In this document: piece after piece, positions 1-64,000 of the stretch
Position numbering within the stretch: position 1 is the stretch's first letter
Layout of the letters: each line of letters begins with the position of its first letter
Source of the DNA: Candidatus Avelusimicrobium pullarium
GTDB taxonomy: Bacteria; Elusimicrobiota; Elusimicrobia; Elusimicrobiales; Elusimicrobiaceae
NCBI GenBank assembly: GCA_944323745.1
Contig: CALUTQ010000001.1
Span: forward strand, 372,001 to 436,000
Length of the DNA stretch: 64,000 bases
Direction: 5' to 3'
Program-made: the position numbers and the translations under genes
The notes under the pieces: generated by a model
Told to the model about the DNA's origin: nothing
The model's database searches: none
What the model saw: only the letters and a program-made list of their open reading frames with translations

Positions 1-123
1 GCGGAAGCCTTGGCCAAAGCGCTGAAACTGGGCAAAGGACAAAAAGTAATTTTAAACCAGCCTGTCGGCTACTTTAAACAGAAACCGGCGCAAAAGAAAG
101 AAGAAAAAAGTTCCGCTCAATAG
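1..123 (+). CDS. C-terminal end of an unidentified protein (partial)
   Basis: The frame is open from the window edge to TAG at 121-123 and gives about 40 residues ending in a Lys/Glu/Ser-rich tail. The stretch reads AEALAKALKLGKGQKVILNQ, followed by PVGYFKQKP. A strong terminator follows directly, which supports this as a true gene end. I do not recognise the family from so short a piece. Confidence 0.6.
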   Translation, partial: AEALAKALKLGKGQKVILNQPVGYFKQKPAQKKEEKSSAQ

Positions 124-132
124 ACAAAAATA

Positions 133-165
133 AAAACCGCCGCTTTTAAAACGGCGGTTTTTTTA
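133..165 (+). terminator. Rho-independent terminator
   Basis: The stem aaaccgccg/cggcggttt with a short A/T loop is followed by a run of T. It ends the partial gene on the + strand and lies between it and the convergent minus-strand YgjP-like gene. The A-run on the other side makes it potentially bidirectional. Confidence 0.85.
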
Positions 166-183
166 AAAAGCAGTTGCCTGAAA

Positions 184-921
184 TTATTTTTCTTGCGGGG
201 TTGCTTCGGCGGAAGTTTCTTCCGTCCGGTCTGCGTTGGTCTGTGGCGCTTGATTGGACGGGCCGGCGTTGTTCGGCGCCGCCATAGCCGCGTCCGTTTG
301 GGTTTGTTGCGGCTGTGTTTGCGGCGTATATTTTAAGTCCAGCGCGGCAAATACGGCCCCGCGGTTGTCGTTAAGCCAGCGGCGGTGGGCTTTATAATCG
401 GGGCAATACTGTGCCACCAGCTGCCAATATTCGGTGCCGTGGTTCATATGCACCAGGTGCGAAAGTTCGTGCACGATTAAATAGTCCCGTATGGCGGCAG
501 GCATTTTAATAATGTGATACGTGTAATTAATATTCTTTTTTGCCGAACAGCTGGCCCAAAGCGATTGTTGGTTTTTAACGGTAATGTTATTATATTCCAC
601 ACCCATTTTTTGCGCCCATTCGGCGGTTTTGGCTTTGAGCACCTCGTTGGCTTTGTTTCTAAGCCATTGGTCGGCCAAAGCGTTGGCGTCGGCCTGCGGG
701 GTTTGCAGATAAATGTCAAAGGCGCTGCCGTCAAAATCTACGCCTTCTTCCTGATCCGGCGTGAGGTGAATGCGTGCAGGATAAAGCTTGCCTTCATATA
801 AAATTTTGCCGGCCTCCGTTTCCGCATTTTCGCTCGGGCCGCCAAACACTTCCGGCAGTTCTTTTTTAAGCCGCTCAATAAAAAGTTTTACGTCGCTGAT
901 GACGGTTTGCGTATCGCTCAT
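184..921 (-). CDS. YgjP/SprT-like zinc metallopeptidase family protein (DUF45)
   Basis: A 245-residue protein with a zinc-binding HELSH at about residues 151-155, followed by HMNH and Tyr-Trp. This is the H-E-L-x-H-x2-H-x-N-H-x3-F/Y-W signature of the YgjP/DUF45 group. The WASCS segment near residue 122 is also typical of that family. After the core, about 55 residues are rich in Q, T, P and A and look like a disordered tail. Family members are predicted cytosolic metal-dependent hydrolases without a firm substrate. It stands alone, divergent from gcvT and convergent with the partial gene at the window start. The family call is good; the function is open. Confidence 0.85.
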   Translation of the reverse strand: MSDTQTVISDVKLFIERLKKELPEVFGGPSENAETEAGKILYEGKLYPARIHLTPDQEEGVDFDGSAFDIYLQTPQADANALADQWLRNKANEVLKAKTAEWAQKMGVEYNNITVKNQQSLWASCSAKKNINYTYHIIKMPAAIRDYLIVHELSHLVHMNHGTEYWQLVAQYCPDYKAHRRWLNDNRGAVFAALDLKYTPQTQPQQTQTDAAMAAPNNAGPSNQAPQTNADRTEETSAEATPQEK

Positions 922-987
922 ACAAATATTATATCAATTTGCTTTTCCGCCCGTGGCCGCGGCGGCAGTTGTTCAACCCTAAAACGC

Positions 988-1016
988 TTGTTTAAAACGA
1001 AAGAATATTTTATACA
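988..1016 (+). promoter_or_regulatory. Candidate sigma-70 promoter of the gcv genes
   Basis: TTGTTT (988-993), a 17-bp spacer and TATACA (1011-1016) precede gcvT. Transcription would start near 1023, leaving about 20 nt of leader. That is enough for the GGAGG ribosome site at 1033-1037 but far too short for a glycine riboswitch. Assigned by eye only. Confidence 0.5.
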
Positions 1017-1042
1017 ATAGTGCTATATTTGCGGAGGAAACC

Positions 1043-2122
1043 GTGACCGAAAATAACCTCAAAAAAACACCGCTTTACGCCGCGTGCGTGGCCGCCGGCG
1101 GGAAAATGGTAGATTTCCACGGGTGGCTGCTGCCCGTACAGTTTGAAAGTATCCTGGCCGAACATAAGGCCGTGCGCGAAGGCGCCGGAATGTTTGACGT
1201 GTCACATATGGGGCAGGTGTTTGTGGAAGGAAAAGACGCCTGGGCCTTTTTACAGTATGTGAACACCAATAATATCAAAAATACGCCGGGCGCCGGCACC
1301 TATTCCCACATCGTAAACGAAAAAGGCTGTATTATTGATGACGCGATTTCCTTTTGCTTAACGCCCGAAAAATTTTTGGTGGTGGTAAATGCCGCCTGTA
1401 TAGACACCGATGTGGCTTGGTTTAAAAAACACGCCGCCAAATTTAACGTCACGGTAACGGACGAAAGTGCCCGCTGGGGGATGATTGCCCTGCAGGGCCC
1501 CCAAGCCTTGGCCCACGCGGCCAAAATCATCCGCGGCGTAGCGGATATGGCGCGCTTTACCATTAAAGAAATAACGCTTTTCGGCGCCCCCGCCTATGTA
1601 ACGCGTACCGGTTATACCGGTGAGGACGGCGTAGAAATTATGGCCAGTCCGGAAGCGATTGTAAAAATATGGAACGCTTTGCTTAAAGAGGGCGTCAAAC
1701 CGTGCGGTTTGGGTGCGCGCGATGTGCTGCGTTTAGAAGCGGGCTATCTGCTTAACGGCACCGATGCCGACGGAAGCCAAACCCCTTATGAAGCCGCCTG
1801 CGGCTGGGTGGTCAAGTTAAATAAAGAAGATTTTATCGGCAAAGAAGCCTTGGCCGCACAAAAAGCCGCCGGTTTAAAACGCCGGTTGACGGGTTTTGTG
1901 CTTACGGGCGCAGGCGTGCCGCGCGGCGGATGCAAAGTATTTAAAAACGGGGCCGAGGTCGGCGTGCTGACCAGCGGTACTTATTCCCCGCTTTTTAAAG
2001 GCATTGCCGTCGGCTATGCCGACACAGATTTGGAAGAAGCAGCGGAAGTGGAAATAGAAGTGCACGGCCGCAAAATACCGGCCAAGAAAGTAAAAACACC
2101 GTTTTACAAAAATCGGGTATAA
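1043..2122 (+). CDS. gcvT: Aminomethyltransferase (glycine cleavage T-protein)
   Basis: This 359-residue protein is the usual T-protein length. It transfers the methylene group of the aminomethyl-lipoyl arm of GcvH to tetrahydrofolate and releases ammonia. Diagnostic segments include the N-terminal MVDFHGWLLPVQF, the folate-site DVSHMGQ region and the C-terminal GTYSPLFKGIAVGYA block. The start is a GTG at 1043 preceded by GGAGGAAA at good spacing; no in-frame ATG fits as well. It is first in a run with gcvH, gcvPA, gcvPB and a lipoate ligase, so the glycine cleavage system is complete here except for the shared dihydrolipoyl dehydrogenase. Confidence 0.95.
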   Translation: MTENNLKKTPLYAACVAAGGKMVDFHGWLLPVQFESILAEHKAVREGAGMFDVSHMGQVFVEGKDAWAFLQYVNTNNIKNTPGAGTYSHIVNEKGCIIDDAISFCLTPEKFLVVVNAACIDTDVAWFKKHAAKFNVTVTDESARWGMIALQGPQALAHAAKIIRGVADMARFTIKEITLFGAPAYVTRTGYTGEDGVEIMASPEAIVKIWNALLKEGVKPCGLGARDVLRLEAGYLLNGTDADGSQTPYEAACGWVVKLNKEDFIGKEALAAQKAAGLKRRLTGFVLTGAGVPRGGCKVFKNGAEVGVLTSGTYSPLFKGIAVGYADTDLEEAAEVEIEVHGRKIPAKKVKTPFYKNRV

Positions 2123-2145
2123 CATAAAACTAAAGGAGAAAATTT

Positions 2146-2526
2146 ATGCATACGGCAGAAAACAGCAAATACGCAAAAACCCACGAATGGGCCCATATGG
2201 AAGGCGATATCGCCACCGTGGGCATCAGCGATCACGCCCAGCAGGAAATCGGCGATATTGTGTTTGTAGATTTGCCCAAAGTGGGTCAGCAGGTTACCGC
2301 GGGGCAGAACTGCTGCGTGATTGAGTCGGTCAAATCGGCCAGCGAAATTTACGCCCCCGTCAGCGGCGAAGTGGTGGAAGTGAACGAAGCGTTAAAAACC
2401 GACCCCGCTTTGGTCAACCGCGAAGCGCACGGCAACGGCTGGCTGTTTAAAATTAAATCTACGGCCCCGGCCGATTATGAAGCCTTGATGGATTTGAGCG
2501 CCTACAAACAAACCATCGGCCAGTAA
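2146..2526 (+). CDS. gcvH: Glycine cleavage system H-protein
   Basis: A 126-residue lipoyl carrier of the glycine cleavage complex. The lipoylated lysine is K63 in the motif ESVKSASE; the sandwich-fold segment KYAKTHEW and the C-terminal NGWLFKI are also typical. It shuttles the aminomethyl group from the P-protein to the T-protein and hands electrons to dihydrolipoyl dehydrogenase. It starts 23 nt after gcvT behind a clear AAAGGAG site. A terminator-like hairpin follows it before gcvPA, which could set H-protein output higher than that of the P subunits. Confidence 0.97.
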   Translation: MHTAENSKYAKTHEWAHMEGDIATVGISDHAQQEIGDIVFVDLPKVGQQVTAGQNCCVIESVKSASEIYAPVSGEVVEVNEALKTDPALVNREAHGNGWLFKIKSTAPADYEALMDLSAYKQTIGQ

Positions 2527-2533
2527 GCTCTTT

Positions 2534-2560
2534 ATCCCCCGCCGTGCGGCGGGGGATTTT
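2534..2560 (+). terminator. Intra-operon terminator-like hairpin between gcvH and gcvPA
   Basis: The arms atccccc and gggggat, extended by gcc/ggc, surround a small loop and are followed by TTTT. It lies 7 nt after the gcvH stop and 17 nt before the gcvPA start. Because gcvPA/gcvPB belong to the same pathway, partial read-through (attenuation) is a reasonable inference, as is a separate promoter for gcvPA that I cannot see. Confidence 0.7.
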
Positions 2561-2576
2561 TAAACAAAGGACCTTT

Positions 2577-3899
2577 ATGTTTATTCCCCATACTCCCGAA
2601 GATAAAAAAGAAATGCTGCAAAAAATAGGCATTTCTTGCGTGCAAGATTTGTTTGCACAAATTCCGCAGGATGTGCGCTATCCGGCGCTTCATCTGCCGC
2701 CGGCACTGGACGAAAACGCCCTTACGGCCCATTTGCACGAACTGGCCGGCAAAAATAAACCTCTTTTAAATTTTATCGGCGCGGGGTGCGAGGAGCATTT
2801 TATCCCCGCCGCCGTCAATGCGCTCAGTTCGCGCGGTGAGTTTTTAACCGCCTATACGCCCTATCAGGCCGAAGCCAGCCAGGGCACCCTGCAAACCATT
2901 TACGAATTTCAAAGCTGCATTTGCGAATTGTTTGATATGGACGTGTGCAGTGCATCCCACTACGACGGTGCCACGGCTTTGGCCGAAGCCTGCTCCGCAG
3001 CGTTGCGCGTGAATAATAAAAATAAAATTTTATATTCGGCCGGTTTGCACCCGCATTATAAAGAAGTTTTAAAAACGTATTTGAAACACGTGCCCGCTTT
3101 AAAGCTGGAAGAAGTCCCCCTGCAAAACGGTACGGTGGATCTGGCTGCATTAAAAGAAAAACTGACGCCGGACGTTTCCTGCTTTGCCGTGGCCGGGCCG
3201 AACTTTTTGGGACAATTAGAACCGCTGGAAGACATCAGCGCGCTGGTGCACGGCGCGGGTGCTTTGCTGGTAGCCGTGGCCAAACCGCTGGCGCTGGCCG
3301 TGCTGCATACGCCGGGCCAATACGGGGCCGACTTTGCCGTAGCCGAAGGGCAAACCTTGGGCAACGCAATGAATTTCGGCGGGCCGGGGCTGGGTATTTT
3401 TACCTGTAAAAAAGAATATGTCCGCCAGGTGCCGGGGCGCATTGTGGGCATCGCTAAAGACAAAGACGGCAAACGCTCTTTTGTGCTTACCCTGCAGGCA
3501 CGCGAGCAGCATATCCGACGGGAACGCGCCGCTTCCAACATTTGTTCTAACCAAGCGTTGTGCGCGCTCAATGCGGTCATTTATTTGACGCTTTTGGGCT
3601 ATGCCGGCTTGCGGGAAGCGGCGGAACTGAATTTGGAAAAAGCCCATACGTTAAAAAATAAGTTGGTGGCTGACGGACATAAATTGAAGTTTGACGGGCT
3701 TTTCTTTAACGAGTTTGTGCTGGAGTTAAACACCCCCGCCAAACAAGTTATTAAAAAACTGGCTAAAAAAGGCATTGCCGCCGGTTTTGATTTAGGCCGC
3801 ATAAACAAAGCTTGGCAAAACTGCCTGCTGGTGTGCGTAACGGAAACAAAAACGTCGGCCGATTTGGAAAAATACGTGCAGGCCATAAGGGGGTTTTAA
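2577..3899 (+). CDS. gcvPA: Glycine dehydrogenase (decarboxylating) subunit 1
   Basis: About 440 residues and homologous to the N-terminal half of the glycine decarboxylase. It pairs with GcvPB to form the PLP-dependent P-protein, which decarboxylates glycine onto GcvH. Recognisable parts are the start MFIPHTPEDKKEMLQKIG, the FIGAGCEEHFIPAAV region, TAYTPYQAEASQGTLQ and the C-terminal GFDLGR segment. A longer frame opens at GTG 2544, but that codon lies inside the hairpin. The ATG at 2577, preceded by AAAGGA and matching the family start, is preferred. One base separates its stop from gcvPB. Confidence 0.95.
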   Translation: MFIPHTPEDKKEMLQKIGISCVQDLFAQIPQDVRYPALHLPPALDENALTAHLHELAGKNKPLLNFIGAGCEEHFIPAAVNALSSRGEFLTAYTPYQAEASQGTLQTIYEFQSCICELFDMDVCSASHYDGATALAEACSAALRVNNKNKILYSAGLHPHYKEVLKTYLKHVPALKLEEVPLQNGTVDLAALKEKLTPDVSCFAVAGPNFLGQLEPLEDISALVHGAGALLVAVAKPLALAVLHTPGQYGADFAVAEGQTLGNAMNFGGPGLGIFTCKKEYVRQVPGRIVGIAKDKDGKRSFVLTLQAREQHIRRERAASNICSNQALCALNAVIYLTLLGYAGLREAAELNLEKAHTLKNKLVADGHKLKFDGLFFNEFVLELNTPAKQVIKKLAKKGIAAGFDLGRINKAWQNCLLVCVTETKTSADLEKYVQAIRGF

Positions 3900-3900
3900 T

Positions 3901-5349
3901 ATGCAGGAAATAATAAAACAAAATGCCTTAAGCATAGAAAAATCCCGCCCCGGCCGCCGCGGCATACGGTTTGAAAAACCGCAAAACACGCCCGATGCCT
4001 ATGTGCCGGCGCGCTATTTGCGCAGCCACAGCCCGCGCCTGCCGCAGCTGAGCGAGCTGGAAACGGTGCGCCATTTTACCAACCTTTCGCGCCAGAACTA
4101 TTGCTTGGACAGTCATTTTTATCCGCTGGGTTCCTGCACGATGAAATATAACCCCAAAGCCTACGACGTATTAAGCACGCTGGAAGGGTTCACCCAAGCG
4201 CATCCGTTCGCACCCGAAGACGCCGTGCAGGGCACGCTGGAAATTTTATACAACCTGCAGGAAATGCTCAAAGAAATTACGGGGCTTGCCGCTTTTACCC
4301 TGCAGCCTGCCGCCGGCGCACAAGGGGAGCTGACGGGTATTTTGGCGGCGCGTGCGTATTTTGACGCCCAAAAAGACAAAAAACGCACCGAAGTCATCGT
4401 GCCTGACACGGCCCACGGCACCAACCCCGCCACGTCGCATATGGCGGGATACACGGTGGTCAACATTAAGTCCGGCCCCGACGGCTGCGTGGATAAGGAA
4501 GCACTTAAAAACGCATTGTCGGAAAAAACGGCCGTTGTAATGCTGACGGTGCCCAATACGGTGGGGCTGTTTGAAAAAGACATCCGCGAAATTGCCGAAA
4601 TGGTGCACGCGGCCGGTGCTTTGTTCTATATGGACGGGGCCAATTTCAACGCGTTAATCGGCGTGGTGAAACCGGCCGACTTGGGCGCCGACTTAATGCA
4701 CTTGAATTTGCATAAAACCTTTGCCGCACCGCACGGCGGCGGCGGCCCGGGTTCGGGGCCGGTGGGCGCCAATGAAAAACTGGCTGCTTTTTTGCCCAAG
4801 CCGTTGGTGGAAAAGAAAAACGGCAAATATTTTTTAAACAGCAAATTGCCCAAAAGTTTGGGCCGTATGAAGGCTTTTTACGGCAATATAGCCGTATGTG
4901 CGCGGGCCTATTGCTTCCTGCGGCAGTATGACGCGGCTACACTTAAAGAAATAGCCGAAAACGCCGTGCTTAACGCCAATTATGTACGGGTGGGGCTCAA
5001 GGACGTATTTCCCGCGTTTTTTGACGTGCCCTGTATGCACGAATGCGTGCTGACGCTGCATAAAGACAAAATGAACGGCATCCGCACTGCCGATATTGCC
5101 AAACGGCTGCTTGACTATGGCTTTTATGCGCCGACCATCTATTTCCCGCTGATCGTGCCGGAGGCGATGATGATAGAGCCGACGGAAACGGAAAGCAAGG
5201 AAATGCTGGACTTGTTTGTAAAGGCTATGCACTGCATTTTTGAGGAAGCGGAAAAAACACCGCAAACCGTGCACGATGCCCCGCATAATCAGCCCGTGGG
5301 CCGCATAGACGAGGTAAGTGCGGCGCGCGAGCCAAACTTGCGCTGGTAA
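3901..5349 (+). CDS. gcvPB: Glycine dehydrogenase (decarboxylating) subunit 2
   Basis: A 482-residue PLP-binding half of the two-subunit P-protein. The Schiff-base lysine is K272 in LHKTFAAPHGGGGPGSGP, a near-invariant motif of this family. The N-terminal segment with GSCTMKYNP and the C-terminal PTETESKE motif also fit. Subunit 2 works with GcvPA in glycine decarboxylation, here probably to feed one-carbon units and CO2/NH3 balance in an anaerobe. It is tightly coupled to gcvPA and followed by a stable hairpin just ahead of the lipoate ligase. Confidence 0.96.
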   Translation: MQEIIKQNALSIEKSRPGRRGIRFEKPQNTPDAYVPARYLRSHSPRLPQLSELETVRHFTNLSRQNYCLDSHFYPLGSCTMKYNPKAYDVLSTLEGFTQAHPFAPEDAVQGTLEILYNLQEMLKEITGLAAFTLQPAAGAQGELTGILAARAYFDAQKDKKRTEVIVPDTAHGTNPATSHMAGYTVVNIKSGPDGCVDKEALKNALSEKTAVVMLTVPNTVGLFEKDIREIAEMVHAAGALFYMDGANFNALIGVVKPADLGADLMHLNLHKTFAAPHGGGGPGSGPVGANEKLAAFLPKPLVEKKNGKYFLNSKLPKSLGRMKAFYGNIAVCARAYCFLRQYDAATLKEIAENAVLNANYVRVGLKDVFPAFFDVPCMHECVLTLHKDKMNGIRTADIAKRLLDYGFYAPTIYFPLIVPEAMMIEPTETESKEMLDLFVKAMHCIFEEAEKTPQTVHDAPHNQPVGRIDEVSAAREPNLRW

Positions 5350-5356
5350 CTTTAAA

Positions 5357-5385
5357 CGGCGCGGCGTTAAAACCGCGCCGCTTTC
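5357..5385 (+). terminator. Hairpin between gcvPB and the lipoate ligase gene
   Basis: A perfect 8-bp stem cggcgcgg/ccgcgccg with loop cgttaaaa is followed by ctttcttt. It ends only 8 nt before the lplA ATG and occupies the place where a ribosome-binding site would be expected. It may terminate gcv transcription or mask lplA translation. Confidence 0.65.
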
Positions 5386-5388
5386 TTT

Positions 5389-6081
5389 ATGGGCTATACA
5401 ATACTGACCCCTGCGTTAAACGTGTTTGAGCAAATGGCGTTGGACGAAACATTGGCCAATGCGCTTTTGTCCGTGCCGTTGCTGCGCTTTTATCGTTGGA
5501 CGGAAGGCCCCGCCGTAACGTTTGGCTACAGCCAGTTTTATGATTTTGTGCGCCGCCAAACTGCGCCCGAAGCGGGCCCTTTATGCCGCCGCCCCACCGG
5601 CGGGGGAATGGTGTTCCACGGGCAAGATTTGACGTTTAGTCTGGTTTTTAAAAGCCCGCTGGCCGGCCCGAAAGAAATTTACCGTGCTTTGCACGCACAT
5701 ATAGAAAATGCCCTTGCACAGACGGCCACTCTTTACAGTCTGCGCCAAGGGGAAGTGCCCGCCGCGGCTTATGCGCCGGTGCAAGGGGGGCAGGCCAGCG
5801 GCTGTTTTGCCAACCCCGTGCAGGATGATTTGCTGATGAACGGACGTAAAATTTTAGGCGGCGCCATTCGGCGTTTTGGTCAAACGGTGCTTTATCAGGG
5901 TTCTTTGCAATGCGCAAATGCGCGCAGTAACCCTTTGTTTCGCCGTGCGGTGGCGCAGGGCGTGGCGGCTTGGCTTAAGGCCGATTTTACGCCCCGTCCC
6001 GTGGCGCAAGACTTGCTGGCCCGTGCGCGGCAGCTGGCGGTGCAGCGCTATGAAACAACGGCTTGGAACGAAAAACTGTAA
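5389..6081 (+). CDS. lplA: Lipoate/octanoate protein ligase or transferase (LplA/LipM family)
   Basis: A 230-residue BPL/LplA/LipB-fold protein. It shows the N-terminal MALDET, the RRPTGGGMVFHGQDLTFS block that binds the acyl or acyl-AMP group, and the conserved lysine in GRKILGGAIRR (about residue 156). The likely role is attachment of lipoate or octanoate to the lysine of GcvH, encoded in the same cluster. I cannot separate ligase (LplA) from octanoyltransferase (LipM) by eye. No Shine-Dalgarno sequence is visible before ATG 5389 because a hairpin occupies that space. The next gene starts 2 nt after its stop. Confidence 0.85.
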   Translation: MGYTILTPALNVFEQMALDETLANALLSVPLLRFYRWTEGPAVTFGYSQFYDFVRRQTAPEAGPLCRRPTGGGMVFHGQDLTFSLVFKSPLAGPKEIYRALHAHIENALAQTATLYSLRQGEVPAAAYAPVQGGQASGCFANPVQDDLLMNGRKILGGAIRRFGQTVLYQGSLQCANARSNPLFRRAVAQGVAAWLKADFTPRPVAQDLLARARQLAVQRYETTAWNEKL

Positions 6082-6083
6082 CT

Positions 6084-6773
6084 ATGAAAAACCTGCTGAA
6101 ACTGCTGATAGCGCTGTTACTGTTGCCCACGGTCTTTTTTTGTGTGGCGGAAGCGTTGGGCGCTTTGTGGAACGTGCTGAAAAATTTTCAAACCGCGGTG
6201 GAGTTTCTGGCCGGTGCGGCCGTTTACGGCGCTATTCATTTTTGCGGGTATCATTTTGACCGAATGTACGTGTGGGGGCACGAAACGACCCACGCGGCCT
6301 TGGCGATGCTGTTTGGCTTTCGCGTGCATTCTATGCAGGTAAATAAAGACAGCGGATACGTAAAAATGGACGGCACCAATGCCGTGGTGGTACTGGCGCC
6401 GTATATTTTGCCGCTGTATGCGGTGCTGACGGGGCTGGTGTATGTGGGGGCATCTTTATTTACCGACGTAACGCCCTATCGGCCGGCATTTGTATTTTTA
6501 ATCGGCTTTTTTATTGCGTTTCATTTTGTGCAAACGTTTAAAACCTTGTGGGAAACCGAACAGCCCGATCTGAAACTGGCCGGCGGGACAGTGTTTTCGG
6601 TGGTGGTCATCCTTTTGTGCAATGCCGCCGTGCTGGCTTTGGTGCTTAAATGTCTATTCCCCGATAAGGTGCTTTTGGGGCAAATGCTGCACGGGGCGGC
6701 CGTTTCTACCTATAACGTATGGAAAATTGTGATAAACTATATAGTAGAGCAAATAATATCTTCGCGCGCGTAG
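6084..6773 (+). CDS. Predicted membrane zinc metalloprotease-like protein (HExxH, M50-like)
   Basis: A 229-residue integral membrane protein with about five hydrophobic segments: residues 5-20, 38-55, near 97-120, 130-150 and 168-190. A HETTH motif at about residues 66-70 sits in or beside the second segment, as in site-2-protease-like M50 enzymes. No clear distal NxxPxxxxDG motif of classical M50 proteases is seen, so catalytic activity is uncertain. I chose ATG 6084 over the upstream TTG because the TTG lies inside lplA. It follows lplA by 2 nt and precedes the AsmA-like gene by 7 nt, so all three are probably co-transcribed. Confidence 0.6.
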   Translation: MKNLLKLLIALLLLPTVFFCVAEALGALWNVLKNFQTAVEFLAGAAVYGAIHFCGYHFDRMYVWGHETTHAALAMLFGFRVHSMQVNKDSGYVKMDGTNAVVVLAPYILPLYAVLTGLVYVGASLFTDVTPYRPAFVFLIGFFIAFHFVQTFKTLWETEQPDLKLAGGTVFSVVVILLCNAAVLALVLKCLFPDKVLLGQMLHGAAVSTYNVWKIVINYIVEQIISSRA

Positions 6774-6780
6774 AAAGAAA

Positions 6781-9093
6781 ATGACTAAAAAAGTAAAAAG
6801 ACAAAAACCCGCTCCTCCCGTCAAAAAGCCTTCCTTTTGGCGGCGTTTTTTGCTGGGCGGTTGCTCGCTGTTTTTCCGCACGCTGCTGTTTACGGTAATG
6901 CTGCTGCTGCTTTTGGGCGCCGGTTTGTGGGTGTGCGCGCTGAAGATGTTTAACGCCCAGCAAATCAGCGAGGCGCTTACCCATCGCCTGCAGCTGATGT
7001 TTGACCGGCCGGTGGTTATTTCTTCCTTTGATTTAAAGTTTTTAAATACCGTGGAGCTGCGCGGCTTTGCCGTGCTTGACGATGAGCTGCAACCGGGGGA
7101 ACCGTTTCTGGCTGCCGATTCGGTTACCATTCACTATCGGGTACTGCCTTTGCTGGAACATAAACTGATGATTGATGAAATTACCCTCAATCGCCCGCGC
7201 ATTAATATCGTGCGCTCGGCCGAAGGCAAATACAATACCCCGCCCGTTAAAACCGCCGCCACGCAAGGCGTGTACGTAAGTGAAGTTACCGGCGAGCGGA
7301 TGGAAGTGAATATAGAGGACTGGCGCATTCGGGACGGGGTGTTCAGTTACCGCGATTTGGGCAGCGGCGTAACGCACGCGGTGTATGGGCTGAATGTGCA
7401 TTTTTCGCGCTTGCGCTTTAACGAGCTGTCGCGCTTCCATCTGGAGACGGTGCTGCGTAACCGCTGGGGGGAAAATATTTCCGACTTGGAAATACAGGGC
7501 ACGGGACAGGTAAATTTTGCCAATTTTGACTGGCAGCAATTTGCCCTGCGCAATTTTAAAACACAGGTGGCGCTGTTTCGCAAACCGGTTACGCTGACGC
7601 TGGATGTGGATAATTTAAATACGCCCTTTTTCTCGGCACAGATTTCTGCGCCGGAGTTTGACCATCAAGATTTATCCTTGTTTAAAAAAGATTTGCCTGC
7701 CTTTTCCGTTCCGGCTTCGCAAATTACCCTGCGCGGTATGCTGGGGGCGGGCTATACCGGTTTAACGTTGCAGGAAGCTTCTTTAAAAACGGCCAATATG
7801 GCCGCGTCCGCCACGGGGGAAATAGACTTTGCCGCCGCCCCTTTCAGCGCCGATTTGCAGGTGCAGACGGACTGGAGCGACCTGGCGGTGCTTTCCCGCC
7901 GTTGGCCGGCTTTGGCCCGTTTTAAATTGACCGGCAAAGGCAAACTTACCGCGCAGGTAAAAAGACAACAGGGCAAATATGTTATCCCGTTGGCGGAAAT
8001 CGGCGCGCAAAAAGTGTCGGGCTTGTTTTGGGGGTTTGAAGCGGCTAACGTAAGCGGCAGTTTGACCGCTAAAGACGATTTTGCCGATTTGTATGCCCAA
8101 ACTACCGACGGCCAAGTAAAAGTGGCGGACAGTCTTTTTGATAAACTGAAATTAACGGGTTCTTACCGTAAGGGCAATGTGTATGCCTATATTTCTTCTG
8201 CTTTGCTGGATGAGGTGCCTTTAAAATTGCGTTTGTCCATTAACAACATAAAAAGCAATCGGCGCAAAATAGACACGTCCATCTATTTAAAACATTTTGA
8301 ACCGATGAAATTTATCGGCACGGTAAAAGATTTTACGGAAGTAATTTCTGCCATTTCTAATAGCAAAAGCGGCACCAAACTGCAGACGGGGGAACTGGCT
8401 TGGATGCGCAACTTCCGCGATCGGCTGCCCAAATTTATGCCCAATTTTTCGGGCACGCTGTATGCCGACACTTTTTCCAGCACGGTGCTTTCGGGCAATC
8501 GTTTTAATGCGGAGTTTGCTTTTACGGGTATGCTGCCCGGGGCGGCCAAATTAAACGGAACGCTGGATATGAAGCTGGAGGAAGGGGTCATCCACCAAAT
8601 GGAAAAACTGGCCGAAGAACAACAGGCTTTAAACGTAACCTTTACGCCTTTTATTATGATGCACCGTATGGAAAGAAGCGGAAGCTTTAAAGTGGGCGAA
8701 GTGCTTAAAGATGTAGCTTTTGATGAGATGGCCGCTTCGGTAGACTTTAAAAACGGTACAATGATTATTAATAACGCCTATACGCAGGGGCCGGTTATTT
8801 CGGCTGCGGTGTCGGGCTGGGTGGACTGGGTGCGTGAAACGTTTGAACTGGTTATTTGGACGATGTTTACCCCCGGTGCCAAAGGCGGTTTGCTGGCGGA
8901 AAATTTGACCGACGAGTCCGGCAATCCGGCGTTGGCGTTTAAAGTATCTTCGTCTATGTTAAAACCCCGCTTGGAAATGCTGCGCGCCAAAAAAACAGGC
9001 GAACAAATAGAAGCCGCCCGCCGCCGCGGGCTGCGCACCGATTTTAATAAAAGCCGCGATTTTTTGAAAGGAGAGTTTAATGCCAAGAAATAA
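6781..9093 (+). CDS. AsmA-like envelope protein
   Basis: A 770-residue protein with a basic, Pro-rich cytoplasmic start (residues 1-25), one transmembrane segment at about 30-55, and a long periplasmic region of repeated beta strands typical of the AsmA/TamB/DUF748 superfamily. The C-terminal part, with GSFKVGEVLKDVAFDEMAAS and AAVSGWVDWVRETFEL, resembles the conserved AsmA C-terminal domain. Proteins of this group are thought to bridge the periplasm and move phospholipids to the outer membrane, which fits the LptD, Tol-Pal and Lol genes elsewhere in the window. It overlaps pyrE by 14 nt. The superfamily is fairly certain; the exact subfamily is not. Confidence 0.8.
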   Translation: MTKKVKRQKPAPPVKKPSFWRRFLLGGCSLFFRTLLFTVMLLLLLGAGLWVCALKMFNAQQISEALTHRLQLMFDRPVVISSFDLKFLNTVELRGFAVLDDELQPGEPFLAADSVTIHYRVLPLLEHKLMIDEITLNRPRINIVRSAEGKYNTPPVKTAATQGVYVSEVTGERMEVNIEDWRIRDGVFSYRDLGSGVTHAVYGLNVHFSRLRFNELSRFHLETVLRNRWGENISDLEIQGTGQVNFANFDWQQFALRNFKTQVALFRKPVTLTLDVDNLNTPFFSAQISAPEFDHQDLSLFKKDLPAFSVPASQITLRGMLGAGYTGLTLQEASLKTANMAASATGEIDFAAAPFSADLQVQTDWSDLAVLSRRWPALARFKLTGKGKLTAQVKRQQGKYVIPLAEIGAQKVSGLFWGFEAANVSGSLTAKDDFADLYAQTTDGQVKVADSLFDKLKLTGSYRKGNVYAYISSALLDEVPLKLRLSINNIKSNRRKIDTSIYLKHFEPMKFIGTVKDFTEVISAISNSKSGTKLQTGELAWMRNFRDRLPKFMPNFSGTLYADTFSSTVLSGNRFNAEFAFTGMLPGAAKLNGTLDMKLEEGVIHQMEKLAEEQQALNVTFTPFIMMHRMERSGSFKVGEVLKDVAFDEMAASVDFKNGTMIINNAYTQGPVISAAVSGWVDWVRETFELVIWTMFTPGAKGGLLAENLTDESGNPALAFKVSSSMLKPRLEMLRAKKTGEQIEAARRRGLRTDFNKSRDFLKGEFNAKK

Positions 9094-9670
9094 TTTAGAC
9101 TTGTTGTCTTTACTGCAGGAGCACGGAGCCGTGGTGGAAGGTCATTTTGTAATGCCCTCCGGCTTTCACAGCCAGACGTATATTCAAACGTCGCTGTTGT
9201 TGCAGCATCCCCATTTGGCGCAGAAGATTGCGCAGGCTATGTCGGACAAATTTCCGGCCAAGGCCGATGTGGTTATGGCGCTTACGCCTTCCAACTCCGT
9301 GCTGGCGCAGGAAGTGGCACGCGTGCGCGGAGCGCGGGCCATTTTTGCTTCCAAAGACGACAAAGGCGAAATGATTTTAAAGCACAATTTTGTCATTAAA
9401 CCCGGGGAAACCGTCCTGCTGGTAGACGACGTAACCGTGGGCGGGCGCAAAGTGCTGCGCGCGGAAGCGTTGGTCAAAGCCGCCGGCGCCAAAGTGCTGG
9501 GCATTGCCGTAATGGTGGACCGCTCTATGGGCATTTTGCCGCTGACTATTCCGCTGCGGGCTTTGCTTTCTTACCCCATTCAAACTTTTACGGCTAAGGA
9601 CTGCCCGCTGTGTGCTTCGGGTATGCCGGTGCAGGAAATTGACGATTTAAACAAGGAAGAAGAAAAATGA
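9080..9670 (+). CDS. pyrE: Orotate phosphoribosyltransferase
   Basis: A 196-residue type I phosphoribosyltransferase. It joins orotate to PRPP to make OMP in pyrimidine synthesis. The N-terminal GHFVMPSGFHSQTY is the OPRT substrate loop; VLLVDDVTVGGRK is the PRPP-binding motif, with VGG in place of the common TTG; and CPLCASGMP near the C-terminus is seen in the Cys-containing OPRT group. Its start lies inside the end of the AsmA-like gene and its stop overlaps the next gene (ATGA), so translation is likely coupled on both sides. Confidence 0.9.
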   Translation: MPRNNLDLLSLLQEHGAVVEGHFVMPSGFHSQTYIQTSLLLQHPHLAQKIAQAMSDKFPAKADVVMALTPSNSVLAQEVARVRGARAIFASKDDKGEMILKHNFVIKPGETVLLVDDVTVGGRKVLRAEALVKAAGAKVLGIAVMVDRSMGILPLTIPLRALLSYPIQTFTAKDCPLCASGMPVQEIDDLNKEEEK

Positions 9671-10839
9671 TTGAAATTAAACTCAAACCCAAAGAACAAC
9701 GGCGCATTGCGGCAGGACATTATTGGATATTTTCCAACGAAATTGACGGGTTGGACACGTCCATAGAGCCGGGCTCTTTGGTAACCGTAAAAGACAGCGA
9801 CGGCAATACTGTCGGTACCGGTTTTTTTAACCCGCACAGCCTTATTGCCGTGCGTTTGGTGCAAAAAGGGCCGGAGCCTTTGGCGGAAGATTTTATCTTT
9901 CAAAATTTAGACGCCGCTTATGACTGGCGCAAAGAAATCGGCGTGCGCAAATACGGGCGTATGTGTTACGGCGAGTCCGACAATATGCCCGGGCTGGTGG
10001 TGGATCGGTACGGCGACGTGCTGGTGGCGGAAATTTTAACCGCCGGTATGGAAAAACAAAAAGATGCCATCACTGCCGCACTTAAGAAAATTTTTAAACC
10101 CAAAGGCATTCTGTACCGTGCCGACAGCGCCTTCCGCGCCTTGGAAGGCCTGGGCAATACGCCCGAAACGGTTGGCGAAGTGCCCGAAACCGTGATGATA
10201 GAAGAAAACGGCGTCAAATACGAGGTGCCGCTTTTGGTGGGCCAGAAAACGGGGTTTTATTATGATCAGCGCGAAAACCGCGCTTTCTTAAAACCGTATT
10301 TTAAAGATAAATTGGTGCTGGATTTGTACAGCTATATCGGCTCTTTCGGCATTACGGCGGCATTGGCCGGTGCGGCGCAGGTGTGGGGATGCGATTCTTC
10401 CGCTGCGGCGGTGGAGTTTGCCAATAAAAACGCCGAACTGAACGGCGTGAAAGACTTGGCCGTTTTTCATCGGGACGACGCCGAGCGAATTTTGTCTGCA
10501 ATGAAGAAAAAAGAACTGCCCGACCAGCCCGATTTTGTGCTTTTGGATCCGCCTGCATTTGCCAAAAGCCGCAAGAATTTGCCCAAAGCCGTCGGCCTTT
10601 ACGTAAAGTTAGTTAAAATGGCTTTGGAGGGGTTGGAAAAAGGCGGTTATTTGGCTTTTTCCACGTGTTCGCATCATATTTCACGGGAGTTGTTTGCCGA
10701 TATTCTGCGCCAGGGCGTCAGCAAATCGGGCAAGCGTGCCGTGCTGGTGGAGCTGCGCGGGCAGGCCAAAGACCACCCCATTCTGCTGGGTATGCCGGAA
10801 ACAGATTACCTGCATTTTGCATTGTTGCAGATTAGATAG
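9667..10839 (+). CDS. Class I SAM-dependent 23S rRNA methyltransferase (RlmI-like, PUA domain)
   Basis: A 390-residue protein with an N-terminal PUA RNA-binding domain (about 1-80) and a Rossmann methyltransferase domain (about 205-390). The SAM-binding segment is VLDLYSYIGSFGITAALAGA and the catalytic-site motif is DPPAFAKSRK. RlmI homologues make 5-methylcytosine in 23S rRNA. The GQKTGFYYDQRENR segment is the conserved linker of this family. The gene overlaps pyrE by 4 nt. The family is secure; the exact target base is inferred from RlmI. Confidence 0.88.
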   Translation: MIEIKLKPKEQRRIAAGHYWIFSNEIDGLDTSIEPGSLVTVKDSDGNTVGTGFFNPHSLIAVRLVQKGPEPLAEDFIFQNLDAAYDWRKEIGVRKYGRMCYGESDNMPGLVVDRYGDVLVAEILTAGMEKQKDAITAALKKIFKPKGILYRADSAFRALEGLGNTPETVGEVPETVMIEENGVKYEVPLLVGQKTGFYYDQRENRAFLKPYFKDKLVLDLYSYIGSFGITAALAGAAQVWGCDSSAAAVEFANKNAELNGVKDLAVFHRDDAERILSAMKKKELPDQPDFVLLDPPAFAKSRKNLPKAVGLYVKLVKMALEGLEKGGYLAFSTCSHHISRELFADILRQGVSKSGKRAVLVELRGQAKDHPILLGMPETDYLHFALLQIR

Positions 10840-10889
10840 TACAATAAAACAGTCTTTATTCTTTATCCGATTCGGAGGTGTCTGTAATT

Positions 10890-11582
10890 ATGAAAAAAGT
10901 TATTTGCACGCTGCTTGCTTTACTTTTTATTTCATCTGCCGGATACGCCCAAAAGCCGCAACAGGCCCGGTTGAAGGCTTATCAAGAACTGGAAAAGCAA
11001 AGAATAGAACTGTTAAATTGGCCGAAAGAGCATTTTTTTGCCGTGTATTGGGCAAAACAAAAGAAAAAAGATCAGGCCCGGCAGCTGCGCCAGCAGCAAT
11101 ACCGGCAATTTCGCGATGTGGAAATGTGGAAATTGCAGCAAACGCAGGCGTTTATTAAACAGGTTAATCAACAGTTTAAAGGACGTTTGCCGTATGTGGA
11201 AAGCAATCTGTTCGCGGCGCAAAATTTAGAGCAGTTGTCTAAAGACCAGCCGCAGCTTTTTAAAAGTCTGCTTGAATTGTATCCCGAAAATATCGCCCAA
11301 GCGGATACGCAATTTTTGCTGGAATTGCTTGCCAAGGACCCGAACTTTGCCGCCTATGTGACCGATTACGTCACGTATTTAAAGACGTATGTTCTGTTCC
11401 CGCAATGTGTGGAAGAAATGCCGTCTTATTATAAAGACAAAGTAAAATGGGCCCAAACAAACAAAAGCCCGCGGGCCTTAATGTCTGTATTGGCGCAAGG
11501 CTGTCTGGAATATGCCGCCGCCAAAGGGCAAAAACAGCTGGCGGAGTTAGATTTGCAGCACGCGCTGGCAAATGTAAAATAA
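10890..11582 (+). CDS. Secreted protein of unknown function
   Basis: A 230-residue protein with a clear signal peptide (MKKVICTLLALLFISSAGYA, cleavage expected after AQA-like residues). A Gln/Lys/Arg-rich, mostly alpha-helical mature part with many Q and L follows (ARLKAYQELEKQRIELL, LRQQQYRQFRDVEMWKLQQ). The ATG at 10890 has GGAGG at 10875-10879. The longer in-frame GTG start is rejected because it lies on that ribosome site. I do not recognise a family; it may be a periplasmic helical protein. It ends about 70 nt before tRNA-Phe and has no obvious partner gene. Confidence 0.7.
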   Translation: MKKVICTLLALLFISSAGYAQKPQQARLKAYQELEKQRIELLNWPKEHFFAVYWAKQKKKDQARQLRQQQYRQFRDVEMWKLQQTQAFIKQVNQQFKGRLPYVESNLFAAQNLEQLSKDQPQLFKSLLELYPENIAQADTQFLLELLAKDPNFAAYVTDYVTYLKTYVLFPQCVEEMPSYYKDKVKWAQTNKSPRALMSVLAQGCLEYAAAKGQKQLAELDLQHALANVK

Positions 11583-11649
11583 GCTTTTGTATAGGAAGGG
11601 AAAGTAAATTTCCCAAAGTCGTTGTATTTTTGTATAATATAACGGTAAT

Positions 11650-11721
11650 GCCGAGGTAGCTCAGTGGTAGAGCACTGGTCTGAAAAACCAGGTGTCGACA
11701 GTTCGATCCTGTCCCTCGGCA
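11650..11721 (+). tRNA. tRNA-Phe (GAA)
   Basis: A full cloverleaf: acceptor GCCGAGG/CCTCGGC, D arm GCTC/GAGC, anticodon stem CTGGT/ACCAG with loop CTGAAAA (anticodon GAA at 11682-11684), and T loop TTCGATC. The discriminator is A and CCA is not encoded. A TATAAT at 11633-11638 gives a plausible promoter 11 nt upstream. Confidence 0.95.
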
Positions 11722-11735
11722 TTTCGTTTTTATAG

Positions 11736-11758
11736 CACGCCTTGAGGCGTGTTTTTTT
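11736..11758 (+). terminator. Rho-independent terminator of tRNA-Phe
   Basis: Stem cacgcc/ggcgtg with loop ttga, followed by seven T, 14 nt after the tRNA 3' end. Confidence 0.85.
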
Positions 11759-11789
11759 GTGGGGTTTAAAGCGGAATAAGCGGGCAGAC

Positions 11790-11845
11790 TTGCATTGTTT
11801 TTTTTTTTTGATAAATTTTGTTTATGAACAAAATTTATCAAAAAA
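11790..11845 (+). promoter_or_regulatory. Pilin start element, copy 1: promoter with T tract plus inverted repeat around the ATG
   Basis: TTGCAT (11790-11795), a 16-bp spacer containing 12 T, and TAAATT (11812-11817), exactly 6 nt before ATG 11824. A 17-bp inverted repeat has arms 11804-11820 and 11829-11845 (caaaatttatc plus six A) with the start codon in the 8-nt loop. No Shine-Dalgarno is present. The same element recurs at 22250, 28362, 29055, 44427 and 50141. A promoter yielding leaderless mRNA is inferred. Confidence 0.7.
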
Positions 11846-12363
11846 GAAGTCTGTTCTATAAAAAACCCGTAAGACGCAAATTTAGCGGTTTTACGCTTAT
11901 TGAGCTTTTGGTGGTGGTGCTGATTATTGGTATTTTGTCCGCTATTGCCTTGCCTAAATATACCAAAGCGGTAGAAAAGAGCCGCGCCGCCACTGCGGAG
12001 GTCCTTTTGGCCAGTATGACGGCTGCAGCAGAGGAATGTGTATTAATTACAGGCAGTGGTTACGAGTGTTCTCGTCTGGGTATGGACGGATTTAGTACTT
12101 CCTTTCCTGTAAACTCAAGGGGAACAACGGGAAATGAGTATTTTGACTGTGGAGCTATCGGAAACTATGTGTCTGGCGGTAAAAATGTGATGACAATGTC
12201 CTGTGTGCGGACAACGAATGATTATTATTTGCGCAAAGAAGTGGGGAAAAATGCGGATACGAGAATCCTCTGTGGCGAGTGGGAGGAGCGCAGTTGCAGA
12301 AATATAGGATACACGGAGGCCGTTACAGTCAATGGAGCTCGTTTCTATGCTCGTCCTAGTTGA
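11824..12363 (+). CDS. Type IV pilin-like protein (prepilin)
   Basis: A 179-residue prepilin. The leader of about 22 residues (MNKIYQKRSLFYKKPVRRK then FSG) ends at the G|FTLIELL processing site for prepilin peptidase. The hydrophobic helix continues as [17 protein letters not shown]. The variable globular part contains several Cys (for example EECVL, YECSR, FDCG, ILCG and RSCRN), so disulfide-bonded loops are likely. The ATG lies inside the loop of the palindromic start element. It forms its own unit between the tRNA-Phe terminator and a terminator at 12380. It could be a major pilin, a minor pilin or a pseudopilin; the sequence does not decide. Confidence 0.9.
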   Translation: MNKIYQKRSLFYKKPVRRKFSGFTLIELLVVVLIIGILSAIALPKYTKAVEKSRAATAEVLLASMTAAAEECVLITGSGYECSRLGMDGFSTSFPVNSRGTTGNEYFDCGAIGNYVSGGKNVMTMSCVRTTNDYYLRKEVGKNADTRILCGEWEERSCRNIGYTEAVTVNGARFYARPS

Positions 12364-12379
12364 ACTTTGGTTCTTTATC

Positions 12380-12412
12380 AATAACCGCGCTATAAAAGCG
12401 CGGTTATTTTTT
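12380..12412 (+). terminator. Bidirectional terminator between pilin and msrC
   Basis: Stem aataaccgcgct/agcgcggttatt with loop ataaa, followed by T6. It overlaps the last codons and stop of the convergent msrC gene, so it probably serves both strands. Confidence 0.8.
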
Positions 12413-12839
12413 GCAAAAATTGGGCGTCCGTTTCGTCAAAACGGTTTAAAACAGGGGCATCTATATCCAGCACGGCCCACACTTTACCGTTGCGTGTAAG
12501 GGGCACCACAATTTCACTTTTGGAGGCACTGTCGCAGGCAATATGCCCTGCAAAGGCGTTTACGTCCGGCACGATCAGCGTTTTGCCTTGGCGGACAGCG
12601 GTGCCACATACGCCGCGGCCTACGGGTATTTCGGTGCAAGCGGGCTTGCCCTGAAAAGGCCCCAGACGCAGCATTTCCCCGTCTAAAAAATAAAAACCGG
12701 CCCAGTTAATGTCGGGCAAAGCACGGTAAAGCAAAGCCGCCAAATTGGCCGTATTGGAAATCTGCCCGAAGCGGGGCTCCAGCAAGGCGCGGGCTTGCTG
12801 CAATAAAGAGGTATATATTTCTGTTTTGTTCATAGGCAT
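12390..12839 (-). CDS. msrC: Free methionine-(R)-sulfoxide reductase (GAF domain)
   Basis: A 149-residue single GAF-domain protein. It reduces free methionine-R-sulfoxide with thioredoxin-type electron donors in the cytosol. Family marks are NWAGFYFLDG and the catalytic cysteines in GKPACTEIPVGRGVCGTA (two Cys) and in HIACDSASKSEIVVP. The start at 12839 is followed by a second in-frame ATG 6 nt later and neither has a good ribosome site, so the exact start is uncertain. It gives protection against oxidative damage in an otherwise anaerobic gene set. Confidence 0.9.
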   Translation of the reverse strand: MPMNKTEIYTSLLQQARALLEPRFGQISNTANLAALLYRALPDINWAGFYFLDGEMLRLGPFQGKPACTEIPVGRGVCGTAVRQGKTLIVPDVNAFAGHIACDSASKSEIVVPLTRNGKVWAVLDIDAPVLNRFDETDAQFLQKITALL

Positions 12840-12933
12840 AGTATAACAAAAAAGGCTGTATTTTTTATTGCGCAGGCACTAAAAAAAGAAATATACTTTA
12901 AGGAAGTATTAGTGAAACAGGAAGGAGGCTCAT

Positions 12934-13137
12934 ATGCCTAGAATAGAAGTGGACGCAAACCGCTGCAAAGCGTGTTACTTATGCGTCAACACCTGCCCGA
13001 AGAAATGTCTGGGTAAGTCCCACACAATCAGCAAAAAAGGATATTTTCCGGCCGAAATGGTTAAACCCGAAGAATGTATCGGCTGCACGATGTGCTATAT
13101 GGTGTGCCCGGATGTGGCCATCACGGTAATTAAATAA
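12934..13137 (+). CDS. 2-oxoacid:ferredoxin oxidoreductase, ferredoxin-like delta subunit
   Basis: A 67-residue protein with two 4Fe-4S motifs, CKACYLCVNTCP and CIGCTMCYMVCP (each C-x2-C-x2-C-x3-C-P). It would pass electrons from the TPP active site to soluble ferredoxin. It is first of four genes in delta-alpha-beta-gamma order, as in 2-oxoglutarate (Kor) and branched-chain 2-oxoacid (Vor) oxidoreductases. GGAGG lies just before the ATG. Confidence 0.93.
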   Translation: MPRIEVDANRCKACYLCVNTCPKKCLGKSHTISKKGYFPAEMVKPEECIGCTMCYMVCPDVAITVIK

Positions 13138-13155
13138 ATCGTAAGAGGAACAATT

Positions 13156-14280
13156 ATGGCAGAAAAAACTTTACGCAAAGGAAATGAGGCTTTGGCCGAG
13201 GGCGCCATTCGCGCCGGCTGCCGTTTCTTTGCAGGTTATCCGATTACTCCGCAAAACGAAGTGCCCGAATATATGGCGGCCCATATGGCTGACGCGGGCG
13301 GTGCGTTTATCCAAGCCGAAAGTGAAGTGGCGGCCATTAATATGGTATATGGTTCGGCGGCCACCGGCACCCGTGCGATGACGTCTTCTTCTTCCCCCGG
13401 CGTAAGCCTTAAGCAGGAAGGTATTTCTTATTTGGCCAGTGCCGATTTGCCGTGCTTAATCGTCAATATGATGCGCGGCGGCCCGGGGTTGGGCAATATT
13501 GCCGGCGCACAGGGCGATTATTTTCAGGCCACGCGCGGCGGCGGCAACGGGGACTATCATATTTTTGTGCTGGCGCCCAACTCGGTGGAAGAACTGGGCA
13601 ATTTCCCCAAAATGGCGTATGAACTTTCCGAAAAATACCGCATTCCGGCGATGATTTTGGCGGACGGTATTTTGGGGCAAATGATGGAAAGTATGAGCTT
13701 TAACTTTGACCCCGTTGACCCCAAAACGCTGGGCAAGTTTGACTGGGCGCTGGATATCCACAAAAACGGCGCGCCGAAGAATAAAGTTTTTTCTTATAAA
13801 GGCGATGACCTTTCCAGTGACGTTTGGTCCCGCGCCAAACGCTACGGACTGGTGGAACGAGATGAAGTGCGCTTTGAAGAACGCAATACCGAAGACTGCG
13901 ACGTATTGCTGATTGCGTACGGCTTGTCTTCCCGCGCGTGTTTGGAAGCGCTCACCAAAGCCCAAGACAAAGGGCTTAAAGTGGGGCTTTTGCGCCCGAT
14001 TACGCTTTGGCCGTTCCCGTACAAACGCATAAACGAACTGGCCGGCAAAGTCAAAGCCGTGCTGACAGTGGAGCAGAGCCTGGGCCAGCTGGTGCAGGAC
14101 GTGCGTCTGGCCGTAAACGGCAAAGCGCCCGTTTATCTGAATGCTTATCCGGCGGGGGACATTCCCAGCGGGGAAAGCATTTTAACAGCTGCCGCTTCGG
14201 CCTTAAAGGGCGAAGGGGAAGGTCTGTTTGATTTGCAAAAATATTGCGAAGGTTTTGAATATAAAGGGGGTAGAAAATAA
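13156..14280 (+). CDS. 2-oxoacid:ferredoxin oxidoreductase alpha subunit (Kor/Vor type)
   Basis: A 374-residue alpha subunit. Its start, KGNEALAEGAIRAGCRFFAGYP followed by ITPQNEVPEYMA, is the typical pyrimidine-binding domain of Kor/Vor alpha subunits. The C-terminal transketolase-like domain contains LLRPITLWPFP. Together with the beta subunit it oxidatively decarboxylates a 2-oxoacid to acyl-CoA and reduces ferredoxin. Closest by eye are VorB-type 3-methyl-2-oxobutanoate enzymes, which fits amino-acid fermentation. The substrate cannot be fixed from sequence alone. Its stop overlaps the beta-subunit ATG by one base. Confidence 0.92.
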   Translation: MAEKTLRKGNEALAEGAIRAGCRFFAGYPITPQNEVPEYMAAHMADAGGAFIQAESEVAAINMVYGSAATGTRAMTSSSSPGVSLKQEGISYLASADLPCLIVNMMRGGPGLGNIAGAQGDYFQATRGGGNGDYHIFVLAPNSVEELGNFPKMAYELSEKYRIPAMILADGILGQMMESMSFNFDPVDPKTLGKFDWALDIHKNGAPKNKVFSYKGDDLSSDVWSRAKRYGLVERDEVRFEERNTEDCDVLLIAYGLSSRACLEALTKAQDKGLKVGLLRPITLWPFPYKRINELAGKVKAVLTVEQSLGQLVQDVRLAVNGKAPVYLNAYPAGDIPSGESILTAAASALKGEGEGLFDLQKYCEGFEYKGGRK

Positions 14281-15023
14281 TGACTGTTATTGCTAAAAGA
14301 CCCCAAAGTATGACGGATGTGCCTATGCATTATTGCCCGGGCTGCGGCCACGGCATTGTGCATCGGTTAATGTGTGAAGCCATTGACGAGTTAAACATCG
14401 GCGACCGGGTAATCGGCGTGGCCCCCGTGGGCTGTGCCGTGTTTGCCGACAGCTATTTTACCTGCGATATGATTCAGGGCGCGCACGGCCGCGGCCCGGC
14501 TATTGCCACCGGCATTAAGCGTTCCAAACCCGAAGCCATTGTGTTCTCTTATCAGGGCGACGGCGATTTGGCCTCTATCGGTATGGCTGAAATTGTGCAC
14601 GCCGCAGCCCGCAGCGAACACATTACCGTTATTTTCATCAATAACGCCATTTACGGTATGACCGGCGGTCAAATGGCCCCGACCACATTGGTCGGCCAAG
14701 TGGCCACCACCGCCCCCAAAGGGCGCGACCCGCTGCTGCAAGGCTGGCCGATTAACATTTGCGAAATGCTCAGCGCACTTACGGGCGCCAAGTATTTGGA
14801 GCGCGTGGCCGTAGACAGCCCCCAGCACGTGATGGCGGCCAAAAAAGCTATTAAAAAAGCTTTTGAAAATCAGGTAAAAGGCGTCGGGTTTTCGTTGGTG
14901 GAAGTGCTCAGCCAATGCCCGACCAACTGGGGCGTAGACCCGCTTAAATCGCTGGAGTTTGTGCGCACCAAAATGATGACCCAATATCCGCTGGGCGTGT
15001 TTAAAGACGAGGGGGCAAAATAA
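14280..15023 (+). CDS. 2-oxoacid:ferredoxin oxidoreductase beta subunit (TPP-binding)
   Basis: A 247-residue TPP-binding subunit. YCPGCGHGIVHRL near the N-terminus and the GDGDLASIG...NNAIYGMTGGQ segment are the classical TPP and metal-binding motifs of the family. It builds the active site with the alpha subunit. The first base of its ATG is the last base of the alpha stop, and its own stop overlaps the gamma start in the same way, so the three are translationally coupled. Confidence 0.94.
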   Translation: MTVIAKRPQSMTDVPMHYCPGCGHGIVHRLMCEAIDELNIGDRVIGVAPVGCAVFADSYFTCDMIQGAHGRGPAIATGIKRSKPEAIVFSYQGDGDLASIGMAEIVHAAARSEHITVIFINNAIYGMTGGQMAPTTLVGQVATTAPKGRDPLLQGWPINICEMLSALTGAKYLERVAVDSPQHVMAAKKAIKKAFENQVKGVGFSLVEVLSQCPTNWGVDPLKSLEFVRTKMMTQYPLGVFKDEGAK

Positions 15024-15559
15024 TGTATCAAGGTATCAGAATTGCCGGTTTCGGCGGACAGGGCGTTGTCTCTGCCGGTATTTTGCTGGCACAGGCTGGC
15101 GTGGAAGAAAAGAAGAATGCCAGCTGGCTGCCTTCTTACGGGCCGGAAATGCGCGGCGGCACGGCCAACTGCTCGGTCGTGGTGACGGATGGGGAAGTGT
15201 TTACCCCCATCGTGTCCGTGCCGGACACGGTCATTATTATGAACGAGCCGTCCCTGCCTAAATTTGAGCCGCTGCTCAAAAAAGACGGGTTGCTTATTTT
15301 AAACAGCTCGCTGATTAATTCCCGCCCGCAGCGCACCGATATCAAAACCGTCTGCGTGCCTTGCAACGAAATTGCCGAGAAAATCGGCTCTCCCCGCACG
15401 GCCAATCTGGTGGCGTTGGGGGCGTTTTGCAAGCTGACCGGTGCCGTGGAAGTGGAAGGCATTGTCCACGCTATGAAAAAGGTGTTTAAACGCGCCAAGC
15501 CCGAAATGCTGGAACTGAATAAAAAAGCCCTGCAGGCCGGGTTTGATTACGTAAAATAG
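15023..15559 (+). CDS. 2-oxoacid:ferredoxin oxidoreductase gamma subunit
   Basis: A 178-residue gamma subunit. The N-terminal GFGGQGVVSAGILLAQAG is the conserved start of the domain that contributes to CoA binding. The following SWLPSYGPEMRGGTANC motif is diagnostic for the POR/KOR gamma family. It is the last gene of the four-gene operon and is followed by a strong terminator. Confidence 0.94.
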   Translation: MYQGIRIAGFGGQGVVSAGILLAQAGVEEKKNASWLPSYGPEMRGGTANCSVVVTDGEVFTPIVSVPDTVIIMNEPSLPKFEPLLKKDGLLILNSSLINSRPQRTDIKTVCVPCNEIAEKIGSPRTANLVALGAFCKLTGAVEVEGIVHAMKKVFKRAKPEMLELNKKALQAGFDYVK

Positions 15560-15575
15560 GCTTTAGCCGCAACAA

Positions 15576-15603
15576 AAAACCGCCCTTTTGGGGCGGTTTT
15601 TTT
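15576..15603 (+). terminator. Terminator of the Kor/Vor operon
   Basis: Stem aaaaccgccc/gggcggtttt with loop ttttg and a T run, 17 nt after the gamma-subunit stop. Confidence 0.9.
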
Positions 15604-15632
15604 ATGGAAAAACAAAGGCGTTCGCAGCAAAA

Positions 15633-16865
15633 TCAACCTTCTGCGGTGTCTTGAGCATAATAGCGTATTAGGCGGCCTTCGGCGCGGGCCGTTTTGGCCG
15701 ACAAATGCAGGAAAATACACGCCGGCAGCAGTACGGCCACACACACCAAAACCGCCATTTTAAGGCCCCATTCGTCAGACAAATGCCCGATAAGCGCCGG
15801 AGAGAGGGCATCGCCCAACGCGTGTATGATAAAAATGTTGAGCGCAAAGGCCATAGAACGCACTTTGCGGCTGCTTAAAGCCACCAAACTGGCGCTGATG
15901 GGCCCCAGCGGAATAAACAGAAAAACGATAGCGATGAAAAACGTAATCAGTGAAAAGGGCATCCGATGGCTGACTACCCCCGCCCCCGCAAAAGGAATCA
16001 TCAGCACAAAACTGGCCGCAATCACAATAAAATAGGCATAGTCTGTTTTTTTAAGCAGACGGTCGGCCGCTTTGCCGCCGATAAACGTGCCCAAAGCGCC
16101 GGCGGCAATCACCATTGCGCCAAACACCAAGCCGGCCTGGCCTACGTCCATATTAAAAAACCGGTGAAAATAGGTGGGCATCCAGGCGGAAAGGCCGCCC
16201 ATCGTAAAGGTTTGCATTGCGTGGGCCAGACATAAGAACAAAAACGGTTTGTTTTTAAGCAACGCCCAATATTGGCCGAGGCTCGGTTTTTTGCGGTTGT
16301 CTAGGGAGCGGTGTTCCCGATCTTTAATGCGGGTGAAGGCAAAAAAGCCCAGCAGCAGGCCCGGCACGCCCACCAGCATAAACGCCATACGCCATCCCCA
16401 CGAAGCACCAATCAGTCCGCCCAACAGATAGCCCAGCGCACTGCCGGCAGGCAGCGCCAGACTGAAATAGGCCAAAACGGTGGCACGTTTCTTTTTGGGG
16501 TATTGCTCGGCCAAAAAAGGCTGGGCGATGGTGGTAAAACCGCCTTCGCCTACGCCGATGGCGGCACGTGCGGTAAGCAAAGAAGCGTAATTTTTGGCCA
16601 GTCCGCTTAAAAAGGTGGCGGCGCTCCAGAGCATAGCGCTGGCGGCGATCCAATATTGGCGCGGGTGTCTGTCGGCAAAAAAGCCGACGATCGGCGCATA
16701 GCACATATAAACCAGCATAAAAACAGAGCCCAGAGTGCCCAGCTGAAAGTCGCTAATCTGCAAATCGGTTTGGATGAGGGGGAAAACGGAAAACAGCATT
16801 TGCCTGTCAATATAATTAAACAGGTTGAGCAAAAACAAAATCCAGAATAAGCGTTTTGCGGTCAT
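15633..16865 (-). CDS. MFS transporter, spinster-like
   Basis: A 410-residue protein with 12 predicted membrane helices. NYIDRQMLFSVFPLIQTDL after helix 1, GFFADRHPRQYW between helices 2 and 3 (the MFS loop signature), and ARAAIGVGEGGFTTIAQPFL resemble the spinster-like group of the major facilitator superfamily. The substrate is unknown; relatives carry organic anions, sugars or lipids. It is a single gene, convergent with the Kor/Vor operon and divergent from the next pilin. Confidence 0.85.
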   Translation of the reverse strand: MTAKRLFWILFLLNLFNYIDRQMLFSVFPLIQTDLQISDFQLGTLGSVFMLVYMCYAPIVGFFADRHPRQYWIAASAMLWSAATFLSGLAKNYASLLTARAAIGVGEGGFTTIAQPFLAEQYPKKKRATVLAYFSLALPAGSALGYLLGGLIGASWGWRMAFMLVGVPGLLLGFFAFTRIKDREHRSLDNRKKPSLGQYWALLKNKPFLFLCLAHAMQTFTMGGLSAWMPTYFHRFFNMDVGQAGLVFGAMVIAAGALGTFIGGKAADRLLKKTDYAYFIVIAASFVLMIPFAGAGVVSHRMPFSLITFFIAIVFLFIPLGPISASLVALSSRKVRSMAFALNIFIIHALGDALSPALIGHLSDEWGLKMAVLVCVAVLLPACIFLHLSAKTARAEGRLIRYYAQDTAEG

Positions 16866-16949
16866 TATCTTTATTCTATAAAATATCTTGCCGAAAAGAA
16901 GACCCCAAAACGGGCGTAAATTTATATAATAAGCCCAAAGGGAGGAAAT

Positions 16950-17384
16950 ATGAAAAAAGGTTTTACGTTAATTGAATTGCTGATTGTAATGGTTATTGTC
17001 AGTTTGCTCGTTACGGTGGCTATGCCCGCGTATAAAACATCTATGGAAAAGGGCCGCGGGTTGGAAGCTATGGCCAATGCACAGGCTGTTACGGACGCGG
17101 CAAACGTATTTTACATTAAAAACGGAAATTCGTATGTGGCCCCGGTGGGTGAATTGAAAGAATTTGTATTGGGTGACGACGGGGAGGGCGCCGCCTCTTT
17201 GACGGAAAATAAATTTTTTGAAGAACCAGCCTATTCTATATCCGCATCTATTTTTGTGGTTTCTTTTCGCAGAAAAAACGGTGCCTATACCATTAGATAC
17301 GCCAGTAGTAACGGAATGCTGAACGAACGCACTTGTACGGGCAACATTCGCTATTGCAAAGCGTTGGGACTTAAAACGTATTAA
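16950..17384 (+). CDS. Type IV pilin-like protein with short leader
   Basis: A 144-residue prepilin with a minimal leader ([20 protein letters not shown]). Its helix is less like the [17 protein letters not shown] block shared by the other pilins here. It has a normal ribosome site (GGAGGAAAT) and no T-tract or palindrome. The C-terminus carries two Cys (RTCTGNIRYCKALG), and the C-K-A-L-G ending matches other pilins of the window. A terminator follows. It could be a pseudopilin or minor pilin. Confidence 0.9.
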   Translation: MKKGFTLIELLIVMVIVSLLVTVAMPAYKTSMEKGRGLEAMANAQAVTDAANVFYIKNGNSYVAPVGELKEFVLGDDGEGAASLTENKFFEEPAYSISASIFVVSFRRKNGAYTIRYASSNGMLNERTCTGNIRYCKALGLKTY

Positions 17385-17390
17385 ACATAT

Positions 17391-17421
17391 AAAAAGCCGC
17401 GGCAAAAACCGCGGCTTTTTT
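17391..17421 (+). terminator. Bidirectional terminator between pilin and trmL
   Basis: Stem aaaaagccgcgg/ccgcggcttttt around caaaaa, flanked by A and T runs. It lies between two convergent genes. Confidence 0.88.
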
Positions 17422-17427
17422 ATGTGG

Positions 17428-17895
17428 TTATTTTAAATACGTATTTCTGTTTTGGCGCAGCGCTTCAAAAAGCGTTATGGCGGCCGAAGAAGACAAGTTT
17501 AAAGAACGCACCGGCCCAATCATAGGGATCGTGAACAATCTGTCTTTGTAAATTTCATAAAACGGCTTGGGCAACCCGCAGGACTCGGCCCCAAAGCACA
17601 AAAAACAGCCGTCGGTAAAACAGGCGTCCCAATAGTTTTGCTTGCCTTTGGTGGAAAGGAAAAACAGCTGCTCCCGCTGCGGTTTGTTGACATCTAAAAA
17701 TTCCTGCCAGGTTTCATAACGTTTGTAGTCCAGGTTGGGCCAATAGTCCAGCCCCGAGCGGCGTATTTCTTTGGAAGCAATTTTAAACCCCAGTTTGCCC
17801 ACCAAATGCAGGCGGGTGCCGGTGGCCACACAGCTGCGGCCGATATTGCCGGTATTAAACGGAATTTCGGGGTTAATAAGCACGATATTAAGCAT
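17428..17895 (-). CDS. trmL: tRNA (cytidine/uridine-34-2'-O)-methyltransferase
   Basis: A 155-residue SPOUT methyltransferase. It 2'-O-methylates the wobble base of tRNA-Leu isoacceptors. Motifs are NPEIPFNTGNIGRSCVATGT at the N-terminus, FGAESCGLP in the middle and IPMIGPVRSLNLSSSAAI at the knot. The frame can be extended to 17913, but ATG 17895 has AGGAGA at good distance and matches the family start MLNIVLINPEIP. It lies downstream of glgP on the same strand, separated by a hairpin. Confidence 0.92.
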   Translation of the reverse strand: MLNIVLINPEIPFNTGNIGRSCVATGTRLHLVGKLGFKIASKEIRRSGLDYWPNLDYKRYETWQEFLDVNKPQREQLFFLSTKGKQNYWDACFTDGCFLCFGAESCGLPKPFYEIYKDRLFTIPMIGPVRSLNLSSSAAITLFEALRQNRNTYLK

Positions 17896-17914
17896 TTTTA
17901 AATCTCCTGACAAA

Positions 17915-17941
17915 CAATAAGCCGGACAAGCCGGCTTATTG
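17915..17941 (-). terminator. Hairpin downstream of glgP
   Basis: Stem caataagccgg/ccggcttattg with loop acaag, between the glgP stop and the trmL ribosome site. No long T run follows, so it may be a weak terminator or an mRNA-stabilising hairpin. Confidence 0.6.
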
Positions 17942-17963
17942 TTTGTTGTTTGTTACAGACAGA

Positions 17964-20522
17964 TTATTCTTCCCAGCGGATAAAGAAGGGCATCAGCACA
18001 TTGGGCACTTTGTCGTTGGCGGGCAAAATGCGCAGGGCATAGTCCTGTCTGCCGCTGTTGTAGGGGGATATTTGCACTTCATAGATATACGCGTCTGCGT
18101 CTTTGCCGGTGCAAATCATATCCACGGCGTCTTCTTTTTCAATGTCTCCGGCGGCACCGCGCTGGCCCAAGTAAAGCTCTACCTGAATGTCTTCCGGCGC
18201 TAAAGCGCCCAAAAAGACGCGGGCTTTAAAATTAATTTTATCGCCCATCAGGATGGCTTTGTCAAAAGGAGGCGTAATGTCGCTTACGCTGACGCGGAAC
18301 CAGTTGTCGGCAATTTTCTTGCGCCAGGAAGCCACTTGGGCGGCGTTGTCATTTTGGGCCAAAAGCTGCCCGAAATTATGCGCGCCGATATAGAATTTTT
18401 CGTAATATTCTTTGACCATGCGGTTGGTGTTAAAAACGGGGGCAATTTCGCGGATGGACTTTTTCATCAGGCCCAGCCACGCCAAAGAAAAGCCCTTGTC
18501 GTTTTTGGCATAGTAAGCGGGGGCAATTTCCTGCTCCAGCAGGTTATAGAGCGATTCGGCTTCTACGGCGTCGCGTTCGGCGTCGGAGGAATATTTTTCC
18601 GCCCCGCCGATGGACCAACCGAAATCGCACGGGCCCACTTCGTCCCACCAGCCGTCCAAAATAGACAGCATTAACGCCCCGTTTACGGCCGCTTTCATAC
18701 CGGAGGTGCCGCTGGCTTCCATCGGGCGGATGGGGTTATTAAGCCACACGTCCACACCCTGCACCATATAACGGGCCACGTTCATATTGTAGTCTTCCAT
18801 AAAGACGATTTTGTTTTTAAAACGCGGGTCGTTTTGCGTCAGGTTATAAATGGTTTTGATGAATTCCTTGCCTGCGGTATCGGCCGGATGGGCTTTGCCG
18901 GCAAAGACAAACTGCACCGGCCGCAGCGGGTTGTTGACGATTTTGTCCAAACGGTCCAAGTCTTTAAAAAGCAGCGTGGCGCGTTTGTAGGTGGCAAAGC
19001 GGCGGGCAAAACCGATGGTCAGCACGTCCTGCTTTAACACTTTGCTGGATTTGTTTACCGTCATTACGTCAAAACCCTGCCGTTTGAGCTGCCGTTTAAG
19101 GCGGGCACGGGCCATATTGATCAGTTTGAGTTTGCGCTGCAGATGCACGTTCCACAGTTCTTCATCGGGGATTTGGTCTACTTTTTCCCAAATGGCTTTG
19201 TCGGAAGGGTCCACCTCGTCCATTGCATTTCCGTTTAACAGGTAACGGCGGTACAAATCGTTGATTTCGTGGGACACCCAAGAAGCGCTGTGTATGCCGT
19301 TAGTGATGCTGCCGATGGGTACCTCGTTGATAGGCAGCGTGGGCCAGAGGTTGTGCCACATTTCGCGGCTTACTTTACCGTGCAGTTTGGCCACGCCGTT
19401 GGCATAGGCGGTCAGGCGCAGGGCCAGCACCGTCATACAGAAAGTGGCAGAGTCGTTTTTCTCTTTGCCTAAGGCCAAGAATTCATCCCACGTGATGCCC
19501 ATTTGCTGTGCATAATATTCCATATATTTGCGCACGAGCATCGGGTCAAAGTGTTCGTTGCCGGCAATTACCGGCGTGTGCGTGGTAAATACGGAAGAGG
19601 CCCACACCATTTCACGCGCCTGGTTAAAATCAATTTTGCGCTCCTGCATAATGTCAATAATGCGCTGAATGAGCAGGAAGGCACTGTGGCCTTCGTTAAT
19701 ATGATAGACGGTGGGGTTTAAGCCCATCGCTTTAAGGGCTTTTACGCCGCCAATGCCCAAGACCACTTCCTGCCGGATGCGGTTTTCGCGGTCGCCGCCG
19801 TAAAGTTTTTCGGTAATTAAGCGTTGGGCGGGGGTGTTTTCCTGCAGGTTGGTGTCCAGCAAATACAAAGAGGTGCGGCCTATTTCCACGCGCCAAATGC
19901 AGGCTTTTACGTTTTCGTTTGCGCCCAGCGCAATGTCTACGGTTATTTCTTTGCCGTCCTTATCGCAGACGCGTTCCACGGCCATATGGGCCCAGTCGTT
20001 ATCGGGATATTCTTCATTTTGCCAGCCTTCGCGGTTAAGCACTTGCTGCACATAGCCTTTTTTGTAAAAAAGGCCCATACCGATAATCGGCATTCCCAAA
20101 TCGCTGGCCGATTTAATATGGTCGCCTGCCAGCATACCCAAACCGCCCGAATAAATGGGCAACCCTTCGCCAATGCCGTATTCCATAGAAAAATAGGCCG
20201 TCAGCATATCGCCCTGTTCGTGTTTGTGTTCTTTATACCAGGTATGCGGGTTGTTTTTGTATTTGTAGTAAGCTTCTTTTACCTTATTGACTTGTTCTAC
20301 AAAAGCGGCGTCGTTGCTGAGTTCTTCCAGCCGTTTTTGCGGCACACAGCCCAACATCCATTTGGGGTTGCGGCGGGAGTCCGTCCACAGTTTAGGGTCA
20401 ATTTGAACAAAAAGCAGAATGGCTGCCCAGTTCCAGGTAAACCACATATCGCTGGCCAGTTCTTCCAAAAATTTGATATTGTCGGGCAGGTTCGGCTGCA
20501 CGTTAAAGGAATGGATTTTCAT
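17964..20522 (-). CDS. glgP: Alpha-glucan phosphorylase
   Basis: An 852-residue GT35 phosphorylase of the short bacterial type. It releases glucose-1-phosphate from glycogen or maltodextrin using phosphate and PLP. The PLP lysine lies in EASGTSGMKAAVNGALMLS; FSMEYGIGEGLPIYSGGLG and HINEGHSAFLLIQR are catalytic-domain marks. About 100 residues at the C-terminus (SVSDITPPFDKAILMGD onward) form the extra beta domain of this subfamily. AAGGAG precedes the ATG. With the GH57 enzyme at 38.4 kb it suggests storage-glucan use. Confidence 0.95.
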   Translation of the reverse strand: MKIHSFNVQPNLPDNIKFLEELASDMWFTWNWAAILLFVQIDPKLWTDSRRNPKWMLGCVPQKRLEELSNDAAFVEQVNKVKEAYYKYKNNPHTWYKEHKHEQGDMLTAYFSMEYGIGEGLPIYSGGLGMLAGDHIKSASDLGMPIIGMGLFYKKGYVQQVLNREGWQNEEYPDNDWAHMAVERVCDKDGKEITVDIALGANENVKACIWRVEIGRTSLYLLDTNLQENTPAQRLITEKLYGGDRENRIRQEVVLGIGGVKALKAMGLNPTVYHINEGHSAFLLIQRIIDIMQERKIDFNQAREMVWASSVFTTHTPVIAGNEHFDPMLVRKYMEYYAQQMGITWDEFLALGKEKNDSATFCMTVLALRLTAYANGVAKLHGKVSREMWHNLWPTLPINEVPIGSITNGIHSASWVSHEINDLYRRYLLNGNAMDEVDPSDKAIWEKVDQIPDEELWNVHLQRKLKLINMARARLKRQLKRQGFDVMTVNKSSKVLKQDVLTIGFARRFATYKRATLLFKDLDRLDKIVNNPLRPVQFVFAGKAHPADTAGKEFIKTIYNLTQNDPRFKNKIVFMEDYNMNVARYMVQGVDVWLNNPIRPMEASGTSGMKAAVNGALMLSILDGWWDEVGPCDFGWSIGGAEKYSSDAERDAVEAESLYNLLEQEIAPAYYAKNDKGFSLAWLGLMKKSIREIAPVFNTNRMVKEYYEKFYIGAHNFGQLLAQNDNAAQVASWRKKIADNWFRVSVSDITPPFDKAILMGDKINFKARVFLGALAPEDIQVELYLGQRGAAGDIEKEDAVDMICTGKDADAYIYEVQISPYNSGRQDYALRILPANDKVPNVLMPFFIRWEE

Positions 20523-20581
20523 GAACGCTCCTTAAATAAAATGATTTCTATTATATAAAAATATACGCACCTGCCTGCAGA

Positions 20582-21637
20582 TTATAATACCGCGTGCAGT
20601 ACGATAAAATAAGCCACCATCAGCACCGCCCCCAGGGGAACGGCTGTTTTTGCCCATTCTTTGCTGTTGATTTTAAGCTTGGAAGCGCAGATGATGTTGG
20701 GAATATTGCCCGGAATCAACATACCGCCGGAGATGATTAAACTCATCAGCAGAAAAGTCAAATTGCGGGTGGAAATATCAGGCGTAATTTCAATGGCGGC
20801 CAGCGTGGCATTGTCCAAAATGGCCGAAAGCACGTTAATAAAATAGAGGGAATTTTCCGACAAATGGGCAATAGTTTGCATAGCCAGCGGTTTAAGCCCG
20901 TCGCCAAGCAGCACCAAAGCCATTACAAACAAATACACTTTGGCCGCACGTACGGCGATACTTTTGACGGTGTGCTCGTCGCCGTTGTTTTGGTCGGCCA
21001 GTGCGGCGGCGCGGCCTTTGTCTTCTTCAATGCGCATAGCCAAGGCCGCCAGCAAAAGGTTGCCGCCCAATACAAACCAGCCCAAATGTTCCAGCAAGAA
21101 CCAGAAATCGGCGTAATGCGGCGCGCCTTTTAATTTAGAAAGAACAATCGTGCCCAACGGTTCGCCGATAGAGGTCAGCACGGCCCCCATCCCGATGGCA
21201 AAACAGCTGTACACCACCAACTGTACGCGGCCCTTGCGCGTTAGAGGCAGCAGCGGTACGACTTCGGCCAAAATAAGGGCCGCAATAATGGCGGTAATGA
21301 CGCTGGAGGTCATTCCAAGCACAAAAACCACAATGGCTACCGTGGCCCGCAGACCAATGGCGTGTACGGTTTTGGAGGCGCCTTTCTGCAAGGCGCGGTG
21401 AAAGTGTTTAAAAAGCAGTCCGGCTATCAATACGGCCAGCGTAATTTTAATGGGGTCTTCCAGCGCGGTTTTGATAAGGCTCCAATTCCACATACCCGTT
21501 ACCGATACGGCCACCGCACCGCAGACAAACAAAAAAGCTTCCAAATTGTCTTCCACTTTATGTACGCTCAGCGGCAATACAAGCACCAGCAAAATCAGCA
21601 AGCAAAGCAAGCCGGTTTGAAATACGGACAACTCCAT
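20582..21637 (-). CDS. DUF1646 family membrane protein (putative ion transporter)
   Basis: A 351-residue protein with about ten hydrophobic helices. The segments GMGAVLTSIGEPLGTIVLSKL, SAILDNATLAAIEITPDIS and GGMLIPGNIPNIICASKLKI are typical of DUF1646, which belongs with NhaD/ArsB-like carriers of the ion transporter superfamily. The conserved SxxEPLGT and DNATLA loops would be the re-entrant transport sites. The ion is not known; sodium/proton exchange is only inferred. Its stop lies about 60 nt from the glgP start on the same strand, with a gap that could hold a promoter. Confidence 0.82.
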   Translation of the reverse strand: MELSVFQTGLLCLLILLVLVLPLSVHKVEDNLEAFLFVCGAVAVSVTGMWNWSLIKTALEDPIKITLAVLIAGLLFKHFHRALQKGASKTVHAIGLRATVAIVVFVLGMTSSVITAIIAALILAEVVPLLPLTRKGRVQLVVYSCFAIGMGAVLTSIGEPLGTIVLSKLKGAPHYADFWFLLEHLGWFVLGGNLLLAALAMRIEEDKGRAAALADQNNGDEHTVKSIAVRAAKVYLFVMALVLLGDGLKPLAMQTIAHLSENSLYFINVLSAILDNATLAAIEITPDISTRNLTFLLMSLIISGGMLIPGNIPNIICASKLKINSKEWAKTAVPLGAVLMVAYFIVLHAVL

Positions 21638-21768
21638 ACATCTCCCTCCCTCGTTTGGTCTTTTTCTTTATTGTATGAAATTTTAAGACGGCTCCGCCCG
21701 AAAATTAGGGCTAAAAGGCGGCCAAGGCGCAGGACTGGCGGAAAAGAAGCACATCGGGCAACAAAAAA

Positions 21769-21784
21769 CCGGCCTTAAAGCCGG
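21769..21784 (-). terminator. Terminator of tRNA-Glu
   Basis: On the minus strand ccggc/gccgg with loop tttaag is followed by six T, 10 nt after the tRNA 3' end. Confidence 0.75.
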
Positions 21785-21793
21785 ATAAAAATA

Positions 21794-21867
21794 CGTCCCG
21801 TACGAGATTCGAACTCGTGATCTCCGCCTTGAGAGGGCGGCGTCCTGGACCACTAGACGAACGGGAC
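21794..21867 (-). tRNA. tRNA-Glu (CTC)
   Basis: Minus-strand cloverleaf: acceptor GTCCCGT/ACGGGAC, anticodon stem CCGCC/GGCGG with loop CTCTCAA giving anticodon CTC (reads GAG), T loop TTCGAAT. The discriminator is G and CCA is not encoded. Confidence 0.95.
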
Positions 21868-21961
21868 TTAACTTTTATATTTTAGCAAATTATACAGCCC
21901 CGCGGTGGTATAATAACACGGAGTTTCGCATCAAAAAGGGGAAAATGGGAACAGCAAAGCT

Positions 21962-22130
21962 GCATTTACGTGCGCACTTTTAGCGGTGGTACCGAATATC
22001 GGCATTTTGGCTGCGTAGCAATGTCGCAGTATGCAAGGCCGTAACGCGAGCCAAAAACACGGAAGATTTGTTGATATTGCACCAACTTGCCAAAGCTATT
22101 GTCGTGTATGGCTTGGCACCCCCCCCACTG
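21962..22130 (+). pseudogene. Decayed type IV pilin gene fragment
   Basis: The DNA from 21962 matches the conserved pilin 5' block closely. It reads AFT, then LLAVV, NIGILAA, and then a stop, where intact genes encode [21 protein letters not shown]. Bases 21979-22020 align almost base for base with the intact gene at 22283. A stop codon and substitutions destroy the frame and no start element remains. The rest of 21868-22282 holds a C8 tract at 22119-22126 and a short minus-strand frame (from ATG 22258) that I do not recognise. Confidence 0.65.
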
Positions 22131-22249
22131 ACGTAAGAATATTCCAACGATTTTTCTATTTTAAGCATAAAAGAACCTGCTTCGGATAACTGGGAATACA
22201 ACTTTTTTATTTGGTTTGGGCCCACTTCGCGGCGGGGCTTTTTAATGTC

Positions 22250-22305
22250 TTGACTCATTTTTTTTTTTGATAAATTTTGCATATGTCCAAAATTTATCAA
22301 AAAAA
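22250..22305 (+). promoter_or_regulatory. Pilin start element, copy 2
   Basis: TTGACT (22250-22255), a 15-bp spacer with 11 T, and TAAATT (22271-22276), 6 nt before ATG 22283. The inverted repeat spans 22262-22305 with an 18-bp stem and an 8-nt loop holding the start codon. The spacer is one base shorter than in most copies, and the -35 hexamer is the best match to consensus among them. Confidence 0.68.
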
Positions 22306-22807
22306 GGCTTTCTCTCTTAAAAATGCCGCTAAACGCAATTTTAAAGGTTTTACGCTTATTGAGCTTTTGGTAGTGGTACTGATTATCGGCATTTTGGCTG
22401 CAATTGCGTTGCCGAAATATCAAGTAGCGGTTTGGAAAAGCCGTTATATGCAGCTGATGACGGTGGCGGACCGACTTTCCGAGGCGCAAGAGATTTATTT
22501 TATGGAAAACGGCGCGTATGACCCGGACGGCACCGGCTTGTCTGTGCAAAAACCCAAGACCTTATCTTCCAAAGCAGTTTTACGTTTGGGGGAAAACGGC
22601 AAAGTATATGTAGCGTATTTCAACAATAAACCTTTATATTATGTACGCTACCAAAAGAACGGCCGGCCATATGGAGAACGCCAATGCCGCGTGCTGGGCA
22701 CGGATAAAGTGGCCCATCAAGTGTGCAGTTCCTTAACAGGGGTAAGCGTTCATAGCGGGGCGGACGATTTAAGCGGTTATACGTATTATCGTTTTCCTCA
22801 ACCGTAA
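22283..22807 (+). CDS. Type IV pilin-like protein
   Basis: A 174-residue prepilin. The leader is MSKIYQKKAFSLKNAAKRNF then KG, the cleavage site [19 protein letters not shown], and the helix ends LPKYQVAVWKSR. The globular part has the Y-x-D-P-D-G-T-G-L motif and Cys in RQCRV and HQVCSSLTG, matching the C-terminal Cys position of its paralogues. It lies next to the decayed pilin copy 21962-22130, so the locus may have held a tandem pair. A terminator follows. Confidence 0.9.
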   Translation: MSKIYQKKAFSLKNAAKRNFKGFTLIELLVVVLIIGILAAIALPKYQVAVWKSRYMQLMTVADRLSEAQEIYFMENGAYDPDGTGLSVQKPKTLSSKAVLRLGENGKVYVAYFNNKPLYYVRYQKNGRPYGERQCRVLGTDKVAHQVCSSLTGVSVHSGADDLSGYTYYRFPQP

Positions 22808-22830
22808 GCTTATTCTGCCTTCCTTGTATA

Positions 22831-22855
22831 AAGCCCCTCAAACGGGGCTTTTGTT
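22831..22855 (+). terminator. Terminator of the pilin gene
   Basis: Stem aagcccc/ggggctt with loop tcaaac and TTGTT, 23 nt after the pilin stop and ahead of ychF. Confidence 0.75.
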
Positions 22856-22917
22856 ATGGTTAAAATGCTAAAATATGTCATATACACATTTATTACGGCA
22901 TAGAAGGAGTTTATTTT

Positions 22918-23991
22918 ATGGAAATCGGCATTGTAGGCCTGCCCAATGTGGGCAAATCCACCCTTTTTAATGCGCTGACCTGCGCCGGCGCGGAAGCAAG
23001 CAACTACCCTTTTTGCACCATTGAACCCAATGTGGGCATTGTCCCTATTCCCGACAAACGCTTGGACAAATTGTTTGAGATGTTTAAACCGCCCAAGAAA
23101 ACCGCCGCTTTTATTAAATTTGTAGATATTGCCGGCATTGTAAAGGGGGCCAGCCAGGGCGAAGGGTTGGGCAATAAATTTTTGGCCAATATCCGCGAGG
23201 TGGACGCCATTATCCACGTGGTGCGTTTGTTTGAAGACGAAAATATCACCCACGTAATGAACTCCGTGGACCCTTTGCGCGACATTGAAGTAATTAATAC
23301 CGAGCTGATGCTGGCCGATTTGGAAACGGCCAACAAAATCTGCGACCGCCTGGGCAGCAACGCCAAAAGCGGCAAAAAAGAAGCCGTAGCCGCTTTTGAA
23401 ACGATGAAGCAAATCAAAGCCGCGCTGGAAGAAGGCAAGCCCGTTTCTTCCCTGCATTTGGAACCGGAAGTGCTTAAAGAGTATCAGTTTTTAACGGCCA
23501 AACCCGTTTTGTACGTGGGCAATAATTCCGAAAAACGCAACGCGGCCAATGCCGAAAAAGTGGCCCAATACGCTAAGGAAACCGGCGCCGGTTTTGTGGA
23601 ACTGTGCGTAAAGTTTGAAGCCGACATTGCCGAATTTTCCGAAGAAGAAAAGAAGGCCTTTTTGGCCGAAACCGGCAACGACTATACCGGCCTTGAAAAA
23701 GTGGTGCGCGAAGGGATGAAACTGTTAAACCTTTGCACGTATTTCACCGCCGGCAGCGAAGTGGAAGTGCGCAGCTGGCTTATTCCCGTGGGCTGCACCG
23801 CACCGCAGGCGGCGGGCAAAATTCACAGCGATTTTGAAAAAGGTTTTATCCGTGCCGATGTGTACACTTTTGACGACTTGGTCAAATACGGCGACGAAAA
23901 AGCCCTGCGCGAACACGGCCTTATCCGCTCCGAGGGCAAAGACTATATCGTAAAGGACGGCGACATTTGCCTGTTTAAAATCAATGCCTGA
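22918..23991 (+). CDS. ychF: Redox-regulated ATPase YchF (OBG family)
   Basis: A 357-residue P-loop NTPase. GLPNVGKSTLFNAL is the Walker A/G1 motif; a NxxE-type specificity motif (as in ATP-preferring YchF, here GNNSEKRN) replaces the GTP-type NKxD; DIAGIVKGASQGEGLGNKFL is G3 and beyond. A C-terminal TGS domain (LNLCTYFTAGSEVEVRSW) follows. It associates with ribosomes and is linked to stress response. GAAGGAG precedes the ATG. It overlaps rlmD by 8 nt. Confidence 0.96.
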   Translation: MEIGIVGLPNVGKSTLFNALTCAGAEASNYPFCTIEPNVGIVPIPDKRLDKLFEMFKPPKKTAAFIKFVDIAGIVKGASQGEGLGNKFLANIREVDAIIHVVRLFEDENITHVMNSVDPLRDIEVINTELMLADLETANKICDRLGSNAKSGKKEAVAAFETMKQIKAALEEGKPVSSLHLEPEVLKEYQFLTAKPVLYVGNNSEKRNAANAEKVAQYAKETGAGFVELCVKFEADIAEFSEEEKKAFLAETGNDYTGLEKVVREGMKLLNLCTYFTAGSEVEVRSWLIPVGCTAPQAAGKIHSDFEKGFIRADVYTFDDLVKYGDEKALREHGLIRSEGKDYIVKDGDICLFKINA

Positions 23992-25201
23992 TATTTGCAA
24001 ACATTTCAAACAATGCGGCGGCTGCGCTATGTTAGATTTGCCCTATACGGAGCAAATTGCCAAAAAGCAGGCCCGCGTAAAAGAAATTTTAAAAGATTTC
24101 TGGAACGGGGATCTGCCCGTCACGCCTACGGACGACCCGTTTTATTTCCGCAATAAAGTGGAGCTGGGTTTTTGCCATCAGCCTGTTTGGAAAGAACCGT
24201 TTGACAAAAAAGTAAAACGCGACAAAACGCTCCTGCTGGAATTTGAGCAGACGCTGGGTTTTAAACTCAAAGGCCGCTGGGACCGCGCCGTAGACATAGA
24301 AGAATGTGTCTTGTTTGACAAACACTTAATTCCTCTTTTGCAGGCCGTGCGCGCCTGGGCCAAGGCGGAAAATCTGCCGTATTATGACCACCGCAAACAC
24401 ACGGGTATTTTGCGCCACCTGATGCTGCGCGTAGGCAAAAATACGGGGCAGGCCATCGTGGTGCTGTTTGTAACCGACGACGTGCCGGAAAAAACTTTTG
24501 TCTCTGCCGTGGAAAGCGTCTGGCCGCAGGCCAATATTATGCTGGCCGTCAATACGTCTTTGGCAGACACCGCCGCGCCGGAAAGCCTGCGCGTGCTGAA
24601 AGGGCGCGACTTTATTGAAGAAAAAATTATTTTAACCTCCCCGCAAGGCCAAAAAGAACGCGAAGTGGTGTTTAAGCTTTCGCCGCAGTCTTTCTTTCAG
24701 ACCAATACGCTGACGGCGCAAAAGATGTACAGCCGCGTGCGCGCCTTGGTTAAACAAATTGCCCCGAAAGTGATTTACGATTTATACGGCGGCGCGGGCA
24801 GTTTTTCGCTATCGTGTGCAGACTTGTGCGAAAAGAGCCTGTGCGTGGAGTCCGTAGCGCCCGCTGTTTACAACGGCATAGAAAATGCCAAAATAAACGG
24901 AGTCAATAATGTGCAGTTTTTCTGTGCTAAAGTGGAAGATTTTGTGCGTCAGCAGCCTATTAACAAACAGGACGCGCTGATTATTTTAGACCCGCCGCGC
25001 TCGGGGATGCACCCCAAGGCCGCCAAAGCGGTGGCGGAGTCCGGCGTGGAACGCGTTTTGTATATTTCCTGCAACCCCGTTACGCTGGCGGAAGATTTAA
25101 AAATACTTACCCGTCATTATGACGTAACGGACGCGGAAGCGTTTGATTTCTTCCCGCATACCGATCATATTGAAACGCTGGTGCAGTTAAAACACAAATG
25201 A
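23984..25201 (+). CDS. rlmD: 23S rRNA (uracil-C5)-methyltransferase, RlmD/RumA type
   Basis: A 405-residue SAM enzyme that makes 5-methyluridine in 23S rRNA. The N-terminal CKHFKQCGGC and later Cys (EECVLF) fit the 4Fe-4S cluster of the RumA group; the TRAM domain of longer homologues is absent. The methyltransferase domain has IYDLYGGAGSFSLSCA, the catalytic site DPPRSGMHPKA and the nucleophile cysteine in YISCNPVTLAEDL. It overlaps ychF at the 5' end and the GNAT gene at the 3' end. RlmD, RlmC and TrmA-like enzymes cannot be fully separated by eye. Confidence 0.88.
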   Translation: MPDICKHFKQCGGCAMLDLPYTEQIAKKQARVKEILKDFWNGDLPVTPTDDPFYFRNKVELGFCHQPVWKEPFDKKVKRDKTLLLEFEQTLGFKLKGRWDRAVDIEECVLFDKHLIPLLQAVRAWAKAENLPYYDHRKHTGILRHLMLRVGKNTGQAIVVLFVTDDVPEKTFVSAVESVWPQANIMLAVNTSLADTAAPESLRVLKGRDFIEEKIILTSPQGQKEREVVFKLSPQSFFQTNTLTAQKMYSRVRALVKQIAPKVIYDLYGGAGSFSLSCADLCEKSLCVESVAPAVYNGIENAKINGVNNVQFFCAKVEDFVRQQPINKQDALIILDPPRSGMHPKAAKAVAESGVERVLYISCNPVTLAEDLKILTRHYDVTDAEAFDFFPHTDHIETLVQLKHK

Positions 25202-25707
25202 TGGTTATCCGGCCCGAAACGCCCGCCGATTATATGCCTTTGCGCCGTTTTATTCAAAACGCATTTGAAACGGCACCTTTTTGCAGCGGGGCGGAGGCGG
25301 AATTTGTGGAAGGCACCCTGCGCCAAAAGGAACGTTATATTGCGTCTTTGGCATTTGTGGCAACGGAAGGCACAGAGCTTATCGGGCACATAATGCTTAC
25401 GCATTTGGCAGTGCAGGGACGTAAAAATTTAAAAATGCTTTTGCTTGCCCCGCTTGCCGTTCGGGCGGACAAACGCCGGCAGGGGGTAGGCAGCCGTTTG
25501 GTGCGCTATGCGCTGCAGCAGGCCAAAGAACAAGGTTTTGACGCCGTAGCGCTGGCGGGCAACCCGGCCTATTACGGGCGCTTTGGTTTTAGCCGTATGG
25601 ACGGCTTTGGGTTGCATTGCCAATCTGCCGTGCCGGCCTCTTACGCGCTGGTTTTGGCCCTTAAAGAAAACGCGCTCAACGGGCCGTGCGCAACAGTCAT
25701 TTTTTAG
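25198..25707 (+). CDS. GNAT family N-acetyltransferase (YhbS-like)
   Basis: A 169-residue single-domain acetyltransferase. It starts VIRPETPADYMPLRRFIQNA; the acetyl-CoA site is LAPLAVRADKRRQGVGSRLV (R/Q-x2-G-x-G/A form); and GNPAYYGRFGF is the conserved stretch of YhbS-like members. Two consecutive ATG codons (25198, 25201) overlap the rlmD stop, so either may be used. The acetyl acceptor is unknown. Confidence 0.87.
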   Translation: MMVIRPETPADYMPLRRFIQNAFETAPFCSGAEAEFVEGTLRQKERYIASLAFVATEGTELIGHIMLTHLAVQGRKNLKMLLLAPLAVRADKRRQGVGSRLVRYALQQAKEQGFDAVALAGNPAYYGRFGFSRMDGFGLHCQSAVPASYALVLALKENALNGPCATVIF

Positions 25708-25716
25708 GAACTTTTT

Positions 25717-28230
25717 ATGAATTTAGAAGAAGCTTTAAAATCGTTAAACCCGCAGCAATTGGAAGCGGTAAATTATGACGCAGGCCCCTGCCTGATTGTG
25801 GCCGGTGCCGGCACGGGCAAAACCAAAACGCTGACGACCAAAATTGCCAAACTCATTCACGACGGGTATTCCCCGTACCGCATTTTGGCCGTTACGTTTA
25901 CCAACAAAGCCGCGCAGGAAATGCGCGAACGCGTGGAAGCGCTGGTGCCCGGGCAAAGCCGTAATGTGTGGATACACACATTCCACTCCTTCGGCGTGCG
26001 TGTGCTGCGCCAAAATGCCGAACGGCTGGGGCTGACGCGGGACTTTGCCATTTATGACGACAGCGAGCAGAAACGGCTGGTAACGCTTCTGCTGGAGCAA
26101 ATGGGCGTAAAAGACCCCAAGAAAGAAGCGGGGCAAATCGTCAGTTTAATTTCACGCGCCAAAGATGACTGTTTGTCACCGGAATCTTTTATGACGTCGG
26201 CCACGGCCAGCGGGTTGGACTACCGCATCCGCGCCGGCGAAATTTACCGCCGTTACGAGCAGGAACTGCAAAAAGCCGGCGCGCTGGACTTTGGCGATTT
26301 GCTGGTCAAAACCTTACAACTGCTTAAAGAGCACGAAGACGTGCGCGACTACTACCAGCAGTTTTTTCAATATATTTTGGTGGACGAGTATCAGGACACC
26401 AACCATACCCAATACCTCATTACGCGCCTGCTGGCCGAAAAACACCGCAAATTGTGTGTGGTGGGGGACCCCGACCAAAGCATTTATTCCTGGCGCGGTG
26501 CCAACATACGCAATATTTTGGAATTTGAAAAAGATTTTAAAGACGCCAAAACCATTACGCTGGAACAAAATTACCGTTCCACCAAGGTTATTTTGGATGC
26601 GTCCAATAAACTCATCACCAAAAACAGCCAGCGCAAAGAAAAGAACCTCTTTACCGAAAAACAACACGGCGACGATATTGAAGTGCACGCCTCTATGACG
26701 GAAGGGATGGAAGCCGTTTGGGTGAGCAAAACCATAAAAAATTTAGTGGAGGAGGACGGCTATTCGTTAAATGACATTGCCGTTTTTTACCGCACCAACG
26801 CCCAAAGCCGTAACTTTGAAGAAACTTTCCGCCGCTATCAAATACCATACCGTTTGGTGGGTACGGTCAGTTTTTACAACCGCAAAGAAATTAAAGATAT
26901 GCTCTGCTATGCGCGCTTGCTTATAAACCCCAACGACAATATGAGCCTGCTGCGCGTCATTAATACGCCCGCACGCGGGCTTGGCAAAACGGCGCAGGAG
27001 CGGTTGCTGGGCTATGCCCGCCAAAATGATATTTCGCTGTATGAAGCGTTAAAAGCGGCGCAGTCCGTGCCGGATCTTACGCCTATGGCCCGCCGCGCCG
27101 CGCTGGAGTTTGTGCGTCTGGTGGAAGGATGGCGGGGGGATATGTTTGTCGTTTCCCCTACGGAAGTAATGCGTAAAATTTTAAAAACTTCCGGCTATGA
27201 AGCCGCCGTGCAGAAAGATTTGGATGAAGGCAAAGACCCCGAAGCCGAAAGCCGCCTGCAAAACTTGGACGAATTAATCAACGCCGTTAAAGACTACGAA
27301 GAACGCAGCGTGAAAACGGAAAAAGAACCTTCCCTGTCGGATTTTTTGCAAGAGGTCTCCTTGATGACGGGGTCGGACGATTCCCAAGCCGGCGAAGGCG
27401 GGGCCGTTACGCTGATGACGGTGCATTTGGCCAAAGGGCTGGAGTTTAACGCCGTGTTTGTAACGGGGCTTGAGGAGGGGCTTTTCCCTATCAATCGCGA
27501 CGACAGCGACGAAATGGAAGAAGAACGCCGCCTTTGCTATGTGGCGATGACGCGTGCGCGCGAAAAATTATTTATGAGCTACGCCCTGCAGCGGCGCACT
27601 TATGGCAAAATGTACGAAAATGTGCCCTCGCGCTTTTTGTTTGAAAGCGGCCTTTTGGACGAAGAAGACCGTGAACGGTTTGAACAAAACCAGCCCCGCT
27701 ACGATAATTTTAAAACAAAATACGGTTTATACGGCCAAGGCGGCGGTTTTTACGGCGGCAGTAAAAACAAAAGCGGCTACCACGGTTCCTTCGGGCGCAG
27801 TGCCAGCAGCTACAATGGCTTTGAAGGGTTTGTAAGCCGCAGCCGCTTCCAAAAAAAATACGACGAACAGGGCTACGAAATAGAAGATGACGATTTGGAC
27901 TATACCTCTTCTTCCTATAAAGGTTCTGCCGGTTTGGGTGCTTTGTATGGCGGGCCATCGTCAGCTTCCCGCCGTGGCTTTTCCGCTTCGGACAACCGGC
28001 GCCATTTCCCTGGCAGTTCTGCTGCGGCCAAACAGGCGCAGGGAACTTCCACTACGGCGGGCAACGGCAAAACCGTGGCGGTGGGGGGCAAAGTCAAACA
28101 CGGTACTTTTGGCTTAGGCACGGTAACGGCGGTGGCCGGTTCCGGCGACAGCTGCAAAATTACCGTGCAGTTTGGCAACGGAGTGCAGCGTACCTTTATG
28201 CTTTCGTTTGCCCCGCTGGAAATTTTGTAA
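25717..28230 (+). CDS. pcrA: ATP-dependent DNA helicase PcrA/UvrD
   Basis: An 837-residue superfamily 1A 3'-5' helicase acting in excision repair and in removing recombination or transcription roadblocks. Visible motifs are AGAGTGKTKTLT (Walker A), ILVDEYQDTN (motif II), GDPDQSIYSWRGA (III), LEQNYRST (IV) and VHLAKGLEF with YVAMTRARE (V and VI). After about residue 665 comes a low-complexity G/S/Y/R-rich linker. The typical PcrA tail GKVKHGTFGLGTV, which binds RNA polymerase in known cases, completes the protein. A terminator follows the stop. Confidence 0.96.
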   Translation: MNLEEALKSLNPQQLEAVNYDAGPCLIVAGAGTGKTKTLTTKIAKLIHDGYSPYRILAVTFTNKAAQEMRERVEALVPGQSRNVWIHTFHSFGVRVLRQNAERLGLTRDFAIYDDSEQKRLVTLLLEQMGVKDPKKEAGQIVSLISRAKDDCLSPESFMTSATASGLDYRIRAGEIYRRYEQELQKAGALDFGDLLVKTLQLLKEHEDVRDYYQQFFQYILVDEYQDTNHTQYLITRLLAEKHRKLCVVGDPDQSIYSWRGANIRNILEFEKDFKDAKTITLEQNYRSTKVILDASNKLITKNSQRKEKNLFTEKQHGDDIEVHASMTEGMEAVWVSKTIKNLVEEDGYSLNDIAVFYRTNAQSRNFEETFRRYQIPYRLVGTVSFYNRKEIKDMLCYARLLINPNDNMSLLRVINTPARGLGKTAQERLLGYARQNDISLYEALKAAQSVPDLTPMARRAALEFVRLVEGWRGDMFVVSPTEVMRKILKTSGYEAAVQKDLDEGKDPEAESRLQNLDELINAVKDYEERSVKTEKEPSLSDFLQEVSLMTGSDDSQAGEGGAVTLMTVHLAKGLEFNAVFVTGLEEGLFPINRDDSDEMEEERRLCYVAMTRAREKLFMSYALQRRTYGKMYENVPSRFLFESGLLDEEDRERFEQNQPRYDNFKTKYGLYGQGGGFYGGSKNKSGYHGSFGRSASSYNGFEGFVSRSRFQKKYDEQGYEIEDDDLDYTSSSYKGSAGLGALYGGPSSASRRGFSASDNRRHFPGSSAAAKQAQGTSTTAGNGKTVAVGGKVKHGTFGLGTVTAVAGSGDSCKITVQFGNGVQRTFMLSFAPLEIL

Positions 28231-28237
28231 CTTACGC

Positions 28238-28265
28238 AAAACCCCGCCGAAATGGCGGGGTTTTT
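28238..28265 (+). terminator. Terminator of pcrA
   Basis: Stem aaaaccccgcc/ggcggggtttt with loop gaaat and T run directly after the stop. Confidence 0.9.
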
Positions 28266-28267
28266 AT

Positions 28268-28530
28268 TTATAAACTGACCAGCGCATCCGGCGCGGACAA
28301 TATGGCTCTGCCGCGGCGCCGAGGTTTTAAGAGCACGTCGGCCTGTTGTTTCTCTGAGGGCTTGTATTGTTTTTTTTTTTTGATAAATTTTGCATATGAG
28401 CAAAATTTATCAAAAAAATATTCTTTCTCCTAAAAACTCCGTAAAACGCAAGTTTGGCGGGTTTACGTTAATTGAACTTTTGGTGGTAGTTTTAATTATC
28501 GGTATTTTGGCCGCCATAGCGTTGCCGCAA
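28268..28530 (+). repeat. Direct repeat A: flank, start element and 5' end of a pilin gene
   Basis: About 263 bp nearly identical to 28961-29223, offset 693 bp with no indels. It covers the spacer with agcgcatccggcgcgg, the whole start element and the coding part through LPQY. Identity stops sharply at that codon. The main differences lie near 28311-28320 and in the T tract. Confidence 0.9.
28362..28418 (+). promoter_or_regulatory. Pilin start element, copy 3
   Basis: TTGTAT (28362-28367), a 16-bp spacer with 12 T, and TAAATT (28384-28389), 6 nt before ATG 28396. The inverted repeat spans 28375-28418. Part of the 693-bp duplication. Confidence 0.7.
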
Positions 28531-28929
28531 TACGAAAAGGCGGTTGCCAAAAGCCGTTTTGCAGAAATGATTTTGGTTAGCAAAAGCATTGAAGAAGCCG
28601 AAAAACTGTATTTTATGGAAAATGGCACATATACTACTGATTTCAGTGCTTTATCCATTCAATTACCTCCTGGTGGTACGCAAACTGTTTCGGGTGTGAG
28701 TTATGCAGATGGTACATACTATGGTATTGCTGGTCCCAGTGGAGGGTGGCGTATTGCCAGCAGCGGCAATGATATTCCTGCTATATATCAGCGTTTGTTG
28801 CAGAGTTCTTCTTTTGACCAATGTATTGCCAAAAGTGAGATAGGGGAATACTTATGTAAAGATTTGGGCGGTTCGGATTCCAACGTGTCAATCGTTGCTG
28901 GAAATAAAGTTTACCGCATTCCCAAATAA
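28396..28929 (+). CDS. Type IV pilin-like protein
   Basis: A 177-residue prepilin: leader MSKIYQKNILSPKNSVKRKF then GG, cleavage before FTLIELL, helix [17 protein letters not shown]. The leader and helix are identical to those of the neighbour at 29089, but from EKAVAKSRFAEM onward the two proteins differ, a junction expected from recombination or gene conversion. Two Cys (FDQCIAKS and EYLCKDLGG) could form the C-terminal disulfide loop. It is its own transcription unit after pcrA. Confidence 0.9.
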   Translation: MSKIYQKNILSPKNSVKRKFGGFTLIELLVVVLIIGILAAIALPQYEKAVAKSRFAEMILVSKSIEEAEKLYFMENGTYTTDFSALSIQLPPGGTQTVSGVSYADGTYYGIAGPSGGWRIASSGNDIPAIYQRLLQSSSFDQCIAKSEIGEYLCKDLGGSDSNVSIVAGNKVYRIPK

Positions 28930-28931
28930 AA

Positions 28932-28958
28932 ATCCCCCGGTTTTGCCGGGGAATTTTT
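28932..28958 (+). terminator. Terminator of pilin 28396
   Basis: Stem tcccc(c)gg/ccgggga with loop tttt(g) and one bulged C, followed by ATTTTT, right after the stop. Confidence 0.75.
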
Positions 28959-28960
28959 AA

Positions 28961-29223
28961 TTATAAACTCAATAGCGCATCCGGCGCGGACAATATGGCT
29001 CTGCCGTTTCGGCGGGGTTTTAAGAGCACGTCGGCCTGTTGTTTCTCTGAGGGCTTGTATTTTTTTTTTTTTTTGATAAATTTTGCATATGAGCAAAATT
29101 TATCAAAAAAATATTCTTTCTCCTAAAAACTCCGTAAAACGCAAGTTTGGCGGGTTTACGTTAATTGAACTTTTGGTGGTAGTTTTAATTATCGGTATTT
29201 TGGCCGCCATAGCGTTGCCGCAG
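28961..29223 (+). repeat. Direct repeat B: flank, start element and 5' end of the next pilin gene
   Basis: Second copy of 28268-28530. The 28-bp piece around agcgcatccggcgcgg also resembles the 3' end of the CD225-like gene near 30245-30280, read on the minus strand. This hints that both spacers are remnants of that gene end carried along by duplication. Confidence 0.9.
29055..29111 (+). promoter_or_regulatory. Pilin start element, copy 4
   Basis: TTGTAT (29055-29060), a 16-bp spacer in which a G seen in other copies is T, so the T run is 15 long, and TAAATT (29077-29082), 6 nt before ATG 29089. The inverted repeat spans 29068-29111. Total spacer length is unchanged although the T run is longer. 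Confidence 0.7.
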
Positions 29224-29625
29224 TATCAGACGGCCGTGGCCAAAAGCCGGCTAATGAATTATTACCAAATGGCGCAAAACATTCGCCGTGCGCAAGAAGT
29301 ATATTATATGGCGAATAATACATATGCTACCGGTATGGCTGATTTGGACGTAGATTATTCTTCTGCCTGTTCTTTGGTCAACGCCAGTGACAGCGGGGTG
29401 CTTGCTTGCCCATTTGCTTTTTTGGATAATGTGTCGGGTGCTTCTTCTTCTTCAACTAACTATGTGCGTCTGAATTATTATAACGCGGGCTATACGTACG
29501 GTGAATATACCACATCGGATGTAACCTTGTTCTTTTGGTTTGCCAATTCGGACAAACCCAATAAGGTTACCTGTACGGGCTACACACCACTCGGCCGCCG
29601 TTTGTGTGCCGGTTTGGAATTTTAA
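29089..29625 (+). CDS. Type IV pilin-like protein
   Basis: A 178-residue prepilin whose first ~47 residues equal those of the pilin at 28396. The body continues QTAVAKSRLMNYYQMAQN and includes DLDVDYSSAC and LACPFAFLDNVSG, followed by a C-terminal CTGYTPLGRRLCAGLEF. The body is clearly related to the frameshifted neighbour at 29703 ([35 protein letters not shown]). So its front matches one neighbour and its body the other, as in a mosaic gene. Confidence 0.9.
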   Translation: MSKIYQKNILSPKNSVKRKFGGFTLIELLVVVLIIGILAAIALPQYQTAVAKSRLMNYYQMAQNIRRAQEVYYMANNTYATGMADLDVDYSSACSLVNASDSGVLACPFAFLDNVSGASSSSTNYVRLNYYNAGYTYGEYTTSDVTLFFWFANSDKPNKVTCTGYTPLGRRLCAGLEF

Positions 29626-29626
29626 C

Positions 29627-29653
29627 AAAACCCCGCCGTTTCGGCGGGGTTTT
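29627..29653 (+). terminator. Terminator of pilin 29089
   Basis: Stem aaaaccccgccg/cggcggggtttt with loop ttt, just after the stop. Confidence 0.9.
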
Positions 29654-29667
29654 ATGTTTTTAGCGTC

Positions 29668-29702
29668 TTGTCGGCCCTCTTTCTTTTTGATAGCATTTAA
29701 GT
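29668..29702 (+). promoter_or_regulatory. Degenerate pilin start element (promoter half only)
   Basis: TTGTCG (29668-29673), a 17-bp spacer rich in C and T, and TAGCAT (29691-29696), again exactly 6 nt before ATG 29703. The right arm of the inverted repeat is absent. Retention of the -10 position while the palindrome is lost supports a promoter role for the left half. Confidence 0.55.
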
Positions 29703-30229
29703 ATGAAAACACATCTTATACAAACATCTTGCGTGTCAAAAAAACTTTTTGCACGCAACCATAAAGGGTTTACATTAATTGAACTTTTGGTGGTAGTTTT
29801 AATTATCGGTATTTTGGCTGCCATAGCGTTGCCGCAATACCGCTTGGCCGTTGCCAAAACACGGCTGGTCAATTATATTCAGCTTCTGCGCGGGGTAAGC
29901 CGTGCGCAGGAAATATATTATTTGGCTAATGATACACCTATTCGCTGGACCTGCGGGACTTGGATGTGGACTATTCCGGCGTGTGCGATTTTGTGACGCA
30001 GGACTATTCAGAGCTGGCCTGCCCTTTTGCCTATGTGGACAATGTGCACGGGACGAGCCCCTATGGCCGCATTCAATATTTTGAACAGGGTTTCCATCCC
30101 GGCACGACCCAGCAAAAAGATCTGGAGATTTATCTGTATTATATGCACTCGGACCGTCCCGGGGAAATGACGTGCACCGGTTATACGGACTTTGGCCGTA
30201 AATTGTGCCAAAATATAGAAGGTATTTAA
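29703..30229 (+). pseudogene. Type IV pilin-like gene with a one-base frameshift
   Basis: The first frame gives a normal prepilin start (leader of 22 residues, then [20 protein letters not shown]) up to YYLAND. It then runs out of register and stops near 29996. The body continues in another frame: [15 protein letters not shown] from 29933 to the C-terminal RKLCQNIEGI ending at 30229. Loss of a single T around 29931-29933 (gattac to gatac) explains the break, since restoring it gives one uninterrupted pilin of about 175 residues. No homopolymer slip site lies at the break. It may be a true pseudogene, a reversible mutation or a base-calling error. Confidence 0.85.
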
Positions 30230-30247
30230 ACCTTTCGCCCGGTGGTA

Positions 30248-30604
30248 TTATAAACTGGCCAGTGCACCCAGCGCGGCTAATATCGCCCCGCCGAAGAATA
30301 TCATTGCGATAATCGGCAGCAGCGAAATAATTACCGTTATCCAACCAAATAAAGCCGCCCACCAAGCTGCAGAGGCGGCTTCTTTTTCGTCTCCCAAAGA
30401 CAGCTTGTCCTGCGCCCGAAGGGAAAGAATCAGCGACGCTATCCCCAGCGCAATCGTCACAAAGCCGGACAGGCAGGACAGACATATGGCCACTATCGCC
30501 AAGGCAAAGTGGGTGTTTACGGGCGGTTTTTGCTTTAAGGGGCATTGCTGGCAAGAAGGCGCTTGAGAAGGCATTGTTTGGGTGTTTTGTTCGTTTTGGG
30601 GCAT
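30248..30604 (-). CDS. CD225/dispanin-like small membrane protein
   Basis: A 118-residue protein with a Gln/Pro/Cys-containing cytosolic start (including CQQCPLKQK), a first hydrophobic helix (FALAIVAICLSCLSGFVTIALGI), a conserved loop with LSLGDEKEAASAAWWAAL, and a second helix. This two-helix layout with a G-D-x-E-x-A loop is typical of CD225/dispanin and DUF4190 proteins. ATG 30604 with AGGAGAG upstream is preferred over the longer frame to 30667. The function is unknown. The DNA encoding its last ~12 residues resembles the spacers in front of the two duplicated pilins. Confidence 0.7.
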   Translation of the reverse strand: MPQNEQNTQTMPSQAPSCQQCPLKQKPPVNTHFALAIVAICLSCLSGFVTIALGIASLILSLRAQDKLSLGDEKEAASAAWWAALFGWITVIISLLPIIAMIFFGGAILAALGALASL

Positions 30605-30703
30605 AGAGCTCTCCTTTTTTGTCTGTTTCGGGCTAAAATGCACAGGCGGTGTGGTCAACTTTCCCATTATTATATAAAATGTATTTTCAGAGGAGTTTTA
30701 AAA

Positions 30704-30985
30704 ATGATATTAGAAAAAGACAATGCTTCCCGCTGTGCGCGTATGGCCAAAATTAAACTTACGCCCGCGGAAGAACAACAATACGGTGCCCAGCTGCAGG
30801 AGTTGTTTAACTGGGTGCAACAGCTTTCCACCGTGGACGTAAGCGGCGTGGAACTGTCCTCGGCTGCGCAGGCGGCCTATTTGCGGCCGGACGAGCCCGT
30901 TACCAATCCGGCTTTGGCGCAGGCTATTGTCGGGGCGTTTAACGACAAAGAAGGCGCCAGCGTCAAGGTAAAGAAGGTGCTGTAA
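30704..30985 (+). CDS. gatC: Asp/Glu-tRNA amidotransferase subunit C
   Basis: A 93-residue small stabilising subunit of the GatCAB complex that converts Glu-tRNA(Gln) and/or Asp-tRNA(Asn) to the amidated forms. It shows the family pattern CARMAKIKLTPAEEQQYGAQ, the central VDVSGVE segment and LRPDEP. The frame is open further upstream, but ATG 30704 has AGGAG 9 nt before it and gives normal length. gatA starts 1 nt after its stop. Confidence 0.92.
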   Translation: MILEKDNASRCARMAKIKLTPAEEQQYGAQLQELFNWVQQLSTVDVSGVELSSAAQAAYLRPDEPVTNPALAQAIVGAFNDKEGASVKVKKVL

Positions 30986-30986
30986 T

Positions 30987-32402
30987 ATGAAAACCGTTTG
31001 TGAAATAGCCCACGCCGTGCGCAACGGACAACTGACCGCGCGGGAAGCCGTGTTTGAAGCATTGTGCAAAATCAAAGAATTAAACCCCCAAATCAACGCT
31101 TTTGTAGAGGTTTGGCCCGAAGAAGCCCTTAAACGGGCCGAAGAAATAGACGCCCGCCGTGCCAAAGGCGAAAAACTGGGCGCACTGGCCGGCGTTCCGG
31201 TGGGAATTAAAGACAATATTTTGTATAAAGGCCACAAAGCTACCTGCTGTTCCAAAATGCTGGCAAATTATGTGGCGCCCTACAATGCCACCGTGGTGGA
31301 AAAACTGCTGGCGGCGGATGCCGTTATTGTCGGCCGGACGAATATGGACGAGTTTGCTATGGGCAGCAGCAACCAAACTTCCGTCTACGGGCCGGCACAT
31401 AATCCGATAGATTTTGACCGCGTTCCCGGCGGCAGCAGCGGCGGCAGCGCCGCGGCCGTAGCGGCCGGTATGGTGCCGGCAGCCTTGGGGACTGACACGG
31501 GCGGCTCGGTGCGTCAGCCGGCTTCTTTCTGCGGTGTGGTGGGTATTAAGCCGGGCTACGGACGCATTTCCCGCTATGGGGTGGTGGCATTTTCTTCCGG
31601 CGCCGATCAGGTGGGTGTGCTGACTGCTGACGTCAAAGGCGCCGCTTTGATGCTGGAAGTGCTGTGCGGGCGCGACAAAAATGACTCCACTTCTTTAGAA
31701 GACCCCGTGCCGGCGTTCAGCCAAAATTTTACGCCGGACATTAAAGGCCTCAAAGTAGGCTTGCCGAAAGGTTTTTTGGATGATTTGGACGCAGAAATAA
31801 AAGAAAAAATTTTACAAGCGGCACAAAAAATGAAAAACCTGGGTGCCGACCTGGTGGAGGTGGAAGTGCCCCACGCCAAATATTCCGCCCCCTGTTATTA
31901 CATCATTACCAGCGCAGAAGCCAGCTCCAATCTGGCCCGTTTTGACGGCATCCGTTACGGCTACAGCGACAAAAACGCCAAAGATTTAAACGACCAGTAC
32001 GAAAGCAACCGCGCTCCGTTCGGCTGGGAAGTGAAAAAACGCATTATTATCGGTTCTACGGCGCTGCGGGCAGAGAACTATAAAGAATGTTATCTGCAGG
32101 CCGTTAAAGTGCGCGAACTGATTAAGCGGGACTTTGCCGAAGCGTTCAAAAAAGCAGACGTGATTTTGACGCCCACTTCCCCCACGACGGCCTTTACGCT
32201 GGGGGCGCATAAAGACAATCCGCTGGCCGTTTATCTGGCTGATTTGTACACCTGCCAAGGGAATATCGGCGGGTTGGCCGGTATCAGCGTGCCGTGCGGC
32301 AACGACAAACTGGGCCTGCCGATAGGCCTGCAGTTTTACGGGCCGATTTTGCAGGAAGAGAAAATACTAAACGCGGCGTATCATTTTGAGAAAGGCTTAT
32401 GA
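30987..32402 (+). CDS. gatA: Asp/Glu-tRNA amidotransferase subunit A
   Basis: A 471-residue amidase-signature enzyme that hydrolyses glutamine to supply ammonia to GatB. The Lys-Ser-Ser triad is visible: GVPVGIKDNI carries the lysine, and the Ser residues are in PGGSSGGSAAAVAAG and LGTDTGGSVRQPA. FCGVVGIKPGYGR follows as usual. It overlaps the nudix gene by 4 nt. gatB lies 24 kb away, so the complex is encoded in two places. Confidence 0.96.
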   Translation: MKTVCEIAHAVRNGQLTAREAVFEALCKIKELNPQINAFVEVWPEEALKRAEEIDARRAKGEKLGALAGVPVGIKDNILYKGHKATCCSKMLANYVAPYNATVVEKLLAADAVIVGRTNMDEFAMGSSNQTSVYGPAHNPIDFDRVPGGSSGGSAAAVAAGMVPAALGTDTGGSVRQPASFCGVVGIKPGYGRISRYGVVAFSSGADQVGVLTADVKGAALMLEVLCGRDKNDSTSLEDPVPAFSQNFTPDIKGLKVGLPKGFLDDLDAEIKEKILQAAQKMKNLGADLVEVEVPHAKYSAPCYYIITSAEASSNLARFDGIRYGYSDKNAKDLNDQYESNRAPFGWEVKKRIIIGSTALRAENYKECYLQAVKVRELIKRDFAEAFKKADVILTPTSPTTAFTLGAHKDNPLAVYLADLYTCQGNIGGLAGISVPCGNDKLGLPIGLQFYGPILQEEKILNAAYHFEKGL

Positions 32403-32854
32403 TTGTATCCGAATTTTCGTGCGGCGGCGTAATCTTGGACGGGCGCAAGGTGCTTCTTGTGCAGGTCAAGAATATGAAAGGCAAAAAAATATGGACGTTC
32501 CCCAAAGGGCATATTGAAGCGGGGGAAACGCCCCGTCAGGCCGCGCTGCGCGAAGTGCTGGAAGAAACCGGATACAAAGCCGTCATCGTTCGCCCGATGA
32601 TACGCGTGAAATACGCGTTTACTTTTCAGGGCAATTACGTCAAAAAGATGGTACAGTGGTATTTGATGAAAAAGCTGGGCCGCATCGGCAAGCACGACGC
32701 GTCGGAAATTATTTCCATTCGCTGGGTATCTCTTTTAAAAGCGCGTGAACTGGTGCAGTATCCCAGCGATATCCGTTTGGTGGATATGCTGCTTTCTTCG
32801 CTGCATATAGAGCCGACGGAAAACCCGGAAACGGAAGACACGCCGGCCGCTTAA
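32399..32854 (+). CDS. Nudix hydrolase
   Basis: A 151-residue protein with the full Nudix box GHIEAGETPRQAALREVLEETG (G-x5-E-x7-R-E-U-x-E-E-x-G). FSCGGVILDGRKVLLVQVKN at the N-terminus and KIWTFPKGH before the box resemble diadenosine-polyphosphate or (d)NTP-cleaving members. The substrate is unknown. It is translated from an ATG overlapping the gatA stop and is the last gene of the gatC-gatA operon. The next pilin begins 26 nt later, so read-through into the pilin is possible. Confidence 0.9.
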   Translation: MIVSEFSCGGVILDGRKVLLVQVKNMKGKKIWTFPKGHIEAGETPRQAALREVLEETGYKAVIVRPMIRVKYAFTFQGNYVKKMVQWYLMKKLGRIGKHDASEIISIRWVSLLKARELVQYPSDIRLVDMLLSSLHIEPTENPETEDTPAA

Positions 32855-32880
32855 TGGCGGTATATGAAACGGGGAATAAA

Positions 32881-33375
32881 ATGAAACACAAAGATAAAGG
32901 TTTTACGCTGATTGAACTTTTGGTGGTGGTATTGATTATCGGCATTTTGGCGGCGGTAGCTTTGCCGCAGTACGAAAAGGCGGTAAATAAAAGCCGTTTG
33001 GCTGAGATATATGCGGTGGTACCCACTATTCGCCGTAATTTGGAAATGTGCAAATTGACACAAGTGGAATGCTCGCCGGAACTGACGATGGAAGGCATTG
33101 GCTGGCAGCGCCAGTCCAGCTTTAACACAAACGGTGCGATGACCGGCAAATATTTTAGCGTGGGGATGAGCATTATGGGGATAGTTTTTTTTCCGCTAAA
33201 CGGCAATAATGATTACGGCATTGTGCTAAGTTCCCAAACGGACGGTACGGATGCCTCGGCCGATACCCGCGAGCAGCTGGTGTGTGCCGGCTCAACCGAA
33301 AAAGGCATTAGTTTTTGCAAATCTGTTTGCGGTTCCGCTACGTGTGATATGGAAACAAATAAGCCGGTGTCTTAA
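32881..33375 (+). CDS. Type IV pilin-like protein with short leader
   Basis: A 164-residue prepilin with leader MKHKDKG before [27 protein letters not shown] chose ATG 32881, preceded by GGGGA, over ATG 32854, which overlaps the nudix stop. It lacks the T-tract promoter and palindrome and may be expressed from the gat operon. The C-terminal part holds several Cys (EMCKLTQVEC, LVCAG, SFCKSVCGSATC). Confidence 0.88.
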   Translation: MKHKDKGFTLIELLVVVLIIGILAAVALPQYEKAVNKSRLAEIYAVVPTIRRNLEMCKLTQVECSPELTMEGIGWQRQSSFNTNGAMTGKYFSVGMSIMGIVFFPLNGNNDYGIVLSSQTDGTDASADTREQLVCAGSTEKGISFCKSVCGSATCDMETNKPVS

Positions 33376-33390
33376 TTCCTTTTTAATTAA

Positions 33391-33420
33391 AAACCCCCGC
33401 TCTTGTGAGCGGGGGTTTTT
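33391..33420 (+). terminator. Terminator between pilin 32881 and the YtxH gene
   Basis: A long stem aaacccccgctc/gagcgggggttt with loop ttgt and T5; useful to both convergent genes. Confidence 0.9.
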
Positions 33421-33439
33421 GTTTGCGGGTTTAAAACCG

Positions 33440-33832
33440 TTAGCGAATTTTTTTGGCTGCTTTTTCCAGCTCGTCGGCGGCTTTGCCGCGCAGATCTTCG
33501 GTTTTATCCAGCGCCTGCTGTTTGATTTCGGCCGCTTTGGCGGTAAACTTCTCTTTCAATTCGCCGGCGCGTTCTTTGGCTTCACGGGCGTGTTCGGAAA
33601 ATTTTTCCTTCAGCTCTCCGGCGTGGCCCAACACGCGTTCTTTTAAATCGCGGGCGCGTTCTTCCAGCTCGTCTTTGCCTTCTTCATAGGCGTCTTCTGC
33701 CCAGCGTTTCAGTTTGCGGCGGGTGGTTTCCCCTTTAGCCGGCGCCAGCAAAACCCCTACGGCTACGCCCAGCAGGGCGCCCAAAACAAAAGTAGCCAAC
33801 CCTTCGGCGTGGCAATTGCATCTTTCGCTCAT
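33440..33832 (-). CDS. YtxH domain protein with coiled coil
   Basis: A 130-residue protein. A short Cys/His start (CNCHAEG) precedes one membrane helix, LATFVLGALLGVAVGVLLAP, followed by the YtxH motif with KGETTRRKLKRW. The remaining ~85 residues are Glu/Lys/Ala-rich with repeats such as AGELKEKF, ideal for a long amphipathic coiled coil. YtxH proteins are small envelope or general stress proteins with unclear mechanism. It is a single gene, convergent with the pilin. Confidence 0.82.
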   Translation of the reverse strand: MSERCNCHAEGLATFVLGALLGVAVGVLLAPAKGETTRRKLKRWAEDAYEEGKDELEERARDLKERVLGHAGELKEKFSEHAREAKERAGELKEKFTAKAAEIKQQALDKTEDLRGKAADELEKAAKKIR

Positions 33833-33973
33833 AATACCCCTCCTCCCAAATATGTTGGTAATGTATGTACATATATTTTATAACAAATCGCCGTTTTTGC
33901 AATATACTATAATAAATATAACAGCATAAGATTTTGCTTAGAACGTCTGATTTTTATTAGGAGGTTTGTTTTT

Positions 33974-35362
33974 ATGCCCAATCCGTCCAGACCGCGCAAC
34001 AACGGCAAACAGCAGGACCCTGCCGTCCGCCGCAAAAATTTTGACGAAGTGGCCCTTACTTTTACACACGAAGAAGCCTTGGCCGAAGCAGACCGCTGCC
34101 TGCATTGCCCTACGCATCCGTGCCAAAATGCCTGCCCCGTCGGGGTGCATATTCCCGATTTTATTGCTTATATTAAAGCCGGCGACGTCGGTGCCGCCGC
34201 TTCCGAAATTATGAAAACCAGCCTGTTGCCTGCCATTTGCGGCCGCGTTTGCCCGCAGGAAAAACATTGCGAAGGGCATTGCGTGCTTAAAGCCAAATTC
34301 GGCTCGGTCAATATTGGCGGGTTGGAGCGTTACGCCGCCGATACGGCCCGCGCGCAGGGGGCTTTAAAGCCGCCCGTGCCGGCCGCTTCTACCGGCAAAA
34401 AAGTCGTTTGCATCGGCTCGGGGCCGTCTTCTTTGGCGTGTGCGGCCGAACTGCGCCGCGCCGGCCACGACGTAACGGTCTATGAAGCCCTGCACGCTTA
34501 CGGCGGGGTGCTGCGTTACGGTATCCCTTCTTTCCGCTTGCCGCGTGAAGTAATCAATAAAGAAATTGAAACCGTGCAGGCAATGGGCGTTAAATTTAAA
34601 ACGGACGTTTTAGTCGGCGCCACCATCAAAGTGGACGAACTGTTAAAAGAATATGACGCCGTATATATCGGTTCCGGCGCCGGTTTGCCCACGATGCTGG
34701 GCATCCCGGGCGAAAACGGCGTAGGGGTGTACAGCGCCAACGAATTTTTAACCCGTATCAATTTGATGCAGGCCTATAAATTCCCACAGACCGATACGCC
34801 TATTCAGGCCGGCAAGCACGTAGTGGTGCTGGGCGGCGGCAACAGCGCTATGGACGCGGCACGCTGTGCTATGCGCCTGGGGCCCGAAAGCGTGACGATT
34901 GCTTACCGCCGCAGCCGCGAAGAAATGCCCGCCCGCGCGGCCGAAGTGGAACACGCGCAGGAAGAAGGCATTCAATTTGAATATTTGGTAACCCCCAAAG
35001 AAATTCTGCAGGACGAAAAAGGCCGCGTAACCGGCATCCGCTTTACGCGCAACGAACTGGGCGCGCCTGATGAAAGAGGCCGCCGCCGGCCCGTGGAAAT
35101 ACCGGGGTCGGACTTTGTGCAGCCGGCCGACACGGTCATCACGGCCATTGGTCAGCGCCCTAACCCGACGATTACCAAAACCACTTCCGGCCTGAAAACT
35201 ACCGAACGCGGCGTGATCGCCTTAAACGAAAAAGGCGAAACCTCCCTGCCCGGCGTGTATGCAGGGGGCGACATTATCCGCGGCGGCGCCACGGTGCTGC
35301 TGGCGATGAACGACGGTATTGCCGCCGCCGGCAGAATTAACGAATATTTGAAGGGGAAATAA
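33974..35362 (+). CDS. nfnB: Large subunit of NADH-dependent ferredoxin:NADP+ oxidoreductase (GltD-like)
   Basis: A 462-residue FAD/NAD(P)H flavoprotein of the glutamate synthase small-subunit family. The N-terminal Cys-rich region (CLHCPTHPCQNACPVGVHIP and ICGRVCPQEKHCEGHC) holds 4Fe-4S clusters. CIGSGPSSLACAAELRRAGH binds FAD and VVLGGGNSAMDAARCAMRLG binds NADPH. The next gene is the ferredoxin-NADP reductase-like subunit. That pairing is the hallmark of NfnAB/SudAB, which couples ferredoxin and NADH oxidation to NADP+ reduction by flavin-based bifurcation. AGGAGG precedes the ATG. A sulfide dehydrogenase role is the alternative name for the same pair. Confidence 0.88.
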   Translation: MPNPSRPRNNGKQQDPAVRRKNFDEVALTFTHEEALAEADRCLHCPTHPCQNACPVGVHIPDFIAYIKAGDVGAAASEIMKTSLLPAICGRVCPQEKHCEGHCVLKAKFGSVNIGGLERYAADTARAQGALKPPVPAASTGKKVVCIGSGPSSLACAAELRRAGHDVTVYEALHAYGGVLRYGIPSFRLPREVINKEIETVQAMGVKFKTDVLVGATIKVDELLKEYDAVYIGSGAGLPTMLGIPGENGVGVYSANEFLTRINLMQAYKFPQTDTPIQAGKHVVVLGGGNSAMDAARCAMRLGPESVTIAYRRSREEMPARAAEVEHAQEEGIQFEYLVTPKEILQDEKGRVTGIRFTRNELGAPDERGRRRPVEIPGSDFVQPADTVITAIGQRPNPTITKTTSGLKTTERGVIALNEKGETSLPGVYAGGDIIRGGATVLLAMNDGIAAAGRINEYLKGK

Positions 35363-35363
35363 T

Positions 35364-36218
35364 ATGCGCGAAAATGAAATTTTGCTTAAAGAACAATTAA
35401 ACGACGTGGTGGTCAAATTTGTCATCTACAAACCGATGATTGCCGCTTCCGCCAAAGCGGGGCAGTTTGTTATTTTGCGCGGAGCCGAAAACGGCGAACG
35501 CATCCCCGTTACCCTGGTGGACTGGGACGCCAAAAAAGGCACCATTACCGTCATTATTCAGTCCATCGGCAAATCTACGTTTATGTTTAACTCGTTTAAA
35601 CAAGGTGATTTGTTCCTTAATATTTTGGGCCCGTTGGGTACGCCGATTGACGTGCACAATTACGGCACTGTTACCGTGGTGGGCGGCGGCGTGGGCATTG
35701 CCGAGGTATACCCCATTGCCAAAGCCTTAAAAGCGGCCGGTAATAAAGTGATTGCCATTTTGGGTGCCCGCACCAAAAGCCTGGTCATCTTGGAAGAAGA
35801 AATGAAGGGGGTGTGCGATATCGTCCTGCCGTGTACCGATGACGGCACCTACGGCCAAAAAGGGATGGTAACCGATGTGCTGAAAGGCATTGTGACGGCA
35901 GGCGAAAAAATAAACGCCGGCTTTGTTATCGGGCCTATCCCGATGATGAAATTTACCTCGCTTTTGATGGTGGAACTGGGCATTGAACCCTACGCCAGCT
36001 TAAACCCCATTATGCTGGACGGTACCGGTATGTGCGGCTGCTGCCGCGTAACGGTGGACGGCAAAGTGCGTTTTGCCTGTGTGGACGGGCCGATGTTCCC
36101 CGCACGCACCATAGACTTTAACGAACTTATCCGCCGTACCGGCGAATATAAAGGCGAAGAAAAACGGGCCGTGGAAGAATACGAGAAAAATCATAAATGC
36201 AAAATCGGCCTGCATTGA
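35364..36218 (+). CDS. nfnA: Small subunit of Nfn-type transhydrogenase (ferredoxin-NADP+ reductase-like)
   Basis: A 284-residue subunit. The FAD-binding barrel contains AGQFVILRGAENGERIPVTL; the NAD-binding fold starts VTVVGGGVGIAEVYPIAKAL; the C-terminal MCGCCRVTVDGKVRFACVDG provides the ligands of a 2Fe-2S cluster. It begins 1 nt after nfnB and is followed by a terminator. In Nfn the small subunit binds NADH and the large one NADPH. It would balance NADPH for biosynthesis with the reduced ferredoxin made by the Kor/Vor enzyme at 13 kb. Confidence 0.88.
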   Translation: MRENEILLKEQLNDVVVKFVIYKPMIAASAKAGQFVILRGAENGERIPVTLVDWDAKKGTITVIIQSIGKSTFMFNSFKQGDLFLNILGPLGTPIDVHNYGTVTVVGGGVGIAEVYPIAKALKAAGNKVIAILGARTKSLVILEEEMKGVCDIVLPCTDDGTYGQKGMVTDVLKGIVTAGEKINAGFVIGPIPMMKFTSLLMVELGIEPYASLNPIMLDGTGMCGCCRVTVDGKVRFACVDGPMFPARTIDFNELIRRTGEYKGEEKRAVEEYEKNHKCKIGLH

Positions 36219-36235
36219 TTTGCCGTAGGCTATAC

Positions 36236-36265
36236 AAAACGCCCCGCAGCAAGCGGGGCGTTTTT
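36236..36265 (+). terminator. Terminator of nfnBA
   Basis: Stem aaaacgccccgc/gcggggcgtttt with loop agcaa and T run. Confidence 0.9.
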
Positions 36266-36325
36266 ATTGCATAGAAAAACGGCGGCACACAGGTATTATT
36301 TGTTGGCGGGATAAGCAACAAGACA

Positions 36326-36360
36326 TTGTCCCTGTTTTCTTTTTTTGATAAATTTTGTGT
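36326..36360 (+). promoter_or_regulatory. Pilin start element, copy 7 (palindrome right arm decayed)
   Basis: TTGTCC (36326-36331), a 17-bp spacer whose T run is broken by one C, and TAAATT (36349-36354), exactly 6 nt before ATG 36361. The left arm gataaattttg is intact; the right arm is changed to ataaaatgtatt. Confidence 0.62.
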
Positions 36361-36876
36361 ATGTATAAAATGTATTCCAAAATTATTTTTTACTATGCGA
36401 ATCGTACAAAATGTAACAACAAGGGGTTTACGCTTATTGAACTTTTGGTGGTTGTTTTAATTATCGGCATATTGGCCGCTATTGCTTTGCCGCAATATAC
36501 GATTGCTGTGGAAAAAAGTCGTGCCGCAGAGGCCTTAGTCGTTTTGAGAAACTTGCGCGAGGCGCAGGAATTGTATTATCTGGCCAATGGCAGCTATTGC
36601 CCCGATTTATCGGAATTGGATATTGAAGCGCCTCAGAGCAATAATTGGGAATATTCTTGGTCGGCGGATATGTCTGTGGTGGCAGATCGCAAGAATATGC
36701 CGGAAGATAAGCAGTATCTTTTAGCGTACCGCACCAACAATTATACTTCGCAAGGCGCGGCTTTCGTCGTATGTGGATATGATATTGCTCAATCGGCAGA
36801 CTTTGCCGAGCGCATTTGTAAAGCGTTGGGGGCCACTCAAAAAGAGTCGGCCAAACGTTGGATTTTAAACCAATAA
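36361..36876 (+). CDS. Type IV pilin-like protein
   Basis: A 171-residue prepilin. The leader MYKMYSKIIFYYANRTKCNN then KG is a diverged form of the M-x-K-I-Y-Q-K leader. The processing site and helix [20 protein letters not shown] are conserved, then ALPQYTIAVEKSRAAEALVV. The body has DLSELDIEAPQ and a C-terminal RICKALGATQK. It is a monocistronic cassette between the nfn terminator and a terminator facing the PhoH gene. Confidence 0.9.
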   Translation: MYKMYSKIIFYYANRTKCNNKGFTLIELLVVVLIIGILAAIALPQYTIAVEKSRAAEALVVLRNLREAQELYYLANGSYCPDLSELDIEAPQSNNWEYSWSADMSVVADRKNMPEDKQYLLAYRTNNYTSQGAAFVVCGYDIAQSADFAERICKALGATQKESAKRWILNQ

Positions 36877-36889
36877 AAAAAGCAAAATA

Positions 36890-36924
36890 AAATGCGGCGC
36901 GGAAAATAACGCGCCGCATTTTTA
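36890..36924 (+). terminator. Bidirectional terminator between pilin 36361 and phoH-like gene
   Basis: A 12-bp stem aaatgcggcgcg/cgcgccgcattt with loop gaaaataa and T run; it lies between convergent genes. Confidence 0.88.
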
Positions 36925-36941
36925 TTGATTTTCCGATATTT

Positions 36942-38267
36942 TTACAGCAGTTTGGAAGCCAAGTCCGCCAGGCGGCTGCGCTCCGTCTTGGTGAACGTAA
37001 TGTGCCCGTAAGAGGGCTGGCCTTTCAGGCGGTCCACCAAATAGGTCAAACCGTTGGACTCAATGTCCAAATACGGCGTATCAATTTGGTACGGGTCGCC
37101 GGTAACCACAATTTTGGTGCCTTCGCCTGCGCGGGTAAGAATGGTCTTAATTTCGTGCGGGGTCAGGTTTTGTGCATCGTCCACAATCATATATTGCCCC
37201 GGCAAAGAGCGCCCGCGCATATGGGTGATAGAGGCAATTTCAATTTTGCCGCTGTCCAGCAGATAATGCGCTTTTTCTTCGCCTTCTTCGGGGTTTTTGC
37301 GGTCAGCCAAAAAAGCCAGGTTATCGTAAATGGCGCCCATCCAGGCGTCCAGTTTTTCTTCTTTGGTACCGGGCAGAAAGCCCAAGTCTTTGCCCACGGG
37401 TACGATGGAGCGGCACACCACCATACGGCGATAGGCGTTTTCGTCCATCGTACGCTGCAAACCCGTGGCCAGCGTTACCAAGGTCTTGCCCGTGCCGGCG
37501 GTGCCGACCAGCGTTACAATGTCTAAACTGTCGTCCAATAACAGTTCCATCGCAAAGCGTTGTTCCTTGTTTAAGGGTTTAATGCCCCAAGCCACGGGAT
37601 CTTGCGCGGAAAGCGGTTTTAACACGGCCTTGGCACTGTTGCTCACACGGCCCATAGCCGATTTTTTGCTTCCGTCATTGGCTTTTAAAATCAAAAATTG
37701 GTTGGGGTAGTAGCGGCCTTCTCCCAGCGGCAGTTGTTTGTCGCGGTAAAAAGCGTCTATTTGTTCGGGGGCCACTTCTATTTCTGCCACGCCGGTATAA
37801 AGCTCGTCATAATTTACTTTGTCTGAGGTGTAGTCCTGCGCCGACAGGCCCAGCGCTTCGGCTTTCAGGCGCATATTAATGTCTTTGGTAACCACAAAAA
37901 CGGGGCTTTGGTTCTTCTTGTAGGAGCCTTCTTTTTTGGCCATCGTGTAGGCAATGTTCAAAATGGCATTGTCCGATTTATTAAAAGACAAAATCTGCGG
38001 CAGGATATTTGGTTTGTCCAGTTCAATTTTCAGCGTGCCGCCCTTGGGCAGTTTGACCCCTTCATTCAGGCGGCCGTTGGCGCGCAGGGCGTCCAGTTCG
38101 CGCGAAACAATGCGCGCGTTTTTGCCGCGGGTGTCGCCCTCGCTTTTAAAATTGTCCAGTTCTTCTATGACGACCATCGGGATTACGACGTCGTTATCTT
38201 CAAAGGCATAAATAGAGTTGACGTCGTGAAGCAAAACGTTGGTATCCAAAATAAAAGTTTTTTTCAT
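36942..38267 (-). CDS. PIN-domain PhoH family ATPase (YlaK-like)
   Basis: A 441-residue fusion of an N-terminal PIN ribonuclease domain (KKTFILDTNVLLHD; further acidic residues in VIPMVVIEELDNFK) and a C-terminal PhoH helicase-like ATPase (GTAGTGKTLVTLA Walker A, MIVDDAQNL Walker B, TGDPYQID). PIN-PhoH proteins are thought to unwind and cut RNA using ATP. The frame is open to 38492, but ATG 38267 with GAGGTG just upstream matches the usual start. It is divergent from the GH57 gene. Confidence 0.92.
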   Translation of the reverse strand: MKKTFILDTNVLLHDVNSIYAFEDNDVVIPMVVIEELDNFKSEGDTRGKNARIVSRELDALRANGRLNEGVKLPKGGTLKIELDKPNILPQILSFNKSDNAILNIAYTMAKKEGSYKKNQSPVFVVTKDINMRLKAEALGLSAQDYTSDKVNYDELYTGVAEIEVAPEQIDAFYRDKQLPLGEGRYYPNQFLILKANDGSKKSAMGRVSNSAKAVLKPLSAQDPVAWGIKPLNKEQRFAMELLLDDSLDIVTLVGTAGTGKTLVTLATGLQRTMDENAYRRMVVCRSIVPVGKDLGFLPGTKEEKLDAWMGAIYDNLAFLADRKNPEEGEEKAHYLLDSGKIEIASITHMRGRSLPGQYMIVDDAQNLTPHEIKTILTRAGEGTKIVVTGDPYQIDTPYLDIESNGLTYLVDRLKGQPSYGHITFTKTERSRLADLASKLL

Positions 38268-38393
38268 AATTTCACCTCGGGCCGTCGTAAATCGGCGGGT
38301 TAAGTATAGTATAAAGTTTACGCGGCGTTTAATCAAGTGCTTTTTCGGCGGCGCACAAGTGCAAGAAAAGCAATTAATTGCTATAACATATAT

Positions 38394-40766
38394 ATGAAAT
38401 ATCTTTGCATCCACGGACATTTTTACCAACCCCCGCGCGAAAACGCCTGGCTGGAAGCCATTGAAACGCAAGACAGCGTGGCCCCTTTCCACGATTGGAA
38501 CGCCCGCATTACGGCCGAATGTTACGGCCCCAATGCCTTGGCGCGCGTACTGAACGCCAAAGGGGAATTAACCGATTTGGTGGACAATTATGCCCACATC
38601 AGTTTTAACTTTGGCCCCACGCTTTTAAGCTGGATGGAACAGCACGCACCGCACGTGTATGCGGCAGTGCTGGAGTCGGACAAAAAGAGCCGGCAGTATT
38701 TTGGCGGGCACGGCTCGGCCATTGCACAAGTGTATAATCATATGATTCTGCCGCTGGCCAATGCCCGCGATAAAGAAACACAGGTAAAATGGGGGCTGGC
38801 CGATTTTAAGGCACGCTTCGGCCGCGAGCCCGAAGCAATGTGGCTTGCCGAAACCGCCTGCAATACCGAAACGCTGGAAGTGCTGGCCGCTTACGGAATG
38901 AAATACGTTATTTTAGCCCCGGGCCAGTGTGCGCGCGTGCGGAAAATAGGCGAAAAAAACTGGACGGACGTTTCCGGCGCCAAGGTGGACCCGAAACGCG
39001 CTTACTTGTGCAATTTGCCTTCCGGTAAAAAAATAGCTTTGTTCTTTTATGACGGGCCGATTTCTCAGGGGATTGCATTTTCGGACACGCTTAAAAGCGG
39101 CGAAACGTTTGCCAAGCGTTTGTTAAGCACGTATAATAACACCGAAGAAGCACAGCTGATGCATATCGCCACCGACGGCGAAACCTACGGCCACCACCAG
39201 AAATTTGCCGATATGGCACTGGCCTATTGTTTGAAATACGTGCAGCAATTGCCGGACGTGGAACTGACGGTGTACGGCGAGTTTTTGGAAAAATTTCCGC
39301 CGCAGTATGAAGCGCAGATTTTTGAAAATTCTTCGTGGAGCTGCTTTCACGGGGTGGAGCGCTGGCGGGCCGACTGCGGCTGCAATTCCGGCGGGCACCC
39401 GGGGTGGAACCAAAAGTGGCGCGCGCCGCTGCGCCAAGCGCTGGACTTTATCCGCGACGAAATGATACAGGACTTTGACGGCAAAGGGCGCGAATATTTT
39501 AAAGACCCTTGGGCCGCGCGCAACGATTATATTGAACTGGTGCTGGACCGCAGTTTGGACGCGCAGCATAAGTTCTTTTTGCGCCACGCCACCGAAAAAG
39601 CCTGGCAGGACCGCTCCACCGCGCTGATGTTTTTGGAAATGCAGCGTAACGCAATGCTGATGTACACCAGCTGCGGTTGGTTTTTTGACGAAATAAGCGG
39701 TTTGGAAACGGTGCAGATTTTGCAATATGCCGCCCGCGCGCTGGAGCTGAAGCGCAAAACGGGAGGCAAAGACATAGAAGCGCAGTTTGTGCAGATGCTG
39801 GCGGCCGCTCCCAGCAACATTAAAGACCTTAAAAACGGCGCTACGGTGTATGAACGTTTTGTCAAACCTTCGGCTATGCCTGCCACCAAAGTAGCGCTGC
39901 AGCAGGTACTGCAAGATTTACCCGGCGACAAGCCCCGCCCGCAGGACGCGTATGTTTGTGAAATTAAAGATTATCGCTGCGACCGTCTGCACCAAGACGG
40001 CGGACACGTGTGTTTCGGGCAGATGAAGCTTAAAAACCGTGTTACGTTGGAAGAAGCGGACGTCGCCTTTGCCGTTTGCCAAAGCCACGACACCCGCCTG
40101 ACTTGCGGTGCTTCTTACACGCACGATATAAATGCAGAAGAAGTGTTCTCCGCCATCAAAGCTACGGCACAAACGGAAGGCTTTGAAGCCGTACACACCG
40201 TGATAGAAAAATCTTTCAAAGACATTTATCCGTTTACGTCTTTGTTTAAAGACGCCCAGCGCCGCGTGATAGACCAGGTGCTGGACGCCATTTCCCGCAA
40301 AACAGACGAGGCGTTTACGCATATTTTTGAGGCCCAGTATCCGGCCGTGCGCGGGCTGAAATACATTGGCGCGCCTTTGCCCCCTGCCTTTGTAACGGTG
40401 GCCGATTTTGTGCTCACGGCCGATTTAAAGGCGGAACTGGAGCGCGACCCCGTAGACATCAACGCCTTGGAAGAGCTGATGGACGACGTGCGCACACTGG
40501 GCTTAAAAACTGACAATGCCCAAGTGAATGCCGCCGCCGGCGAAAGATTGCTTTCTTATGCGCGGGCCTTTGTGGAGTGCCCCGGAGATTTAAGCACTGC
40601 CGTAAAAATGGTGGAGTTTTTAAATTATTTGGACATTTTCGGCTTCTCGCCCGATAAATCGCGGGCGCAGCAAATGGTGTTTACCGGCTTGCAAAGCCTG
40701 CCGCCGGACAAGCGTGACAAAAGCATTTTAAAAGCATTGGCCCGCAAGCTGGCCATAGCCGTTTAA
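38394..40766 (+). CDS. Glycoside hydrolase family 57 protein (DUF3536)
   Basis: A 790-residue protein. The N-terminal catalytic part begins KYLCIHGHFYQPPRENAWLE, a clear GH57 signature; WLAETACNTETLE carries the expected nucleophile Glu; HIATDGETYGHHQKFAD supplies the second acidic site. The C-terminal half is the DUF3536 helical region. GH57 enzymes act on alpha-glucans (amylases, branching enzymes, amylopullulanases), which pairs well with glgP at 18 kb. The start at 38394 follows the family; the upstream frame extension is rejected. It is followed by a terminator. Confidence 0.9.
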   Translation: MKYLCIHGHFYQPPRENAWLEAIETQDSVAPFHDWNARITAECYGPNALARVLNAKGELTDLVDNYAHISFNFGPTLLSWMEQHAPHVYAAVLESDKKSRQYFGGHGSAIAQVYNHMILPLANARDKETQVKWGLADFKARFGREPEAMWLAETACNTETLEVLAAYGMKYVILAPGQCARVRKIGEKNWTDVSGAKVDPKRAYLCNLPSGKKIALFFYDGPISQGIAFSDTLKSGETFAKRLLSTYNNTEEAQLMHIATDGETYGHHQKFADMALAYCLKYVQQLPDVELTVYGEFLEKFPPQYEAQIFENSSWSCFHGVERWRADCGCNSGGHPGWNQKWRAPLRQALDFIRDEMIQDFDGKGREYFKDPWAARNDYIELVLDRSLDAQHKFFLRHATEKAWQDRSTALMFLEMQRNAMLMYTSCGWFFDEISGLETVQILQYAARALELKRKTGGKDIEAQFVQMLAAAPSNIKDLKNGATVYERFVKPSAMPATKVALQQVLQDLPGDKPRPQDAYVCEIKDYRCDRLHQDGGHVCFGQMKLKNRVTLEEADVAFAVCQSHDTRLTCGASYTHDINAEEVFSAIKATAQTEGFEAVHTVIEKSFKDIYPFTSLFKDAQRRVIDQVLDAISRKTDEAFTHIFEAQYPAVRGLKYIGAPLPPAFVTVADFVLTADLKAELERDPVDINALEELMDDVRTLGLKTDNAQVNAAAGERLLSYARAFVECPGDLSTAVKMVEFLNYLDIFGFSPDKSRAQQMVFTGLQSLPPDKRDKSILKALARKLAIAV

Positions 40767-40770
40767 ACGC

Positions 40771-40797
40771 AAAACCCTGCCGCAAAGCAGGGTTTTG
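40771..40797 (+). terminator. Terminator of the GH57 gene
   Basis: Stem aaaaccctgc/gcagggtttt with loop cgcaaa. It is directly upstream of the next pilin promoter region. Confidence 0.82.
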
Positions 40798-40838
40798 ATA
40801 TAATATCTCCATAAAAAAAGACAAAGAAGGTGCGATTT

Positions 40839-41351
40839 ATGAGGCAAAAATTTTCTCAAAAAATCTCTGCCGGTTTTACGTTAATAGAATTATTGGTGGT
40901 TGTGTTAATTATTGGTATATTGGCGGCGGTGGCTTTGCCGCAATATCAGCGTGCCGTAGACAAAAGTAAATTTACTCCGTGGCTTGCTTTGGGCCGGCAA
41001 TTTGCGCAAGCACAAGAAATATATTATATATCCAACGGGCATTATGCCAATGATTTTGATTTATTGGATATTCAATATCCCGCTTCGTGCCGTAAAAACG
41101 GCGGGTTTATTGTATGCAAAAATGTGCTGTTTAATAATAACGGAGTGGCCGGAAAAGCTACTGGTACATTGTATATTGTTATGTGCCCCACTATAGAAAC
41201 GCCGGCTTGGGGGCAGGGTGGTGGAGACTGCGCCACGGTAGGTATTAATTATCAATTTTCTTCCAGCAACCCCAATACGGAGACGTGTACTTTCGCTGCC
41301 GGGTCTTCCCGCGGTAAAAGGCTGTGCAGTATGTTAGATTTAAAGAAATAA
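40839..41351 (+). CDS. Type IV pilin-like protein
   Basis: A 170-residue prepilin with a mid-length leader [12 protein letters not shown] before [25 protein letters not shown] normal ribosome site (AGAAGG) precedes ATG 40839, and the T-tract palindrome is missing. The body has [22 protein letters not shown], a Gly-rich turn and a C-terminal [13 protein letters not shown]. The following 41352-41493 has no gene and no clear terminator. Confidence 0.9.
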
Positions 41352-41493
41352 AGCTCTGCAGACCGAAGATCTTGCTTTGCCGAAAGAAAGCCTTTTTGAC
41401 TTGCAAAAGACTAATCGCGTTTCTGTTTTGTCCGGTTCACACCTTAGCAGAAAAAATGTTTGGTTCCTTTTTGGGGCAAACGATGAAGGACGT

Positions 41494-41805
41494 TTATCCC
41501 AGACCGGGTAAATAATCTACAAACTGTATAGTAAAGTCCGGCAGGGCGTTTACAAAGCGAATGGTAAAGTCCGGCATTGAATTTACAAATTGCCACCGGC
41601 CGCATTCCACCGGCAGGTAAGAAACATTCTGCACGCGCAGGTCCGGCAAAAAGCTGACCACCTGCACGTCAAAATCAGCCATATAATTAACCACTTGCAC
41701 GCGGCCATACAGGGGAATGCCGTTATAGGTGCAATCGGCCGAAATGCGCGCAAAGGCAAGCGGCGCCGCCAATAAAAAAATCAGCACAAAAAGATGTTTT
41801 TTCAT
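41494..41805 (-). CDS. Secreted protein made of 11-residue beta repeats
   Basis: A 103-residue protein with a signal peptide (MKKHLFVLIFLLAAPLAFA). The mature part is almost wholly six tandem units of 11 residues, for example VQVVNYMADFD, VQVVSFLPDLR, WQFVNSMPDFT, IRFVNALPDFT and a final IQFVDYLPG. The alternating hydrophobic pattern suggests a small beta-solenoid or sheet. Two Cys (DCTYNG and VECGR) could pair. I do not recognise it with confidence; DUF6150-type repeat proteins are a possible relative. It lies between a pilin and a Sel1 protein. Confidence 0.7.
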   Translation of the reverse strand: MKKHLFVLIFLLAAPLAFARISADCTYNGIPLYGRVQVVNYMADFDVQVVSFLPDLRVQNVSYLPVECGRWQFVNSMPDFTIRFVNALPDFTIQFVDYLPGLG

Positions 41806-41817
41806 TTTGCCTCCTGA

Positions 41818-42438
41818 TTACATCGGCCCGTGGTGCTGCAGGCGCGGGTCGCGCGTTTTTAAAAATTTGACGGCCACCGGCTCTTTTTGGGAAGCGGCCT
41901 TGGCATAATATTTCAGCCCCTGCTGTTTGTCTACTGGCGTGCCGATGCCGGCATAGTAAAATTCGGCCAGCATACGCTGGCCCAACGGGCTGCCGCCGTC
42001 GGCGGCTTTTTTAAGCCAGGCAAAAGCTAAGTCATTATCCTGTTTGGTGCCGATGGCCTGACGGTACATAACGGCCAGGTTAATCATTCCTTCAAAATCT
42101 CCGTTTTCGGCCGATTTTTGATAGCATTCAAATGCTTTTTCCACGTCTTTTGCCGTGCCGTGGCCGGCGTGGTACAGGGCCCCCAGCGCATTAAGCGCTT
42201 TTGCGTGGTTTGCCCGGGCCGCTTGCTGCATATAGGTAAAGGCGCGGTGCAGGTCTTGCGGCAGTTTCTCGCCGCGGTAATAGAGCAGGGCCGCTTCGTA
42301 CAAAGCCTGCGCGTCCCCTTGGGCGGCTTTTTGCAGGGTGGCCTGCAATTTTTTTTGTTTATGGCGTTTAAGCAGGTATGCGGCCCCGTAAATGCACAGG
42401 CCGGCTGCCAGAGCCATCAAAATATGGGTGGTGTTCAT
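41818..42438 (-). CDS. Sel1-repeat (TPR-like) protein
   Basis: A 206-residue protein with one N-terminal membrane helix (ILMALAAGLCIYGAAYLL), then basic residues, then about four Sel1-like repeats: QALYEAALLYYRGEKLPQDL, ALNALGALYHAGHGTAKDVE, GMINLAVMYRQAIGTKQDND and GQRMLAEFYYAGIGTPVDKQ. Such solenoids bind partner proteins; no target can be named. Its start is a few bases from the lolD stop, so the minus-strand genes 44329 to 41494 may form one operon. Confidence 0.88.
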   Translation of the reverse strand: MNTTHILMALAAGLCIYGAAYLLKRHKQKKLQATLQKAAQGDAQALYEAALLYYRGEKLPQDLHRAFTYMQQAARANHAKALNALGALYHAGHGTAKDVEKAFECYQKSAENGDFEGMINLAVMYRQAIGTKQDNDLAFAWLKKAADGGSPLGQRMLAEFYYAGIGTPVDKQQGLKYYAKAASQKEPVAVKFLKTRDPRLQHHGPM

Positions 42439-42441
42439 AGT

Positions 42442-43113
42442 TTATTTGGTGCGTATTAACTTGCCGTTATCCAAAGTATATACCGCGTCTGCAAAGTTAG
42501 AGGCGTGCACGTCGTGCGTAACCATTAACACGGTCAGGCCGTCTTTAGCCAGTGCGGCAAAATCTTTAAACACTTGTTCTTTGCGGGCCATATCCAAATT
42601 GCCGGTGGGCTCATCGGCCAGCAGCAAATCGGGGCGGTTGCACAGGGCGCGGGCGATGGCGGCACGTTGTTTTTCGCCGCCGCTTAAATCGGCCGGCATT
42701 TTATGCGAAATAGCCCCAATGCCAAAGTTATCCAGCAATTTTTGGGCGCGTTTGCGTTCGTCTTTGCCGTGCATCAGCCCGGGCAGGGCGACGTTTTCCA
42801 GAAGGGAAAACTCCGGCAAAAGCCCGTCAAACTGAAAGACAAAACCCATTTTTTTGCGCCGCAAAGCGGAGCGTTTGCTTTCGCTTTTCAGTTGCGTAAT
42901 GTCTTTGCCTTCAAATAAAATCTGACCGGAGGTGGGCCTGTCCAGCAGGCCGATGAGGTTTAAAAGGGTGCTTTTGCCGCTGCCGCTGGGGCCAAGCAAA
43001 ACCACAAAAGAGCCGCGCGGTACATTTAAGTCCGCTTCGCGCAGCACGCACAGGTTTTCTTTGCCTTGACCGTATATTTTGGTCAGTTTTTTTATTTCCA
43101 GTATATCAGCCAT
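42442..43113 (-). CDS. lolD: LolD-type ABC transporter ATP-binding protein
   Basis: A 223-residue ABC ATPase of the MacB/LolD class. Walker A is GPSGSGKSTLLNLIG, the signature is LSGGEKQRAAIARAL, Walker B is LLLADEPTGNLD, and the H-loop His lies in VTHD. With the permease it would extract lipoproteins from the inner membrane for transfer to the outer membrane. It overlaps the permease gene by 8 nt. Confidence 0.92.
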   Translation of the reverse strand: MADILEIKKLTKIYGQGKENLCVLREADLNVPRGSFVVLLGPSGSGKSTLLNLIGLLDRPTSGQILFEGKDITQLKSESKRSALRRKKMGFVFQFDGLLPEFSLLENVALPGLMHGKDERKRAQKLLDNFGIGAISHKMPADLSGGEKQRAAIARALCNRPDLLLADEPTGNLDMARKEQVFKDFAALAKDGLTVLMVTHDVHASNFADAVYTLDNGKLIRTK

Positions 43114-44329
43114 AACGAATTGCGTCGGTCGGGTGTACGCGGGAAGCTTTCAACGCCGGATACAAACCCGCCACAAAGCATACCAAATAACTGCCGCCGA
43201 TGACGGCCAGTATGTCCCACAAATCAATGCGCACCGGCACTTTGGTCAAATAGTAAATGTCGCCGGGCAGTTCCACAATGTTAAAGGTGGCAATGATCCA
43301 GCACAAAAGCAGCGCCAGCGCCACCCCCAGCACAATGCCGACGCTGGCAGTCATCATCGCTTCCCACATAAAAATGCCGCGTATCATTTTAGGGCTGGCG
43401 CCCAGCGCGCGCATAATGCCAATGTCGCGCAGTTTTTCGGTGCCCAGCAAAATGAGGTTAGAAGCTATATTTAAAGAAGCCACGGCAATAATTAAAAACA
43501 AAATGATAAACATTACGGCTTTTTCCAGCTTTAACGCGGCGTAAAGCGTGCTGTTCATTTGCGCAAAGGTGCGCACCGCATAGCCGTAGCCGACGGCCTG
43601 TTGTATGGCGGGGGCAATTTGTTCGGCTTGGTTCATATCGCGCAGTTTAACCGCCAAACCGGTTACCCCTTGCTGCAGGCCCAAAAAGTCGCTGGCGTCT
43701 GCCAAGGGGGCATAGGCAATGGTATTGTCAAACTCATAATATCCCGTGCGCAAAAGCCCGCTGATGCGGAAACGCTTCATTTTGGGGAACATCCCCGCAC
43801 CGGTGGATATGGACTGCGGCGAAATAAGCACTACCTCATCACCCACAAACAGGTTTAAGTTTAAGGCCAGTTCCGTGCCCAGCACTAAAGGCGGCGGTGC
43901 GTCTTCGCCCCAATCTGTGGGGGCATTAAAAGAGCCTTCAGTCAGAGAATCGTTTAAATTGTTTATTTTGGCTTCCTGCTCAGGGTCCAGCCCGCGGATA
44001 ATGACACCCAAACTCTGCCCGCGGTAAGAAATAATGGCCTGCCCGTAAATATTGGGGGCTACCCCTTCCACCCCCGGCACAGCCTCTACAGCTTTTATTT
44101 TGTCGGGGTAAACGTCCGCGGCCATCCGGCCGAAAACCAAAATATGGCTTTGCGCGCCGATGATTTTTTCTTTAATGTCGCTTTGAAAGCCGTTCATCAC
44201 GGATAAAGTGGTAATCAATGCCGCCACGCCCACGCTCACGCCCGCCACGCCGATGAGCGTGGTAATTACCGCAAACAGACCTTTGCGTTTTAGCATATAG
44301 CGCATAGCCACAAAACGTTCAAATTTCAT
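43106..44329 (-). CDS. lolC: LolC/LolE-type lipoprotein-releasing permease
   Basis: A 407-residue permease with one N-terminal helix, a large periplasmic MacB-core domain (about 45-270) and three C-terminal helices. FVAMRYMLKRKGLFAVITTL at the start and LGASPKMIRGIFMWEAM in the coupling region are typical of the LolC/E group. Only one permease gene is present, so it probably works as a homodimer. It sits upstream of lolD and supports an outer membrane carrying lipoproteins, such as the Pal and CpoB encoded at 58 kb. Confidence 0.9.
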   Translation of the reverse strand: MKFERFVAMRYMLKRKGLFAVITTLIGVAGVSVGVAALITTLSVMNGFQSDIKEKIIGAQSHILVFGRMAADVYPDKIKAVEAVPGVEGVAPNIYGQAIISYRGQSLGVIIRGLDPEQEAKINNLNDSLTEGSFNAPTDWGEDAPPPLVLGTELALNLNLFVGDEVVLISPQSISTGAGMFPKMKRFRISGLLRTGYYEFDNTIAYAPLADASDFLGLQQGVTGLAVKLRDMNQAEQIAPAIQQAVGYGYAVRTFAQMNSTLYAALKLEKAVMFIILFLIIAVASLNIASNLILLGTEKLRDIGIMRALGASPKMIRGIFMWEAMMTASVGIVLGVALALLLCWIIATFNIVELPGDIYYLTKVPVRIDLWDILAVIGGSYLVCFVAGLYPALKASRVHPTDAIRYG

Positions 44330-44426
44330 AGATATATTTTACTTTATTAAATGTGGCTTTTGATACAGCGTGTGCGGGCGTTAAAAAAGAGGAATCATTG
44401 AAATCGGTCGCCCCAAACGAAATGGC

Positions 44427-44483
44427 TTGCATTGTTTTTTTTTTTTGATAAATTTTGCGTATGAGCAAAATTTATCAAAAAAA
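44427..44483 (+). promoter_or_regulatory. Pilin start element, copy 5
   Basis: TTGCAT (44427-44432), a 16-bp spacer with 12 T, and TAAATT (44449-44454), 6 nt before ATG 44461. The inverted repeat spans 44440-44483 with a perfect stem and the ATG in the loop. Confidence 0.7.
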
Positions 44484-45009
44484 TACATCAGGAACAAAAA
44501 ACCGCGCAGAGCGCCAATTTGGCGGGTTTACGCTTATTGAGCTTTTAGTAGTAGTGCTGATTATCGGTATTTTGGCGGCAATTGCTTTGCCGCAGTATGA
44601 AAAGGCGGTACTCCGAAGCCGTTATGCACAGTTGGAAATATCTTTTCGTGCATTGTATGACGCTTTAGAGCGTTATCAATTGGCAAATGGTTCATTTCCA
44701 TCTGATTTATCGTCTTTAGATATAACTCTTCCCGGCACGCTCATATCTCCGGAAAATCGGATCATTCAAAATGAAGATTACCAATGCTCATACAGCTACC
44801 AAATTGCTGGCGCAGCCAATGCCTTGCATTGTACTCTAACAAAAGGAGAACAAGTGGGGCTGCGTGCCATTAATAATGATACCTATCAAAATAAGAGATT
44901 TTGTACGGCGCTTGCCTCATCTGAAAAAGGACAAGAATTTTGCAAATCAATGGGAGGGAAGGCCCCTTTTGACAGCGGAGCAGGCTTACTTCATTACGAG
45001 TTGCCTTGA
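44461..45009 (+). CDS. Type IV pilin-like protein
   Basis: A 182-residue prepilin: leader MSKIYQKNTSGTKNRAERQF then GG, then [28 protein letters not shown]. The body has DLSSLDITLPG, CSYSYQIAG and two C-terminal Cys motifs, RFCTALASSEKGQEF and FCKSMGGK. The coding region after the helix is visibly richer in A/T than the neighbouring housekeeping genes. It is divergent from the lol genes and convergent with lysS, with its own terminator. Confidence 0.9.
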   Translation: MSKIYQKNTSGTKNRAERQFGGFTLIELLVVVLIIGILAAIALPQYEKAVLRSRYAQLEISFRALYDALERYQLANGSFPSDLSSLDITLPGTLISPENRIIQNEDYQCSYSYQIAGAANALHCTLTKGEQVGLRAINNDTYQNKRFCTALASSEKGQEFCKSMGGKAPFDSGAGLLHYELP

Positions 45010-45024
45010 TAAAGCAATTTTAGA

Positions 45025-45056
45025 AAAACACCCTGTTTTACAACAGGGTGTTTTTT
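45025..45056 (+). terminator. Bidirectional terminator between pilin 44461 and lysS
   Basis: Stem aaacaccctgtt/aacagggtgttt with short loop and T6. It lies between the convergent ends. Confidence 0.88.
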
Positions 45057-45061
45057 AATGT

Positions 45062-46579
45062 TTATTTTTCTTCCTGCGGTTTAAGCGTGGGGAAGAAAAT
45101 AATTTCGCGTATGGAATCTTGCTGGGTCAGCAACATAATCACACGGTCTATGCCGATGCCCATTCCGCCCGTGGGGGGCATACCCGATTCCAGCGCTTCA
45201 ATATAGTCGCCGTCCAGGATATCGGCGTTTTCGGCATCTTCGCCTTTGGCTTTGGCTTTTTCAATCGCCTGGTCTTTCAAGCGCTGCAGCTGGTCGGCGG
45301 GATCGTTAAGCTCCGTGTACGCGTTGCCCAGTTCGCTGCCGTTTACAAAAGCCTCAAAGCGTTCCACAATTTCGGGGTCGCCGGGTTTAGTTTTGCTGAA
45401 CGGGCTGACCGCGGTGGGGTAGTCCAGCGCGATGACGGGGCAGTTATAGCCGGCCAGCAGTTTGGTTTCAAACAGGTCGTCGTAAATTTTGCTGTCGGGG
45501 TCATTGGGGGAGAAGGCAATACCCTGTTCTTTAGCCAGTTTTTCCAGCTCGGCGCGTTTAAACTGGCGGCCGTCTAAGACTTCGTGAATATCGTGGCCGA
45601 ATTTTTCTTTCCAAGCTTCGGGAATATGCAGGCGTTTGTACGGCGGCACCAAATTGATTTCCTGCCCGCGATAGGTTACTTTTTCTACGCCGATGGCTTT
45701 GGCGGCATTGCTTAAAATTTCTTCAAACAAGTCGGCCATTGTGTTTACGTCACCGTAGGCTTGGTAAAGTTCCATCATCGTAAATTCGGGGTTATGCGTG
45801 GTGTCAATGCCTTCGTTGCGGAACATATGGCCGATTTCGTAAATGCGGTCAAACCCGCCCACGATAAGGCGTTTGTGGTACAGTTCCAAAGCTATACGCA
45901 GCCGAAGCGGCATTTTAAGCGCGTTGTGATAGGTCTGGAACGGACGCGCCACGGCACCGCCGCTGTCGGGCGTTAAAATGGGGGTTTCCACTTCCAAAAA
46001 GCCCTTTTCGTCCAAGGTTTTGCGAATGGAAGAAATAATTTTGGCGCGTTTAACAAAAATTTCTTTTACGTCTTCGTTGGCAATTAAGTCCAGATGGCGT
46101 TTGCGGAAGCGAATTTCCGTATCGTGCAGCCCGTGGAATTTTTCGGGCATCGGACGAATGGCTTTGGAAATTAAATCAAGCTTGGTTACTTTAATAGTTC
46201 GTTCGCCGGTTTTGGTTACAAACATATGGCCGGTAACGGACACAAAATCGCCCACGGCTACGTGTTTTTTGAAAAAGGCATACGACTCATCGCCCAAATT
46301 GTCTTTGGAAACATACAGCTGTACCCGGCCGGAAAAATCGCGCAAGTGCGCAAAAGCGGCCTTGCCCATCAAACGCAGCTGCACCAAACGGCCGGCGGTG
46401 CACACTTCGGCATCGTCGGGGGAGTTTTTGGCTTCCAGACAGGTTTGCTTTTTTTCGCAGCGGTTGGGATAGGGGTTGTGACCGGCGGCTTTTAGTTCTT
46501 CGGCCTCGGCGTAACGCTGGGCAATAATTTCGTCCAGCGCAGTATTGTGTTTTTCTGCGGTTTTGGCGGTGTTTTCCAT
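45062..46579 (-). CDS. lysS: Lysyl-tRNA synthetase, class II
   Basis: A 505-residue class II synthetase with an N-terminal OB anticodon-binding domain (RLVQLRLMGKAAFAHLRD) and a catalytic core with motif 1 (FLEVETPILTPDSGGA), motif 2 (YEIGHMFRNEGIDTTHNPEF) and motif 3 (GGMGIGIDRVIMLL). The frame extends to 46630 into the tRNA-Gln terminator, so ATG 46579, preceded by GAGG, is chosen. It lies directly downstream of tRNA-Gln on the same strand. Confidence 0.96.
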   Translation of the reverse strand: MENTAKTAEKHNTALDEIIAQRYAEAEELKAAGHNPYPNRCEKKQTCLEAKNSPDDAEVCTAGRLVQLRLMGKAAFAHLRDFSGRVQLYVSKDNLGDESYAFFKKHVAVGDFVSVTGHMFVTKTGERTIKVTKLDLISKAIRPMPEKFHGLHDTEIRFRKRHLDLIANEDVKEIFVKRAKIISSIRKTLDEKGFLEVETPILTPDSGGAVARPFQTYHNALKMPLRLRIALELYHKRLIVGGFDRIYEIGHMFRNEGIDTTHNPEFTMMELYQAYGDVNTMADLFEEILSNAAKAIGVEKVTYRGQEINLVPPYKRLHIPEAWKEKFGHDIHEVLDGRQFKRAELEKLAKEQGIAFSPNDPDSKIYDDLFETKLLAGYNCPVIALDYPTAVSPFSKTKPGDPEIVERFEAFVNGSELGNAYTELNDPADQLQRLKDQAIEKAKAKGEDAENADILDGDYIEALESGMPPTGGMGIGIDRVIMLLTQQDSIREIIFFPTLKPQEEK

Positions 46580-46602
46580 AATAGCCTCTACAAAAGAAAG
46601 AG

Positions 46603-46626
46603 CCGCCGCCTTATGCCGGCGGCGGC
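46603..46626 (-). terminator. Terminator of tRNA-Gln
   Basis: On the minus strand a 9-bp GC stem gccgccgcc/ggcggcggc is followed by tctttctttt. It separates tRNA-Gln from lysS. Confidence 0.75.
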
Positions 46627-46637
46627 CCAAATAAATC

Positions 46638-46711
46638 TGGTTCCGGGACTAGGACTCGAACCTAGAATTAATGCTCCAGAGGCATCCGTGTTACCATTAC
46701 ACCATCCCGGA
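46638..46711 (-). tRNA. tRNA-Gln (CTG)
   Basis: Minus-strand cloverleaf: acceptor TCCGGGA/TCCCGGA, anticodon stem GATGC/GCATT with loop CTCTGGA giving anticodon CTG, T loop TTCGAGT. The 3' CCA is encoded, unlike in the other four tRNAs of the window. Confidence 0.92.
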
Positions 46712-46788
46712 TCAACATTTATATTTTAGCATTTGCGGCGGCGCGGCGCAAGGGGCCGGCCCGCCTACTGGCTAAAATAAATAAAAAA

Positions 46789-47122
46789 TCTGCGCCCAAT
46801 GGGGACTTGCCTTCCGGTAAAATTCCTGACGGAATTTTCCTGCAGGCCGGGCTCGCGGTTTTTGCCTTTCGCCTTCGGCTCAAACAAAAACATCGCTGCG
46901 CCTTTCAAGTCCGGCCGCGGGCAAAGCAGTTTGCCCGCTTGGGCACATAAAAAAATCTGCGCCCGAGGGGGACTTGCCTTCCGGTAAAATTCCTGACGGA
47001 ATTTTCCTGCAGGCCGGGCTCGCGGTTTTTGCCTTTCGCCTTCGGCTCAAACAAAAACATCGCTGCGCCTTTCAAGTCCGGCCGCGGGCAAAGCAGTTTG
47101 CCCGCTTGGGCACATAAAAAAA
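46789..47122 (-). repeat. Tandem 167-bp repeat downstream of tRNA-CAU
   Basis: Two units (46789-46955 and 46956-47122) identical except for a few bases near their left edge. Read on the minus strand each contains an inverted repeat gcgggcaaa/tttgcccgc and another aaaattcc/ggaatttt, and ends in gggcgcaga, the same end as the tRNA at 47125-47198. The last ~27 bases of each unit resemble a decayed T arm plus acceptor. I see no convincing coding frame in the gap 46712-47124. Confidence 0.9.
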
Positions 47123-47124
47123 TC

Positions 47125-47198
47125 TGCGCCCACCAGGACTTGAACCTGGAACCCACCGATTATGAGTCGGTTGCTCTAACCGATTGAGCTATAGGCGC
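47125..47198 (-). tRNA. tRNA with CAT anticodon (elongator Met or Ile2)
   Basis: Minus-strand cloverleaf: acceptor GCGCCTA/TGGGCGC, D arm GCTC/GAGC, anticodon stem ACCGA/TCGGT with loop CTCATAA, T arm CCAGG/CCTGG with loop TTCAAGT, discriminator A, no encoded CCA. It lacks initiator features. Elongator Met and lysidine-modified Ile cannot be told apart by eye. Confidence 0.9.
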
Positions 47199-47290
47199 GG
47201 AACTTATTTTATTATAACAAATTACCTTGGCCTCTGCCAGACGGTGAACAAAAATATAAACCCGACAGTAAAATTGCTACAATAAAAATA

Positions 47291-47362
47291 CGGGGCATGG
47301 CCCAATGGTAGGGCGTCCGCTTTGGGAGCGGAAGGCTCCCGGTTCGAGTCCGGGTGCCCCGA
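47291..47362 (+). tRNA. tRNA-Pro (TGG)
   Basis: Acceptor CGGGGCA/TGCCCCG with the C1-G72 pair and A73 typical of tRNA-Pro, D arm GCCC/GGGC, anticodon stem TCCGC/GCGGA with loop TTTGGGA (anticodon TGG), T loop TTCGAGT. CCA is not encoded. The C39-like gene begins 14 nt later, so the two may share a transcript. Confidence 0.94.
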
Positions 47363-47375
47363 TTTTAGGGTTTAT

Positions 47376-48335
47376 ATGGACAGAGCAGAACCGAAACTGC
47401 CGTACTTAACATTTTTTCACCGTCCGCAGAGGGGATATTTATTTCACGGGGACGGCAACGACCATACCGTCATTTCTCCTGCTTTTGAAACAGCGGTGGA
47501 ATTTTCTTCGCTGGTGCTGTCGGTCAGCTACCACACTAAGACTAACGGCTGGCTGTTCAGCGAGGTGCAAGTTTGCCAAAACGGCGTTTGGAGCAAGTTC
47601 TTTAAACTGGCGCTTTATTCCCCGAAAATAAACCATAGTTTTGACGCGCAGGAAGATGAGGCCGGCTTTGTGGCGGTGGACGTATTGCGCCTGAAAAAAC
47701 CGGCGCAGGCCTATCGCTTTCGCCTAACGCTGCACGGGGATATGGACGTGCCCTGTGTTTTTGTCTGCCTGACGGACAGCGCCGCCCAATACGACGACTG
47801 CGCGGCTATTTTGCCCGCCGGCCGGCGCAAGGTAAGCGTAAAGCCTTTGTCGCAAATGCGCTTGGATGTGTCTCCTACCGATCAAATTCGCTTGTGCAGC
47901 CCGACTTCTTTGGCAATGGCATTAAATGCCTTGGGCGTGCCGGAAGACCCGCTGCAAACGGCAGCCGGTGTTTATGACGACCGCGCCCGTATTTACGGCA
48001 ATTGGACGCTGAACACGGCTTATGCCTGTCGCCGCGGATGTCCGGCGTGCGTAACGCGCTTTCATACGCTGGCGCAATTGGACGAATTTGTCGGCAAAGA
48101 CTGTCTGGTGCTGGCTACTATTTCGTATAAAAAAGGCGAACTGACCGGTGCGGCCGTAGCCAAAACGCCGGGGCATTTGGTGCTGATATGCGGTTGGGAA
48201 AATGGTAAAATACGGGTAGCCGATCCGGCCAGCGAGCTGAAAAAGGATGTTATTCGTTATTATGACGCGGCGGAATTTGCGCGGGCTTGGCTTATGCGCA
48301 AACGGGGCGCGGCGTATTTAGTGAGGAGAGTATGA
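47376..48335 (+). CDS. C39-like cysteine peptidase family protein
   Basis: A 319-residue protein. The first ~165 residues form a beta-rich domain of unknown type. The second half resembles Peptidase_C39_2/papain-like folds: the catalytic Cys in RLCSPTSLAMALNALGV (about residue 174) and the His in KTPGHLVLICGWENGKI, followed by VADPAS. No signal peptide is visible. The frame extends upstream into tRNA-Pro; ATG 47376 avoids that. Its stop overlaps the start of the peptide-binding lipoprotein (ATGA). The coupling suggests that the two work on peptides together, but this is inference. Confidence 0.78.
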   Translation: MDRAEPKLPYLTFFHRPQRGYLFHGDGNDHTVISPAFETAVEFSSLVLSVSYHTKTNGWLFSEVQVCQNGVWSKFFKLALYSPKINHSFDAQEDEAGFVAVDVLRLKKPAQAYRFRLTLHGDMDVPCVFVCLTDSAAQYDDCAAILPAGRRKVSVKPLSQMRLDVSPTDQIRLCSPTSLAMALNALGVPEDPLQTAAGVYDDRARIYGNWTLNTAYACRRGCPACVTRFHTLAQLDEFVGKDCLVLATISYKKGELTGAAVAKTPGHLVLICGWENGKIRVADPASELKKDVIRYYDAAEFARAWLMRKRGAAYLVRRV

Positions 48336-50074
48336 AAAAAGCGGTTGTTCTACTGATGGGTTTTTGCTTTTTATTAGCGGCTTGTTCCAAAAAACAGGAT
48401 ACCTCTACCTTGGTGGTGGCCCACGGGGGGGAAATGCAGTCTTTGGATCCTGTTTTTTCCTATGACGGGGTAACACAGGGGATGATGATTAACGTCTATG
48501 ACACGCTGCTTAAGTTTAACGGCAGTTCTATGACGGAGTTTTTGCCTTCGCTTTCCACACAGGTGCCCAGCGTGGAAAACGGCCTTATTTCCAAGGACGG
48601 GCTGACCTATACATTTCCCATTCGCAAAGGCGTCAAATTCCACGACGGAACGGAATTGACCCCCGAAGACGTGCGTTATTCCCTGCTGCGGTTTATTTTG
48701 TCGGACGTGTCGGGAGGGCCTTCTTCGCTGTTATTGGAACCGATTTTGGGCTACACTTCCACCCGTAACGAAAAAGGGGAAATCATTGTAGATTTCAAAG
48801 AAGCACAAAAAGCCATACAGGTGGATGGCGACAATGTAGTCATTCGTCTTAAAAAGCCGTTTGCTCCTTTCTTGGCAGTGCTGGCCCGCTGGGGATACAT
48901 TACCCCTAAAAAATGGGTGGCGGAGCACGGCGGCTGGGACGGCACGGAAGCCACGTGGAAAAAATATAATAACTTTGAAAAACAGTCCTCTTATCTTTTT
49001 GACCATATGAACGGTACGGGACCTTTTAAACTGGTACGCTGGGATATTTCCGGCCGGCGCCTGCAGTTGGCCGCCAACGAAGACTATTTTGAAGGGGCGC
49101 CGCAAATCAAAAATATTCATATGATGACGGTTACCGAACCGAGCACCCTGCGGCTGCTGCTGGAAGGAGGGGACGTGGATATCGCCGAAATTCCCACCCA
49201 GTATGCCGACCAGCTTAAAGGCAATAAAAACGTAGTAGTTTACGATAACCTGCCCCGTTTACGCACGGACCCTGTCATTTTCTTTACGTTAGACATTAAT
49301 GCCAAAGGCAACCCCGATATCGGCTCGGGCAAGTTGGACGGGCAAGGCATTCCGCCCGATTTCTTTTCCGATTTGGACGTGCGCAAAGGCTTTGAATATG
49401 CCTTTGATTACGATGCCTTTTTAAAGGAAGGCTTAGGGGAGCGCGGCACGCGCGCCTACGGTCCTGCGCCGGAAGGCTTGGTCTTTTACGATAAAGACGA
49501 CCCGCATTATAATTTTGACTTGAAAAAAGCGGAAGAACACTTTAAAAAAGCCTGGGGCGGCCAAGTGTGGGATAAAGGCTTCGCCTTTACCATTACCTAC
49601 AATACGGGCGGTTTCCCGCGGCAGATGGCGGCCGAAATGCTTAAACGCAATGTGGAAAGCCTTAACCCCAAGTTTAAAGTGGATGTGCGCGGCGTGATGT
49701 GGGCCTCTTTCTTGGAAAAAACAGCTGCCCGCCAAATGCCTATGTGGGTGCGCGGCTGGGTGGCCGATTATGCCGACCCGCATAATTTTTACTTTAACTT
49801 TATGCACAGCGACGGGCGCTATGCTTATTCCCAAGGTTACAAAAACCCGGAAGCGGACCGGCTGGTAATGCAGGCGGTGGCGGAGCCCCGTCCGGAAAAG
49901 CGCGCCAAATATTACAAACAGCTGCAAAAAATTGCCTATGACGATGCAATGCAAATCTACACGATTCATCCCACGGGTTTATGGGCGATGCGCAGCCGCG
50001 TAAAGGGTTTTTACGACAACCCCGTCTTTATGGGCTTGTATTTTTACCCGATGTATAAAGCAAGCGAAAAATAA
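48332..50074 (+). CDS. Peptide/solute-binding lipoprotein of an ABC importer (SBP family 5)
   Basis: A 580-residue extracytoplasmic binding protein. The signal and lipobox MKKAVVLLMGFCFLLAAC give a lipid-modified Cys at residue 18. GGEMQSLDPVFSYDGVTQGM, the KGVKFHDGTELTPEDVRYS motif and a late ADYADPHNFYFNFMHS region are typical of oligopeptide/nickel family SBPs. No permease or ATPase gene is beside it. GAGGAGAG precedes the ATG. A terminator follows. Confidence 0.92.
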   Translation: MKKAVVLLMGFCFLLAACSKKQDTSTLVVAHGGEMQSLDPVFSYDGVTQGMMINVYDTLLKFNGSSMTEFLPSLSTQVPSVENGLISKDGLTYTFPIRKGVKFHDGTELTPEDVRYSLLRFILSDVSGGPSSLLLEPILGYTSTRNEKGEIIVDFKEAQKAIQVDGDNVVIRLKKPFAPFLAVLARWGYITPKKWVAEHGGWDGTEATWKKYNNFEKQSSYLFDHMNGTGPFKLVRWDISGRRLQLAANEDYFEGAPQIKNIHMMTVTEPSTLRLLLEGGDVDIAEIPTQYADQLKGNKNVVVYDNLPRLRTDPVIFFTLDINAKGNPDIGSGKLDGQGIPPDFFSDLDVRKGFEYAFDYDAFLKEGLGERGTRAYGPAPEGLVFYDKDDPHYNFDLKKAEEHFKKAWGGQVWDKGFAFTITYNTGGFPRQMAAEMLKRNVESLNPKFKVDVRGVMWASFLEKTAARQMPMWVRGWVADYADPHNFYFNFMHSDGRYAYSQGYKNPEADRLVMQAVAEPRPEKRAKYYKQLQKIAYDDAMQIYTIHPTGLWAMRSRVKGFYDNPVFMGLYFYPMYKASEK

Positions 50075-50090
50075 ATTAACAATGTTTACA

Positions 50091-50121
50091 AAACGCACGG
50101 GTTAAAAGCCGTGCGTTTTTT
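50091..50121 (+). terminator. Terminator of the SBP gene
   Basis: Stem aaacgcacgg/ccgtgcgttt with loop gttaaaag and T6. Confidence 0.88.
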
Positions 50122-50140
50122 GTCGGTCTTTTTAAAAGGC

Positions 50141-50197
50141 TTGTATTGTTTTTTTTTTTTGATAAATTTTGTCTATGAACAAAATTTATCAAAAAAA
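50141..50197 (+). promoter_or_regulatory. Pilin start element, copy 6
   Basis: TTGTAT (50141-50146), a 16-bp spacer with 12 T, and TAAATT (50163-50168), 6 nt before ATG 50175. The inverted repeat spans 50154-50197 with the start codon in the loop. Confidence 0.7.
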
Positions 50198-50789
50198 GAC
50201 ATTGTTGCCCAATCTGCCCGTAAAACGCCAATTTGGCGGTTTTACGCTAATTGAACTCTTGGTGGTAGTTCTAATTATTGGTATATTGGCGGCGGTGGCT
50301 TTGCCACAATATAATAAAGCGGTATGGCGCAGCCGCGGCGCAGAGTTAATCACCCAAGCGCGTATTTTGGGGGAAGCGCAGCAACGCTATGTAATGGCTA
50401 ACGGACAATATCCCAATAGCATAGATGAACTGGATGTTTCATACGACGGGTGGGAAAGCCCTTCTAGTTTGTGTGGCTTTGCAACCAGTTCTTCTAGGCA
50501 GCGTAAGACAAAAAATTACCATATTATGCTAACCGATGTGCCAACTGATAGTCCGGATACAGCTATGAGGTGGGCCTATGCAGGTTTTACGGATACAGAA
50601 GAGTCACCCTATAAATGTTCTGGAATAGTGTATGTACATACTGCGCCTGGTTTTTCTGAGGGAGAAAAAAATAAAATTTACTGCTATTATCGTTCTGCTG
50701 GCACGGGACATAATTGGTGTGAAGAAGTTTGGGGGTGTAAACAACAAGTGCTTAATCTAGGAATAACCGTACTGTATAAGCTTCCTTAA
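50175..50789 (+). CDS. Type IV pilin-like protein (longest in the window)
   Basis: A 204-residue prepilin: leader MNKIYQKKTLLPNLPVKRQF then GG, then [32 protein letters not shown]. The body carries SIDELDVSYDGWES, SLCGFAT, YKCSG, IYCYYRS and a C-terminal NWCEEVWGC, so five or six Cys are available for disulfides. The region after the helix is A/T-richer than the surrounding genes. It forms its own cassette between the SBP terminator and the initiator tRNA. Confidence 0.9.
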   Translation: MNKIYQKKTLLPNLPVKRQFGGFTLIELLVVVLIIGILAAVALPQYNKAVWRSRGAELITQARILGEAQQRYVMANGQYPNSIDELDVSYDGWESPSSLCGFATSSSRQRKTKNYHIMLTDVPTDSPDTAMRWAYAGFTDTEESPYKCSGIVYVHTAPGFSEGEKNKIYCYYRSAGTGHNWCEEVWGCKQQVLNLGITVLYKLP

Positions 50790-50828
50790 CGTGTTTACTT
50801 TAGATATAAATATTTGCTATACTTATAT

Positions 50829-50902
50829 TGCGGGGTAGAGAAGCCTGGTATCTCGCAAGGCCCATAACCTTGAGATCACTGGTTCAAATCCAGTCCCCGC
50901 AA
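50829..50902 (+). tRNA. Initiator tRNA-fMet (CAT)
   Basis: Acceptor TGCGGGG/CCCCGCA, D arm GAGA/TCTC with the initiator-type loop AGCCTGGTA, anticodon stem CAAGG/CCTTG with loop CCCATAA (anticodon CAT), T arm ACTGG/CCAGT with TTCAAAT. No CCA is encoded. The weak U1-A72 pair and D loop fit an initiator. Position 33 is C instead of U, and pair 29:41 is A-U rather than G-C. An extended -10 promoter (TGCTATACT, 50816-50823) lies upstream. Confidence 0.9.
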
Positions 50903-50913
50903 TAGATTTTATG

Positions 50914-50940
50914 ACCGCCCGCCAGGGGGCGGTTTTTTTT
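50914..50940 (+). terminator. Terminator of tRNA-fMet
   Basis: Stem accgccc/gggcggt with loop gccagg, followed by eight T. Confidence 0.88.
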
Positions 50941-51011
50941 ATGCCTTCTTGCAGCCGTCGGCACCCTGCTCTTTCGGCGGCCGTTTTTCCGTTTAGGTGT
51001 CTTTATCTGCC

Positions 51012-51041
51012 AAAACCCCCGTCTGCAGAGGCGGGGGTTTG
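51012..51041 (-). terminator. Hairpin downstream of the MBL-fold gene
   Basis: Stem aaacccccg/cgggggttt around tctgcagagg. Read on the minus strand it ends with TTTT and lies about 10 nt after the MBL-fold stop. Confidence 0.65.
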
Positions 51042-51051
51042 GCGCTTTTGT

Positions 51052-51819
51052 TTAGAAAGACAAGGTATCATTGTCTTGCGGAATAAGCACATTGGGCAGG
51101 TGCAGGGCCTGAATGTCTTGGCGGGTTACCGTAAGGTGGCTGACGGCGTCCATATGGCTGGCGACAATGGTGGCCTTGGGGGCAAAGGCGGCCAACGCTT
51201 TTACGTCGTCGGTATCCATAATCAGCCGTTCCCCGTTTAACAGGCGGGCGCCGCAGGCATTAACGATAATAATATCGGGGCGGTATTTTTCTATGCTTTG
51301 GCTTACCTCGGGGCACCAAATAGTGTCACCGGCCAAATACAATGTTTTTTCCGTTTCCGCTTTAAACACCACGCCCATCGCATCGTAAGGCATTCCCATA
51401 GAAAGGCACGCGGGTTTTACCGTTTCTCTGCGGCCGTGTTGGGTGGGGGTTTTATAAAGCATAATACCTTGGTACGGGCTGCCCTGCTCGCTTAAAATGT
51501 GTACGTTGGAAAACCCCAGCGCTTCTATGATTTCTTTATCCGTCTGCGATTGCACGAAAAAGAAAATGTCTTTGGCTAAAGCCGCGGCGGCATATTCGTC
51601 CCAATGGTCCGGATGAACGTGGGTTAAAATGACGGCGTCGGCTTTTGCCGCATCCTGTACCGACAGCGGCAGAGGCGTACGCGGTTGACGCACCTGACTG
51701 TTGAAGGCTCCTTCAAACCCCGGCATATATTCCTTGGGCCCCAGCCAAGGGTCTATTAAAAATTTTACGCCTGCGTAGGTAATGTGCAGGGTGGCATTTC
51801 TGATTTGATGTATTTGCAT
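51052..51819 (-). CDS. MBL-fold metallo-hydrolase (UlaG-like)
   Basis: A 255-residue metallo-beta-lactamase-fold hydrolase. The metal motif is THVHPDHWDEY (HxHxDH); further ligands are expected in AGDTIW (Asp) and in VASHMDAVSH (His). The N-terminal HITYAGVKFLIDPWLGP is typical of the UlaG/YtnP-like branch that often opens lactones or phosphodiesters. The substrate is unknown. It is transcribed divergently from an HxlR regulator with overlapping -35 boxes, so the regulator probably controls it. Confidence 0.87.
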   Translation of the reverse strand: MQIHQIRNATLHITYAGVKFLIDPWLGPKEYMPGFEGAFNSQVRQPRTPLPLSVQDAAKADAVILTHVHPDHWDEYAAAALAKDIFFFVQSQTDKEIIEALGFSNVHILSEQGSPYQGIMLYKTPTQHGRRETVKPACLSMGMPYDAMGVVFKAETEKTLYLAGDTIWCPEVSQSIEKYRPDIIIVNACGARLLNGERLIMDTDDVKALAAFAPKATIVASHMDAVSHLTVTRQDIQALHLPNVLIPQDNDTLSF

Positions 51820-51841
51820 AATGTAAACCTCCGTTTCCGTT

Positions 51842-51870
51842 ATTATAAATAATGGCTATATGTTTGACAA
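51842..51870 (-). promoter_or_regulatory. Promoter of the MBL-fold gene
   Basis: On the minus strand TTGTCA (51870-51865), a 17-bp spacer and a perfect TATAAT (51847-51842). The -35 overlaps the -35 of the divergent promoter almost base for base. The MBL-fold ATG follows about 23 nt after the -10 box, with CGGAGG as ribosome site. Confidence 0.7.
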
Positions 51871-51910
51871 GAACATACTAATTTGTATAATACTTACTTT
51901 TTTGTATAAT
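51864..51910 (+). promoter_or_regulatory. Promoter(s) of the HxlR gene
   Basis: Consensus TTGACA (51864-51869), a 16-bp spacer and TATAAT (51886-51891). A second TTGTAT/TATAAT pair (51883-51888, 51905-51910) is shifted 19 bp downstream, forming a direct repeat of ttgtataata. One of the two could be the operator for the HxlR protein. Confidence 0.65.
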
Positions 51911-51938
51911 AGTACCTATAAAGTAATCAGGTGGATAT

Positions 51939-52295
51939 ATGGCCAAACGCAAAAAGACGATGTATCAGTGCCCGCTGGAAGCGTGTATGGACATTATAGG
52001 CGGCAAATATAAAGGGGTAATTATCGGCCATTTAATAGATAAAACCCTGCGTTACAGCCAATTGCAAAAATTGGTTGCCCACGCTACGCCCAAAATGCTT
52101 ATCCAGCAGTTAAAAGAATTGGAAGCCGACGGTGTGATAAAACGCAAACTCTACCCCGTCGTGCCGCCTAAGACGGAATATTCGCTGACGGAACGCGGCA
52201 AGAGCCTTATTCCGGCCATCCTTGAGCTGAACAGATGGGGAATGAAATATTTGAAAGAGGAAAATATTCCCTGCGCCTATAAAGGCAAGTTATAA
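51939..52295 (+). CDS. HxlR family transcriptional regulator
   Basis: A 118-residue winged helix-turn-helix protein. CPLEACMDIIGGKYKGVIIG at the N-terminus, LRYSQLQKLVAHATPKML (recognition helix) and VPPKTEYSLTERGKSL (wing and C-term) are standard HxlR features. Cys11 and Cys16 (C-P-L-E-A-C) could be redox-sensing, as in several HxlR proteins that respond to aldehydes, quinones or disulfide stress. It is divergent from the MBL-fold gene across a 119-bp promoter region. Confidence 0.92.
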   Translation: MAKRKKTMYQCPLEACMDIIGGKYKGVIIGHLIDKTLRYSQLQKLVAHATPKMLIQQLKELEADGVIKRKLYPVVPPKTEYSLTERGKSLIPAILELNRWGMKYLKEENIPCAYKGKL

Positions 52296-52426
52296 CACAA
52301 GGCCCGCCGCCAAGCCCCCGCAGCCGGTGCAACCGGCCAGGGCAGGCGACGCACTTGCCGTATATTTATGTACAATTAAAAAAAGAACAGGGTTTGTCCT
52401 GCCGTTTATTAAGGAAGGGAAACAGT

Positions 52427-53428
52427 ATGAAAAATATGGTATTTGTAGGAAACCACAAAAATTTTTCCGGTCTGCGCTTGGGTGCGCGGCTGGCTAAAGT
52501 GCTGGCTGAAAAAGGAAACGAAGTCGTTTTAGCCGGCGTTAAGGGCAAATTGCCCAAACATACCGATTTAAAAACGCTGGAAGTATCGGCCGCCGCTAAA
52601 GCCAAAACATTGGCTGAGACAATGAAGAAAGAAAACGTACAACGCGTTATTTCGCTGGTGTCTTTGCCGGCGTGTGAAGCCGCCGCCCTGGCCGGTGTGC
52701 CGTATATTTATTGCGAGCCGGAAAATTTTAAAGAAGAAAAAACCGTCAAAAATAAAAAAGCTCTGCTTAAAAAAGCCCAAAAAGTGGTGGTCATCGGCAA
52801 AGGGGAAAACCCGCTGGATAAAAAAATCTATTCTTCCAATGCCGTGCGCACGCCCAACCCGGCCGTGTGGGTGGAACATTATAATTATAATAAGCCGGCC
52901 TGCTTTAAGAAAGAAAACAACATTGTGGCCGCCGGCAAATTGGCCAAAAGCGGCGGGTTTGACGTGCTCTTAAAAACCTGGGCCCGTTTGGCCCCGGCCC
53001 ACACCACGTGGCATTTGACCATCGTGGGCGACGGTGCAAGCAAAGCCGCTTTGAAAAAATTTATTGAAAAAAATCACCTTTCGGGCAGTACCGAAATTGT
53101 GCCGGCAGACAGCGACCTTTACAGTCTGCTGCGCAATGCAGACATTTACGTCAGCCCCGCGCGCGAAGCCGAAGGGTTGGACGAATTGCTTGACGCGATG
53201 GCCAGCAAGCTGCCCGTTGTCGCAACCGATGTGCCGGGCGCCGATGAGCTGGTGGCCAATGCTTTAAGCGGCCTGCTGGTAAACAGCGGCGAAGAAGAAC
53301 CCCTTACCGTTGCGCTGGACGATTTAATGGTCAACTGGGGCAAACGGGTGGGGATGGCCATAGAGGCTTCCCGAATGAAGGAACGCTTCCCGTTTGAAAT
53401 ATTTGCCGCTTTGTTTGAGGACAAATAA
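52427..53428 (+). CDS. Glycosyltransferase, GT4-like
   Basis: A 333-residue GT-B enzyme. The N-terminal Rossmann half begins MVFVGNHKNFSGLRLGARLA; the C-terminal half has the GT4-type HLTIVGDGASKAALKKFI, YSLLRNADIYVSPAREAEGL (E-x7-E type nucleotide-sugar site) and PVVATDVPGADELV. It likely adds a sugar to an envelope glycan (LPS core or similar). The frame is open upstream, but ATG 52427 with AAGGAAGG is the natural start. The GT9-like gene follows 8 nt later. Confidence 0.85.
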   Translation: MKNMVFVGNHKNFSGLRLGARLAKVLAEKGNEVVLAGVKGKLPKHTDLKTLEVSAAAKAKTLAETMKKENVQRVISLVSLPACEAAALAGVPYIYCEPENFKEEKTVKNKKALLKKAQKVVVIGKGENPLDKKIYSSNAVRTPNPAVWVEHYNYNKPACFKKENNIVAAGKLAKSGGFDVLLKTWARLAPAHTTWHLTIVGDGASKAALKKFIEKNHLSGSTEIVPADSDLYSLLRNADIYVSPAREAEGLDELLDAMASKLPVVATDVPGADELVANALSGLLVNSGEEEPLTVALDDLMVNWGKRVGMAIEASRMKERFPFEIFAALFEDK

Positions 53429-53436
53429 TCTTTTTT

Positions 53437-54651
53437 ATGCCATTTAACGACGATAAAACGCGGCTTTCCCTGCGTGCCTGGGAGCTCTTGCCCCAGATGT
53501 ACGGGCGTGATTGCCGCGTGGTGCGTTGGGCGTTTGCCTATCGTCGTTTGCGAAACGAAATCTGGTGGTATTGGCGGCGTCGTCTGCTGTCCTTTTTAAA
53601 AAAAGGCCTTCCCAAAGATAACCACTTGCACGTGTTTTGGCATTTGCGCGGCGGACTGGGCGATTGCGCCGTAGCGCGGCTGGCGGTGCTTGCCCTGCGT
53701 GAAAAACTGCCGCAGGCCGTGTTCTATTTTCATACGGACTCCCCGCAAGCTGCTTCTGCTTTGTTTGCACAAGACGAACAGAACGTTTTTTTGCCGGCCG
53801 GCCTGCCGCTTTGGCATAAATATGACGTGGCCTTTGAAACGTGCCAGTCCTTTAAAACCGTCCACGCCGACCGTAAACGTATTGCTGCAGTGGCGCCGCA
53901 GTTTGTGCCGCTGCTGGACAAAATGACGGCGCGGCAAAAAGAATTTGCTTTCTTTCTTTCCGACAATTATTTAATGGAAGATTTGCTGGGCCGTTTTATG
54001 GTGCGCCAAGGTCTGCCGCGCGCGGGAATGCTGGCTTATTTAAGCGGGCTTGATTTTGACCCGCTGGCCGCGCCTGCTTTGCCCGCTTTTTTGACGGACG
54101 CCAAACGCTTGGAACGTTTTAACTTAAACGGCAAAAAATACATTACGTTTCACGACGGTATAGACAGCACGTTTGCCTTGCACGGCAAACGGCCGCTTAA
54201 ATGCTGGCCGGAACAAAAATGGCGCGAACTGGCCGCGCGCATTAAGGCCAAATTTCCGGACGTGCTTTTGGTGCAGTTGGGCGGCAAAAACAGCACGCCT
54301 TTTGATTTTGCCGATGTCAGTTTGGTGGGCAAAACGGCGGTGGCCGATTTGCCCTGCATCCTGCAGTATGCCCTGCTGCATATAGACGGCGAAAGCGGGC
54401 TGGTGCAGCTGACCCGTTTTTTAAACACGCCGTGCGTCGTGCTGTTTGGCCCGACGGATAAAAAATTCTTCGGGCTGGAAAAAAATATCAATTTAAAAAA
54501 GGATGTCTGCGGCAGCTGTATGTGGCTGTTGGGCACGGCTTGGCACGTGCGCTGTGCCTTGGGGTACGCCGGTTGCCGTAATTTGGATGAACTGCAGCCG
54601 CAGGAAGTATTTGAAAATACGGAACGCGTGCTTGCGGCCCGTTTAAAATAA
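53437..54651 (+). CDS. Glycosyltransferase family 9 (heptosyltransferase-like) protein
   Basis: A 404-residue GT-B protein. HLRGGLGDCAVARLAVLAL is the N-terminal GT9 signature (R-x-G-G-x-G-D). YITFHDGIDSTFALHGKRPL then KCWPEQKWREL and the C-terminal IDGESGLVQLTRFLNTPCVVLFGPT form the donor-binding half. Cys in CGSCMWLLG and GYAGCRNL may bind metal. The first ~60 residues are a basic, Arg/Trp-rich extension that may be membrane-associated. It is probably co-transcribed with the GT4 gene and convergent with the MurJ-like gene, overlapping it by 9 nt at the 3' end. Confidence 0.82.
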   Translation: MPFNDDKTRLSLRAWELLPQMYGRDCRVVRWAFAYRRLRNEIWWYWRRRLLSFLKKGLPKDNHLHVFWHLRGGLGDCAVARLAVLALREKLPQAVFYFHTDSPQAASALFAQDEQNVFLPAGLPLWHKYDVAFETCQSFKTVHADRKRIAAVAPQFVPLLDKMTARQKEFAFFLSDNYLMEDLLGRFMVRQGLPRAGMLAYLSGLDFDPLAAPALPAFLTDAKRLERFNLNGKKYITFHDGIDSTFALHGKRPLKCWPEQKWRELAARIKAKFPDVLLVQLGGKNSTPFDFADVSLVGKTAVADLPCILQYALLHIDGESGLVQLTRFLNTPCVVLFGPTDKKFFGLEKNINLKKDVCGSCMWLLGTAWHVRCALGYAGCRNLDELQPQEVFENTERVLAARLK

Positions 54652-56172
54652 TTTGCTGACCAGACGCGAAATTTCGCTGGACTTAAGAAAGAGCTGCAAG
54701 TCCCGGCTTTTGTAGGAAATAAGCAGCAGCGCCGCTATATAAACCGACCCGCCGAAAAGAAGATTTAAAAAGTAGTCGCTCTCGCCCATAAATACCCGCA
54801 CGGCCGCCGCGGGCAGCAACGCAATAATGTTGATGGCCAGCAGGCGCAAAAGCTCCCAAAAAGAGCGGAAATAATTTACAAAAGGGAAGTATTTGCGAAA
54901 CATAAAAGCGTTTAAAATAAAGCTGAACACAAAGCCGCCCAGCACAATATAGGGGTAGCCGTAGGGCCCCAAATGCGGCAGCAAAAACCATCCCGCCATT
55001 AAAGCCAGCGCCGACGCCAGCATATAGGGGAAGGCCTCTTTCACTTTCAGCCACGCCACGACGGTATTGCCCTGCATATTGGAAGGGACGATTAAAATGA
55101 TGCTGAAAATGAGCGGTCTTAAAAAACGCACGGTATCCTGTGCCACCTGCGGCGTAAACTGCCCGCGTTCAAAAAACAGGCCCACAATATCGGCCGCAAA
55201 ATAAGAACTGAATACCGCCAGCGGCGTTAAAATAAACAGCAGCAGATGATTGGTGGACAAAAAGTTTTTGTTAAATACGTTCACCTGCCCGCGGGCGGCG
55301 TTTTCGGTCAGCTCTATTTTGGAAATATTGGTTACGCGGGTGGTGATGATTTCGGTGGGGGAATCGGTTAACTGTTTGCAATAGTTCAGCGCGCTGATAA
55401 TGCCGGCCCCCATACCGCTGAGCAGGTACATAGGAATCAGGCTGTTAAATATGTCCAGTGCGGCCAGCGTCTGTCCGGTGAGCATATTTTTGCGCGCCAC
55501 GGGACGTATGGCGCAGGGGCGGGGGGTAAAGCTCCAGTGCAGTTTGGTTTTAAATAATACAATCAACACGAAAATTTGAATGATATTGGCCGCCAAAAAA
55601 CCGTACATCATACTGATAATGCCGATGTGTTTGCCCCAAAACAGCAGGCACAGCAACGGGCAAAGCGCATTTAACACCCCCAGCCAGGCTACGGCAAAAA
55701 ATTTATGCATTTCCGCTATGGAAGTTAAATAATACACCATCAAATTGGTGGCAAACAGAAAAAATGCCGCGCCAAGCAGCACCTGCTGGTTTTGCAAAAG
55801 GGAAAGTTCAAAACGCGATATGACGTCAATAATAGATGCAGGAAACGTCAGCCCCGCCAAACAAAGCACCAGAGCCAACAGCAAATATACATAAAACCCC
55901 AGCGTCAAAAAACGGCGGCTGCGGGACGGATCTTCTTCCGCCAAAAACATTGCTTCCGGTATCAGAATAACGTTGTTGAGCCGCTGCATAAACGTTACCC
56001 CGAAGCCGATCAGCATAATCAGATAAAAATAAATATCCGTGTGGGCGTTGGCGCCAAAGTACAGCGCCACCAGCACGCTGTTTAAAAACGAAATCAATTT
56101 CCACACGGCCGTAGCCGCCACGGCCAAGGCCGCGCCGGTTTTGTAAGAAGTGGTCTTAAAAAGAGAAAGCAT
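54643..56172 (-). CDS. MurJ/MviN-like lipid-linked sugar flippase
   Basis: A 509-residue MOP-superfamily exporter with about 13-14 membrane helices. LISFLNSVLVALYFGANAHT near the N-terminus, MQRLNNVILIPEAMFLAEED and LFFERGQFTPQVAQDTVRFL are close to MurJ landmarks (the latter the F-x-R-G-x-F motif). It may flip lipid II or another polyprenyl-linked glycan. With two glycosyltransferases next door, an O-antigen-like flippase is an alternative. It is divergent from gatB. Confidence 0.82.
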   Translation of the reverse strand: MLSLFKTTSYKTGAALAVAATAVWKLISFLNSVLVALYFGANAHTDIYFYLIMLIGFGVTFMQRLNNVILIPEAMFLAEEDPSRSRRFLTLGFYVYLLLALVLCLAGLTFPASIIDVISRFELSLLQNQQVLLGAAFFLFATNLMVYYLTSIAEMHKFFAVAWLGVLNALCPLLCLLFWGKHIGIISMMYGFLAANIIQIFVLIVLFKTKLHWSFTPRPCAIRPVARKNMLTGQTLAALDIFNSLIPMYLLSGMGAGIISALNYCKQLTDSPTEIITTRVTNISKIELTENAARGQVNVFNKNFLSTNHLLLFILTPLAVFSSYFAADIVGLFFERGQFTPQVAQDTVRFLRPLIFSIILIVPSNMQGNTVVAWLKVKEAFPYMLASALALMAGWFLLPHLGPYGYPYIVLGGFVFSFILNAFMFRKYFPFVNYFRSFWELLRLLAINIIALLPAAAVRVFMGESDYFLNLLFGGSVYIAALLLISYKSRDLQLFLKSSEISRLVSKLF

Positions 56173-56207
56173 ATTTGATATTATAATAATTTAGGAGAGA
56201 ATAAAAA

Positions 56208-57653
56208 GTGACTACGCAATTTGAACCTGTTATCGGCCTGGAAATACACGTCCAATTGGCCAGCAAAACCAAAATGTTCTGTACCTGCCCCAACGGTATG
56301 GACGAAAGCGCGGGCCCCAATACCGAAATCTGCCCCCGCTGCAGCGGCCAGCCCGGCACGCTGCCGGTTATTAACGAAGGCGCCGTGCGCTTGGCCGTGC
56401 GCGCCGGTTTGGCTTTGGGCTGTCAAATTAACGAAGTGTCTTCTTTTGAAAGAAAGCACTATTTTTATCCGGATCTGCCCAAAGGCTACCAGATCACGCA
56501 AAATGCTCATCCCGTCAACGGCCGCGGGGAGATAGAAATTACGTTCGGCCCCAAAGACCATTTGCAGAAAAAGAAAATCGGCATCCACCACGCGCATTTG
56601 GAAGAAGACGCCGCCAAATCTTCCCACTATGCGGACTATTCGCTGGTAGACTTTAACCGCGCCGGCTGCCCGCTGCTGGAAATCGTGTCTTTGCCCGATT
56701 TGCGCTCAGCCGATGAAGCCTATGCCTATTTGACCGAAATCAAACGCCTGATGCAGTGGGTGGACGCCTCCAACTGCGATATGGAAAAAGGCGAACTGCG
56801 CGTGGACGTCAACGTTTCGCTGCGCCCCGTCGGGCAGGAAGCGTTCGGCACCCGCACGGAAATTAAAAATTTAAACTCCTTTAAAGCCGTAAAAGACGCC
56901 ATCAATTACGAAATTGCACGCCAGAGCGACGTGCTTAATAAAGGGGAAAAAATCGTACAGCAAACCCTGCTGTGGGATAAAGAGAAAAACTTTACCAAGC
57001 CGATGCGTTCCAAAGAAGACGCATTGGACTACCGCTATTTTCCGGAGCCGGACCTGCCGCCGCTGGTGCTGCGCCGCGACCGGCTGGAAAAAATTAAGGC
57101 GGAAATGCCCCAGCTGCCTGCGGCTAAAGAAGCCAAATTTATAGGTTTAGGTCTTTCGGCCTACGACGCCGGCGTGCTGACGCTTACGCGCCACACGGCG
57201 GAATATTTTGAAGCGGTGCTTGCCTGCGGGGTGCCCGCCAAGGCGGCCGCCAACTGGATAACCACCGATTTAATGGGCTTGCTGCACGCCGATAAAAAAG
57301 AAATAGAGCAAAGCCCCGTCAGCGCGGCCGATTTGGCCGAACTGATTAAACTGGTGGAAAGCGGCAAAATTTCGCGCAATCAGGCCAAAACGGTGTTTGA
57401 ACAAATGTATCAAACGGGCCAAAAGGCCGCCGCTTTGGTGGAAAAACTGGGCCTTTCTCAGGTAAGTGACGAAGGCCAGCTTTTTGCCTGGGCGCAGGAA
57501 GTGATTGCGGAAAACCCCAAAGCCGTGGCCGACTTTAAAAAAGGCAACCGCGCGGCCGTGGGAGCGCTGGTGGGCGGCGTGATGAAAAAGAGCAAAGGCA
57601 AAGCCAACCCGCGCCGTATGAATGAAATTCTGACACAGCTGCTAAGCAAATAA
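56208..57653 (+). CDS. gatB: Asp/Glu-tRNA amidotransferase subunit B
   Basis: A 481-residue subunit that binds the mischarged tRNA and carries out amidation. FEPVIGLEIHVQLASKTKMF at the start, CPRCSGQPGTLP, DFNRAGCPLLEIVS and the C-terminal YqeY-like tail with VGALVGGVMKKSKGKANP are all diagnostic. The zinc Cys are in FCTC and CPRC. The start is GTG 56208 with TAGGAGAG upstream. It is apart from gatC-gatA (30.7 kb). Confidence 0.96.
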   Translation: MTTQFEPVIGLEIHVQLASKTKMFCTCPNGMDESAGPNTEICPRCSGQPGTLPVINEGAVRLAVRAGLALGCQINEVSSFERKHYFYPDLPKGYQITQNAHPVNGRGEIEITFGPKDHLQKKKIGIHHAHLEEDAAKSSHYADYSLVDFNRAGCPLLEIVSLPDLRSADEAYAYLTEIKRLMQWVDASNCDMEKGELRVDVNVSLRPVGQEAFGTRTEIKNLNSFKAVKDAINYEIARQSDVLNKGEKIVQQTLLWDKEKNFTKPMRSKEDALDYRYFPEPDLPPLVLRRDRLEKIKAEMPQLPAAKEAKFIGLGLSAYDAGVLTLTRHTAEYFEAVLACGVPAKAAANWITTDLMGLLHADKKEIEQSPVSAADLAELIKLVESGKISRNQAKTVFEQMYQTGQKAAALVEKLGLSQVSDEGQLFAWAQEVIAENPKAVADFKKGNRAAVGALVGGVMKKSKGKANPRRMNEILTQLLSK

Positions 57654-57671
57654 AGCCTTTTTAGATAAACG

Positions 57672-57695
57672 GTGCGGAACGTACGCGTTCCGCAC
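57672..57695 (+). terminator. Perfect hairpin after gatB
   Basis: A 10-bp stem gtgcggaacg/cgttccgcac with loop tacg and no T tract. It may be a Rho-blocking or mRNA-stabilising hairpin rather than an intrinsic terminator. Confidence 0.55.
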
Positions 57696-57804
57696 GTTAT
57701 TTGCCTAGTGCAAAAAAGCCTTGGCAAAAATACACAGAATATCTTATAAATAAGAGAACACATAAATCAGGCCGTCCGCTGGCGCTTTTTAACGGCAAGA
57801 GCGG

Positions 57805-57834
57805 TTGACCGCAAAGGGAAAAGTCTGCTATCAT
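57805..57834 (+). promoter_or_regulatory. Promoter of the pal-cpoB-tolB operon
   Basis: TTGACC (57805-57810), an 18-bp spacer and TATCAT (57829-57834) preceded by TG (extended -10). Transcription would begin near 57841, 36 nt before the pal ATG. Confidence 0.65.
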
Positions 57835-57876
57835 TTATGTGTAGAAATAAATATACGTAACACGGAGACACATACA

Positions 57877-58389
57877 ATGAAGAACTTGTTGAAAGTAACG
57901 CTCGTGATCGCCTTGGCAGCCGGCTTGACCGCCTGCAAAAAGAACGTCAAAGACGATGCCAACGCCGACATGATGACCGGCACCACCACCGAAATGGTGT
58001 TGCAGGAAACCACGGTAGAAGAAGAGGAAGTAATTCCCACCCAAGCTTCTTTGGGCGTGGTGCACTTTGCGTTGGACAAATATAATTTGTCCGCCGAAGC
58101 GCGCAAAATCGTGGAAGCCAACGCCAAAGCCATTAAAGCTCAGGCTGCCGGCGCCGACTACACCGTCGTGGTGGAAGGCAATTGCGACTCCAGAGGCACC
58201 ATCGCCTACAACATTGCGTTGGGCGAAAAAAGAGCCAATGAAGTAAAAGCCTACTATGTGCGTCTGGGCATCCCGGCCGCCAACATCAGCACCGTGTCTT
58301 ACGGCAAAGAAAAACCCATCTGCTATGAAAATACGCAGTCTTGCTGGGCTAAAAACCGCCGTGCCGACACGATTCTGACGGTCAAATAA
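57877..58389 (+). CDS. pal: Peptidoglycan-associated lipoprotein (OmpA-like)
   Basis: A 170-residue lipoprotein. The signal ends in LTAC (Cys20), a Met/Thr/Glu-rich linker follows, then the OmpA peptidoglycan-binding domain (VHFALDKYNLSAEARKIVEA, VVEGNCDSRGTIAYNIALGE with the conserved Asp and Arg, and KNRRADTIL). It ties the outer membrane to peptidoglycan and interacts with TolB, encoded two genes later. ATG 57877 follows CGGAG. Confidence 0.95.
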   Translation: MKNLLKVTLVIALAAGLTACKKNVKDDANADMMTGTTTEMVLQETTVEEEEVIPTQASLGVVHFALDKYNLSAEARKIVEANAKAIKAQAAGADYTVVVEGNCDSRGTIAYNIALGEKRANEVKAYYVRLGIPAANISTVSYGKEKPICYENTQSCWAKNRRADTILTVK

Positions 58390-58417
58390 TTGTTTTAAGC
58401 AAGGGGGCCCGAACCGT

Positions 58418-59101
58418 ATGAACACAAAACTTAAATTATTTTGTTTAGGCGGTTTGGGCCTTTTGCTGTCCGGCTGCTTAGCCAGCGAGCGCGATATGGG
58501 CACGCTAAAGCTTCAATTAAGAGAGCTTAACGAAACCATTGCGCTGATGCAAACAAACCAGGCCGAACTGGCCAGCAAAATGGAAGAGCTGAACCAAAAT
58601 TTGGCCGTTTCCAACGAAAATCTTTCCCAATTAGACGCACAGATTTTTAATCTTTCTTCTAAATTAGATGATATTAACGCCGCCGTGCAAGGTACGCAAA
58701 ATGCTGAAGGGCAAAGCACGGCCGTAATGCTTCCGTCGGATATTTTTAACGAAGCCAAAAGCCATTTAAACAAACAAGCCTATGATTTGGCCGTAACGGG
58801 CTTTAAACTGTATATTGACAAATACCCCGACGGGGAAAATATTCAGCAGGCTTATATTTATTTGGGCGATGCCTATGCCGCACAAGGGCAGGCCCGTCCG
58901 GCGGCTATTGCCTATGCCACCGTTTTGCAAAAATTTCCCGAAAGCAAAATTATTCCTACCGCGCGCTTGAAATATGCCCGCAGTATTATTCCGTTGGGCA
59001 AGACGGAAGAAGCCAAACGCTATTTTAGTTCTATTGTGCAGGATTTCGGACGCTCTCCGGAAGCTGCATTGGCCAAGGACGAACTGGCCAAATTAAAATA
59101 A
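58418..59101 (+). CDS. cpoB: Tol-Pal system protein CpoB/YbgF
   Basis: A 227-residue protein with signal and lipobox LLLSGC (Cys20), so it is a lipoprotein here. A coiled coil at about residues 28-90 (MQTNQAELASKMEELNQNLA) is followed by a TPR domain of about 120 residues (NEAKSHLNKQAYDLAVTGFK and DAYAAQGQARPAAIAY). CpoB coordinates outer-membrane constriction with peptidoglycan synthesis. The layout coiled coil plus TPR is diagnostic. It lies between pal and tolB. Confidence 0.92.
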   Translation: MNTKLKLFCLGGLGLLLSGCLASERDMGTLKLQLRELNETIALMQTNQAELASKMEELNQNLAVSNENLSQLDAQIFNLSSKLDDINAAVQGTQNAEGQSTAVMLPSDIFNEAKSHLNKQAYDLAVTGFKLYIDKYPDGENIQQAYIYLGDAYAAQGQARPAAIAYATVLQKFPESKIIPTARLKYARSIIPLGKTEEAKRYFSSIVQDFGRSPEAALAKDELAKLK

Positions 59102-59105
59102 TATT

Positions 59106-60398
59106 ATGAAAAAAATGCAAAAACTGTTTCTGGCGGCCTTGTTTGCAGGGCTGTGCGGCGGCTTGTCGGCCGCACCGAAAACCGACGTTTATATCGGCAT
59201 TACCTCTGCCGGTGCCAAACGTCTGCCGGTTATTGCAATGCCTGCTTTTGTTTCTGACCAAGCCATTGCCCCGGCTGCCCAAAAAGTGCACGACACGTTG
59301 CGCGCCGATATTTTGTACGGCAGATATTTTGACGTGTCTGAGGACGGGCCGGATTTTAATCCCAAAAAACTGGACGATACGCTGTCCGGCTGGGCCAAAA
59401 AACGGGCCGGCTATATGATCGGCGGGGATATTTCTTATCAGGAACCGTACTATACCATAAAGCTTTATGTTTATGACGTAATGACGCAAGCGCCGGTGTT
59501 TGCCAAAGCCTTTAAGGGTAACGAAGCCAGCCTGCGCCGTTTGGCGCATATCGCCGCCGACCAGATTATTCAAACGCTTACGGGGCGGCGCGGTATTGCA
59601 GACACTAAAATTGCCTTTGCCAACAATGCCACCAAACATAAAGAAATTTATGTGGTGGACTATGACGGCCAGAACCTCAAAAAGCTGACCAATGACCGCA
59701 GCATTGCCCTGCTGCCGCGCTGGAGCAAAGACGGGCGCATTTACTACACTACCTACCGCTACAAAAATCCGGATATTTTTGCCATTGATTTAAAGGCAGG
59801 CAAAATTGCCCCTGTCATTATCCGCGGCGGGCTCTCGCTCATCGGCGGTGTATCGCCCGACGGCAAAGCGCTGGTCTTTACCAGTTCCCGCGGGCCCAAC
59901 CCCAGCATTTATATTTATAATTTGGAAACCGGCGAGAAAAAACAAATTACCAACCGCCAATCGGTGGACGGTTCGCCGTCTTATTCGCCGGACGGAAAAT
60001 ATATTACGTTTGTATCTAACCGTGCCGGCAACCCGCAGATTTACGTGATGGAACTGGCCACCGGCCAAACCCGTCCGCTTACCAAAACGTTTAACTGGTC
60101 CGACAGCCCGCAATGGTCTCCTACGGGGGAATGGATCGTGTTTGCGGGGCGTGAGTCTCCGTATCATCCGTTTGATATTTTTCTGGTGGACTTAACGGGC
60201 ACGCAGCTGCGCCGCCTGACCACCGATGCCGGCAGCAACGAAGACCCGACCTGGTCGCCCGACGGACGTTTTATTGCTTTCACCAGCACGCGCGACGGCG
60301 GGAAACGTAAACTTTACGTAATGGATGCCGACGGAAGTGCCCCGCATTTGGTGGCGGATTTGCCCGGAGAAACGTTTACCCCACACTGGTCTTTCTAA
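59106..60398 (+). CDS. tolB: Tol-Pal system beta-propeller protein TolB
   Basis: A 430-residue periplasmic protein with a signal peptide (MQKLFLAALFAGLCGGLSAA), the TolB N-terminal domain (about 22-150) and a six-bladed propeller with repeated SPDG/WSPTG turns (VSPDGKALVFTSSRGPN, YSPDGKYITFVSNRAGNPQI, WSPDGRFIAFTSTRDGG). It binds Pal. The gene order pal-cpoB-tolB is the reverse of the common tolB-pal-ybgF, and tolQ, tolR and tolA are not nearby. A terminator follows. Confidence 0.95.
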   Translation: MKKMQKLFLAALFAGLCGGLSAAPKTDVYIGITSAGAKRLPVIAMPAFVSDQAIAPAAQKVHDTLRADILYGRYFDVSEDGPDFNPKKLDDTLSGWAKKRAGYMIGGDISYQEPYYTIKLYVYDVMTQAPVFAKAFKGNEASLRRLAHIAADQIIQTLTGRRGIADTKIAFANNATKHKEIYVVDYDGQNLKKLTNDRSIALLPRWSKDGRIYYTTYRYKNPDIFAIDLKAGKIAPVIIRGGLSLIGGVSPDGKALVFTSSRGPNPSIYIYNLETGEKKQITNRQSVDGSPSYSPDGKYITFVSNRAGNPQIYVMELATGQTRPLTKTFNWSDSPQWSPTGEWIVFAGRESPYHPFDIFLVDLTGTQLRRLTTDAGSNEDPTWSPDGRFIAFTSTRDGGKRKLYVMDADGSAPHLVADLPGETFTPHWSF

Positions 60399-60411
60399 AA
60401 GAACGGCTTTA

Positions 60412-60443
60412 AAAAAGCGCAAAGTTTTTAGGCTTTGCGCTTT
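60412..60443 (+). terminator. Terminator of the pal-cpoB-tolB operon
   Basis: Stem aaagcgcaaag/ctttgcgcttt with loop tttttagg and a T run. Confidence 0.88.
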
Positions 60444-60721
60444 TTTTGTGTCTTAATTGTTATTTGCGGCGGTTTATTTGCAGTGATGAGCCGGCGGGAC
60501 GCAAGGCCTCTTTTGTAAACGACGTATGTTTATACCAAAACAAGCGGCTTTGACTTGTGGCCGGTGCGGGCGGCAAAGCAAAGCGTCCGTACAGGCACAA
60601 TGGGGCGGTGAGTTTGTGCGGATGGGTGCGGCGAAGCGAAGCCTTGCCCTGCAGCCGGCTAAAGTGCCGGAGCGGGGAAAAGGGGAACAGCACGGCTCTT
60701 TGCATTTGCGTTATGAAATAT
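60444..60721. other. Intergenic region without a supported gene
   Basis: A 65-residue + frame (60526-60723) with a CGRCGR motif and another frame overlapping it have no ribosome site and no recognisable family. I see no tRNA, promoter or repeat shared with the rest of the window. Confidence 0.5.
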
Positions 60722-60749
60722 AAAACCCCGCACACAAGTGCGGGGTTTT
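60722..60749 (-). terminator. Terminator of the tdk-RDD operon
   Basis: Stem aaaaccccgcac/gtgcggggtttt with loop acaa, symmetrical A/T flanks. It lies 15 nt after the stop of the minus-strand RDD gene. Confidence 0.88.
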
Positions 60750-60764
60750 AGAAAGAAAAGCGCC

Positions 60765-61637
60765 TCAGTCGCAAGGCGTTACGGCAATGTCTTCACATTC
60801 GGCCGTGTCTGTATTTAAACAGCAGACGTTATTTTGTTCTGCCGGCAGCATTAGCACATATTCCGTAGCGTTGCGGGAATAAAACGAGACGTATAAATTG
60901 CCTTCGTCATCGGACAAAAAGTCCATTTCTTCCGTGCCGGGCAGTTCATCCCAATTTTCATTATCGGCGCGGATGGCTTGCAGTTGGGCCGCCGCCGTGG
61001 CGGCCTGGTCTTTGGCTAAGCTCTTGTCCGCCCACAGCCCTACGCCGATTAAGCCGACATAAGCCCCCACCAGCAAAATGCACACACACACCAGCCAGCC
61101 GATATGGGCCTGCGTGGGGGGCAGGGCGTCGCCTTGTTGAAAGGAAGATTTGACCACATAGGTTCCGGCAATGATATCGTGCAAGGCGCGTTTGCGGTTG
61201 GTAAAAGGCATCATAATAAAACCGATGTAAAAAACAACATAGGAAAGCATTTTGGCAAAATACCGTCCCGTAGCGCGGGCAAACGTAATACGCCGGCCTT
61301 GCTCATCAACCACTTTCAGGCCCAGCAGGCGTTTGCCCCACGTAGCCTGATGCTTGCCGCTTTCCAGAAAAGCAAAATACAGCCAAGTAAAAATAAACCC
61401 CAGCACACACCACAATAAATATAAAGCAATAATGAAAAGAAAGGAAGATCCTGCTTGCTGCTGCGTGCCCATCATTTTTTGAGCTTGCCAAACGATGGGG
61501 ATAAGACAGATGACGGAAGGCGGAATAAAAGAGATAATGCCGTCAAGCAAAAACGCCCCAAAACGGCGCCAAAAGCCGCCATAGGGGATAGAGACAGCCT
61601 GCTGATTGTTGAGAGGTAAAGTATTGTCTGTGGTCAT
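60765..61637 (-). CDS. RDD family membrane protein with extra C-terminal domain
   Basis: A 290-residue protein. The RDD domain (residues ~18-165) has the typical GGFWRRFGAFLLDGIISFIP start, KHQATWGKRLLGLKVVDEQG and RKRALHDIIAGTYVV. A fourth helix (WLVCVCILLVGAYVGLIGVGLW) and a ~90-residue acidic periplasmic or cytosolic tail (EMDFLSDDEGNLYVSF) follow. RDD proteins are linked to ion or solute transport, but no function is proven here. The neighbour at 61660 is a shorter paralogue. Confidence 0.87.
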   Translation of the reverse strand: MTTDNTLPLNNQQAVSIPYGGFWRRFGAFLLDGIISFIPPSVICLIPIVWQAQKMMGTQQQAGSSFLFIIALYLLWCVLGFIFTWLYFAFLESGKHQATWGKRLLGLKVVDEQGRRITFARATGRYFAKMLSYVVFYIGFIMMPFTNRKRALHDIIAGTYVVKSSFQQGDALPPTQAHIGWLVCVCILLVGAYVGLIGVGLWADKSLAKDQAATAAAQLQAIRADNENWDELPGTEEMDFLSDDEGNLYVSFYSRNATEYVLMLPAEQNNVCCLNTDTAECEDIAVTPCD

Positions 61638-61659
61638 ATTTTGTCCTTTAAATGCAAAA

Positions 61660-62196
61660 TTAATGCGTCCTTATTACCAAAGTATCGGCAATGATATCGT
61701 GCAGGGCGCGTTTGCGTTTAGTCCAGCCGGCCATCATAAAGCCGATGTAAAATATGATGTAGGATATAAATTTGGCAAACGTGCGGCCGGAAGCACGGGC
61801 AAAACTGATGCGCTGGCCGTTGCCGTCCGTAACTCGCAGACCGACGATTTGTTTGCCCCAGGTGGCTTGTTTGGAGGAGCTTTCAAACAAAGCAAAATAA
61901 AGCCAAAAGCAAAGCATCCATATTACTTGCAGCAGCAGGCCGATGCTCCAAAATAAAAACAGTGCCGCGGCCATTTCGCTGGAAACGATTTCCGTCTGGT
62001 CATATTCTTCCAGATAAGGCAGCAAATTAAACATTGCATACCCCAGCAACGGAATGCTGATAATGGCGGTAGGAATAGACAGAATGACATTGTCTATCAC
62101 AAATGCCACGGCCCGCAGCCAAAACCCGCCATAAGCGGTTTGGTCAGCCGAGACGGTTACGGTTTTTTGTTCTACGGGTGCAAATTCTTCACTCAT
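61660..62196 (-). CDS. RDD family membrane protein
   Basis: A 178-residue protein consisting of one RDD domain: GGFWLRAVAFVIDNVILSIP, KQATWGKQIVGLRVTDGNGQ and RKRALHDIIADTLVI, with three or four helices. It is clearly a paralogue of the gene at 60765, probably by tandem duplication. It starts within the tdk stop (4-nt overlap), with AAGGAG upstream. Confidence 0.9.
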   Translation of the reverse strand: MSEEFAPVEQKTVTVSADQTAYGGFWLRAVAFVIDNVILSIPTAIISIPLLGYAMFNLLPYLEEYDQTEIVSSEMAAALFLFWSIGLLLQVIWMLCFWLYFALFESSSKQATWGKQIVGLRVTDGNGQRISFARASGRTFAKFISYIIFYIGFMMAGWTKRKRALHDIIADTLVIRTH

Positions 62197-62771
62197 TTTT
62201 TATTCTCCTTGGGTTTGCGGTAACAGCGGCGGCAGCGGGCTTGATAGGCGTCCGTCGTGCCGACGACAATGCGTTTGGTGTCTTTGGTCATACGCTGCGT
62301 AAAGCTGGCCGGGTTGCCGCATTTAGTGCAGACGGCCAAATTTTTGGTTACATATTCGGCCTTGGCCAGCAAAGCGGCCGTTACTTCAAACGGTTCGGCG
62401 CGGTAGTCCGTATCCAGCCCGGCCACGATGACGCGTTTGCCGCTGTTGGCCAGTTTTTCGCAGACGTCCACAATGCCCTTATCAAAAAAATTGACTTCAT
62501 CTATTGCCACCACTTGCGTGTCTTTTTCAATTAAAGGCAAAATTTCAGACGAATTTTTCACGCAGGAAGCATCCACCTTGTTTTGGTTATGGCTGATAAT
62601 GCTGCCAATGCCGTAGCGGGTGTCTAATTTAGAATTAAACAGCTGCACTTTTTGCTTGGCAATCAATGCCGTGCGCACGCGGCGGATGAGTTCTTCGGTC
62701 TTGCCCGAAAACATACACCCGCAGATTACTTCTATCCAGCCTTGTTTTTTAAACATCAGGTTTGGGGTCAT
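62193..62771 (-). CDS. tdk: Thymidine kinase
   Basis: A 192-residue type II thymidine kinase (zinc-containing). The P-loop is GCMFSGKTEELIRRV, VVAIDEVNFFD is the Walker B/catalytic region with the Glu, GLDTDYRAEPFE is the lasso region, and the zinc Cys are CTKC and CRRC near the C-terminus. It salvages thymidine to dTMP. AGGAGAA precedes the ATG. Confidence 0.95.
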   Translation of the reverse strand: MTPNLMFKKQGWIEVICGCMFSGKTEELIRRVRTALIAKQKVQLFNSKLDTRYGIGSIISHNQNKVDASCVKNSSEILPLIEKDTQVVAIDEVNFFDKGIVDVCEKLANSGKRVIVAGLDTDYRAEPFEVTAALLAKAEYVTKNLAVCTKCGNPASFTQRMTKDTKRIVVGTTDAYQARCRRCYRKPKENKK

Positions 62772-62796
62772 AATGTTCTCCTAAAACGACAAAAGG

Positions 62797-64000
62797 TTAA
62801 AAGTCCCGCAGATCATTGTCTCCGCGCCAGGGGTACCAGTAGCGGTTTTCCGGCATAGTTTCCTTGGGTGCTTGGCTGTACTGGCCGCACAGAATGTTAA
62901 TGCGGAAGGCCACGGACAGGTTGTCGTTCCTGTCGCGCAATGTAATTTCGGCGACGGCGTCGTGGAACGTTTTGGACAAACGCACCAGCTTGTTGGACGA
63001 TTTAAAACTGCTGTCTTGTATTTGAAAATCTATTCCCAGATCCAATTTCCAGGAAGACTCCGGCAGGCGCAGCCCGAAAAAGGTGGTAAAAGCATAGCGG
63101 TTGGAATAAGTGCGGTACAAAGAATAGGGGTCTTGATGGGTGTCGTAATTGGTCAGCCCCAAACCGAGCATCTGTCCTTTAATGTTGAAATTGCTTTGCA
63201 GGATGAATGCCTGATTCTTTTCAATCAGGTCATAAAGATCTTGCACAAACACGTTTACGGCCCCGTTGGGGGAGTTATAGCCCGCTTCCAGCAAAATGGG
63301 GTCTATGCGTTCTTTGAGGTGGCTCCAAGACACTTTGCCGTTTTGGTCATATTCGCTTAAGCTAAAGCCTGTTTCCAAACGCACATAGGTGTTAAACGAA
63401 GGACGGTAGTAGTTTTGGATATAGAGGCGGTTTCTTTCTTCTCCGTGGTCGGGGGAGGCACTGTCGGAAGACAGCGTCCCCGTAGAAAACCGTTTGGTGT
63501 ATTGGTAGCCAAAGTCCAGCGTACCCAAAAATGTATCCGTTTGCAGGTTGAGGTCAGTGCCGACGCGGCCGACCCAGGCATTTTTATCGTTATAGTCTTT
63601 GTCGTCCAAGGTAACGTGCTGATCGTAAAATACGCTGGGCAAAAACGTCAGGTTGCGGCCCAGCCGAATAGATTTTTCGGTCGTCCAGCGGGCATTGCCT
63701 TCTTTTTCCCAATTTTGTTCCATCAGGGAGGTATTGTTAAAGTTCACCTCCATACGGTGGCTCAGGCCCAGCAGCGGGTCATTAAACGGCATAAGCGTAT
63801 AGGTCAGCTGGGGCAGATTGCGCTGTTTGGCTATAAACTCCCCGCGGTGCCAATCAAAAATATCCTGCTGGGTGTAGCTCAAACGCAGCGTGGAACGACG
63901 GCTTTGCCGCGAGAGCGAAAAGTTGGTTTCCTGATCCGGCGTAAAAATATAGGGGTTGCCGCGGAAGAAGGAATCGTTAAAATACGGGTCGGACACCATA
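62797..64000 (-). CDS. lptD: LPS-assembly outer-membrane protein LptD, C-terminal part (truncated by window edge)
   Basis: About 400 residues with the features of the LptD beta-barrel: SDPYFNDSFFRGNPYIFTPD at its visible start, then many alternating strands ending with aromatic residues (LRLSYTQQDIFDWHRGEF and FDWHRG-type turns). The N-terminal signal and OstA domain lie beyond base 64000. LptD inserts LPS into the outer leaflet; its presence supports a true outer membrane with LPS or LOS. The C-terminal tail (NRYWYPWRGDNDLRDF) is longer than usual and does not end in a classical aromatic barrel signal at the very end, apart from the final Phe. Confidence 0.75.
   Translation of the reverse strand, partial: MVSDPYFNDSFFRGNPYIFTPDQETNFSLSRQSRRSTLRLSYTQQDIFDWHRGEFIAKQRNLPQLTYTLMPFNDPLLGLSHRMEVNFNNTSLMEQNWEKEGNARWTTEKSIRLGRNLTFLPSVFYDQHVTLDDKDYNDKNAWVGRVGTDLNLQTDTFLGTLDFGYQYTKRFSTGTLSSDSASPDHGEERNRLYIQNYYRPSFNTYVRLETGFSLSEYDQNGKVSWSHLKERIDPILLEAGYNSPNGAVNVFVQDLYDLIEKNQAFILQSNFNIKGQMLGLGLTNYDTHQDPYSLYRTYSNRYAFTTFFGLRLPESSWKLDLGIDFQIQDSSFKSSNKLVRLSKTFHDAVAEITLRDRNDNLSVAFRINILCGQYSQAPKETMPENRYWYPWRGDNDLRDF

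Follow-up and report, generated by a model that had tools for sequence, protein, structure and literature searches.

The tRNA-Met Locus

The window, i.e., the whole stretch of 64,000 nucleotides of Candidatus Avelusimicrobium pullarium DNA analyzed here, carries on its minus strand an array (46783-47116) of two 167-nt units, 46783-46949 and 46950-47116, that are 99% identical; a 16-nt partial third copy at 47117-47132 runs into tRNA-Met(CAT). Since this tRNA is itself encoded on the minus strand, the array lies 3' of the tRNA in the tRNA's own sense (Table 1). Each unit is closed by GGGCGCAGA, the 3' end of tRNA-Met itself, which is preceded by a T-loop-like CAAGTCC and followed by a T run. 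A preliminary description of this DNA had reported two near-identical 167-bp units directly behind a CAT tRNA, their ending in the tRNA 3' end with a T-arm-like stretch, and two strong inverted repeats per unit; all three points are borne out, the inverted repeats being the hairpins HP1 and HP3, and an extra stem, P2, lies between them. In an Rfam search of the window, the tRNA alone reaches the cut-off of its family; at a permissive threshold, the array yields the tRNA and four other matches, all four below the gathering scores of their families.

Table 1. Features of the tRNA-Met array, with positions in the window.
Feature	Position	Strand	Basis
Host tRNA-Met(CAT), intact	47125..47198	-	ARAGORN; Rfam tRNA 72.8 bits
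Unit 1 antis1, complement of tRNA acceptor 3' strand	47107..47114	-	Sequence; antis1 nearer own tRNA over 104 elements
Unit 1 hairpin HP1, splitting the tRNA-complementary stretch	47084..47105	-	Inverted repeat; 908/914 cells Watson-Crick over copies
Unit 1 antis2, complement of T-stem 3' strand and T-loop	47071..47082	-	Sequence; own-tRNA comparisons
Unit 1 conserved core: helix P2, variable hairpin, HP3 (GUCA loop), GGAAGG end	46977..47070	-	cmsearch R1 46977-47108, 149.9 bits (R1 training set included the window copy)
Unit 1 right copy, tRNA-Met C56 to 3' end, middle diverged	46958..46976	-	Sequence; right copies nearer own tRNA
Unit 2 antis1	46940..46947	-	Sequence, 167-nt register
Unit 2 hairpin HP1	46917..46938	-	Inverted repeat, sequence
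Unit 2 antis2	46904..46915	-	Sequence, 167-nt register
Unit 2 conserved core	46810..46903	-	cmsearch R1 46810-46941, 149.9 bits
Unit 2 right copy of tRNA-Met 3' end	46791..46809	-	Sequence

Distribution and Position of the Family

A search for the unit at other tRNA genes, which the preliminary description had proposed, was positive: in the same genome, the core also stands behind tRNA-Thr(CGT), as two tandem units, and behind tRNA-Leu(GAG), as one. By blastn, the core was found in all 37 genomes of the genus then searched and in 38 of 61 genomes in all. R1, a covariance model built from 31 copies, has matches in 60 of the 61 sampled genomes of the genus, in 94 of 247 sampled across the phylum Elusimicrobiota and in 20 of 76 genera. 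Recurrence behind two more tRNA genes of the genome and in nearly all sampled congeners argues that the Met array is not a product of chance. The literature searched gave no account of the Elusimicrobiota repeats.

Loci were fetched by their similarity to the core. An nhmmer search over 227 of them gave 244 matches in 200 loci, or 174 copies after removal of exact duplicates only; a named record and another genome may represent one species. A same-strand tRNA lies less than 1 kb upstream in 146 of the 174 copies, with 29 tRNA kinds represented, and within 115 bp in 119. Among the 28 copies for which no tRNA was called within 1 kb, a contig end lies at most 131 bp away in 18, and one more forms the second unit of an array at such an end; the other nine lie elsewhere. 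Upstream of five of them (L012, L029, L030 with both its units, and L215), tRNA 3' fragments are recognizable by eye; for one copy each in L072, L099, L125 and L152, the tRNA calls made include no tRNA nearby. The fragments (L012 1400-1460, L030 1240-1265, L215 1640-1675 and, with a degenerate 5' part, L029 1690-1770) look as if integration had split the tRNA from the element. Beyond the genus, 30 loci from 19 genomes were fetched (L198/L217 and L216/L222 overlap); a same-strand tRNA is present upstream in 25 of them and is lacking at L199, L202, L209, L215 and L226.

An exact 21-base core pattern occurs in at least 116 stretches of genome contigs, and 96 of 116 contain a profile match. Named records with both bear, for example, the titles Elusimicrobium, Elusimicrobiaceae, Elusimicrobiales, Avelusimicrobium or, in some cases, 'uncultured bacterium', and several come from animal guts. 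The 20 stretches without a profile match were taken as chance hits; the 15 of them among the 80 matches listed are all titled as other phyla. Viral contigs gave no match to the exact pattern, and a viral origin was rejected on this count. A coding role was rejected as well: the elements are 128-150 nt long (longest variant listed per element), and since their length differences are not divisible by three, no conserved reading frame is expected.

Tailored Ends

Read in the tRNA sense, the tRNA is followed by a tail, often with an intrinsic terminator, and then by antis1, HP1, antis2, the core (P2, a hairpin of variable length, HP3) and a sense copy that runs from C56 to the tRNA 3' end, called the right copy here. 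The 5' side of the unit is thus a complement of the last ~20 nt of the host tRNA (about positions 54-73), interrupted by HP1. Both sides are fitted to the tRNA at which they reside. When each copy is compared to 46 distinct tRNA 3' ends, its own tRNA ranks best or joint best in 88 of 104 cases when antis1 and antis2 are scored together and in 77 of 91 when the right copy is scored; these are the copies, out of 174, with a tRNA within 115 bp in which the needed parts were found. Taken singly, antis2 points to its own tRNA in 83 of 104 copies and antis1 in just 55 of 104. Mean scores for own as opposed to shuffled tRNAs are 5.46 vs 3.19 for antis1, 9.01 vs 5.56 for antis2 and 12.87 vs 5.64 for the right copy, with none of 200 shuffles as high. 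An arm of HP1 was also considered as a copy of the host tRNA and rejected, with means of 4.34 for own and 4.37 for shuffled tRNAs (n = 108).

The two ends do not behave simply as the strands of one conserved closing helix. At those of positions 57-63 where the right copy and the tRNA differ, antis2 fits only the tRNA in 98 of 103 cells, only the right copy in four and neither in one; the 5' stretch therefore follows the tRNA itself. In cells where the two agree, 461 pair, 10 are G-T and 63 are unpaired, 54 of the latter at positions 57 and 58; the comparison is ungapped, and right copies with an indel may fall out of register. The copied segment can extend further: among the 71 of 91 copies in which the right end could be located (it was not in 20), a copy of the tail lies beyond the right copy in 40 (alignment score of at least 15), and 18 score below 6. 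The junctions after C56 are ragged.

Opposite a CGAG in the T-loop (in E. coli tyrT, CGAA), the complement frequently has GAGAA where TCGAA would be the match, which leaves a tandem G-A mismatch in both phyla; this type is seen at L228 1665-1690 and in many Elusimicrobiota Leu, Gln, Asn and His copies.

The Fold and Changes in Its Stems

RNAalifold assigns 36 pairs to the element, 19 of which are kept paired through compensatory double changes. The window unit folds better than its shuffled versions (z = -3.1; one of 200 as stable) and the window tRNA together with the unit does so as well (z = -4.65; none of 200); in the latter predicted fold, the acceptor 3' strand of the tRNA pairs with antis1. 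A structured RNA derived from the tRNA precursor, the second option of the preliminary description, comes close to these results: it agrees with a fold that carries compensatory changes and with the annotation of RtT, the E. coli repeat discussed below, as RNA, while the RNA of the Elusimicrobiota copies themselves is a prediction.

The way in which the stems change complicates an RNA reading. Over 129 copies, 908 of 914 HP1 cells are Watson-Crick, with 233 alternative pairs, two G-T and no A-C; change with almost no G-U steps is unusual for an RNA helix and counts against RNA. All named stems together have 586 alternative Watson-Crick cells, 19 G-T and 11 A-C in the same copies, as compared to 465, 57 and 29 in the stems of 108 tRNAs from the same loci, a tally made by simple indexing that includes register errors.

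This scarcity of wobble steps fits turnover at the DNA level as well as it fits RNA. The repeat could be a DNA satellite, in which hairpins form readily between the tRNA 3' end and an inverted copy of it, template switching during replication maintains perfect inverted arms, recombination alters the number of units and RNA has no function. We consider this alternative possible but doubtful. The rarity of wobble intermediates is in its favor, as are the existence of truncated copies and the behavior of antis2, which follows the tRNA as a near neighbor and not the right copy. Against it stand the conservation, in other families of the phylum, of the core outside the stems, and the presence in helix P2 of tandem G-A in place of Watson-Crick pairs (37-38 of 129 copies), which argues for a selected fold.

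Copy Number and Movement Between tRNAs

Nearest neighbors by core sequence reside at the same tRNA kind in 38.7 of 96 cases, vs 8.1 after shuffling, which indicates that copies persist at a tRNA. The core also moves. A core tree requires 50 changes of tRNA kind (the least possible number is 15, the shuffled mean 64.4), and its starred branches force at least five changes for Leu(GAG); the tree was built from 99 columns, with eight of 87 inner branches starred and most forks unresolved. Within the genome of the window, the Leu and Thr copies differ at three of 89 core positions, and both of their ends differ, each fitted to its own tRNA. Similarly, two of 97 core positions distinguish the Met copy of another genome, G028, from a Val copy (L119).

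The number of units varies at a given tRNA. At the Met locus in window orientation, the two units of A. pullarium correspond in relatives to one unit and a fragment, one unit, a fragment (two genomes), or nothing; truncated copies are thus seen at this locus. Of 23 Leu loci in which the tRNA is visible, 14 carry a unit or a part of one, and nine lack a profile match, two of these with a remnant recognizable by eye. The setting of tRNA-Met itself is variable: between tRNA-Gln and tRNA-Pro, it is reversed in eight relatives (L243, L245, L249, L250 and L253-L256) as compared to L241 (window 46638-47362), and no element is present there. Two other genomes, G028 and G031 (L013, L015), have the reversed orientation yet carry the element.

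Presence in some relatives and absence in others at the same tRNA weighs against a role in cis, in which the complement would pair with the 3' third of the nascent tRNA and stop or delay its maturation, thereby controlling the tRNA operon. In favor of such a role, the complement covers about positions 54-73 and follows the tRNA, and the acceptor 3' strand pairs with antis1 in the predicted fold; against it, many copies sit behind a terminator. We judge cis control quite unlikely.

Candidate Mobilizing Agents

Three kinds of enzyme were considered as mobilizers, viz., reverse transcriptase, integrase and Y1 (HUH) transposase, and all were rejected because no tested family tracks the element. 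Comparisons were made between 19 element-bearing and 13 'element-free' genomes, the latter defined by having no match in the R1 survey of the phylum, which had stricter filters. Reverse transcriptase domains (RVT_1, PF00078) are found in five of the 19 and one of the 13, the genome of the window having one, and Y1_Tnp (PF01797) in nine of the 19 and seven of the 13, with no match in the genome of the window. Eight genomes have at least 14 R1 matches; of the seven tested, one (G069) encodes both RVT_1 and Y1_Tnp, and six lack each of them, which speaks against a retroelement and against a REP/RAYT-type arrangement. Tyrosine recombinase domains are present in all 32 genomes, with 2-11 per genome (mean 4.1) where the element is present and 2-5 (mean 3.2) where it is absent, i.e., the counts overlap. 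In the genome of the window, a reverse transcriptase domain is encoded no more than 1.7 kb from a tyrosine recombinase (G000:C1:811559-813213).

The T-loop of tRNA is modified. A chimeric retro-copy could arise if reverse transcription, starting from the 3' end of a tRNA precursor, stalled at the presumably modified T-loop and switched to the RNA of an element; the new copy would thereby obtain the tRNA 3' end together with its terminator. Right copies that begin at C56 in the T-loop, ragged junctions after this residue and tails copied along with their terminators (40/71) all match this route. The distribution of RVT_1 does not, including its absence from most of the copy-rich genomes tested, and retro-copying alone leaves the hairpin-split complement at the 5' side unexplained; we regard this route as very unlikely.

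Integrative elements of tRNA genes, which use a tyrosine integrase of the T-loop or 3'-end type, leave a copy of the tRNA 3' end at their far boundary. The Elusimicrobiota unit resembles them in this copy, but it has neither integrase nor cargo, occurs at many tRNA kinds and bears a complement at its near boundary. Attachment-site scars, the first option of the preliminary description, or mini integrative elements moved by a tyrosine integrase acting in the T-loop are the least probable origin of the family, since the far-side sense copies and the ubiquitous, slightly more numerous recombinases that speak for them are outweighed by a single core behind 29 tRNA kinds with fitted ends, a 167-bp unit that cannot contain an integrase, recombinases in genomes with and without the element at overlapping counts, and a complementary stretch left without a role.

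Comparison With RtT and Other Repeats

The repeats behind E. coli tyrT have long been known, without a wider setting. In K-12, they start with GGGGAAGGAT-GAGAA, which is complementary to the T-arm region of tRNA-Tyr except for a tandem G-A, and end in AATCCTTCCCCCACCACCA of tRNA-Tyr; the annotated RttR stops at that CCA. Among 12 further K-12 tRNA loci scanned, Rfam RtT is found in three (proK, the lys operon and lysV); the arg spacers give no Rfam match, and the RtT plan was read there by eye. Also by eye, RtT ends at the proK, lys and arg loci fit the local tRNA, and the proK and lysV repeats include a copy of the terminator. Strains differ in unit number: of 40 evenly sampled proK records, 15 match K-12 over all 701 bases, 17 are ~168 bases shorter, two are annotated with two RtT, and six are partial. 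Three genomes examined at this locus carry, respectively, one full and one truncated RtT (K-12), the same minus exactly one unit with the truncated one kept, and two full RtT. One study describes the release of RtT as RNA from the tRNA transcript and Northern signals for two RtT RNAs in Actinobacillus (PMC4986893), and another links RtT-like elements to BIMEs (PMC2965389).

RtT (RF00391) and the Elusimicrobiota family are both structured units directly behind same-strand tRNA genes (146/174 in the latter) that can occur as tandem copies. Both carry a complement of the host tRNA at the 5' side and, at the 3' side, repeat the tRNA 3' end in sense orientation, each fitted per tRNA (for RtT by eye, at Tyr, Pro, Lys and Arg). 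In both, the terminator may be copied too, and the number of units varies, for RtT between strains and in the Elusimicrobiota family between relatives. By contrast, the splitting of the complement by HP1, a different core and the phylum-wide spread are features of the Elusimicrobiota family; a small protein, tpr, is annotated inside RttR, whereas the Elusimicrobiota elements show no conserved frame. The RtT model found no match in the window, nor in the genome at E ≤ 0.01, while detecting its E. coli control, and R1 at E ≤ 10 found nothing at the arg locus or at two other E. coli loci in which Rfam matches RtT. As neither covariance model detects the other's loci, the two are regarded as sharing a plan and not as one homologous family. 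BIME/REP sequences of enterobacteria are likewise short, palindromic and gene-less, but the Elusimicrobiota elements are found behind tRNA genes and have tailored ends, and Y1_Tnp is absent from the genome of the window.

A Probable Structured Element of tRNA Genes

We favor, with a probability of roughly 60%, the view that the repeat is a structured element, devoid of genes of its own, that resides behind tRNA genes and is RtT-like in kind but of a separate family. Sequence comparison establishes the family, its location, tailored ends, folded core, changes in copy number and movement between tRNA kinds; we infer that recombination causes the copy-number changes, that the element is released as RNA, and that host enzymes act on it in place of a dedicated one. 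A complete tRNA remains upstream, and the host should for this reason not be harmed. Units would be gained and lost through recombination of the tRNA 3' end with its copies, and the core would occasionally shift to another tRNA gene, taking on the sequence of that tRNA at both ends. In read-through transcripts, the tRNA 3'-processing machinery would cut at the copied 3' end and set free a folded RNA. Many copies have a terminator between the tRNA and the element, as judged by eye, so transcription of the element would depend on read-through. Other points that weigh against this view are the scarcity of G-U steps in HP1, the fit of antis2 to the tRNA where the right copy departs, the preference of antis1 for its own tRNA in just 55 of 104 copies, the failure of the R1 and RtT models to detect each other's loci, the sparse resolution of the core tree and the 28 copies with no nearby tRNA call.

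A bolder extension assigns to the tRNA-complementary stretch the role of a guide: a protein-free mobile RNA driven by host enzymes would pair with a tRNA, or with its gene, in the 3' third, insert behind it and rewrite the guide from the new host tRNA, and gammaproteobacterial RtT and the Elusimicrobiota family would be two branches of an unrecognized, widespread class of tRNA-guided mobile elements. We think this unlikely. The recurrence of the E. coli tyrT plan, fitted ends included, in a distant phylum makes these repeats a class that obeys a testable rule, by which a core moves between tRNA genes and takes the 3' third of each tRNA; this offers a new view on the evolution of tRNA-gene surroundings and, in E. 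coli laboratory strains, which differ in unit number, a defined question about the rewriting of the ends and the making of the RNA.

At the Leu locus, a spare attachment site may be provided by the copied tRNA end. In the genome of the window, genes that resemble phage-head genes, as judged from translations only, lie between the right end of the Leu copy and a secG-like gene (L301 1475-4736, G000:C2). In another genome, G074 (L278), a similar flank joins the tRNA-Leu end directly.
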